Below are positions 1 to 35,613 of a stretch of DNA of 35,613 bases, piece by piece. Each line of letters begins with the position of its first letter. Position 1 is the first letter of the stretch. The notes under the pieces were generated by a model. That model had not been told where the DNA came from, searched no databases, and saw only the letters and a list, made by a program, of their open reading frames with translations. The position numbers and the translations under genes were made by a program. The stretch spans positions 1 to 35,613 of the forward strand of contig RFHU01000040.1 of the NCBI GenBank assembly GCA_003695705.1, given 5' to 3'. This stretch comes from Planctomycetota bacterium. GTDB lineage: Bacteria; Planctomycetota; J058.

Positions 1-270
1 CAGGCAGCCTCCTTCCAGCGTCCCCTCGGAGAGTTCGGCGTTGCGGTGGAGGCAGCGGTCGCGCAAGGCGTGCGGCGCGCCGTCGGGGCCGCGGAACAGG
101 GCGAGCGCCTCTTCGAGGACCACCCGGCCCAGGACCTGTCCGGGTTGGAGCTCCGCGGAGGTGCAGGCGACGTACCAATAGTCCCGCAAGAGGCCGCAGC
201 GGTCGCGGTAGAGCGGGGCGCGGGGAGTCGTCTCCGGAGCGGGCGCCGAGGGAGGGGCGAGGTCGGTCAT
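1..270 (-). CDS. Rieske [2Fe-2S] domain oxygenase-like protein, N-terminal part (cut by window edge)
   Basis: Only the first 90 codons are inside the window, read leftward from an ATG at 268-270. The segment after residue 31 (YWYVACTSAEL) is typical of the N-terminus of Rieske-type oxygenases of the aromatic-ring-hydroxylating/pheophorbide a oxygenase superfamily. DRCLHRNAELSEG at residues 71-83 supplies the first cluster ligand pair, Cys73-x-His75. The second pair (C-x-x-H) would be expected at about residue 92 and lies just outside the window, so cluster completeness cannot be judged. The substrate is unknown. The gene is head to head with the TPR/C39 gene, and its start codon overlaps an unused in-frame ATG of that gene. 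What is certain is the Rieske signature; the oxygenase assignment is family inference. Confidence 0.85.
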   Translation of the reverse strand, partial: MTDLAPPSAPAPETTPRAPLYRDRCGLLRDYWYVACTSAELQPGQVLGRVVLEEALALFRGPDGAPHALRDRCLHRNAELSEGTLEGGCL

Positions 271-427
271 GACCCCATTGGAGCCCTGGGTGCGGCCCTT
301 GGGAAGGCCGCGCCGGCGCGGAGGGCGACATGGCTCTCCTGCGCGCCGGAGGCCCTCGACGGGAGCCGCCCGGGGAGTCATGCTGCGGGAGCATTTGGAG
401 ACAGGGCGGCGCCTGGAGACCGTCGCA

Positions 428-3400
428 GTGAACAGGAACGCTCCCGCCGCCGCCACTCGATCGCGCGAGCGCGACGAAACCGTGTCCCTCGCCGAACGCG
501 AGGAGCTGCTCGAGCTCTACGGGCGCGGCCTCTACCTGCAGGCGTGGGAGGCGTCGAAGGCATACGGCCCGCTGGAGGAGTGGCGGGGCACCGAGTCCCG
601 CGTCCTCGCCGCTCGGCTCCTGCACAACCTGGGCGGGCCCCGCCGCTCCAACGCCTGGATCTTGCGCGCGTTCCGGGCCGACCCGCGCTCGCCCACCGCC
701 TGCTACTTCGGCCACCGCGCGCTCTTCTACTCGCGGGGGCCGCTGGAGGCGTGGCGGAGCATGCAGTGCGCCTCGTCGGTCGTCGAAGGGTTCGACGACG
801 ACCAGCGCGCGGACTGGTACGCCTTCGAGGCCACGGTCCTCTCCTGCCTGCGCGACTTCGAGCCGGCGGAGCAGAGCATGGCTCGGGCGTTGGAGGCCGC
901 TCCGGACCGCTCCTGGGTCCACGTGGAGCGCAGCGGGCTGCTTGCGCGCCAGGACCGGCATGGGGAGGCGTTGCAAGCCCTGCGACGGGCGCTCGAGCTC
1001 CGGCCTTGGTACCGGCCGGCCGTGCAGTCGCTGGCCCACGACCTCGTGCAGCAGAACCGGATCGACGAGGCCCTCGCCCTCCTCGCGGAGGCCTGCGAGC
1101 GCTTGGAATCCTGCCACGTCATCGCTCAGCGGGCCCAGCTGCTCGTCGAACTCGGACGCTACGAGGAGGCGCGGGAGGTCTGGGCTCGCTACGAGGGCCA
1201 CGCTCCCCTCCTGGAGGAGAAGGGCAAGCGGTGGCTTCGGGCCAACCTCGCCGACGTCCACTACCTGTGCGGGGACCTAGAGGCGGCCATCGAATGGAGC
1301 GAGGGAGCGGGGGGCTGGCACCAGCAGGTGGCGCGCAATACGGCGTACTGCCCCGACGGTCGGCGCACGCTGCTCGAGGTGGGCTTCGTGCTCCAGCACC
1401 ACCGCACCTGCGGTCCGGCCAGTCTGAGCATGCTCTGCGACTACTGGGACATGCCCGTCGATCAGCTCGAGCTGGCGGCCGAGATCTGTTACGACGGCAC
1501 GACCAACCTCAGCGAACGCCGCTGGGCGGAGGGCCACGGCTGGGTGGTTCGCGAGTTCACCCTCAACTGGCGCGACGCCGTGGCGCTCGTCGACCGTGGG
1601 GTGCCCTTTGCCCTCTGCACCACCGAACCCACCAGCGCGCACCTCCAGATCGTCATGGGCTACGACGAGCGGCGGGAGACCTTTCTCGTCCGTGATCCCG
1701 GGCAGCGCTTGCATCAGGAGTTCCTCGCCGATCGGACGCTGGCGCGTTACCGTTCGACCGGTCCGCGTTGCATGGTGCTGGTTCCCTCCGCCGAGGCCGA
1801 GCGGCTCTCGGGGCTGAAGCTCCTCGACGAAGAGCTCTACGACTTGGTCTACCGCCTCGAAGGCGCCCTGGCCGACCATCGCCGGGAGGAGGCCGAGGAG
1901 GCCTTCGCCGAGCTCGCCCGGGCCGCGCCCGGGCACCGGATCGTGTTGACGGCGGAGCGGAACTTGTCCCTCTACGACATGGACACCGCGCGGACGCTCG
2001 CCGCGACCGACGCCCTCTTGGAGCGCTACCCGGAGGACGGCATCTTCGAGCTGCGCAAGCTCGGGTTGCTCGAGCGCCTCGGGCGTCGCGAAGAGCTGCT
2101 TGCCCTTCTGCAGGATGCCGCTGCGCGGGAGGGGGCCGACCCTGCGTTTCGGGAGCGGCTCGCCTGCGAGCTGCTCGCCGACGCGCGCCGGCACGGAGAG
2201 GCGAGGACCCTCCTGCGCCGCGCCATGCACCGGCGACCCGTCGCCGCGGTGAACCTGCACACCCTCGCCGACCTCCTCGGCAGCCAGCGTCGTTTCGCCG
2301 AGGCCTTGCCGCTCTACCGCTTCGCGGCTTGCCTCGAGCACAAGCACGAGCGCTACTCGCGCAGCTACTTCTGCGCGGCCCGCTACGCGGGCCGGGTCGA
2401 GGAGGGGCTGGACTTCTTGCGCGACCGCGTGGAGCGCTACGGAGAGCAGTCGAGTCAGCCCCTCCAGACCTTGGTCTGGGCCTACGACGCCCTGGACCGC
2501 GCGGAGGACGCCCGGAAGGCCATCGAGCGTGGGCTCGAGTTGCGGCCCGACGACGGGGAGCTGTTGCTCTTCGTCGCGGAGGAGTTCGGACGGAGAGGGG
2601 AGCTGTCGCGTGCCCGGGAGCTGCTCGGGCGGGCCGAGGGACGCGTCGCCCGGATCGCCTGGCTGCGGACGGCCGCCCTGGTGGCGCGCCTCGAGGCGCA
2701 GCCGCGGGAGGCCATCGAGCGCTGGCGAGAAGTCGTCCACGCCGACCCCCTGAGCGTGGAGGCGCACGCAGAGCTCGCCGGACTGCTGGCCGAGACGGAG
2801 GGGCGCGCCGCGGCCGTCGAGCACCTACTCGAGGTGCAGCGGCAGCAACCCCACAACCAGGTCCTGCTCAAGCAGCTCCTCGGCTGGTTCCGCGAAGGCG
2901 ACGAGGAGCGGCGCGAGGCGGTGGTGCGGCAAATGATCGCCAACAACCCTCGCGACCCCTGGGCCTGGCGCGAGCTGGCCGTGGTGCTCGGGGACCGCCG
3001 CCGCTTCGCCGAGGCGCACGAGGCCCTCGACGAGGCCCTGCGGCTCGACCCGCACTCCTGCGCCGCCTACGGGATCCTGGGCGACCTCCATCGCAAGGCG
3101 GGGGAACTCGAGGAAGCCCGCGCGGCGTTCCAGCAGGCGTTGCTCCTCGACATCGACTACCCCTTCGCCATCGAGCGCCTGGTGCGTTGTTGCGAGCGCC
3201 CCGAGCATCGGCAGGAGGCCCTCGCCTTCCTCGGCGAAGAGCTGGGTCGGCAGCGCGTCTACGGCGCGGCCCTGTTGGCGATCTACGAGGAGTTTCGTGG
3301 CGCGGGCGACCCCGAGGAGGTCCTCGTCTTGCTGCGCGCGGGTCGCGAGGCCTTCCCGGAGCTCTGGCAGTCGTGGTCGGCGCTCGTCGGCCAGCTCGGC

Positions 3401-5437
3401 GACATGGGGCGCCTCGACGATGCTCTGGAGGTCGCCGAAGAGTCTCTGCGCCGTTTTCCCTTCAAGAGCCAGGTGCGCCGCGACCTCGCCTGGGTGCACC
3501 GGTTGCGCGGTGACGACGAGGCCGAGGTGGCGACCCTCGAGCGCTTGCTCGTGGTCGATCCCGCCGAGCGCAGCACGGTGCGCGTTCTCGCGGGCGCCCA
3601 CCTGCGTCGCGGCCGCTTCGCCGAGGCGCGCGCGCTTCTCGAGCCCGAGGTGGCGCGCGCGCCCTTCGACGCAAACCTGCGCAACCTGCTGGCGCAGGTG
3701 CGCTGGGAGGTCGGCGATCGGGAGGCCGCCCTCGAGGAGCAAGAGCAGGCCCTGCGCATCGATCCCCACGGGCCCGGCGGAGGGTGGGCCCGCCTCGAGG
3801 GCTGGGCGACGGCGCTCGGGGTGCCCGAGCGCCCCCTGGCCCTGGCGCGCGAGCTGTGCGCAGCGAGGCCGCGCGACGCGCAGGCGTGGCTGCGCGTCGC
3901 GCGCATGACGCCGCGCGGGCGAGAGGACGATTGCCTGGCGGCCCTGGACCGTGCCCTGGAGATCGACCCGCACCTCGCCGAGGCCTACGACGAGCGCGCC
4001 GAGCGACTCGCCAGCGCCGGCGATCACGAGGAAGCCCTCGCGGCCTGCGAGCCGCCGGCCTTCTCCGAAGGACCGCCGCTGATCCTGCGCGGCCGTCGGG
4101 CCTGGGTGTTGGCCCAGAGGGGAGATCGCCGGGAGGCGATCGCGGCCATGCGCAGCGTCCTGGAGGGGACTCCGACCTACTACTGGGGCTGGCTGCGGCT
4201 CTCCGACTGGTGCCGCGCGGAAGGCGACGACGAGGGGCACCTGGAGGCGGCCCGAGGGCTCGTGCGTTTGGCGCCGCACGACGACCTGGCGCTGTCGCAC
4301 CTGGGCTCGGCGCTCCTGCGCACGGGCGACGAGCGGGGCGCCCGACAGGCCTTCGCGCGCGCTCTGGAGCACGCCCCGACGGCGTTCTTCGCGGGGACGC
4401 GCCTGGCCGACATGCTCTGCGCGGAGGGCGACTTCGACGAGTCCGAGCGAATCCTCGTCCGCCTGGCGGAGGCCTACCCGCGCGACGAGGACGTGTGGGA
4501 GCGGGTAGTTTCCCTGGAGGCAGCGCGGGGGCGAAGGAAGGAGGCGCTGTCCGCTCTGGCCCGCCTGGCGCGTGCCCTGAGCGAGGACGGGCGCCCTTTG
4601 GAGCGCGCCGCGGAGAGGCTGTGCAAGCGGGGCTGGAGTCGCGGCGTGGCGCGCGTTCTCAACGAGGCGCTCGGCGACCCCGAGGCTTGCCCCAGGGTGG
4701 GACGCGTGTGGATTGGCGTCGAGGACCGGCTGGGGAGGCTCCTTGGCTGCGGGGAGGTCGTGGGATCCCTCCACGGTTCGCTCGGGCGGCAGGCGGAGGT
4801 CGCCTACCTCGAGCGGCTCGCGGAGTCCGATCGCGCAGACCGCGCCGACCGCGTGGAGGCCCTGGAACGCCACGTGCGCGAGCGCGCTGCGGAGCTGCGC
4901 TCCGTCCCCGAGCTCTGGGGGACCGTCGGTTACGCCTACAACTTCCTCGGCCTCTCGGCGCGCACGCGGGAGTGGCTGGCCGACTGGAGGGAGCGCGAGG
5001 ACGCGCGGCCCTGGATGCTCACCAACCTGGCGCTGGCGTACCTCGAGCACGGCGACGTCCACGGCGCGCGGGAGGTCCTCGAGGGAGCGCTGGCGCTCCC
5101 GCCCGACCACACCACGCACCTGCACTCCGTCCTGCTCGGTTTCGAGCGCGCCCTGGACGGCGAGGTCGACGCGGCGGCGGAGCTCCTCCGCGCAGGCGAC
5201 GGCCAGGAGCTGGGGCGCTTCTACGGCTTCGTGCACCTGCTGGGCAAGTCGCTCCTCGCCGGCGATCCCGCCGCCGCGCGGCAGGGCTTCGCTCCCGCCC
5301 GCGAGCTCTACCCGGGCTTCGCCGGCGACCGCTCCGCGGCCTTCGCGCACCGCCGTGCGGCCTGGCGCTGCGCGGCGGGGCCGCTCGGCGTGCTGTGGTT
5401 CCTGTGGGAGTGGCTGGCGGCCAAGTGGCAGCGTTGA
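428..5437 (+). CDS. Giant TPR-repeat protein with an internal C39-like cysteine peptidase domain
   Basis: The protein has 1669 residues from a GTG at 428, which has a GGAG nine bases upstream. The frame is open back to ATGs at 269 and 380, but that stretch is Arg/Gly/Pro-rich and lacks a well-placed ribosome site. Residues about 10-310 are TPR-like helix pairs with A-x8-P spacing. Residues about 320-450 resemble a papain-like peptidase of family C39: Cys328 in HHRTCGPASLSML, His405 in AHLQIVMGYDE and Asp423 in VRDPG form a plausible triad. The rest, to residue 1650, is an almost continuous TPR solenoid. The last 20 residues are Trp-rich and hydrophobic. There is no clear signal peptide. C39 peptidases often cleave after double-Gly in leader peptides, but no transporter or leader-peptide gene is visible, so the substrate is unknown. 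It converges with the GH3 gene, nine bases apart. Confidence 0.85.
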   Translation: MNRNAPAAATRSRERDETVSLAEREELLELYGRGLYLQAWEASKAYGPLEEWRGTESRVLAARLLHNLGGPRRSNAWILRAFRADPRSPTACYFGHRALFYSRGPLEAWRSMQCASSVVEGFDDDQRADWYAFEATVLSCLRDFEPAEQSMARALEAAPDRSWVHVERSGLLARQDRHGEALQALRRALELRPWYRPAVQSLAHDLVQQNRIDEALALLAEACERLESCHVIAQRAQLLVELGRYEEAREVWARYEGHAPLLEEKGKRWLRANLADVHYLCGDLEAAIEWSEGAGGWHQQVARNTAYCPDGRRTLLEVGFVLQHHRTCGPASLSMLCDYWDMPVDQLELAAEICYDGTTNLSERRWAEGHGWVVREFTLNWRDAVALVDRGVPFALCTTEPTSAHLQIVMGYDERRETFLVRDPGQRLHQEFLADRTLARYRSTGPRCMVLVPSAEAERLSGLKLLDEELYDLVYRLEGALADHRREEAEEAFAELARAAPGHRIVLTAERNLSLYDMDTARTLAATDALLERYPEDGIFELRKLGLLERLGRREELLALLQDAAAREGADPAFRERLACELLADARRHGEARTLLRRAMHRRPVAAVNLHTLADLLGSQRRFAEALPLYRFAACLEHKHERYSRSYFCAARYAGRVEEGLDFLRDRVERYGEQSSQPLQTLVWAYDALDRAEDARKAIERGLELRPDDGELLLFVAEEFGRRGELSRARELLGRAEGRVARIAWLRTAALVARLEAQPREAIERWREVVHADPLSVEAHAELAGLLAETEGRAAAVEHLLEVQRQQPHNQVLLKQLLGWFREGDEERREAVVRQMIANNPRDPWAWRELAVVLGDRRRFAEAHEALDEALRLDPHSCAAYGILGDLHRKAGELEEARAAFQQALLLDIDYPFAIERLVRCCERPEHRQEALAFLGEELGRQRVYGAALLAIYEEFRGAGDPEEVLVLLRAGREAFPELWQSWSALVGQLGDMGRLDDALEVAEESLRRFPFKSQVRRDLAWVHRLRGDDEAEVATLERLLVVDPAERSTVRVLAGAHLRRGRFAEARALLEPEVARAPFDANLRNLLAQVRWEVGDREAALEEQEQALRIDPHGPGGGWARLEGWATALGVPERPLALARELCAARPRDAQAWLRVARMTPRGREDDCLAALDRALEIDPHLAEAYDERAERLASAGDHEEALAACEPPAFSEGPPLILRGRRAWVLAQRGDRREAIAAMRSVLEGTPTYYWGWLRLSDWCRAEGDDEGHLEAARGLVRLAPHDDLALSHLGSALLRTGDERGARQAFARALEHAPTAFFAGTRLADMLCAEGDFDESERILVRLAEAYPRDEDVWERVVSLEAARGRRKEALSALARLARALSEDGRPLERAAERLCKRGWSRGVARVLNEALGDPEACPRVGRVWIGVEDRLGRLLGCGEVVGSLHGSLGRQAEVAYLERLAESDRADRADRVEALERHVRERAAELRSVPELWGTVGYAYNFLGLSARTREWLADWREREDARPWMLTNLALAYLEHGDVHGAREVLEGALALPPDHTTHLHSVLLGFERALDGEVDAAAELLRAGDGQELGRFYGFVHLLGKSLLAGDPAAARQGFAPARELYPGFAGDRSAAFAHRRAAWRCAAGPLGVLWFLWEWLAAKWQR

Positions 5438-5446
5438 GCTCTTTGC

Positions 5447-7105
5447 TCAGGCGCGCGCGGCGTCGGGGCGGTCCTGCGCGAGTACCTCGTGCCAGAAAGG
5501 TTCGCGGCGCAGCCCGGGGGGTTTGAGGTCGCCTGCGCGTTGGCCGCGCTGGGTCAGCGCGGCCTCGTAGCGCGCGAGGCCGTCCGACACCGCCACCGCG
5601 GCGACGGGGTCGAGCTGCCCGAGCCGCCGGCAGTAGTCGTAGTGGGGGTTGGACCGCAGGCCGCGTTCCACCGCCGCTGCCACCTCGTCGCAGGAGAGTC
5701 CGGGCGGGACCTCGAGGTAGAGGGTGTAGTTCGGAGGGTCGCCGGGGGTGGGGGCCAGGAGGCGGAACCGGACGCCGGGCACCTCGGCCAGGGCCTCGTC
5801 GAGCACTGCGTCGACGAAGGCGGGAGCGAGCTTCTCGCCGCGCAGGTCGCTGACGCCGTCGATGCGCCCCAGGAAGCGGACCCGAGGAGTCCGCCGGTAG
5901 CGACCGATCACTTCGAGGGCGTCGCCGAGCGGGTAGCGGTAGAGTCCCCCGGCCGTGCTGAGGATCGGCTGGTAGCGTTCGCCCACGTCGACCTGATGAG
6001 GCAGGAGCGGGCGCCCTGCGGGGTCGTCGAGGGGGCGCAGTTCGAGCAGGTGGCCGGCGACCGCGAGCACGGAGCCCTCGTGCCCGAGGAGGGGAAAGGA
6101 AACCACCCCTTCGGTGGCGAGGAGGCCCTTCCCCTGAACCTCGACGTCGGGGGGGAGGAGGGCGCGCAGGGCGGGGAGCTGGGCGGCGGCGGCGCCTTCG
6201 GTCCAGCAACTGACCAGGCGGAGGTGCGGCCAAACGCGCCGCAGGTCTGGTGTCGGCTCGGCGAAGGCCGCGCGGACCGCCTCGGCCTGCGCGGGGTCGG
6301 CTTCCGGCGGGCGGAGGCGGAGCTCCGGCGGGGAAGGACCGCCCGGCGGGGAGAGCGTGCCGTGCGCGATGTCTTCTACGAGCCGGTCGGCGTGCGCGCG
6401 GGCACGGTCGATCAGGAGCGTGAAGAAGCTGGGACTCCACACGGAGACGAGGCCCAGGCGGCGGTCCGCGAGCAGGTAGCGGAGGGTGACGTAGCGGCAG
6501 CGGTCGACGTCCTCCAGGCGGGCCACCTGCGGCGGGACGGGGAGGACCTGCCGCAGCAGAGCGCGCACGGCCGGGGGGAAATACTCCGTGTCGTCTACGA
6601 GGCCGATGGGGTCGCCGCCCGGCGTGCGCGCCTCGCGCCGGCCGAGGGGCGAGATGGACCAGTAGGCGCTCGTCTCGCGCAGGGCCGGGCGGTGGGTGTA
6701 GAGGTCGAACAGCCAGGGACCGGTGGCGGCCGAGAACTCGGCGAACAGCGCCGGTGGGTAGGGGATCAGCTTGCTCGCCTGCGTGGAGCCCGAGGTCCGC
6801 TCGAAGAGGCGCGGGTGCTCTCGGGTGAGGACCCGTCGCTCTCCGCGCAGCATACGCTCGAGGTAGGGCAGGTGCCCGGCGTAATCCCGCACGGGGACGG
6901 CGTCCTGGTAGTCCTCCACCGTGCGGATGCGTTCGAGCCCGTGGTCGCGAGCGAAGGCCGTCCCGCGGGCCCGCTCGCGCAGGGCGACGAAGCGCGCTCG
7001 CTGCGCTACGCGGGGGAGGCGGGCGGCGAGCTCGAAGCGCGCGGCCGCCGGGGCCAGCGCCGCCCGGTAGGCCTCCAGCAGGGAACGCAGCAAGAGAGAG
7101 CTCAC
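5447..7105 (-). CDS. GH3 auxin-responsive promoter family protein (acyl-adenylating enzyme)
   Basis: The product has 552 residues, the usual size for prokaryotic GH3 proteins. This ANL-superfamily group activates carboxylic acids with ATP and, in plants, conjugates them to amino acids. The nucleotide-binding signature TSGSTQASKLIPY starts at residue 104. The C-terminal hinge signature (YRYPLGD, then VRFLGRIDGVSDLRGEKL) lies around residues 388-430. I chose the GTG at 7105 because coding character stops there: upstream codons read as Arg/Pro-rich noise and run into the gltX start. No clear Shine-Dalgarno precedes this GTG. The acid and the acceptor are unknown, and no biosynthetic cluster surrounds the gene. 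It is divergent from gltX across a 184-base gap. The family call is strong; the precise reaction is not known. Confidence 0.85.
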   Translation of the reverse strand: MSSLLLRSLLEAYRAALAPAAARFELAARLPRVAQRARFVALRERARGTAFARDHGLERIRTVEDYQDAVPVRDYAGHLPYLERMLRGERRVLTREHPRLFERTSGSTQASKLIPYPPALFAEFSAATGPWLFDLYTHRPALRETSAYWSISPLGRREARTPGGDPIGLVDDTEYFPPAVRALLRQVLPVPPQVARLEDVDRCRYVTLRYLLADRRLGLVSVWSPSFFTLLIDRARAHADRLVEDIAHGTLSPPGGPSPPELRLRPPEADPAQAEAVRAAFAEPTPDLRRVWPHLRLVSCWTEGAAAAQLPALRALLPPDVEVQGKGLLATEGVVSFPLLGHEGSVLAVAGHLLELRPLDDPAGRPLLPHQVDVGERYQPILSTAGGLYRYPLGDALEVIGRYRRTPRVRFLGRIDGVSDLRGEKLAPAFVDAVLDEALAEVPGVRFRLLAPTPGDPPNYTLYLEVPPGLSCDEVAAAVERGLRSNPHYDYCRRLGQLDPVAAVAVSDGLARYEAALTQRGQRAGDLKPPGLRREPFWHEVLAQDRPDAARA

Positions 7106-7260
7106 CGCGTGGGAGCTTAGCAGCCTGGGGGGCGCCGTTCTGCGAGGTCTCGGCGAGCGGGGAGGGGGCTCGGTCCGCGCGCGCGGAGGGCCTTCGATCC
7201 CCTCCGCGCCGAGGGGGCCGAGCTCGCCTCGCCCGCGCGTGCGCAGAGGCCTCCATGGGG

Positions 7261-7266
7261 TAGAGT
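7261..7266 (+). promoter_or_regulatory. Possible -10 element of gltX
   Basis: TAGAGT matches the sigma70 -10 consensus at 4 of 6 bases and lies 24 bases before the gltX ATG. That would give a leader of about 17 bases containing the GGAGG at 7279-7283. No good -35 is visible 16-18 bases upstream. The similar hexamer TAGAAT recurs upstream of three other genes in this window, which raises its credibility. Confidence 0.35.
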
Positions 7267-7289
7267 CTTCGCGCCCGCGGAGGCAGTCC

Positions 7290-8870
7290 ATGAGCGAGAG
7301 GCCCGTTCGTACCCGCATTGCGCCCAGCCCCACCGGAGACCCCCACGTGGGGACCGCCTACATGGGCCTGGTCAACATGGTCCACGCTCGGCAGCACGGG
7401 GGCAGCTTCGTGCTTCGCATCGACGACACGGACCGGACCCGTTACCGCCACGGCTCGGAGGAGCAGATCTTCGAGGCCCTGCGCTGGCTGGGCCTGGAGT
7501 GGGACGAGGGACCCGACAAAGGGGGGGCCAAGGGGCCCTACCGGCAGAGCGAGCGGACTGCGATCTACCGCGAGCACACCGAACTCCTCTTGGAGCGCGG
7601 CGGAGCCTACCGCTGCTTCTGCACGCCCGAGCGACTGGCGAAGCTGCGCGCCGAGCAGCAAGCGCGCAAGGAGCGGACGCGCTACGACAACCACTGCCGC
7701 GAACTCGACCCCGAGGAGTCGGCGCGGCGGGCCGCAGCAGGAGAGCCGCACGTGGTGCGCTTGAAGATGCCGCTGGAGGGCTCGGTCGTGGTGGAGGACC
7801 TCCTGCGCGGTCCCATCGAACTCAAGCAGGACAACTTCCAGGACCAGGTCCTGGTCAAGCAGGACGGTTTCCCCACCTACCACATGGCCTCCGTGATCGA
7901 CGATCACCTGTTCGAGATCAGCCACATCATTCGCGCCGAGGAGTGGATCTCCTCTGCGGCGACGCACAAGGTCCTCTTCGAAGCCTTCGGCTGGGAAATG
8001 CCGGTGCTCTGCCACATGCCGCTCCTGCGCAACCACGACAAGAGCAAGATCTCCAAGCGGAAGAACCCTACGTCGATCCTCTACTACCGAGAGGCCGGCT
8101 TCCTGCCCGCGGGCCTGCTGAACTTCCTGGCCCTCATGGGCTGGGGCGGCCCCAAGAACCCGGACGGGAGCTGCGAGGAGATCTTCGGGCTCGACGCCAT
8201 GCTCGAGCACTTTCGCCTCGAAGAAGTCTCCCTGGGCGGGCCAGTGTTCGACCTCGAGAAGCTCCGCTACGTGAACGGACGGCACCTGCGGGCCCTTCCC
8301 TCCGACGCCTACGTCGAGGCCGTGCGCGGCTACCTGTTCGCCGAGGACAAACTGCGTCGGGTGTGCGCGCTGGCGCAGCCGCGCACGGAGACGCTGGGCG
8401 AGTTCCTCGACGTCACGAGCTTCTTCTTCGGGCGGGTGGAGCACGCCACCCCGGAGACCCGCAAGCGGCCTCTGCCGGAGCGGGAGCCGGTCGCTGGGCT
8501 CGTTCCCAAGGGGAGAAGCAAGGAAGAGACATGGTTCGCGTTGCGCATCGTGCAGGAGGCCCTCGATCGCCTCGATCCCTGGCACCACGAGGCCCTCGAG
8601 GAGACCTGCCGGGCGCTTGCGAGCGAGGAGGAGACGGGGTGGAAAGCGCGCGAGTTGTTCATGACCTTGCGTGTGGTCATGACGGGCCGCACCGAGTCGC
8701 CGGGGCTCTTCGAGACCATGGAGTTGATTGGCAAGCCGCGGGGCATGGGGCGCCTCGGGGACGCCATGCGCCTCCTCGGCGAGCCCGGCAAGAAGAAGCT
8801 CAAGAAGTGGGAGAAGGCGCGCGAGGCGCGTCGACGCTCGGCCGCGGGTGGGGGAGCGGTCCGCGCCTGA
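7290..8870 (+). CDS. gltX: Glutamyl-tRNA synthetase
   Basis: This class I aminoacyl-tRNA synthetase attaches glutamate to tRNA-Glu in the cytoplasm. It has 526 residues, slightly longer than the usual 460-500. The HIGH-type motif is at residues 11-22 (APSPTGDPHVGT) and the KMSKS-type loop is K253-I-S-K-R257. The CFC motif near residue 110, followed by NHC about 30 residues on, fits the zinc site of many bacterial GluRS. The ATG at 7290 has GGAGG six bases upstream, and the protein starts just before the first catalytic strand, as expected. A separate glutaminyl-tRNA synthetase is encoded at 11819-14158, so this enzyme need not misacylate tRNA-Gln. Whether it is discriminating cannot be read by eye. 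Confidence 0.97.
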   Translation: MSERPVRTRIAPSPTGDPHVGTAYMGLVNMVHARQHGGSFVLRIDDTDRTRYRHGSEEQIFEALRWLGLEWDEGPDKGGAKGPYRQSERTAIYREHTELLLERGGAYRCFCTPERLAKLRAEQQARKERTRYDNHCRELDPEESARRAAAGEPHVVRLKMPLEGSVVVEDLLRGPIELKQDNFQDQVLVKQDGFPTYHMASVIDDHLFEISHIIRAEEWISSAATHKVLFEAFGWEMPVLCHMPLLRNHDKSKISKRKNPTSILYYREAGFLPAGLLNFLALMGWGGPKNPDGSCEEIFGLDAMLEHFRLEEVSLGGPVFDLEKLRYVNGRHLRALPSDAYVEAVRGYLFAEDKLRRVCALAQPRTETLGEFLDVTSFFFGRVEHATPETRKRPLPEREPVAGLVPKGRSKEETWFALRIVQEALDRLDPWHHEALEETCRALASEEETGWKARELFMTLRVVMTGRTESPGLFETMELIGKPRGMGRLGDAMRLLGEPGKKKLKKWEKAREARRRSAAGGGAVRA

Positions 8871-8910
8871 GCGCGTTGGCTCCTCGTCGGGAAGGGTTCG
8901 CGGACGCCCG

Positions 8911-8925
8911 CGCGGCTTCGCCGCG
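8911..8925 (+). terminator. GC hairpin downstream of gltX (possible terminator)
   Basis: CGCGGC-TTC-GCCGCG is a perfect 6-bp inverted repeat with a 3-base loop, 40 bases after the gltX stop. No T-run follows, so it is not a canonical intrinsic terminator. It could act as a pause or processing site, or be a chance feature of GC-rich DNA. Confidence 0.3.
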
Positions 8926-9006
8926 AGGCCGCCCGCAGGCGTGTCCAAGGCGAAGAGGCGGCGACCGGGTGGCGCGGGCTCTCCGCTCCGTTTAGGCTCC
9001 ACCACC

Positions 9007-9519
9007 ATGAACTTCGTCCCCGACATCGAGGGTCAGGCGAGGGGGGGTCCCGCGGTCGAGAGCGCCTTTCGGGCCGTTGCGGACGACCTCGGCCTCGTGC
9101 TGCGCGGAGGCCGGGACGGGGTCCTCCGCTGCGAATACACCCCTGGCTCCTACGAGCCGATCGAGTTCGCATTTCGCTTTCCCGAGGGGCTGGGGATCCT
9201 GGCGGTGGAGGGTGCGCTGGCTACCTTCGAGGGGCAGCCGAGCGAGGAATTGCGCCTCGCCATCAACTACTTGAACGCCGAGGTGCAGACGTATCGCTTC
9301 TACGTGAGCGAGGGGGAGGGACCGAGCGACTCGGTGCTGCTCGTGCGCCACGATTTGCTCCCCAACCTCGACGAAGCGCCCCCCTTTCACCCGCGGGAGC
9401 TGCGACAGATCTTGGCCGGGCTCTGCGCGCAGAAGGCCATCTTCGCCGACACCCTTCTGCAGATTCAGGAGGGGCGTCCCTGGAGGCTCGTCAAGGATGC
9501 GCTGCGCGCGCTTCGGTAG
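9007..9519 (+). CDS. Uncharacterised protein with YbjN / secretion-chaperone-like pattern
   Basis: The protein has 170 residues and starts at an ATG without a visible Shine-Dalgarno (upstream GGCTCCACCACC). A TTTAGG/TAGGCT hexamer 8-15 bases before the ATG could be a -10 giving a nearly leaderless message; this is speculative. I see no signal peptide or membrane segment. The mix of amphipathic strands and helices (strand-rich middle, then RELRQILAGLCAQKAIFADTL) resembles the YbjN/CesT-like fold, in which small dimeric alpha/beta proteins bind partners. The N-terminal 140 residues of the next gene show the same order of motifs (a helix with LN, a strand pair, a long helix, then a short GxxxW end), so the two may be paralogues. 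Function unknown. Confidence 0.7.
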   Translation: MNFVPDIEGQARGGPAVESAFRAVADDLGLVLRGGRDGVLRCEYTPGSYEPIEFAFRFPEGLGILAVEGALATFEGQPSEELRLAINYLNAEVQTYRFYVSEGEGPSDSVLLVRHDLLPNLDEAPPFHPRELRQILAGLCAQKAIFADTLLQIQEGRPWRLVKDALRALR

Positions 9520-9590
9520 CGTTCTGCCGAGGAGCAGAGGGAGGCCGACTCCTTTGCGTCTTGGGCACGTCGTACCGTCGTGCAATGGCG

Positions 9591-9608
9591 CGATCGCGCA
9601 CGCGATCG
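9591..9608 (+). repeat. Perfect dyad just before the ribosome site of the HEAT-repeat gene
   Basis: CGATCGCG-CA-CGCGATCG is an 8-bp perfect inverted repeat with a 2-base centre. It ends directly against the GAGGGGAG ribosome-binding region of the gene starting at 9622. It could be an operator, or an RNA hairpin limiting ribosome access. Confidence 0.5.
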
Positions 9609-9621
9609 AGGGGAGCGGCTC

Positions 9622-11781
9622 GTGAGCACCTTGCAGGAGGACGTCGCCCGCGGCCTCGGGGCGCAGGGGCTGCGCGTCGAAGAGGATCGAGGGGGCCTCG
9701 TGGTCCGCGATCCGGGGGGCCAGCACGTGGTCAGCGTGTGGGTCGACGAGACCGAGCGCGTGGTGCGGGCCGAGGAAGTCCTCTGCTACCCGGTCGACGA
9801 CTTCTCCGAAGAGCTGTGCGTCGCCATGGATCAGCTCAACGAGGCGCGGGTCGGTCTGACGATCAGCTACCAGGAGCAGCAGCGGGCGCTGGTGGCCGCC
9901 ACCGTGTGGACTTCGCCCAGTCGCAGTCCGAGCAGCAACCAGCTGCACCTCCTCGTGGCCCTACTCCACGAGGCGCGGGAGCGCGACGCGGACGCGCTCA
10001 CGCGCATCGCCGACGGAGAGGCCACCTGGTTCGACGTCGCCGACGAGCTGGTGGGCGCGTCCCGCGCCCCCAGGGTTCGGCCCGCGCGCGACGGCTTCGT
10101 CAGCAGCGAGCCGCCCACGCGCGCCTTTGGCGCGCCGGCCTGGGGCGAACCGCCGACGCGGCCGCTGGACCAGGTCGACGGCGCCTTGGAGCCCCGGGCG
10201 ATCCAGCGCGGGGCCACCGCTCGGCTCGACGCCGGCGATTTCCAGCCGCGCCGCACCGAAGGGGTGGGCGCGCGCCGCGCCCGCGCTCGCGACGACGAGC
10301 CCGAGCGCCCTTCGCGCGCCCACTCGCGGATCGCCTTCCAGATGGCCGTGAGCGCGGCCGAGCCCAAGGGGCCGCCGAAAGTCGACCTTGCCGCCGAGCA
10401 CCTGGGCCTGGGCCACCGGCTCATGCGCTGCTTCGGCTACTTGCTGGTCTTCGCCTTCGTCCTTGGCCTCGGGCTCCACTTCGGCCACACCTTTCGCCCG
10501 GACATCTTCAGTCTCGAGGTGTGGCTCCCGCGCGAGACCCACGACGCGAGCAGCCTGGAGGCGGAGTACCGGCGTCGCAGCGCCATGCAGCCCGGCCGGA
10601 CCCTCTTGGCCCTCGAGCTCAGCGACCCGCGCGACTTCGCTTCGCTCGGGGTGCGCCCCGACTTCGTCCGGCGCTCCCTCGAGGCGCTGGGCGACCGGCG
10701 GCGCGAGGTGCTCGAGGATCTGATCGTGCGCGGCGCCTCGGAGGAGGCGCGCAAGCGAGCCTACCGCCTCTGGCGCGAGCAGGGCTTCCACACCGCGCCG
10801 GGGGCCCGCCTGGGGCTCTTGCGCAAGCTGGCCGCGGCGAACATCCCCGAAGACGCGGTCGTGGTCTATCTGGCCAACGACCTGCAGGAGTCGCCGCCGA
10901 CCTTCGGAGAGGCCATCGAGGCACTCTCCTGGGCGCCCGGACCAGCCTGGCGAGCCCTGATCGAGTTCCTTGGAACGCCGGGCGAGGGCGCCGACGAGCG
11001 CGCGAAGGCTCTTGCGGCGCAGCTCCCGCGGGACACGGAGGACGCGGTCGTCCTGCGGGCGCTGATCGCCACAGGCCATGCGCCGGCGGACGCGCTGGCG
11101 CAGCTGGTGGACAAGCGTGGCCTCGAGTGGGCGCGCAAGGACGGCCACGAACTGCTCGTGAGCCTCGTCCGCAAGGATCCCCAGCAGGCTTCGGCGCTGC
11201 TGGCGGCCAAGGACGACGTCGAACGGCAGGTCTTGGCCGTGGAACTGCTCGCTGCGGCGGAGACCGAGGAAGCCAACGCGTTGCTCCTGCGCGCGCTGAA
11301 GGACCGGCGGCTGCCCACGCGGGTCCGCCTGGCCGCCATGTCGGGGGTGCGCAAGAACGCGCTGACCGAGGCCACTTGGGCCTTGGTGCTCGTCGTGTGC
11401 GGCAGCAAGGAAGAGAAGGCCCTGCGCGACGCCGCGCGGCGTGTGCTGGAGAAGATTCCCGCCGCGGAGGCCGTCGAGCAGCTCGAACCCTACCTCGCCG
11501 CCGAGCGGAAGTACGCCGTCCGGCACTACGCGGTCCTCGGCCTCGCGGCCCTCCAAGCACCGAGCGCGGTCCAGAAGCTCTTGGAAGTCTTTTCCCGCGA
11601 CCCGGACCTCAAGATCCGTCGCTTGGCCGGCAAGAAGCTCACCGAGGCGCTCGAGGACGAGGAGGCGCGGGTGATCCTCAGCCGCGCCCTCCCGCAGTTG
11701 CGCGAAATGGCCCGCAAGGAGCAGGACGGCGTGGTGCGCCGGGAGGCGTCCGAACTCTACCGGAGCTTGACCGGTCGCTGA
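9622..11781 (+). CDS. Membrane protein: YbjN-like domain, one transmembrane helix, HEAT-like repeats
   Basis: The product has 719 residues from a GTG at 9622 with GGGGAG six bases upstream. Residues 1-140 resemble the whole of the preceding 170-residue protein (YbjN/CesT-like pattern). Residues 140-260 form a Pro/Arg/Ala-rich linker with scattered charge. A single transmembrane helix lies near 271-289 (FGYLLVFAFVLGLGLHF). From about 320 onward the sequence is helical, and residues about 440-719 have the alternating Leu/Ala/Arg helices of HEAT or PBS-lyase-like repeats (for example LAAERKYAVRHYAVLGLAAL). It is probably a membrane-tethered scaffold with the N-domain on one side and the solenoid on the other; no enzyme motif is visible. 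It converges with glnS across a 37-base gap. The function is not recognised; the architecture is confident. Confidence 0.8.
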   Translation: MSTLQEDVARGLGAQGLRVEEDRGGLVVRDPGGQHVVSVWVDETERVVRAEEVLCYPVDDFSEELCVAMDQLNEARVGLTISYQEQQRALVAATVWTSPSRSPSSNQLHLLVALLHEARERDADALTRIADGEATWFDVADELVGASRAPRVRPARDGFVSSEPPTRAFGAPAWGEPPTRPLDQVDGALEPRAIQRGATARLDAGDFQPRRTEGVGARRARARDDEPERPSRAHSRIAFQMAVSAAEPKGPPKVDLAAEHLGLGHRLMRCFGYLLVFAFVLGLGLHFGHTFRPDIFSLEVWLPRETHDASSLEAEYRRRSAMQPGRTLLALELSDPRDFASLGVRPDFVRRSLEALGDRRREVLEDLIVRGASEEARKRAYRLWREQGFHTAPGARLGLLRKLAAANIPEDAVVVYLANDLQESPPTFGEAIEALSWAPGPAWRALIEFLGTPGEGADERAKALAAQLPRDTEDAVVLRALIATGHAPADALAQLVDKRGLEWARKDGHELLVSLVRKDPQQASALLAAKDDVERQVLAVELLAAAETEEANALLLRALKDRRLPTRVRLAAMSGVRKNALTEATWALVLVVCGSKEEKALRDAARRVLEKIPAAEAVEQLEPYLAAERKYAVRHYAVLGLAALQAPSAVQKLLEVFSRDPDLKIRRLAGKKLTEALEDEEARVILSRALPQLREMARKEQDGVVRREASELYRSLTGR

Positions 11782-11818
11782 ACCAGGCGGGCGGGCCCGA
11801 CGCAGGGCTCGGCCCAGC

Positions 11819-14158
11819 TCACCGCGCCTCGCCGCGCTCCTCGGCGAGTGCCGAGCGGAGGAGTTCGCGCGCCGTCTTGGGGTCGGCCTGTCCGCCGCTG
11901 CGTTGCATGACCTGCCCGAGGAAGTAGCCGAGGAGTTTCTCCTTGCCGCCGCGGTAGTCGGCGACGCGCTCCGGGTCCGCGGCCAGGACCGCCTCGACGA
12001 GGGGCCGCAACTCCGCGGGGTCGGTGAGCTGTCGCCAGCCCTTTCGTTCCACGATGGCGGCGGGTCGTTCTCCGCTGGCGAGCATTTCTTCGAACACGCG
12101 CCGAGCGAGCTTGGTGGAGAGGCGATTCGTCGCGACCAGTTCGACCAGTTCGGCCAAGGCCTCGCCGCCGAAGGGGAGCTCGCTGCGCGTCTTGAGGGCG
12201 CGCGCGACGTCGTTGACCACCCAGTTGGCCACCGCGCGTGGGTCGTCGTGGTGGCGCGTGGCCTCGGCGAAGAGGTCGGCCAACGCCGGCTCCGTGGCCA
12301 AGGTGCGGGCGTCCCCCCAGGGGAGGCCGCGGGCTTCGAAGGCCAGGAAGCGTTCGCGGGCCGCCGGAGGGAGGCCGGCGAGGTAGTCGTCGCGGCTCCG
12401 AGGGGCGGAACTCCTTCCGGTCGGGGCCTCGCGCCGAGGACGGGACGGAGCCGCCGGCCGGGAGCCCTTGGGCTGCGAGCGTTTCGCCCAGGAATCCCGC
12501 AGGCCGATGGTCCGGTTGAAGACGGGGGCGCCGGGGCTGGTGTCGACGGGGTCGGCAAAGAAGTAGCCCTGACGCTCGAACTGGAAGTGTTCCCCAGGTC
12601 CCGCGGTGGCCAGGCTGGGCTCCGCTTTGGCCCGGACCACGACGAGCGAGTCGGGGTTGAGGTCCTCGTGGTAGTCCCGCCCATCGGCGCCCGGGACCTC
12701 GGCGCGGAACAGGCGATCGTAGAGGCGCACCTCGACGTCGATGGCGTGGGCGGCCGAGACCCAGTGCAGCGTTGCCTTGGGGCTGCGCCCGTCGGGCGCG
12801 GCGCCGCCGCGGGTCGCCGGGTCGTAGGTGCAGCGGAGTTCCACCACGCGGCCCGCTTCGTCCTTGATGACCTCGTCGCAGACGATGAAGTAGCCGTAGC
12901 GGAGACGCACCTCGCGGCCCGGCGCGAGGCGCTTGTATTTCTTCGGCGGGTCCTCGCGGAAGTCGTCGCGCTCGATGAACAACTCGCGCGAGAAGGGGAC
13001 CTTGCGGCTCCCTTCGCGCGGCACGTCGTGCGGCCAGTAGCTGGCGTCGAGCTCCTCGCTCCGGTCCTCGGGGTAATTGGTGATGACCACCTTCAGCGGG
13101 TCGAGGACGGCCATCACGCGAGGGGCGCGATGGTTGAGGTCGTCGCGCACGCAGTGTTCGAAGAGTTGCACGTCGACGGTGCTGTTCGTCTTGGCGACGC
13201 CGATTCGTTCGCAGAAGGTCCTCAGGGCGTCGGGGGTGACCCCGCGGCGGCGAAGCCCGGAGAGGGTGGGCATGCGGGGATCGTCCCAGCCGGCGACGAT
13301 CCCTTCTTGGACGAGCTGAAGCAGCTTGCGCTTGCTCATGACCGTGTAGCTCAAGTCGAGTCGCGCGAACTCGATCTGTTCGGGACGGGCCGGAAGGTGC
13401 TCGCGGAGGTTGTCGATCACCCAGTCGTAGAGTTCGCGGTTGTTCTCGAACTCGAGGGTGCAGATGGAGTGCGTGATCCCCTCGAAGGCGTCGCTCAAGC
13501 AGTGGGTGTAGTCGTAGAAGGGGTAGACGCACCAAGTGTCCCCGGTGCGGTAGTGGGGACGCTTGCGGATCCGGTAGAGGAGGGGGTCCCGCATCTTCAT
13601 GTTCTTGGCGGCGAGGTCGATCTTCGCGCGCAAGACGTGGCTCCCCTCGGGGAACTCGCCGGCGCGCATGCGCCGGAACAGGTCGAGGTTCTCCTCCACG
13701 GATCGGTCTCGGTAGGGGCTTGGGCGTCCGGGCTCGGTGACGGTGCCGCGGAGGGCGCGGATCTCTTCTTCGCTGGAGCTGTCCACGTAGGCCTTGCCGG
13801 CCTTGATGAGCTCTTCGGCCAGTTCGTAGAGGCGTTCGAAGTAGTCCGAGGCGAAGTAGAGGTGGTCGCCCCAGTCGCAACCGAGCCAGCGGACGTCGCG
13901 TTGGATCGACTCGACGTACTCGGGGTCTTCGGTCTCGGGGTTGGTGTCGTCGAAGCGGAGATGGCAACGGCCTCCGAACTCTTCGGCCAGGCCGAAGTTG
14001 AGGAAGATCGACTTGGCGTGTCCGAGGTGCAGGTAGCCGTTGGGTTCGGGGGGGAAGCGGGTGATGACCGTGGAGTGCTTGCCGCTGGCCAGGTCGGCGG
14101 CGATGCGGTCACGGATGAAATCGGTCGCGGCGTTCGGCCGGGGCGAAGGTTGGGTCAC
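11819..14158 (-). CDS. glnS: Glutaminyl-tRNA synthetase with C-terminal YqeY/GatB-like domain
   Basis: This enzyme attaches glutamine to tRNA-Gln. It has 779 residues against about 550 for E. coli GlnRS. The catalytic core carries [14 protein letters not shown] (HIGH-type HLGH at 44-47) and the KMSKS-type loop M274-S-K-R277, followed by the two anticodon-binding beta-barrels to about residue 555. A Pro/Arg/Ser-rich linker leads to a helical tail from about 590, ending [20 protein letters not shown]. This is the YqeY/GatB C-terminal type of tRNA-binding domain, as known for Deinococcus GlnRS. The start is a GTG only 11 bases after the stop of the upstream gene at 14170, which implies co-transcription. 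No strong Shine-Dalgarno is seen, so translation may depend on coupling. Confidence 0.96.
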
Positions 14159-14169
14159 GAGCGGCTCGT

Positions 14170-14784
14170 TCAGCGGAGGGCAGGGGAAGTGGACACGGGG
14201 ACGGCCGTGGCGGGGAACTCGCAGCGGTGGCGATCGAGGGGGATCGCCGCGTAGGAGCGGTAGACCGCCCCGGTGTGGTTGACCGCGTAGTAGCGGGACT
14301 GGTTGGGGTCGGGGTCCATGGGCGAAGCGATGGCGAGCCAGCGCTCTTCGGGCGCGGTGACCGAGACGCCGACCTGGAACACGAAGCGGTGCGCGAGGCC
14401 GCTGGCGAGGTCGGGGCCGATCAGCCCAGCCTGGCCGAGCTCGGCGAGGGTTCCGAAGTCGGGGCGACCATCGCCGTCGGGATCGCGCTCCTGGAAGCGT
14501 TGTTGGGCCTCCGCCAGGCGCCGCAGCTCCGCCACCACCTCGCGCTCGTCGGTGCCGCGGCGCAGTTTGGCGGCACCGTCCGACACGGCCGACGCGGCGA
14601 TGATGGCCGCAACGCAGGCGAGCGCCACGAGGACCCAGCCCACGGCGCACGAGAACACCGCGCCCGCGAAGGGCTCGGCGCGGGGTAGGGCGCCGGGGAG
14701 GAACTCGCCGCAGTGCCGACACTTGGCGGCGAAGCCGGGGAGCTCTTCGGCGCAGTGCGGGCAGGGCTTGGTGGGGGGGCGCAT
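14170..14784 (-). CDS. Zinc-ribbon, single-helix membrane protein with pseudopilin-like exterior domain
   Basis: The protein has 204 residues. The N-terminus is a short zinc ribbon with two Cys pairs ([20 protein letters not shown]). A hydrophobic helix at about 43-68 ([18 protein letters not shown]) follows, then an alpha-helix rich in Arg/Glu/Ala. The C-terminal part contains [16 protein letters not shown] followed by Gly-rich turns, as in the type II-secretion pseudopilin-like proteins common in Planctomycetota. No prepilin peptidase site (G-F-T-L-I-E type) is visible, so this is probably a tethered homologue and not a true pilin. It is directly upstream of glnS, 11 bases apart. Its ATG has no Shine-Dalgarno but is preceded by a good promoter that would produce a nearly leaderless transcript. 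Function unknown. Confidence 0.75.
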
Positions 14785-14792
14785 GCCGACCC

Positions 14793-14821
14793 ATTGACCG
14801 GCACGGGTCGCGCTTCGTCAA
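14793..14821 (-). promoter_or_regulatory. Sigma70-like promoter of the zinc-ribbon gene and glnS
   Basis: On the minus strand, TTGACG (14821-14816) is followed by a 17-base spacer and GTCAAT (14798-14793). The -35 matches at 5 of 6 bases, the -10 at 3 of 6. Predicted transcription would begin around 14786, only a couple of bases before the ATG at 14784, which fits the missing ribosome site. Confidence 0.45.
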
Positions 14822-15023
14822 GCCCGCCGGCGGGCGGGCAGCCGTCGAAGGCCCCGCGCGCCAAGTCCGGGAGCCCGCGCCGCGGGTCCCCTCGGGCGTT
14901 GGCGTCGTGAGACCTGCCCGCCCCGGGCCGGGCGGTGCGCGACCGCGAGGCGTCGTGTCGCCTGCACCTTCGTTGGCCCGCGGAGCAGGAAGCTCTTCCG
15001 GGGGTCCCCGGAGCCGGGGGGGG

Positions 15024-15045
15024 CCTCGGGCGACGAGGCCCGAGG
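15024..15045 (-). terminator. Hairpin, possible terminator of the RdgC-like operon
   Basis: A perfect 8-bp inverted repeat with a 6-base loop lies about 175 bases beyond the stop at 15220. There is no U-tract on either strand, so termination by this element alone is uncertain. Rho, encoded in this window, could act instead. Confidence 0.35.
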
Positions 15046-15219
15046 GCGCCCTGCGCAAGCGGCCGAGCGCCCGGGGGGCTCAGGAGTTGGAGCTCCTCGG
15101 GGTCGGACGGACTCCGTGCCGCCTGGGCGCCTCGCGCAGAGACGCTGCCGTCGCGCGGAGTTCCCCGCGCTCTTTCGGAACGACTCCGAGCGGCGGAGCC
15201 GGACGTCGCGGGCGACCCG

Positions 15220-15777
15220 CTACGCCGTTCCCACCACCTGCCAGGCGCGTTCCAGCTTGGTGCGCACCCAGTCCCTGAGGCGGCCGACTTCGAGGGCCTC
15301 CCACTCGTCGTCGAGGCGCAGGGCGAGGAACTCGCGGAAGAGGCCGTCGACGATCTCGCGCAGCTCCTCCGCGGAGGACAGCTTGTCGGCGAGGGCGTCC
15401 TCGGGCTCCTCTTCCTCCGCCTGGGGGTCGACCACCTTGACTCCCGAGAGGTCGAGGGTCTCGGCGTCGAGGCCGAAGCTCCACTCCCGGGAGCCCTTGG
15501 CGACCACCAGGCGGGCCTTCTTGAGCAGGAGGCCCGCGGCGAGCGCGTTGGCCGCCTCGGGGCGGCCCGTCGGGTTGCCTCCGCGCAGGCTCGCCTTGAG
15601 CTCGTCGTCCTGCAGGCGCGCGAGCGAGAGGCCGTCGTCGACCGCGACGCCCACGGAACCGACGCCGTCGAGGTCGAAGTTGCCGCCTTCGACCTCGCAG
15701 CGGAACCAGAGCCAGGTGAGGAACTCGTAGGCGAGGAAGCTGCGCTCGAGCGCGAAGGCCAGTTCGTCGTTGCTCAT
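15220..15777 (-). CDS. Probable C-terminal half of a split RdgC-like protein
   Basis: The protein has 185 residues from an ATG at 15777, 17 bases after the stop of the RdgC-like gene upstream. Near the N-terminus, EFLTWLWFRCEVEGG resembles a segment I recall in long RdgC homologues. The middle (NALAAGLLLKKARLVVAKG, then a strand-rich WSFGLDAETLDLSGVKV) matches by eye the second half of E. coli RdgC, where a Glu-rich helix is followed by VVTKLALDW and a strand pair ending LKRLKF. RdgC is a DNA-binding ring protein that restrains RecA. Taken with its neighbour, the two proteins (211 + 185 residues) cover a complete RdgC-like length. An acidic patch (EEEEPEDALADK) sits at about 123-134. The call is inferred from pattern, not from an alignment. 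Confidence 0.55.
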   Translation of the reverse strand: MSNDELAFALERSFLAYEFLTWLWFRCEVEGGNFDLDGVGSVGVAVDDGLSLARLQDDELKASLRGGNPTGRPEAANALAAGLLLKKARLVVAKGSREWSFGLDAETLDLSGVKVVDPQAEEEEPEDALADKLSSAEELREIVDGLFREFLALRLDDEWEALEVGRLRDWVRTKLERAWQVVGTA

Positions 15778-15794
15778 GAGTCGGCTCCGGTGCG

Positions 15795-16430
15795 TCAGGC
15801 GACCGCCACCGGGGCGGAGCGGGTGGCGAGGTCCAGGGGACGGGCGTTCTTGAGTGGGTCGAGGCGCTCGGCGGCGCGCGCGAAGGCGGCGGCCTGGAGC
15901 CCCGGCAGACGCGGTGTGAGTTCGAGTTCGAAGCTGCGCTCGAAGAGCGAGCGGAAGGCCTCGACCACCGACTTCGAGGTGTTCTGGAGGAACACCCGGC
16001 GGCCGCGCAGGTTCCAGAAAACGCCGTAGGCCCGCTGGGCAGGGGGCGTTTCGGCGAGGAGCTGGCGCTTGACGTCCTGCTTGATCTCTCGCTTCTGGCG
16101 GGCGCTGAGGCGCTCGAGGCCCTCGGCTTCGAGGGCGGCGCGCCAGGCAATGGCCGTGTGGGCTTGCAGGAGGGGGCCGGGAACTCGGCGCGTGTCCACG
16201 CGGAAGGCGAAGAGCGCGTAGCGGCCGCGGAACACCTTTGCTACGTCGAAGTCCCCATCGAAGAGGTGGTCGGGGGCCACCCAGCCGTAGGTGGAGCCTT
16301 CTTCGATGGTATCGATCCCGGCGAAGGAGAAGGTCTCCAGGCGCTCCAGGATTCGTTCCTTGGTGGGGGTCGCGTTCTTGCCGCTCACGTCGAAACTGCG
16401 AAACGTGAGCGAACCCTTGCCGACGAGCAT
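15795..16430 (-). CDS. RdgC-like recombination-associated protein, N-terminal half
   Basis: The product has 211 residues from an ATG with GAGGAGG six bases upstream. E. coli RdgC has about 300. The N-terminal region (FAGIDTIEEGSTYGWVAPDH) corresponds to the GWVPP segment of E. coli RdgC. The following strand, helix with a PGPLLQAHTAIAWRAALE pattern, basic LSARQKREIKQDVKRQLLAE segment and FLQNTSKSVVEAFRSLF match the order of RdgC: pro-ser-pro strand, a Lys/Glu-rich helix, then a strand and the AEDTLALLRK-type helix. The C-terminal part of RdgC is missing here and appears to be encoded by the next gene 17 bases downstream. Expected role: binding double-stranded DNA and modulating RecA-dependent recombination. 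It is divergent from prkA; the 265-base gap has no clear promoter in this direction. Confidence 0.7.
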   Translation of the reverse strand: MLVGKGSLTFRSFDVSGKNATPTKERILERLETFSFAGIDTIEEGSTYGWVAPDHLFDGDFDVAKVFRGRYALFAFRVDTRRVPGPLLQAHTAIAWRAALEAEGLERLSARQKREIKQDVKRQLLAETPPAQRAYGVFWNLRGRRVFLQNTSKSVVEAFRSLFERSFELELTPRLPGLQAAAFARAAERLDPLKNARPLDLATRSAPVAVA

Positions 16431-16695
16431 GTTCGCCCTCCTCGTGTCGGGACTCGTTGTCTTCCAGTGGGGTGGGCCGTGCAGCGACGCCCATCGGAGG
16501 GCGGCGCCACAGCCCGGGCCGCGCCTGGCCTCCCGCCGCACGACCCGAGAACGCAGGCTACCCAGGCCATCCGACAGGCCCGGGATGGGCGCGGGATGGT
16601 CGTGGCGCGCGAGGCGCCATGTCGATCGTGCGCAAGGACTTGTCCTCCACGCCCCGGCCGGGGTCCAAGGTGTATCCTGAGGTGCGGAGGCCCCG

Positions 16696-18951
16696 ATGGC
16701 GGAGCAAGTCCAGCAGCGCGTCGAGCACGACCTCATGGAACTCGTCTCCAGCCGCAGCCAGGAGCGCTTCGCGGCCCGCCAGCAGATCCTCAGCTTCGCC
16801 GAGTACTTCGCCGAGGTGGCGCGCGATCCCCGCCGGCATACCCGAGACGCCGCCCGCTACCTCAAGGACTGCTTCGACCACTTCGGGACCACCGAGGTCC
16901 GTGGCCTTGGACGCACCCTACGCCGCTTCAAGCTCTTCGACGCACCCTGGGACGGCGGCGAGACGCAGGTCCTCGGCCAAGAGGAGCTACAGAACGCGGT
17001 CTACAAGCACCTGGTCTCCTTCTGCGAGAAGGGCCGTGTCGACAAGCTGCTCATGATCCACGGCCCAAACGGCACGGCGAAGTCCACCTTCGTCGAGTGC
17101 CTGATCGGTGCCCTCCGCCACTACTCGAGCCTGCCCGAGGGGGCGCTCTACCGCTTCAACTGGGTCTTCTCCGACAGCGCCGAGCGCGCCGCGTTGGGTT
17201 TCCACGAGAAGGTCAGCGACCTGCCCGAGGACGGGAGCCTGGCCCACCTGCCGGCGGAGGAGATCACCTTCAAGCTCGGCGACGAGCTCAAGGATCACCC
17301 GCTGCTCCTCATTCCCAGCGAGGAGCGCGGGGAGGTCCTTGCGCGCCTCTTCGGAGAGCCCGACCCCGACGTGCCGGCCTTCCTCCGGCACGGCGACCTG
17401 TGCGCCAAGAACCGCGAGATCTACCGCGCGCTCTCCAATGCCTACAAAGGCGATTGGCGGCGAATCGTGCAGCACGTGCAGGTGGAGCGGATCGACATCA
17501 GCCAGCGCTACCGGAGCTGCGCGGTGGTCATTCAGCCGCAGCGGAACGTCGATGCCAGCTCGCGCCCCCTCAACCTGGAGAAGAGCTACCGCCTGCCGCC
17601 GATTCTCAACCAGTCCAGCCTCAGCGAGCTTTCGGGCGACCTCGTCGACGGCAACCGGGGGATCGTCGAATACTCGGATTTCTTCAAGCGCCCGCTGGAG
17701 CTCTCCAAGTATCTGCTCACCACGAGCGAGAAGGGAAGCATCAGCCTTCCCGACACCACCGCGTACCTCGACTGCGTGTTCTTCGCCACCGCCAACGAGA
17801 AGAACCTGACCCTCTTCAAGCGGAACCCCGACTTCCCCTCCTTCAAGGGGCGTTTCGAGCTGATTCGCGCACCCTACCTGCTCCGCTACTCCGTCGAGGA
17901 GCGCCTCTACGCCGATCGGATCCACGCCATCGCCGAGTCGAAGCACGTCGCCCCCCACGTCACGCGCATCGTTGCCTTGTGGGCCGTGCTCACCCGCCTG
18001 CGACGTCCCAACCCGCGGAACTACAAGGGAGAGCTCAGCGGGCTGGTCGCTCGCCTGCGCCCGGTGGAGAAGGCGGTGCTCTACGATTCGGGCGAGCCGC
18101 CGCGCGATTGGAGCGACGTGGAGCGCAAGGAATTGCGAGCCAACATCACGCTCCTCGCCGAGGAATACGACACCGCCGAAGAGGAGTTCGAAGGCCTCCT
18201 CGACGCGGCCTACGAAGGGCGGCGGGGTGCGAGCCCGCGCGAGATCATGGCGATCCTCCACGAGGCGGCGTTGTTGCCCGATCGGCCCTGCCTCACCCCG
18301 CTCGCGGTCCTCGAGGCGGTGCGGGAGGCCAGCGAGGACAAGAGCCTCTACGAGTTCCTTCGCCTGGCGCCCGAGGCGGGCTACCACGACGTGGAGAGCC
18401 TGACCGACGACGTAGAGACCGAATACCGACGGATCGTGCGCGACGAGGTGCATCGTGCCCTGGCCCTCGTCGAGGAGCGCGCCTACGAGCAGCTCTTCGA
18501 GGACTACTTCCGCCACGTGAAGGCCTACGACAGCGGCGAGAAGGTCCTCAGTCCGATCACCAAGAAGCTCGAAGACCCGGACGAGCGCCTCATGGCGCGC
18601 GTCGAATCGCTCATGGACATCGACGAGAAGCCCGCCGACTTCCGCAAGAACCTCATCGTGCGCATCGCGGCCTGGGTGATCGACCACCCCGGTCGCCCGG
18701 TGGCCTACCGAGAGATTTTTTCCGACATCCTGGAGGCCCTCCGCGCGAGCTACCACCGAGAGCGCGAGGCCGCCATCGAGCAGATCCAGGAGCAGATCCT
18801 CCGCTACGGCACCGAGGACTGGGAGCTGGTGGAGCCCGCGGACCAGGAGCGGGTGGTGCAGGCGGTCGAGCGCCTTCGCGCCATGGGCTACTGCGAGCAG
18901 TGCAGCAAGGAAGCCCTCAGCTACGTGCTGCGCCATCGAGGCGAGGATTGA
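16696..18951 (+). CDS. prkA: PrkA family serine protein kinase (AAA+ type)
   Basis: The product has 751 residues, about 100 more than PrkA of Bacillus or YeaG of E. coli. PrkA proteins combine an AAA+ domain with a C-terminal kinase-like domain and act in stress or sporulation signalling. The Walker A motif is GPNGTAKST with Lys129. Other AAA_PrkA landmarks are IVEYSDFFKRPLELSKYLL, DCVFFATANEKNLTLFK and FKGRFELIRAPYLLRYS. The C-terminal kinase-like region is present to RRIAHRG-type end helices. The final residues contain CEQC. The ATG has GGAGG five bases upstream; TATCCT at 16673-16678 could be its -10. No SpoVR/YeaH or YcgB partner, which usually accompany prkA, is in the window. Confidence 0.93.
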   Translation: MAEQVQQRVEHDLMELVSSRSQERFAARQQILSFAEYFAEVARDPRRHTRDAARYLKDCFDHFGTTEVRGLGRTLRRFKLFDAPWDGGETQVLGQEELQNAVYKHLVSFCEKGRVDKLLMIHGPNGTAKSTFVECLIGALRHYSSLPEGALYRFNWVFSDSAERAALGFHEKVSDLPEDGSLAHLPAEEITFKLGDELKDHPLLLIPSEERGEVLARLFGEPDPDVPAFLRHGDLCAKNREIYRALSNAYKGDWRRIVQHVQVERIDISQRYRSCAVVIQPQRNVDASSRPLNLEKSYRLPPILNQSSLSELSGDLVDGNRGIVEYSDFFKRPLELSKYLLTTSEKGSISLPDTTAYLDCVFFATANEKNLTLFKRNPDFPSFKGRFELIRAPYLLRYSVEERLYADRIHAIAESKHVAPHVTRIVALWAVLTRLRRPNPRNYKGELSGLVARLRPVEKAVLYDSGEPPRDWSDVERKELRANITLLAEEYDTAEEEFEGLLDAAYEGRRGASPREIMAILHEAALLPDRPCLTPLAVLEAVREASEDKSLYEFLRLAPEAGYHDVESLTDDVETEYRRIVRDEVHRALALVEERAYEQLFEDYFRHVKAYDSGEKVLSPITKKLEDPDERLMARVESLMDIDEKPADFRKNLIVRIAAWVIDHPGRPVAYREIFSDILEALRASYHREREAAIEQIQEQILRYGTEDWELVEPADQERVVQAVERLRAMGYCEQCSKEALSYVLRHRGED

Positions 18952-19085
18952 ACCCAGGCGCGACGGGACCGCGGGGGCGTGCCTCCGGCGTTTCCGGTCG
19001 AGCTCAGGAGCGTTCCGCGCGGCCTCGCGGGGGCCAGGGCGCGAGGGGCGCTCGTGCCGAGGGGAGGGCGCCGCTGCACGACGGG

Positions 19086-19901
19086 ATGCCTCCGATCCGA
19101 TCGCCGCGCAACGAGCGGGTGCGCCGCGTCCGCAAGCTGCAGGAGCGGCGCGGTCGACGGCGGGAGGGGCGCTTTCTCCTCGAGGGGCCGAAGGTGCTCC
19201 GCGAAGCGCTTGCCCGCTCGCCGGACCTGATCGAGGAGGTGCTCTACCGCGAGCAGCCGACCTATGCGGAGGAAGTACGGGAGGCACTGTCGGCCGCCCG
19301 GGCAGCGGGCGTCGCGTGCCACCCGGTCGAGGCAAGGCTCTACGAAGAGCTGTGCCCCAGCGAGAGTCCCCAGCCGCTCCTCGGCGTCGCCTTCGTCCGC
19401 TGGAGCGATCTGGGCGCCCTCTGCGGTTCTCCTGCGCCGGTCGCGCGGGCGGTGGTGGCCTGCGCGGGGGTGCAGGATCCCGGCAACCTGGGGACGATCC
19501 TCCGCACGGCCCATTTCTTCGGCTTCGCCGGGGCGGCGACCTTGCCGGGGACCCACGACCCCTTCAGCCCCAAGGTCGTGCGCAGCAGCGCCGGCGCGTT
19601 GCTCGACCTCCCGCCCGCGCGGGCCGAGGGTCCCGAGGCCCTCTTCGCGGCAGCGGACGCCGCCGCCTTGACGCCGGTGGCCCTGGTCGCCCACGGAGGC
19701 GCGCCCCTCGACGCCGTGGAACTCCCCCTCCGCTCCCTCTTCCTGCTCGGTTCCGAGGGGCAAGGGCTCGACGAGGCCGTGGGTCGGCGGGCCGGACTGC
19801 GCGTCCGGATTGCGCCCGGACGGTCCGGGGCGGAGTCCCTCAACGTGGCGGTTGCCTTTGCCGTGGCGGCGCACGCTTGGCAGTCGCGCTGGCGGACGTG
19901 A
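19086..19901 (+). CDS. SpoU/TrmH family RNA 2'-O-methyltransferase
   Basis: The product has 271 residues, a typical size. The N-terminal about 85 residues (RNERVRRVRKLQERRGRRRE, then FLLEGPKVLREAL) form the SpoU substrate-binding domain. The knotted SPOUT methyltransferase domain shows all three motifs: motif 1 VQDPGNLGTILRTA, motif 2 LFLLGSEGQGL and motif 3 ESLNVAVAFAVAAHAW. It uses S-adenosylmethionine to methylate a ribose in rRNA or tRNA; the target cannot be told from sequence alone (TrmH, RlmB and TsnR types share these motifs). The ATG at 19086 is preceded by GGGAGGG about 18 bases away, a poor spacing, so the start is moderately sure. Its stop overlaps the next gene's GTG by four bases. 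Confidence 0.92.
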   Translation: MPPIRSPRNERVRRVRKLQERRGRRREGRFLLEGPKVLREALARSPDLIEEVLYREQPTYAEEVREALSAARAAGVACHPVEARLYEELCPSESPQPLLGVAFVRWSDLGALCGSPAPVARAVVACAGVQDPGNLGTILRTAHFFGFAGAATLPGTHDPFSPKVVRSSAGALLDLPPARAEGPEALFAAADAAALTPVALVAHGGAPLDAVELPLRSLFLLGSEGQGLDEAVGRRAGLRVRIAPGRSGAESLNVAVAFAVAAHAWQSRWRT

Positions 19902-20854
19902 GCGCACGGCGGTTCCCCGCCCCGGAGGACGGGCTCGAAGCCTTGGGGGTCTTGGCAGACGCCTTGCCGGACGTGCCGACCGCGGCCCTCAAGCGCCTGT
20001 TCGCGAGCGGGCAAGTGCTGCGCGCCGGCCGCGCGTGTGGGGCCGGGCAGCGCCTCGCCGCGGGCGAGGAGCTTTCCGTCGCCGCCGGCGCGCTCGCCCG
20101 CCTCGAGCGGGTTTCCCCCGCCCCCCTCCCCGGGTTCGCGGTGCTCTACGAAGACCCGGGCCTCCTGGCTTGCTTCAAGCCCGCGGGAGTGTCCGTGGTC
20201 GCCGAGCGCGGCGCCAGCGAGCGGCCTTTCCTGGGTGCCGTGCTGCACCACCTCGCTTCGCGGCCCGGGCGTCCTCGGCTCGTGCATCGCCTCGACCGCG
20301 AGACCTCCGGAGTCGTGCTCGTCGCCCTCGATCGCGCCACCCTGCGGGAACTCGGCCGGCAGTTCGCCGACCGCGAGGTTGGCAAGGAATACCTCGCACT
20401 CGTCCACGGCGCGCCGCGCGAAGACACTGGGCGAGTCGAGCTGCCCCTCGCCGTCGAGCGGCGCCCTCGCCGGGGCCGGCCGCCCGTCACCTGGGGACGC
20501 GGCAAGGAGGCGGCGACGGCCTGGGAGGTGGTCGAGCGCTTCGGGCGCCACAGCCTCTTGCGCGCCTGCCCCGAGACCGGGCGCCAGCACCAGGTCCGCG
20601 CGCACCTCGCTGCCTTGGGCCATCCGCTCGTGTGCGACGCTGCCTACGGGGGCCGAGGGCCCCTCCTCCTCTCCGCGCTGAAGCGCGGTCGCTACCGGAA
20701 CAAGGGCGAGGAACGTCCCCTCCTCGCGCGGGTCGCGCTGCATGCCCGTCGGCTCCGCTTCGTGCGCGCGGGCGCTCCGTGCGAGGTCGTTGCTCCCCTC
20801 CCCGCCGACTTCGAGCGCGCCCTCGCCTGCCTCCGCCGGCACGACCGGCGGTGA
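19898..20854 (+). CDS. RluA-type pseudouridine synthase
   Basis: The enzyme isomerises uridine to pseudouridine in rRNA or tRNA. It has 318 residues. The catalytic Asp133 sits in the family signature HRLDRETSG. CFKPAGVSVV upstream and ETGRQHQVRAHLAALGHPLVCDAAYGG (shown here in two pieces: ETGRQHQVRAHL, GHPLVCDAAYGG) downstream match the RluA core. Residues 1-70 resemble an S4-like RNA-binding domain (ALKRLFASGQVLRAG), so the enzyme may be of the RluC/RluD type. The GTG at 19898 overlaps the stop of the methyltransferase gene (GTGA), which indicates translational coupling and joint expression of two RNA modifiers. The target position is unknown. Confidence 0.92.
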   Translation: MSARRFPAPEDGLEALGVLADALPDVPTAALKRLFASGQVLRAGRACGAGQRLAAGEELSVAAGALARLERVSPAPLPGFAVLYEDPGLLACFKPAGVSVVAERGASERPFLGAVLHHLASRPGRPRLVHRLDRETSGVVLVALDRATLRELGRQFADREVGKEYLALVHGAPREDTGRVELPLAVERRPRRGRPPVTWGRGKEAATAWEVVERFGRHSLLRACPETGRQHQVRAHLAALGHPLVCDAAYGGRGPLLLSALKRGRYRNKGEERPLLARVALHARRLRFVRAGAPCEVVAPLPADFERALACLRRHDRR

Positions 20855-20949
20855 GCCCCACGTTCGCGGCGGCGGCCGGGTCGGAGGGTCTTCGCTTGCG
20901 GGTCTCGTCTTGGTGGGGAGGGTTCCAGGCGAGGGCCGCGCCCCCGGCG

Positions 20950-20993
20950 GCCACGGGAGCGTGCAGCGTTGCTCCGCGCGCTGTTCCCGTGGC
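20950..20993 (+). repeat. 9-bp inverted repeat in the region upstream of the GDT1-like gene
   Basis: GCCACGGGA (20950-20958) pairs perfectly with TCCCGTGGC (20985-20993) around a 26-base loop. It lies 50 bases before the chosen start. It could be a transcript hairpin or a terminator for the RluA-type gene, but there is no T-run. The yybP-ykoY manganese riboswitch, known for some transporters of this sort, was not recognised here. Confidence 0.45.
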
Positions 20994-21042
20994 TCGGAGG
21001 GAGGAGGGGCGCGAGGGTATGGTGGGGCGAGGAGCGAACGAC

Positions 21043-21342
21043 GTGAACCAAGCGAGCTGGTGGTCCCTCTTTGGTGCGGCCTTCGTTACCGTCTTCGTGG
21101 CCGAGTTGGGCGACAAGACCCAACTCGCGGCCTTGGGGCTCTCGGCAGCGAAGGACCGCCCGTGGGCGGTCTTCTTTGGCAGCTCGGCCGCGCTGGTCGT
21201 CGCCTCGGCGCTGGCGGTCTTGGTCGGGCGCGGCTTGACGCGCGTCCTCGATCCGCGGTGGTTGCACTACGGCGGCGCGGTGCTGTTCCTCGCCGTGGGC
21301 GTGTTCCTGCTCGTGCGCGGTCCCGAGGTGCCCCCGCCCTAA
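21043..21342 (+). CDS. GDT1/TMEM165 (UPF0016) family membrane protein, single-repeat form
   Basis: The protein has 99 residues from a GTG with GGAG eight bases upstream. An ATG at 21019 would add eight residues and is a possible alternative. It contains the family hallmark E-x-G-D-K-T in [19 protein letters not shown]. Three hydrophobic helices are predicted, at about 5-22, 42-63 and 76-92. The family transports Mn2+ or Ca2+ (Gdt1 in yeast, MneA in Vibrio); the eukaryotic and longer bacterial forms have two such repeats. With one repeat, this protein should assemble as a homo- or hetero-oligomer; no second half is found next to it. It converges with the FHA gene across 22 bases. Confidence 0.88.
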
Positions 21343-21364
21343 GGCGAGGCCCGCCGCGGAGGGT

Positions 21365-21886
21365 TCAGCGGGCCTGGAGGGCGTAGGCAAGCACGCCAGC
21401 GAGGGCGAGGAGTCCACCGACGACGAGCGCGAGCACGGCGAGGCGCGAACCGGAGCTCGGTGCGGGAGCGTAGGCCGGGCGCTCGACTTCGGTGGCCACG
21501 AGGGGCTTGGGCGGGGTGGGGGCGGCGGCGTGCTGGCGAAAGGGGGCGAAGCTGATCCCGCTCGCGGCGTCCACCATGCGCAGGCGGAGCCGCGGGCCGC
21601 CCTCCCCCACCTCGAGCACGGCCTGCCGCGGCAGGGGGCTGCTGCCCTCCACGCGCCGGCCGTCGAGGAGGATGCCGTTGGTGCTGCCGAGGTCTACGAC
21701 GACGAAGCCGCCACCTTCGTCGCGACGGATCTCTGCGTGCACGGCGGAGACCTTCGCATCCCGCTCGGGGTCGAAGCGCAGGCCGCATTCCTCCGCGCGG
21801 CCAATGCGGAGCGGGAAGGCGCGGAAGCTTTCTTCTTCGTCGCGACGCGAACCGCTCAGGTGCTTGACCAAGAGCTCCTCGGCCAC
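21365..21886 (-). CDS. FHA-domain protein with C-terminal membrane anchor
   Basis: The product has 173 residues from a GTG with GGGGAGG six bases upstream. FHA domains bind phosphothreonine peptides. The domain spans about residues 5-105 with the conserved residues in place: R-I-G-R ([11 protein letters not shown]), S-x-x-H ([11 protein letters not shown]) and N-G in [13 protein letters not shown] Pro/Ala-rich linker and one transmembrane helix near the C-terminus ([22 protein letters not shown]) make it a tail-anchored protein with the FHA domain in the cytoplasm. It lies downstream of rho on the same strand, 173 bases away, so it may have its own promoter. The kinase partner is unknown; PrkA and a kinase-like protein are encoded elsewhere in the window. 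Confidence 0.92.
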
Positions 21887-22059
21887 GGACGCCCTCCCCG
21901 AGCGCTCCGGCGCTCGCGGCAGTCAGCGTATCAGACCGGCGAAGGGAAGCCCGGGGGCCCCCGGACACCGCCGCCGTCGGTTGCCACCCGAAGGTTGCTC
22001 CGCTGCCCTGCGCTTGGTCGGGACGACAAGGGCGGTGGCGGGGAAAGGCTCGCCGCTGC

Positions 22060-23778
22060 TCAGATCTCGTTGATCGCCGGGTTGATGCTCATGAGGTATT
22101 CGGCGTTGGTGCGGAAGTTCCTCAGCTTGGACTTGAGGAGTTCCATGGCCTCCACCGGGTTCATTTCGTTGAGCACCTTGCGCAGCACCCAGATGCGCTT
22201 CAGCTCTTCGGGGTCGCAAAGGAGCTCTTCCTTGCGGGTCCCAGAGCGTCGGACTTCGATGGCCGGCCACACTCGGCGGTCGGCGAGGGTCCGGTCGAGG
22301 TGGAGTTCCATGTTCCCGGTGCCCTTGAACTCTTCGAAGATGACCTCGTCCATGCGCGAGTTCGTCTCGATGAGGGCGGTGGCGATGATCGTCAGGGAGC
22401 CGCCGAACTCGATGTTCCGTGCGGCCCCGAAGAAGCGCTTCGGCCCCTTGAGGGCGTTGGCGTCCACGCCGCCCGAGAGGATCTTGCCCGAGTGCGGGAC
22501 CTCGGTGTTGTAGGCCCGCCCGAGCCGCGTGATCGAGTCGAGGAGGATGACCACGTCGCGCCCGTATTCGACCATGCGCTTGGCCTTGTTGATGACCATT
22601 TCGGCCACCTGCACGTGGCGGGCTGCTTGCTCGTCGAAGGTCGAGGCGACCACCTCCGCGGGCACGGTGCGTTGCATGTCCGTGACCTCCTCGGGGCGCT
22701 CGTCGATGAGGAGGATGATCAGGTAGCACTCGGGGTTGCCGCGGACGATGGCGTTGGCCAGCTTCTGCAGGAGGACGGTCTTGCCCGTGCGCGGCGGCGC
22801 GACGATGAGCCCCCGCTGGCCCTTGCCGATGGGGGTCAGCAGGTCCCAGATGCGCATTTCGAGCTGGCCGGGGTCCTCGGGGAGGATCGAGAGTCGTTCC
22901 TCGGGGTAGAGGGGGGTGAGGTCGTCGAAGTGCGGGATCTCGGCGAGGCGCTCGGGGTCGTCGCCGTTGATGCTCTGCACGTTGGCGAGGGGGAGGTACT
23001 TGGCGCCGTCCTTGAGCGGGGCGATCTCGCCGCGCACCAGGTTGCCCGTGCGCAGGCCGTAGCGGCGGACGAGCGAGGGCGGGACGTAGATGTTGTCGGG
23101 GCTGGGCATGTAGCTGTAGTGGTGGCTGCGCAGCCAGCCGAAGCCCTGCTCGAGGATCTCCAAGACGCCCTCGCCGTAGGTCGTCCCGTTTCGGTTCCGA
23201 CGGACCAACTCGAAAATGAGCTGATGCTTCTTGAGGCCGGTGAAGTCGACGACGCCGTACTCGCGCGCGACTTGCCACAGCTCTTTGACGCTCAGCTTCT
23301 GCAGCTCCGAAACGTCGAGTTCCCGCCCCTCGGGGAGGGGGACGCCGGAGGCAGCCTCCGGTGCCGCGTCGGTCGGGGTCTCCGCTGGGGCCGCTTCGCC
23401 CTCGCCGGCCTCGTCGCGGGCTCGTCGGGTGCGGTTTCGTCCGCGGCCTCGCCCGCGTCCGCGTCCGCGTCCGCGGGCTTCGGCGTCTTCGCTGGCCGAG
23501 TCGCCGTCTCCCCGGCGTCCGCGGCGACCGCGAGCCCGGGCCTCGGTGTCTTCGCTGGCCGAGTCTTCGTCTCCCCGGCGTCCGCGGCGCCCGCGGCTCT
23601 TCTTGGGGGTGGACGGCGCCGCTTCGGCCTCTGGGGGGGCGTCGGCGTCGTCCCCTTCCGGCGGAGTGAGGGTCTCCGTGGCGGCGCCGGCGGCCGCGCG
23701 ATCGGCCTTGCGGGCGCGAGGAGAAGACTTGCGCTTAGCGCTGCGGCTCGACGAACTCTTTCCAGAATCGCTTGACAT
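22060..23778 (-). CDS. rho: Transcription termination factor Rho with long basic N-terminal extension
   Basis: The product has 572 residues against about 420 in E. coli. The hexameric RNA-dependent ATPase releases transcripts. Residues 1-150 form a low-complexity, charged extension including two 21-residue copies of RGRRGRRGD-x-DSASED and an RG tract. The Rho N-domain starts at about 154 ([20 protein letters not shown]). The RNA-binding cold-shock fold has [18 protein letters not shown]. Walker A is [12 protein letters not shown] with Lys333; Walker B is [16 protein letters not shown]; the R-loop segment is [20 protein letters not shown]. The ATG at 23778 lies inside the 3' end of coaE (44-base overlap) with GAGG nine bases upstream. 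Such extensions in other phyla strengthen RNA binding or promote condensation; that role here is inferred. Confidence 0.97.
23470..23595 (-). repeat. Two tandem 63-base repeats inside rho
   Basis: Two consecutive 21-codon units (residues 62-82 and 83-103 of Rho) encode [20 protein letters not shown] and [21 protein letters not shown] run of alternating Arg-Gly codons follows. The copies differ at a few bases, as expected for an older slippage or unequal-crossing-over duplication. Confidence 0.85.
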
Positions 23779-24364
23779 GGGCCATCGCCTCGTCGGGGCT
23801 GCCGTCGTTGGGGAGGACGGCGTCGGCTTGGGCTCGCTTGGAGTCCAGGGGTTCTTGGTGTGCCTCGCGGCGGTCGACTTCTTCGGGGTTCCAGCCGCGC
23901 TGGGCGCGAGCGCGCCGGCGGCGGACCTCGGCGGGGACGTCCACGAAGACGCGCAGGTCGCAGCTCCGGTCGAGTCCCATGCGCTCGGCCACGGCGGCGT
24001 CGAGCACGACCACCCTGCGCGGGCGGTCCTCGGGGGTGCGCCGGGACTCGAGGCGTTCGTGCACCCAGCGCGCAATGAGGGGATGGACGATGGCTTCGAG
24101 GCGGGCGAGGGCGGCCGGATCGGAGAACACCCGCGCGCCAAGCGCGTCGCGGTCGACTTGCCCTTCGGGATCGAGGACCTCGGGTCCAAAGGCCTCGAGG
24201 AGGCGGGCGACGACCTCGGGCCGACGCAGGGCTTCGTGCCCGAGGGCGTCGCAGTCCACGACCTCGGCCCCGAGTTCGGCGAGGGCTCTTGCGACGGAAG
24301 ATTTGCCGCTCGCGACGCCCCCCTGTACGAGGATGGTCAGCGGAAGGCGGCCGGCTGCGCACAC
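23735..24364 (-). CDS. coaE: Dephospho-CoA kinase
   Basis: This enzyme catalyses the last step of coenzyme A synthesis, phosphorylating the 3' hydroxyl of dephospho-CoA with ATP. It has 209 residues from the GTG at 24364; a TTG at 24370 would add two. Neither has a convincing Shine-Dalgarno. The P-loop is [10 protein letters not shown], followed by [12 protein letters not shown] (the D-x-D substrate motif) and the [12 protein letters not shown] segment of the family. The C-terminal helix [10 protein letters not shown] is normal. The 3' end overlaps rho by 44 bases, so the two genes are surely co-transcribed. A good promoter lies about 80 bases upstream. Confidence 0.93.
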
Positions 24365-24447
24365 GGGCAAGGCGATCTCGGAGGGGGTCGAAGGGGGGAG
24401 CCGCAGGGGTCCTCGGCGGACGGCGCGCCTGCGGCGGAAGTGCAGTG

Positions 24448-24476
24448 GTTATGAACCATTGGGCCGATTGCGTCAA
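24448..24476 (-). promoter_or_regulatory. Sigma70-like promoter of coaE-rho
   Basis: Minus-strand TTGACG (24476-24471), a 17-base spacer and CATAAC (24453-24448). The -35 matches at 5 of 6 bases and the -10 at 4 of 6, with ideal spacing. Transcription would start near 24441 and give a leader of about 75 bases. Confidence 0.6.
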
Positions 24477-24542
24477 GCAGAAAGCGTCGGTCCGCGCGCG
24501 TCCGGAGCGGCCCTCCGTCATCGAGCGGTCATCGAGGAGGGC

Positions 24543-24565
24543 GCCTATGTCCAAAGCACATAGGC
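24543..24565 (+). promoter_or_regulatory. Perfect inverted repeat next to a promoter (candidate operator)
   Basis: GCCTATGT-CCAAAGC-ACATAGGC: 8-bp arms, 7-base spacer. It is unusually A/T-rich for this genome and ends two bases before the -35 hexamer at 24568. Its size fits a dimeric repressor or activator site, or an upstream element; the binding protein is unknown. Confidence 0.55.
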
Positions 24566-24567
24566 AG

Positions 24568-24597
24568 TTGACCCCGTTCCGGAGACCTGCTTAGAAT
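24568..24597 (+). promoter_or_regulatory. Sigma70-like promoter of the coiled-coil/BRCT gene
   Basis: TTGACC (24568-24573), an 18-base spacer and TAGAAT (24592-24597), each 5 of 6 against consensus. The predicted start is near 24604, giving a leader of about 60 bases before the ATG at 24665. This is the best-scoring promoter I see in the window. Confidence 0.7.
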
Positions 24598-24664
24598 GCG
24601 CCGCGAACGCCGGGGCGGCGCGCGCGGCCAGCCCCGGACACCCGCGCTACCGAAGGAACGACTC

Positions 24665-26008
24665 ATGGCCAAGGGCGGCAGCAACACCGTCTACCTCGTG
24701 GGCCTGATCTTCGCGATCCTGGTCTCCCTCGTCCTGTTGGGCGTCTGCTACAAGCTCAACGAAGACCTGACCGCTCAGGAGGCCAAGGTTCGCTCGGCCG
24801 AGCGGAAGCTCGAAGACGAGAAGAAGCGCGTCAAGGAGTTGGCCGCCGAGAACAAGTCCATCAAGGAGCTCGTCACCGGCGATCCGACCGCGCAGTTCAG
24901 CAAGGATCACTACGACGACACGATCCTCAAGGAAGCGAACAAGACGCTGCAGGACATCCTCAGCGAGGAGTGGATCGCCACCGACGACTGGAAGAACATC
25001 CAGGATCCCGACGTGAAGGCGATCTGGGAGAAGATCGCCAGCTACCGGGGCGAGATGGACCACTTCCGCAGCCTCAACCAGCTCAGCAAGGAGCTGATGG
25101 AGCAGCTCAAGGCGGTGATCCACCTGATCCCTCGCCTCCGCTACGAGCGCATTCGGGCCAACGAGCAGGTGCGTTCCATCCGCGATCAGATGGACAAGAT
25201 GCGCGCCGCCAAGGACAAGGAGATCGACGACCTGCGGGCCCGGCTGACCGCCGCGGACGACCAGATCCTCGAGCAGGCGCGCAAGTACGACCAGGAGAAG
25301 AAGGTCCTGCAAGACGACATCGCGAAGCTGCGCGAGGAGAACAAGCGGATCACCCGCGACAACGCCTTCGTGGTGGCGCGCCTCGAGAGCGAGAAGGCCC
25401 AGCTCCTCGCCAAGATCAAGGACCTCACCAAGAAGGAGCAGCGGACCTTCACGGCGAACGCCAAGCCGGATGGCGAAGTCGTCTACGCCGATGCGAACCT
25501 CGGCTACGCCTGGATCGACCTCGGCAGCAACCACGGGCTGCGGCGGAACACCCAGTTCCACGTCTACCAGTACATCAAGGGCGGTCGGCAGAAGGTGAAG
25601 GGCGTGATCGAGGTGCGCCGGGTGGAGCCCGACATGAGCCAGTGCGCCATCCTGCTCGAGCAAGAGGTCAAGGATCCCGTGACCGGCGAGAAGGTGGTCG
25701 TGCCCGATCCCAACGACCCCATCGTCAAGGGCGACCTGATCCGCAACCCCTTCTTCGACAAGGACGAGCAGAAGGTCTTCGTCTTCTTCGGCAGCAAGAC
25801 GCACAACGGCACCTACAACCTGGCCGAGATGAAGCGCAAGGTGGCCGAGTTCGGCGGCAAGGTGGAGAGCAAGGTCACCACCGAGACGGACTTCGTCGTC
25901 GTGCTCGACGAGGAGGACGAGGACTTCCGCGAGAAGTTCGAGCTCGCCACCCAGTTCGGCGTGATCTTCATGCGCGAGGACGAGTTCCTCGAGTACATCG
26001 GTCGCTGA
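24665..26008 (+). CDS. Membrane-anchored coiled-coil protein with C-terminal BRCT-like domain
   Basis: The product has 447 residues from an ATG with AAGGA upstream. Residues 9-29 (VYLVGLIFAILVSLVLLGVCY) are hydrophobic: a signal anchor, shown here as two parts VYLVGLIFAILV and SLVLLGVCY. Charged heptad-rich helices fill about 30-90 and 150-265. Residues about 275-365 form a beta-rich domain (GEVVYADANLGYAWIDLGSN, then RRNTQFHVYQYIKGG) of a type I associate with planctomycetal proteins. Residues 370-447 resemble a BRCT domain of DNA-ligase type: KVFVFFGSKTHN, AEFGGKVESKVTTETDFVVV and ATQFGVIFMREDEFLEYIG. BRCT domains normally act in DNA repair, which is odd for a protein whose single anchor predicts a C-terminus outside the cytoplasm. 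Codon use matches its neighbours. Function unknown; architecture confident, BRCT call by pattern. Confidence 0.8.
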   Translation: MAKGGSNTVYLVGLIFAILVSLVLLGVCYKLNEDLTAQEAKVRSAERKLEDEKKRVKELAAENKSIKELVTGDPTAQFSKDHYDDTILKEANKTLQDILSEEWIATDDWKNIQDPDVKAIWEKIASYRGEMDHFRSLNQLSKELMEQLKAVIHLIPRLRYERIRANEQVRSIRDQMDKMRAAKDKEIDDLRARLTAADDQILEQARKYDQEKKVLQDDIAKLREENKRITRDNAFVVARLESEKAQLLAKIKDLTKKEQRTFTANAKPDGEVVYADANLGYAWIDLGSNHGLRRNTQFHVYQYIKGGRQKVKGVIEVRRVEPDMSQCAILLEQEVKDPVTGEKVVVPDPNDPIVKGDLIRNPFFDKDEQKVFVFFGSKTHNGTYNLAEMKRKVAEFGGKVESKVTTETDFVVVLDEEDEDFREKFELATQFGVIFMREDEFLEYIGR

Positions 26009-26018
26009 GCCGCCGGCC

Positions 26019-26076
26019 GCCGGCAGGAGCCGCTGCCGGCAGGGCCCTCCCGCCGGCGGGCTCCGCCCAGGGAGGG
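26019..26076. terminator. Two GC-rich hairpins between convergent genes
   Basis: GCCGGCAG-GAGCCG-CTGCCGGC (26019-26040) is a perfect 8-bp hairpin. CCCTCCC (26045-26051) pairs with GGGAGGG (26070-26076) around an inner CCGCCGGCGG palindrome. They sit between the stop of the BRCT-like gene and the stop of purD and are the strongest hairpins in the window. They lack T-runs, so I call them terminator-like. Confidence 0.5.
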
Positions 26077-26132
26077 ACGGGCGCTTCTGCTTCCTGCGAG
26101 GCGCGATCCGGCTTCGGGGCCGATCCGGGCGA

Positions 26133-27395
26133 TCAGGCTTCGGCGGCGATGTCGGTGCGGTAGACCATGCCTTCGAAGTGGATGCAGCGCGCCGCTTCGT
26201 ACGCGCGCTCCCGGGCGGCGGAGACCGTGTCGCCGAGGGCGGTCACGCAGAGGACGCGGCCGCCGTGGGTGACCAGCTTTCCGGCCCGTCGCTCGGTGCC
26301 TGCGTGGAAGACCACCACGTCCCCCAAGGCCTCGGCGGCCTCGATCCCCGTGATCTCGCGCCCCTTGGCGTAGGAGCCCGGGTAGCCCTCCGAGGCGAGG
26401 ATGACGGTCACGGCGGGGCGGGGGTCCCATTCGACGACGGCTTCGCCGAGGGTCCCTTCGCAAGTCCGCAGCATGAGTTCGGCGAGGTCCGAGCGGAGGC
26501 GGAGGAGGGTGGGCTGCGTCTCGGGGTCGCCGAAGCGGACGTTGTATTCGAGCAGGCGCGGTCCGGTCTGCGTGAGCATGAGTCCCGCGTAGAGGACGCC
26601 GCGGAACTCCTGCCCTTCGCGGGCCAGGGCGTGTACGGTGGGCACGAGGATCTTCTCCTCGATCCGGCCCATGACTTCGGAGTCGACGGGGCGGGGCGAG
26701 TAGGCGCCCATGCCGCCGGTGTTGGGCCCGAGGCCGCCGTCGTGCGCCGCCTTGTAGTCCTGGGCGGGGTCGAGGACCAGCAGGGTCTCCCCGTCGGTCA
26801 CGACCTGCACGCTGACCTCGGTGCCCCGGACGAATTCCTCGATCACGATGGTCTGCCCGGCCTCGCCGAAGCGCTTGCGGCAGTCGCGCACGTGGCGCAT
26901 GGCGTCGCCTCGGGTGGAGCACACCGACACCCCCTTCCCGGCGGCCAGACCGTCGGCCTTGACCACCAGGGGGAATTCGTCGTCCTTGATCCGCTCGAGG
27001 TAGGCGATGGCCGCGCTCTCTCCGGTGAAGACCTTGAAGTCGGGTCCGGGGATGTTGTGGCGGCGGGCGAGCGACTTGGCGAAGCTCTTGCTCCCCTCGA
27101 GTCGGGCGGCTTCCTTGCCGGGTCCGAAGACCTTGTGCCCGAGCTTGCGCAAGCGGTCGGCGAGGCCCAGACAGAGGGGGAGTTCGGGGCCGACCACGGT
27201 CAGGTCGATTCCGCGTCCGTGGACGAAGTCCGTGAGCGCGTCGACTTGGCTGGGCTGAATGGGAACCCGCTCCGCGACGGCGGCGCAGCCCGCGTTGCCG
27301 GGGGCAACGTAGACCTGCTCGACCTGGGGGGAACGAGCCAGCTTCCAGCACAGGGCGTGCTCGCGTCCGCCGCCTCCCACCACCAGAACCTTCAC
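26133..27395 (-). CDS. purD: Phosphoribosylamine-glycine ligase (GAR synthetase)
   Basis: The ATP-grasp enzyme joins glycine to phosphoribosylamine in the second step of purine synthesis. It has 420 residues, the normal length. The N-terminus MKVLVVGGGGREHALCWKLA and the N-domain VVGPELPLCLGLAD are characteristic; the signature FGDPETQPTLLRL lies at about 300, and the glycine-rich ATP loop is VVKADGLAAGKGV. All regions of the family are present. The start is a GTG at 27395 with AGGAGGAGG about seven bases upstream. A candidate promoter lies in the 93-base gap after the M20 peptidase gene, so purD may be read from its own and from the upstream promoter. Confidence 0.97.
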   Translation of the reverse strand: MKVLVVGGGGREHALCWKLARSPQVEQVYVAPGNAGCAAVAERVPIQPSQVDALTDFVHGRGIDLTVVGPELPLCLGLADRLRKLGHKVFGPGKEAARLEGSKSFAKSLARRHNIPGPDFKVFTGESAAIAYLERIKDDEFPLVVKADGLAAGKGVSVCSTRGDAMRHVRDCRKRFGEAGQTIVIEEFVRGTEVSVQVVTDGETLLVLDPAQDYKAAHDGGLGPNTGGMGAYSPRPVDSEVMGRIEEKILVPTVHALAREGQEFRGVLYAGLMLTQTGPRLLEYNVRFGDPETQPTLLRLRSDLAELMLRTCEGTLGEAVVEWDPRPAVTVILASEGYPGSYAKGREITGIEAAEALGDVVVFHAGTERRAGKLVTHGGRVLCVTALGDTVSAARERAYEAARCIHFEGMVYRTDIAAEA

Positions 27396-27421
27396 GGGTC
27401 CGCCTCCTCCTGGGGTGGGCG

Positions 27422-27450
27422 GGTGTACCCGGCGGGCGAAGGTGGGTCAA
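27422..27450 (-). promoter_or_regulatory. Possible promoter of purD
   Basis: Minus-strand TTGACC (27450-27445), 17-base spacer, TACACC (27427-27422). The -35 is good (5 of 6), the -10 weak (3 of 6). Transcription would begin near 27415, about 20 bases before the GTG. Confidence 0.4.
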
Positions 27451-27460
27451 GTCCGCCTGC

Positions 27461-27490
27461 GGAGCGCGGCGCGCAGGAGCGCGGCGCGCT
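27461..27490. repeat. 15-bp tandem duplication at the 3' end of the M20 gene
   Basis: GGAGCGCGGCGCGC occurs at 27461-27474 and again at 27476-27489, a 15-base period with one differing base at the end. The second copy supplies two bases (27489-27490) of the minus-strand stop codon, so the duplication abuts the gene end. Confidence 0.7.
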
Positions 27491-28844
27491 AGGCGCCGAG
27501 GAGCGTGTCCCAGAGGACACGCGTGCCCCAATCGAGCCCGTCGAGGGGAATGCGCTCGTCGTCGCCGTGGAAGAGCCGGGCGAAGCGAAGGTCGGGGGGG
27601 AGGCGGAGGGGCATGAAGCCATAGCAGCGGATTCCGAGGCGAGAGAAGTGCTTCGCGTCGGTGAAGCCCGGGCAGAGCGCGGGCAGCGGAATGCCCTCCG
27701 GGTCGTGGCGGCGGACGGTCGCGCACAGGTGACGGAACAGTTCGGTGTCGGGCGAGGTCTCCGTCGGTGGCGCGCTCTGGAGGACCTCGAAGCGAACTTC
27801 GGGCCCGGCGAGGGTTTCCAGCTCCCGGATCAGGTCGGCCGTCGTCTGTCCTGGGAGCGTGCGGCCGTCGAGCTCGGCGGTTGCACGCCCGGGGATCACG
27901 TTCGTCTTTTCGCCAGCGCGCAGGACGTTGGCGCTCACCGTGTTGGCGAGCAGGGCGCCGAAGGGGCGTGCCAGCTCGGGGGCCGGGAAGAGGCGGTCGA
28001 GCACGAAGTCGCGCACGCGGCTGCTCTGCGTCATGAGGCGCAGAGCCAGCGCGGCGGAGGTGGGCGCGTTGCGCGACAAGTCTGCCAGGAAGCGGTCCAC
28101 GACCTCGGTGCGGTGCAGGGGGAGGCGCGCCCGGGTGATCCGCGCCAGCGCCGCGACGAGCTGGTTCACCGCGCAGTCGGGGTCGGGCATGGAGCCGTGG
28201 CCGGGTTCGCCGTCGGCGATGACCCGCAGCCAGGCCAGTCCCTTCTCCGCAGTCATGATCGGGTAGAAGCGGCGCCCTCCGAAGTGGACCGAGAAGCCGC
28301 CGCCTTCGCCGAGGGCGTACTCGACTCCCTCGAGGAGTTCGGGGTGTTCGTCCACCAGGAAGCGGGAGCCGTGTTCGCAGCCGAGCTCTTCGTCGCTGAC
28401 GGCGGCGAAAACGAGGTCTCGGGCGGGCTGCACCCCCGCCTCCTTGAGGCCGATCAAGACCGCCGCGCCCATGGCGACCATGTTCTTGCAGTCGATGGCG
28501 CCGCGGCCCCAGAGGCAGCCGTCGGCCTCCACGGCTTCGAAGGGGGGATGCGTCCAGCGGCGGGGGTCGGCCGGCACCACGTCGAGGTGCCCGTGGACCA
28601 GGAGGGGGCGTCGCGCCCCCGTGCCGGGCAGGCGGGCGACCACGTTCGGGCGTCCTTCCGAGAAGAGGACTTGATGCTCGACCCCCGCCGCCGCGAAGGC
28701 GTCGGCCACGCGGGCGGCGGCCGGTCCTTCGTCGCCGGGTGGGTTCGTGGTGTCGAAGCGAAGCAGGTCGCGGAGCAGTTCACGGCAGCGCGCGAGCACC
28801 GACGGCGGGGCCGTGCGCAGGGGGGACTCGGCGGCGCGGGTCAT
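27489..28844 (-). CDS. M20 family metallopeptidase (ArgE/DapE/carboxypeptidase S type)
   Basis: The product has 451 residues from an ATG with AGGAGG four bases upstream. M20 enzymes are cytosolic, two-zinc amide hydrolases. Metal ligands and the catalytic residues are in place: His and Asp in VHGHLDVVP, Asp in WGRGAIDCKN, the Glu pair in VSDEELGCEH, and a final His in ARLFHGDDERIP. A dimerisation lid is inserted between about 190 and 330 (for example GEPGHGSMPDPD). The substrate could be an acyl-amino acid or a dipeptide; the family spans ArgE, DapE, CPS and aminoacylase and I cannot choose. It is upstream of purD on the same strand and divergent from ribH. Confidence 0.92.
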   Translation of the reverse strand: MTRAAESPLRTAPPSVLARCRELLRDLLRFDTTNPPGDEGPAAARVADAFAAAGVEHQVLFSEGRPNVVARLPGTGARRPLLVHGHLDVVPADPRRWTHPPFEAVEADGCLWGRGAIDCKNMVAMGAAVLIGLKEAGVQPARDLVFAAVSDEELGCEHGSRFLVDEHPELLEGVEYALGEGGGFSVHFGGRRFYPIMTAEKGLAWLRVIADGEPGHGSMPDPDCAVNQLVAALARITRARLPLHRTEVVDRFLADLSRNAPTSAALALRLMTQSSRVRDFVLDRLFPAPELARPFGALLANTVSANVLRAGEKTNVIPGRATAELDGRTLPGQTTADLIRELETLAGPEVRFEVLQSAPPTETSPDTELFRHLCATVRRHDPEGIPLPALCPGFTDAKHFSRLGIRCYGFMPLRLPPDLRFARLFHGDDERIPLDGLDWGTRVLWDTLLGA

Positions 28845-28862
28845 GGGGCCTCCTCGGCGCGG

Positions 28863-28868
28863 ATTCTA
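28863..28868 (-). promoter_or_regulatory. Possible -10 element of the M20 peptidase gene
   Basis: Minus-strand TAGAAT (5 of 6 to consensus) ends 18 bases before the ATG, giving a leader of about a dozen bases that includes the AGGAGG. The -35 position holds GCCCCG, which is not consensus. Confidence 0.4.
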
Positions 28869-28894
28869 GGTCGGAGCGCCGTGGGCGGGGCCTC

Positions 28895-28934
28895 GCCTCG
28901 GCCCCGAGGCCGCTCGGAATGGCCCCCGCGGGGG
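28895..28934. repeat. Two GC palindromes between divergent M20 and ribH
   Basis: GCCTCGG-CC-CCGAGGC (28895-28910) and CCCCCGCGGGGG (28923-28934) are both perfect. They lie upstream of the ribH -10 and of the M20 -10, so they could be operators or simply GC-rich filler. Confidence 0.4.
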
Positions 28935-28936
28935 AT

Positions 28937-28947
28937 TGATATAGAAT
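28937..28947 (+). promoter_or_regulatory. Extended -10 promoter of ribH-nusB-ftsY
   Basis: TGATATAGAAT contains an extended -10 (TG-A-TATAGA) and an overlapping TAGAAT. It stands out as A/T-rich in its surroundings. No -35 of consensus type precedes it, as is usual for extended -10 promoters. The predicted start is near 28953, leaving a leader of about 40 bases without room for an FMN riboswitch. Confidence 0.5.
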
Positions 28948-28992
28948 CCCGCCCACTCGCCGGGCCGGTCGTGCCCGGAGGACGGAGCGCTC

Positions 28993-29463
28993 ATGGCGAA
29001 GGTCTTGCAAGGTCGGCCGCGCGGGGAGGGCGTCCGCGTGGGCATTGCCTGCGCGCGCTTCAACGAGTTCATCACCAAGGAGCTGCTGCGCGGCTGCGTC
29101 GACGAACTCGAGCGGCACGGCGTCCTTCCCGAGGCCATCACCGTGGCCTGGGTACCGGGATCCTGGGAGCTTCCCTTGGTGTGCGAGCGCCTCGCCGCCA
29201 GCGAGGCCATCGACGCCGTGATCGCGCTGGGCTGCGTCATTCGCGGCGCGACGGCCCACTTCGACTACGTGGCCGGAGAGGCCGCCAAGGGGGTGGCCGC
29301 CGCGTCGGCGCGCACCGGCAAGCCCGTGATCTTCGGGGTCCTCACCACCGACACCATCGAGCAGGCCGTCGAGCGCGCGGGGACCAAGGCCGGGAACAAG
29401 GGGCGCGATGCCGCGGTCGCCGCCCTGGAGATGGTCGACCTCCTCGAGGACCTCCCCGAGTGA
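28993..29463 (+). CDS. ribH: 6,7-dimethyl-8-ribityllumazine synthase
   Basis: The enzyme condenses a ribityl-uracil amine with dihydroxybutanone phosphate in the penultimate step of riboflavin synthesis. It has 156 residues, the normal length. Landmarks: the N-terminal strand [17 protein letters not shown], the substrate-binding [24 protein letters not shown], and the C-terminal [19 protein letters not shown]. The catalytic-type His lies in ATAHFDYV. The ATG follows GGAG after about five bases. It is the first gene of ribH-nusB-ftsY and its stop overlaps the nusB GTG by four bases. Other riboflavin genes are not in the window, so this gene is split off from a rib operon. Confidence 0.97.
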
Positions 29464-29897
29464 CGGTGCGCGCTCGGACCCTCGGCCGCGAGGCCGCGCT
29501 GAAGGTGCTCTACCAGCTCGACCTGCGCTCCGACCTCGACGACGGGGCCATCGACGAGCTGGTCGAGGGCCTCGAGGTGAGGCCGCCCGACGCGGCGGAG
29601 TTCGCCAAGTCCCTCGTCCGAGGAGTCCGCCGCCATCAGGAGGCCATCGACGCCGAGCTGGCCACGGTCGCCCGAAACTGGACCCTCGAACGCATGGCCG
29701 TGATCGACCGGAACATCCTGCGGATCGGGGCGTACGAACTCCTTCACGAGCCGGACATTCCCGCGGCGGTGACCATCGACGAAGCCGTGAACATGGCCAA
29801 GGCCTACAGCACCAAGGACTCCGGCGCCTTCGTGAACGGAATCCTCGACCGGATCCACCAGCGGCGGGCGACGCCCGCGGAGGCCGGCGAGCCATGA
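29460..29897 (+). CDS. nusB: Transcription antitermination factor NusB
   Basis: The product has 145 residues. NusB binds boxA RNA with NusE (S10) and promotes complete transcription of rRNA operons. The all-helical protein has the family patterns [15 protein letters not shown] near the N-terminus, [20 protein letters not shown] in the middle and [14 protein letters not shown] near the end, with [12 protein letters not shown] at the C-terminus. The GTG at 29460 overlaps the ribH stop (GTGA) and its own stop overlaps the ftsY ATG (ATGA), so all three genes are translationally coupled. A second GTG at 29466 is possible but less favoured. Confidence 0.95.
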
Positions 29898-30928
29898 AGA
29901 CCCTCGAGGCCTACCTGACCCGCGACAACCTCATCGCCGCGGGTCTCGCCCTGTTCGTCCTGCTCACCTTGCTGATCCTCTTTTGGCGGAGCCGACGCGG
30001 CGGAGAGAAGGAGCCAGAGATCCTCGACCCGCGCGAGCGCCTCCGCCACGCGCTGGGGAAGACCCGTGGAGGCCTCCTCGACGCGATCCGCAAGACCTTC
30101 CGCGGCAAGATCGACGAGGAAGTGATCGGCTCCCTCGAGGAGATCCTGCTCGCCGCCGACATCGGGGTCGCGACCACCGACGCTTTGCTCGAGGGGCTCA
30201 AGGCCGCCTACCGAAAGGGGGAGATCCAGAGCCAGGCGCAGGTGCTCGACTACCTGAAGGCGCACCTCAAGGAGAAGCTCGGCGGCGCGGGCGGCAAGCT
30301 CAACATGGCCGAGAAGCCGCCCACGGTGATCCTGGTGTGCGGGGTGAACGGCTGTGGCAAGACCACGTCGATTGCCAAGCTCACCTACTACTTCGCCCAG
30401 CAGGGCAAGAAGGTGCTCCTCTGCGCGTCGGACACCTTCCGGGCCGCGGCCGTCGATCAGCTCAACACCTGGGCCGATCGGCTTGGCGTGGCGATCACCC
30501 GCGGACAGCAGGGAGCGGATCCCGCGTCGGTGGCCCACGACGCCCACGAGAAAGCGCTCAAGGGAGGCTTCGACGTGCTCATCGTCGACACCGCCGGGCG
30601 TCTCCACAACGACAAGAACCTGATGCGCGAGCTGGAGAAGATCGCCCGCGTAGGCAAGAAGCACGTGCCCGACTCCCCGCACGAGGTCTTGCTCGTCCTC
30701 GACGCCACCACCGGCCAGAACGCCATTCGCCAGGCGGAGGCCTTCACCGAGGCGATCCAGGTCACCGGGATCGTCCTCGCCAAGCTGGACGGTACCGCCA
30801 AGGGCGGAATGATCGTCCCGATTCGCGAAGAGTTGGGCATTCCGGTGAAGTTCGTCGGACTCGGCGAGCGCCCCACCGACCTCGCCCCCTTCGACGCGGA
30901 CACCTTCGTCGAGGGCATGTTCAGCTAG
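29894..30928 (+). CDS. ftsY: Signal recognition particle receptor FtsY
   Basis: The GTPase delivers SRP-bound ribosomes to the membrane. It has 344 residues. Unlike the acidic A-domain of E. coli, the N-terminus is one membrane helix at about 13-31 (LIAAGLALFVLLTLLILFW). The NG domain follows: the N-helices from about 50, G1 GVNGCGKTT with Lys156, CASDTFRAAAVDQL, G3 DTAGR, and the G4-region LAKLDGTAKGG (Thr of the usual TKLD is Ala). It ends FVEGMF, as in the family. The start ATG overlaps the nusB stop. This is a membrane-anchored form, as in several phyla. Confidence 0.97.
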   Translation: MKTLEAYLTRDNLIAAGLALFVLLTLLILFWRSRRGGEKEPEILDPRERLRHALGKTRGGLLDAIRKTFRGKIDEEVIGSLEEILLAADIGVATTDALLEGLKAAYRKGEIQSQAQVLDYLKAHLKEKLGGAGGKLNMAEKPPTVILVCGVNGCGKTTSIAKLTYYFAQQGKKVLLCASDTFRAAAVDQLNTWADRLGVAITRGQQGADPASVAHDAHEKALKGGFDVLIVDTAGRLHNDKNLMRELEKIARVGKKHVPDSPHEVLLVLDATTGQNAIRQAEAFTEAIQVTGIVLAKLDGTAKGGMIVPIREELGIPVKFVGLGERPTDLAPFDADTFVEGMFS

Positions 30929-30929
30929 G

Positions 30930-30978
30930 GTCCGCCTCGCGATGGTGCGGTGACGGGTGCGTCCCTGAGGGGGCGGAC
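30930..30978. terminator. Inverted repeat after ftsY
   Basis: GTCCGCC (30930-30936) pairs with GGCGGAC (30972-30978) across a 35-base loop. It starts two bases after the ftsY stop, in the 127-base gap before the convergent gene's stop at 31056. There is no T-run; the role as a terminator is only possible. Confidence 0.3.
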
Positions 30979-31055
30979 TGCCGAACCGCGCTTCCCTTCT
31001 GCAGCGCGTTCGGTGTTGGCAGGGAGGAGACCTGCGCGATCCACTTCGCATGCCG

Positions 31056-31514
31056 TCAACGAAGCGCCCAGAGGATTTGCACTACGTACCCGTAGAGACC
31101 GAGGAGAACGAAGATGCGCAGGCAGCCGCTGGTGAGGTCCGCCTGAGCCTTGGTCGCGGGCCGAACGAGCCCTCGGGAGTGGGCGCTGACGCCCCCCATG
31201 TTGCTCCCGATCCAGGGGGCCCCTAGGACGAAGAGAGAAGCCAGCAGACACGTCCCCAGCAGGGACCAAGCCGGAGTGACCCTGCCCTTGATCGTCTGGA
31301 CGGGGGTCCAGGCCTTGCTGGAGAAACAAAAGCAGCCCAGCGCGACAGCCCAGGGAGGAAGCAAGGCCAGAACGGGCCATGCGGAGCGCAACAGGCTCCA
31401 GGCGGCGAGCGCCCGTCGAACAGGCCTCCGCGGCCGATCTCCTTCTCCGCCGCACGCAGGGCAGGGTTCCTCTTCGGATCGGCGAGGCTGGCCGCAGAAC
31501 GCACACTCCTGCAT
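31056..31514 (-). CDS. Small zinc-ribbon membrane protein
   Basis: The product has 152 residues from an ATG with AAGGTG about six bases upstream. The N-terminus is a zinc ribbon with two C-x-x-C pairs (CAFCGQPRRSEEEPCPACGG). Three hydrophobic segments follow, at about 46-66 (WPVLALLPPWAVALGCFCF), 82-102 (AWSLLGTCLLASLFVLGAPW) and 131-150 (LRIFVLLGLYGYVVQILWAL). No enzyme motif is visible. It resembles the small zinc-ribbon/transmembrane proteins common in Planctomycetota and, in layout, the gene at 14170. Function unknown. The 145-base gap upstream of it (31515-31659) holds nothing else I recognise. Confidence 0.7.
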   Translation of the reverse strand: MQECAFCGQPRRSEEEPCPACGGEGDRPRRPVRRALAAWSLLRSAWPVLALLPPWAVALGCFCFSSKAWTPVQTIKGRVTPAWSLLGTCLLASLFVLGAPWIGSNMGGVSAHSRGLVRPATKAQADLTSGCLRIFVLLGLYGYVVQILWALR

Positions 31515-31659
31515 GGAGTCACCTTTCGTCCTTTCGCAACAAGCGTCGCGCCGACCCTCGCTTCGGGAGACCGACGGGCAGGATCCCCTTGCGGTGGCTG
31601 GCGATTCGCCTGCGGTCGCGACGCACGCTCGGAGGACGGGCGAGGGGCGCCGAGCTCCC

Positions 31660-33759
31660 TCAGCCCGATTCGTGGAATGGGTTTCGGTGGGGATCGAGTT
31701 CTTCGGAGGTGGTCAGCTCGCCGAGGGAGAAGTCCTGTCCGAGGGCCTTGCCGATCTTGTCGCGGCTCCAGGTGCCTGTCTTCTCCGCGTGGCGCACTGC
31801 CTCTCGGGTCCACTGCGCGCCCGAGGCTTCGTCCCCCGAGTCGGCGAGGTCGAATTCGTCCACCGCGACGACTTTCCGCAGTCCGGTGGTGAGGAGAACC
31901 TGCTTTTGGACGCGCGTCACCGCGTCGACGAGCGCTCGCGGAGAAGAGGGGCGAATGGCCGGCGACTTGGAGAGGAGCTGCAGGATGAGCTCGGCGAGGG
32001 GGGTGGGGACGGCGAGCTCTCGCGGCGGAGGGGGCGGCTTCTGCTTGAGGTGCAAGAGGAGGGTTTCGCGGGGGTCGCGGCCGCGGAAGGGCGGTTGTCC
32101 GCAGACCATTTCGTAGAGCAGTACCCCGATGGCGTACATGTCGCTGGCCAGGTCTGGCTCGCGCTTCTTCTCTTGCATCACCTCGGGTGCCAAGTAGCTC
32201 GGGTGCCCGAAGTACATGCCGTACTGGCCGTAGTTCGCCGCCAGCGCCGAGGCGCTGGCGAAGCCCAGGTCCGCCAAGCGCGCCTTCCCTGCCTCGGTGA
32301 CGTAGACCTTCTCGGGGCGAATGTCTCCGTGCGAGAGGGTGCGCCCGTCCGCTATGGCCGCGAGGGCCTGGGCGAGGGTCTTGGTGATGCCCAGCGCCTT
32401 GGAGAAGTTCAGGCGGCCCTCGGCGCGGAGGACCGAGCGGAGGGTGCGCCCCTCCGCGCGGTCCATGACCACGACGTCGCGGCCGCCAACCCGGACCACG
32501 TGCCGGACGTTGACCAAGGTGGAGTGCTCCACCGACTGGGCGCGGCGGAGCTGGCCGAGGATCTGCTCGAGCAGGTCGGGGTAGCGCTCGAAGCGGCGCG
32601 TCACCACCTTCACGACCCGCTCGGTCGGGTCGCCCTCCACCCAGCCGCGGTAGGAGGCGCCGACGGGGCCGCGCGCCAGCTTCTCGCCTAGCTTGACCTT
32701 GACCTGCGCGTGGGGGTCGAAGGGCTCCTGCGCGGCGGCCTGGGCGGGCTCGGGCTCGGGTTCGGCCTCGGCCTCGGGGCGAAGCTCTTGCTGCTCGAGG
32801 AGCCCGCTGGCGTAGAGCTCGTCGAGGGCGGGGGTTTCGACCACGGCGGAGGCCTTGACGACCTTCGACTCCGACCAGTTCTCCGGGGGCTTTGCGCGGA
32901 CGGCGGCTTCGCGTTCCCAGCTCCCGCTGGACACGGTGGCCCGGTCCACCGGGAAGGGGCCGGGCTTGCCCAAAAGTTCGTAGAGCGAGTTGACGACGGC
33001 CATTCCGTCCGCGTAGCGCTCGGCCGGGCGCTTCGCGGTCATGCGCAGCATCCAGCGCGCGAGGCTGGGGGTCACCTCGGAGCTGTGCGTGGGCGGCGGC
33101 AGAGGACGCTCGAGGTGCGCGTGGAGCTGCGCCGTGGGATCGCCGGGGAAGGGGAGCTCCCCGTTGACGAGCTGGTAGAAGAGCACGCCGAGGGCGTAGA
33201 CGTCGGTTCGCGTGGTCGGCTGGTAGAGGCCTTCCTGAATCGCTTCGGGAGCCAAGTAGCCGGGATGCCCGAAGGTGAGTCCGTACTGGCCGTACCCTGC
33301 GGCAAGGCATGAGGCGCGAAACTGGCCCAGGTCGAGCACCGCGGCGCCCGCCTGGGGGTCGAAGGCGACCTTCTCGGGACGGAGGTCCCCCACGGCCAGG
33401 CCGCGCTGGTGGGCGTGGGCGAGGCACAGGCCCACGTCGCGGGCGATGCGCAGAGCGAGTTGGACGTCCAACGGACGGCGCCGTTCGAGCAGACGGGCCA
33501 GGGTCTCCCCGCGCAGAGGGGCGTAGAGGACCACGTCGCGGTCTTCGTAGCGGGTGACCGCAATGGTTTCGACGGCGTTCGGGTTGCGGAAGCCGACGAA
33601 GCTGCGCAGGTCCTTGAGCACCTCCTCGAGGAGGCGCTGGTTCTGGCGGAAGCGGCGGGTGATGACCTTGGCGACTGCGTGCCGGCCGTCCGCGAGGCGC
33701 GCCGCGTAGGAGGCCCCCACGGGGCCGCGACCGAGCTTCCGTCCCAAGGCGAACTGCAC
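31660..33759 (-). CDS. Protein with two tandem Ser/Thr kinase-like domains, both atypical
   Basis: The product has 699 residues. Domain 1 covers about 1-265, domain 2 about 352-620. Both have the Gly loop (LGRKLGRGPVGASY; LGEKLARGPVGASY), the ATP-binding Lys (Lys31 in AVAKVI; VVKVV) and DLG in place of DFG. In the catalytic loop, canonical HRDLKPEN is VGDLRPEK (Asp125, Lys130) and HGDIRPEK (Asp479, Lys484): the Asp remains but the Mg-binding Asn is Lys. Both share a YGQYG-x2-FGHP activation segment and YLAPE. Each is followed by a similar tail (W-x-RE, then WS-x-x-K), so a whole unit was duplicated. The start is a GTG at 33759 without a Shine-Dalgarno; TACCCT eight bases upstream could give a leaderless message. 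Activity is uncertain. Confidence 0.85.
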   Translation of the reverse strand: MQFALGRKLGRGPVGASYAARLADGRHAVAKVITRRFRQNQRLLEEVLKDLRSFVGFRNPNAVETIAVTRYEDRDVVLYAPLRGETLARLLERRRPLDVQLALRIARDVGLCLAHAHQRGLAVGDLRPEKVAFDPQAGAAVLDLGQFRASCLAAGYGQYGLTFGHPGYLAPEAIQEGLYQPTTRTDVYALGVLFYQLVNGELPFPGDPTAQLHAHLERPLPPPTHSSEVTPSLARWMLRMTAKRPAERYADGMAVVNSLYELLGKPGPFPVDRATVSSGSWEREAAVRAKPPENWSESKVVKASAVVETPALDELYASGLLEQQELRPEAEAEPEPEPAQAAAQEPFDPHAQVKVKLGEKLARGPVGASYRGWVEGDPTERVVKVVTRRFERYPDLLEQILGQLRRAQSVEHSTLVNVRHVVRVGGRDVVVMDRAEGRTLRSVLRAEGRLNFSKALGITKTLAQALAAIADGRTLSHGDIRPEKVYVTEAGKARLADLGFASASALAANYGQYGMYFGHPSYLAPEVMQEKKREPDLASDMYAIGVLLYEMVCGQPPFRGRDPRETLLLHLKQKPPPPPRELAVPTPLAELILQLLSKSPAIRPSSPRALVDAVTRVQKQVLLTTGLRKVVAVDEFDLADSGDEASGAQWTREAVRHAEKTGTWSRDKIGKALGQDFSLGELTTSEELDPHRNPFHESG

Positions 33760-33821
33760 GCACCCAGGGTATTCCGCGAGGCGCGTGCGAACCAGCGGGG
33801 TGCGGCGCCGGCGGCGATCCC

Positions 33822-35613
33822 TCAGCGTTCGCCGAGCAGGCGCTCGACTCGCTCTCGCGCGGGGTCGCCTGGGGGAGCCACCTGCAGGTAGGCCCGGTAG
33901 GCCTTGCGCGCGGCGGCGCGGCGTCCTTCCTCCCAGAGGAGGGTGCCGAGGTTCAGCCGGACGCGAGGGTGTCCGGGGAAGAGCCGCTCGGCGTCCTCGA
34001 GGGCGCGGAGGGCGCGGGCTCGGTCTCCGAGGCGACGGGCTGCGTCGGCGATGGCCAAGTAGACCCGGGTGTGGACCGAGGAGGCGGGGCTCTGTTGGAG
34101 GTAGCGTTCGTAGGCCTCGATGGCGCCGCGCCACGCGCCGCGAGCGCGGCGCGCGTCGCCGAGGGCGCGCCAGGCGTCGACTTCGGCGTCCGGGCGGTCT
34201 AGGAGGGAGGCGGCGAGGGATTCGGCGGCGGCGGGGTCGCCTGCGCCGATGAGGGCTGCGACGCGTCGCAGGGCCACCCGAGGTTCCTCGGGGGAGGGGT
34301 GCCCTGCAAGGACTTCGGCTTCCAGGCGATGGAGGAGGCGCCGCGCCGCGGGGGTGCGCGAGGGGGCGACCTCGGCCAGCAGGTCGGCCAGGCGAAGTCG
34401 CTGGTCGGGATCGAGTTCCTGGGGGGCATGGGCCAGGGGCAGGAGGGCCTCGGCGGCGGCGTCCCAGGCGCGGCGGGCCACGAGGCGCCCTGCGGCCTCG
34501 AGGCGTTGGCTGGGGCTGAGCCGGGCGGCGGCCGGCTCGTCGCGAGAGAGCTGCCGGGCGAGTTCGAGGAGCTGAGGAGCGTCGGCGAAGCTTCCGGCGG
34601 CGCTGAGGTGCTTGCGCGCGCTTCGGTAGTCCTTGGCGCCGAGGGAGAGCTTGCCCAGGCGGTAGTGGACCTGGGGGTCTCGGACGGGGTCCACGCCCAG
34701 GGCCGGGCCGAGCACAGCGAGACCTTTGCGCCATTCGCGGCGCGACTCGTGGTAGACCGCCAGGCTGAGGCGGGTGGCCACCGAGGCGGGGTCCAGCGCG
34801 AGGGCCTCGCGCCAGGCATGAAGGGCCTCGTCGGCCTTTCGGATCGCCCGGAGGACGTCGCCGAGCGCGCGCAGGGTGCGCGCGGTCCGCGCCTCGGCGA
34901 CGGCGCGGCGGGCGAGGGGAAGGGCGGCCGGGGCGCCGCGCAGGGCCATGCGCTCGGCCAGCGCCGCGAGCGCGTCGGCCCCGGCGGCGCTCGTCCAGCC
35001 GAGCGCCGCGGGGAGGGCCTTCGCCCCGGCGCGCTGCACCTCGGCAGGGCTCAGACCGCCTTCGCCGATGGCGGCGGCGGAAAGGGCTGCGGGGGGTGCG
35101 GCCAGAGTGGACAAGACCGCAAGCGGGTCCTCGAGGCCCAGCCGGCGGAGTGCGGCGGCGAGCTGGGGGAGTTCGCCCGCGCGCGCACGCAGTGCGCTGA
35201 GGTCGGGGGGCGGGAATCCGCAGAGGAGGAGGAGGGCGTCGTCGCCTGCCACGTAGGCCCACGGCGCTTCGGGCAGGCAGGCGAGGTGTTCCCGACGCAG
35301 GCGCGGCACGCGCCAAACGACGAGCGGGTCCGCGGCGGCGAGGTCGCTCAAGGGCGCGCGGGGGGCGGCGCGGCCTGCAAGGAGCAGGTCGCAAGGGTTC
35401 CGGCGGGCACGCAGCCAGGCTGCGAAGGGGAGGCGGCTGGACACGAGGCGAGGGTCGTCCAGGGGGCGCCCGTTGATGTAGCCGTAGAGGTCGCCGGGGT
35501 CCCGGTGCGCGGCCCACACGCCGGCGAGGGGCTCGACGACCGCGAGCCGATTCACGAAAGGAGCGGCGAGGACCGTCCCGGCGGCGACGCCTTCGTCGAG
35601 GCCGAGGAGCGCC
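33822..35613 (-). CDS. TPR-repeat protein, N-terminus beyond the window
   Basis: The reading frame is open to the right edge. A GTG at 35555 is possible, but the codons upstream of it look coding (GLDEGVAAGTVLAAPFVN), so I take the gene to begin outside. About 597 residues are visible. The first 130 form an alpha/beta region without a recognised family (for example NPCDLLLAGRAAP). From about 225 the protein is TPR-like helix pairs (DEALHAWREALALDPAS; GAIEAYERYLQQSP), ending in ERVERLLGER. No signal peptide or catalytic motif is visible. It is 62 bases upstream of the kinase-like gene on the same strand, so the two may be co-expressed and the TPRs may bind its partners. Function unknown. Confidence 0.75.
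   Translation of the reverse strand, partial: ALLGLDEGVAAGTVLAAPFVNRLAVVEPLAGVWAAHRDPGDLYGYINGRPLDDPRLVSSRLPFAAWLRARRNPCDLLLAGRAAPRAPLSDLAAADPLVVWRVPRLRREHLACLPEAPWAYVAGDDALLLLCGFPPPDLSALRARAGELPQLAAALRRLGLEDPLAVLSTLAAPPAALSAAAIGEGGLSPAEVQRAGAKALPAALGWTSAAGADALAALAERMALRGAPAALPLARRAVAEARTARTLRALGDVLRAIRKADEALHAWREALALDPASVATRLSLAVYHESRREWRKGLAVLGPALGVDPVRDPQVHYRLGKLSLGAKDYRSARKHLSAAGSFADAPQLLELARQLSRDEPAAARLSPSQRLEAAGRLVARRAWDAAAEALLPLAHAPQELDPDQRLRLADLLAEVAPSRTPAARRLLHRLEAEVLAGHPSPEEPRVALRRVAALIGAGDPAAAESLAASLLDRPDAEVDAWRALGDARRARGAWRGAIEAYERYLQQSPASSVHTRVYLAIADAARRLGDRARALRALEDAERLFPGHPRVRLNLGTLLWEEGRRAAARKAYRAYLQVAPPGDPARERVERLLGER

Follow-up and report, generated by a model that had tools for sequence, protein, structure and literature searches.

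What is a BRCT domain doing at the tip of a protein that begins with a membrane anchor? BRCT domains are normally DNA-repair modules, known as nuclear or cytoplasmic units that recognize phosphates on proteins or at the ends of DNA, and the gene considered here comes from the Planctomycetota, a phylum with an unusual envelope and with cell division that is in part FtsZ-less. The gene, P0001, lies in a window (the whole stretch of DNA that was analyzed, 35,613 nucleotides) that corresponds to contig C54 of the 6.6-Mb source assembly. An earlier note, made from the letters alone, had left two options for such a protein: either its topology is inverted, so that it links DNA or the divisome to the membrane, or the BRCT fold has acquired a new role outside the cytoplasm. 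A search of the available papers found no report of an extracytoplasmic or periplasmic BRCT protein, nor of a planctomycete one.

Architecture of the P0001 protein

The P0001 frame opens with an ATG at 24665, about 8 nt downstream of a GAAGGA motif, and its stop codon ends at 26008. Its parts, together with the divergent neighboring gene, are as follows:

24665..26008, + strand: whole gene, P0001, 447 aa, an anchored coiled-coil / FlgT_C-like / BRCT protein (open frame, Shine-Dalgarno-like GAAGGA, homologs phylum-wide)
24689..24754, + strand: N-terminal membrane anchor, about residues 9-30, predicted N-in/C-out (hydropathy; flank charge with MreC and RNase Y controls)
24755..24874, + strand: first coiled-coil segment, residues 31-70 (heptad contrast p=0.02; helix in the AF2 model)
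25073..25438, + strand: main coiled coil, residues 137-258 (AF2 helix, mostly pLDDT 74-91; heptad coverage 0.99 vs 0.59 in shuffles)
25448..25750, + strand: beta-rich FlgT_C-like domain, residues ~262-362 (weak PF16538 matches; same domain after CsgG in genome G136)
25769..25999, + strand: C-terminal BRCT domain, residues 369-445 (PF00533 E=6e-7; genome scan 32 bits; hhalign 99.4% to LigA BRCT)
23735..24370, - strand: divergent neighbor, coaE by reading (open reading frame; cluster c2, found beside the family in many loci; identity by eye)

The anchor, the long coiled coil and the beta-rich domain had all been read from the sequence in the earlier note, and each of these readings held. Hydropathy of P0001 revealed the one hydrophobic segment near residues 9-30 and no second one. 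In a windowed heptad test, heptad contrast exceeded that of shuffled sequences at residues 31-70 and 137-258, as it did in 80 of the 82 family rows; a single-phase 3.5 periodicity over residues 137-258 was not significant, the windowed test being significant there. The same stretch was modeled as a single helix by AF2, in a full-length model that was built from a 3-sequence alignment and is poor at the C-terminus. No Rfam match was found at the P0001 locus, and no curated family covers the whole of a P0001-type protein.

The beta-rich middle domain is marked by the motifs DG, I-D-L-G, G-x-x-F-x-V, K-G-x-I-E-V and P-I-x-x-G-D. Weak matches to PF16538 were obtained for 13 of 17 members (best E=3.4e-4), with P0001 itself at 12.5 bits, below the Pfam gathering cut-off of 27 bits, and no PDB match was found for this domain. 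CsgG, after which the same domain stands in G136, is a secreted class. Planctomycetota also encode proteins that combine this anchor, coiled coil and FlgT_C-like domain without a BRCT (L187 in G047, L192 in G201 and L193 in G196), the gene for the first lying on the mreC contig, ~1.7 kb upstream of mreC.

A BRCT domain related to that of LigA

The BRCT call of the earlier note was likewise confirmed by sequence profiles. Residues 369-445 of P0001 scored 30.1 bits against PF00533, for which the curated cut-off is 21.3, and 56 of 61 family members matched this profile individually (best 8e-17). A PDB search with the family profile returned the BRCT domain of Thermus LigA (1L7B) at E=8e-16, followed by 1DGS and RFC1 (2EBU, 1e-12), and in many genomes the NCBI LigA model matched family members at their C-termini. 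An hhalign comparison of the family BRCT with LigA BRCTs from this phylum gave 99.4%, and controls using the middle domain or a reversed sequence gave <1%. The isolated-domain AF2 model, which was also built from a 3-sequence alignment and has a pLDDT of only ~52, shows the element order b-a-b-b-a-b-a, which is that of BRCT domains, and has a ferredoxin-like look; Foldseek on this model returned ferredoxin-like matches, none below E=0.001. Judging from the profile comparisons, the C-terminal domain of P0001 is homologous to the LigA-type BRCT. Elsewhere in the source genome there were only two further PF00533 domain matches, both within one LigA. This LigA (G000:C330), like those of several family relatives, has two tandem BRCT domains, not one.

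We then consider whether the domain is equipped to read phosphates. In BRCA1, the phosphate is held by S1655/G1656 of strand 1 and K1702 of helix 2 (PMC4728184); the prokaryotic BRCT pocket has been linked to the phosphates of DNA nicks or DNA ends, and phosphate-free protein binding is possible for eukaryotic BRCTs (PMC10504179). Scoring of LigA BRCTs from the phylum gave the pocket Thr-Gly in 16/16 cases and the Lys in 16/16. The family keeps the Gly (80/81) and has Ser/Thr in 4/81 and Lys/Arg in 6/81, with Ser/Thr and Lys/Arg together in 0/81; the combination of Ser/Thr-Gly at strand 1 with Lys in helix 2, as in the phosphate-binding LigA/RFC1/BRCA1 type, was not found in the family. The corresponding positions in P0001 are Phe375 and Lys424, the Lys thus being kept in P0001 itself. 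The mean net charge of the domain is -3.0 in the family vs +1.7 in LigA. By sequence, the Ser/Thr and Lys of the LigA-type phosphate pocket are lost from the family BRCT, which is most likely a phosphate-independent protein-protein module.

Topology of the anchor

The side of the membrane on which the BRCT domain lies was addressed by subtracting the charge of the C-terminal flank of the anchor from that of the N-terminal flank, with a single script applied to proteins from within the phylum. The positive-inside rule is a statistical one; the two controls have opposite orientations, MreC being N-in/C-out and RNase Y being N-out/C-in. The difference was +1.5 in the family (50 up, 6 down), +2.1 in MreC (13 up, 1 down) and -2.9 in RNase Y (0 up, 17 down); the family was thus distinct from RNase Y (p=4e-10) and not from MreC (p=0.5). 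The flanks of P0001 itself are weak, with one Lys on the N side and KLNEDL followed by mixed charge on the C side. Cys accounts for 0.24% of the family body vs 0.5-1.5% in neighboring genes, a shortage that is explained in part by coiled coils being Cys-poor, and there is no Cys difference between MreC and RNase Y. Since the family flank charges resemble those of MreC and are opposite to those of RNase Y, the family BRCT is probably extracytoplasmic. The domain as such is already known; its extracytoplasmic placement on a P0001-type protein would be new.

In the inverted arrangement, N-out/C-in, the BRCT would lie in the cytoplasm on a rod held in the membrane in the manner of RNase Y or ZipA, and the protein would tether DNA, LigA or the divisome to the membrane. 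This arrangement would agree with the DNA-related or cytoplasmic action of those BRCTs whose roles are known, and with the frequent position of the family gene beside polA, coaE and rho, but we consider it unlikely given flank charges that are the reverse of those of RNase Y in the same phylum, an acidic domain that has lost its phosphate pocket, and a middle domain of a type that is found fused to CsgG. Of the two options that the earlier note had left, the flank charges, the acidic domain and the pocket loss therefore favor the new extracytoplasmic role over the inverted DNA tether. With the pocket residues lost and the BRCT seemingly facing outward, it looks as though a domain of the repair type has been put to new use as a protein-binding piece of the envelope.

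Distribution and gene copies

A search with the single P0001 sequence found relatives in 87 of 98 Planctomycetota genomes. The 61-row family profile gave some match in 195/195 genomes and a match at E<1e-20 in 169/195, the threshold used for the count because LigA BRCTs and coiled coils can also match this profile; with a middle-domain profile, no member was found in several genomes of the groups f45, f74 and f80. The earlier note had asked for orthologs of the same architecture; by these counts the family is spread across nearly the whole phylum. A genome-collection scan with P0001 returned only two relatives, the nearest named relatives being Planctomycetota MAGs, and no relatives of P0001 were found on viral contigs or on plasmids.

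The source genome also encodes a divergent second copy (L198, G000:C128:720-983), a 320-aa frame with the FlgT_C-like domain, a degenerate BRCT and a short rod only. Tandem pairs of family genes occur in 16 of 58 loci. In a tree with many weak branches, the first and second tandem copies tend to cluster apart, which is consistent with an old duplication followed by losses.

Gene neighborhood

In the window, P0001 is a solitary gene flanked by coaE and by a purD on the minus strand, both identified by eye. At many loci coaE, rho and polA are oriented divergently from the family gene, and tatC, ychF, cinA or argG follows it (identities again by eye); glmU lies near it in a few. Of 58 loci, 20, from many different families, have tatC directly downstream on the same strand, its identity being supported by alignment and, at G063, by Pfam.

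Because the family gene lies directly upstream of tatC on the same strand in many loci, the protein might be a Tat-pathway accessory, that is, an envelope factor working with TatC, and the enlarged periplasmic loop of several adjacent TatCs would suit such a role. We regard this as very doubtful: genomes in which no family member was detected (f45, f80 and part of f74) nevertheless have TatC, the tatC of the source genome is on another contig, and the conserved order may be merely ancestral, since polA-coaE-rho has been kept too. A strict dependence on Tat was rejected on account of these same genomes that have TatC and no detected family member.

The enlargement concerns the first periplasmic loop of TatC, which at loci L036, L037, L038, L041, L047, L053, L054 and L079 measures 91-234 aa and is often Lys/Glu-rich, vs 23-40 aa in many other Planctomycetota and 26 aa in E. 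coli TatC.

Two further frames in the window were characterized by reading only. A long frame at 31660-33763 (- strand) contains two protein-kinase-like segments with altered-looking catalytic motifs (GDLRPEK / HGDIRPEK, DLG) and is a possible tandem pseudokinase, and a 1722-aa repeat-rich (TPR-like) frame at 269-5437 (+ strand) includes a C39-peptidase-like stretch (HHRTCGPASLSMLCDYW).

A proposed role in the envelope

Our preferred reading, to which we assign a probability of roughly 60%, is that the protein is a bitopic inner-membrane, periplasmic rod with a pocketless BRCT tip, which would serve as an envelope scaffold or tether and not as a DNA tether. The short N-terminus would remain inside and a single helix would span the membrane, while the coiled-coil rod would reach into the periplasm, bearing the FlgT_C-like beta domain and the terminal BRCT. 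At the tip, the BRCT may pair with that of a tandem paralog or second copy, clamping partner rods; alternatively, it may dock an envelope protein partner. The presence of a rod, together with the paralog pairs, suggests that the family rods dimerize. The broader proposition, that an ancient, phylum-wide BRCT has its place of action outside the cytoplasm, where it serves as an envelope scaffold or dimerization module independent of phosphate, and that BRCTs in bacteria were recruited away from DNA, seems to us slightly better than an even bet.

A part in cell-wall elongation or in division, comparable to that of MreC or FtsL, would match the shared layout of anchor, coiled coil and beta domain, and hhalign placed the middle domain on MreC with 75% probability in a local alignment of 22 columns, besides a weak FtsL match, but this role is improbable, as nearly all of the genomes have MreC itself, the alignment is limited to a short motif, and glmU in a few loci is the sole cell-wall gene in the neighborhood.

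If the scaffold or tether reading is true, a pocketless envelope BRCT in most Planctomycetota genomes would widen what the BRCT fold does, and the Planctomycetota would gain a conserved envelope component.

Comparison with known systems

The middle domain resembles the C-terminal domain of FlgT (PF16538) through matches that are weak but repeated; it differs in staying below the Pfam cut-off and in belonging to a family for which no flagellar context was seen. RNase Y, like P0001, has an N-terminal anchor followed by a long helix and gives a weak coiled-coil match, yet it shows the opposite flank-charge bias and has KH/HD domains, none of which were found in P0001. MreC shares with the family the anchor, the coiled coil, the beta domain, the flank-charge bias and a short motif; it has no BRCT, is encoded by a separate gene in the same genomes, and its profile PF04085 is absent among the family matches listed. 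The LigA-type BRCT (PF00533; 1L7B, 1DGS) is related to the family BRCT over the whole domain, the two having in common GG-x-V, T-D-[FY]-[VL]-V, an A in helix 2 and a final E-x-x-[LF]. In LigA, however, the domain sits on a ligase and its phosphate pocket has both the Thr and the lysine of G-S-K, whereas the family BRCT is acidic, is without these residues and sits on a membrane rod.
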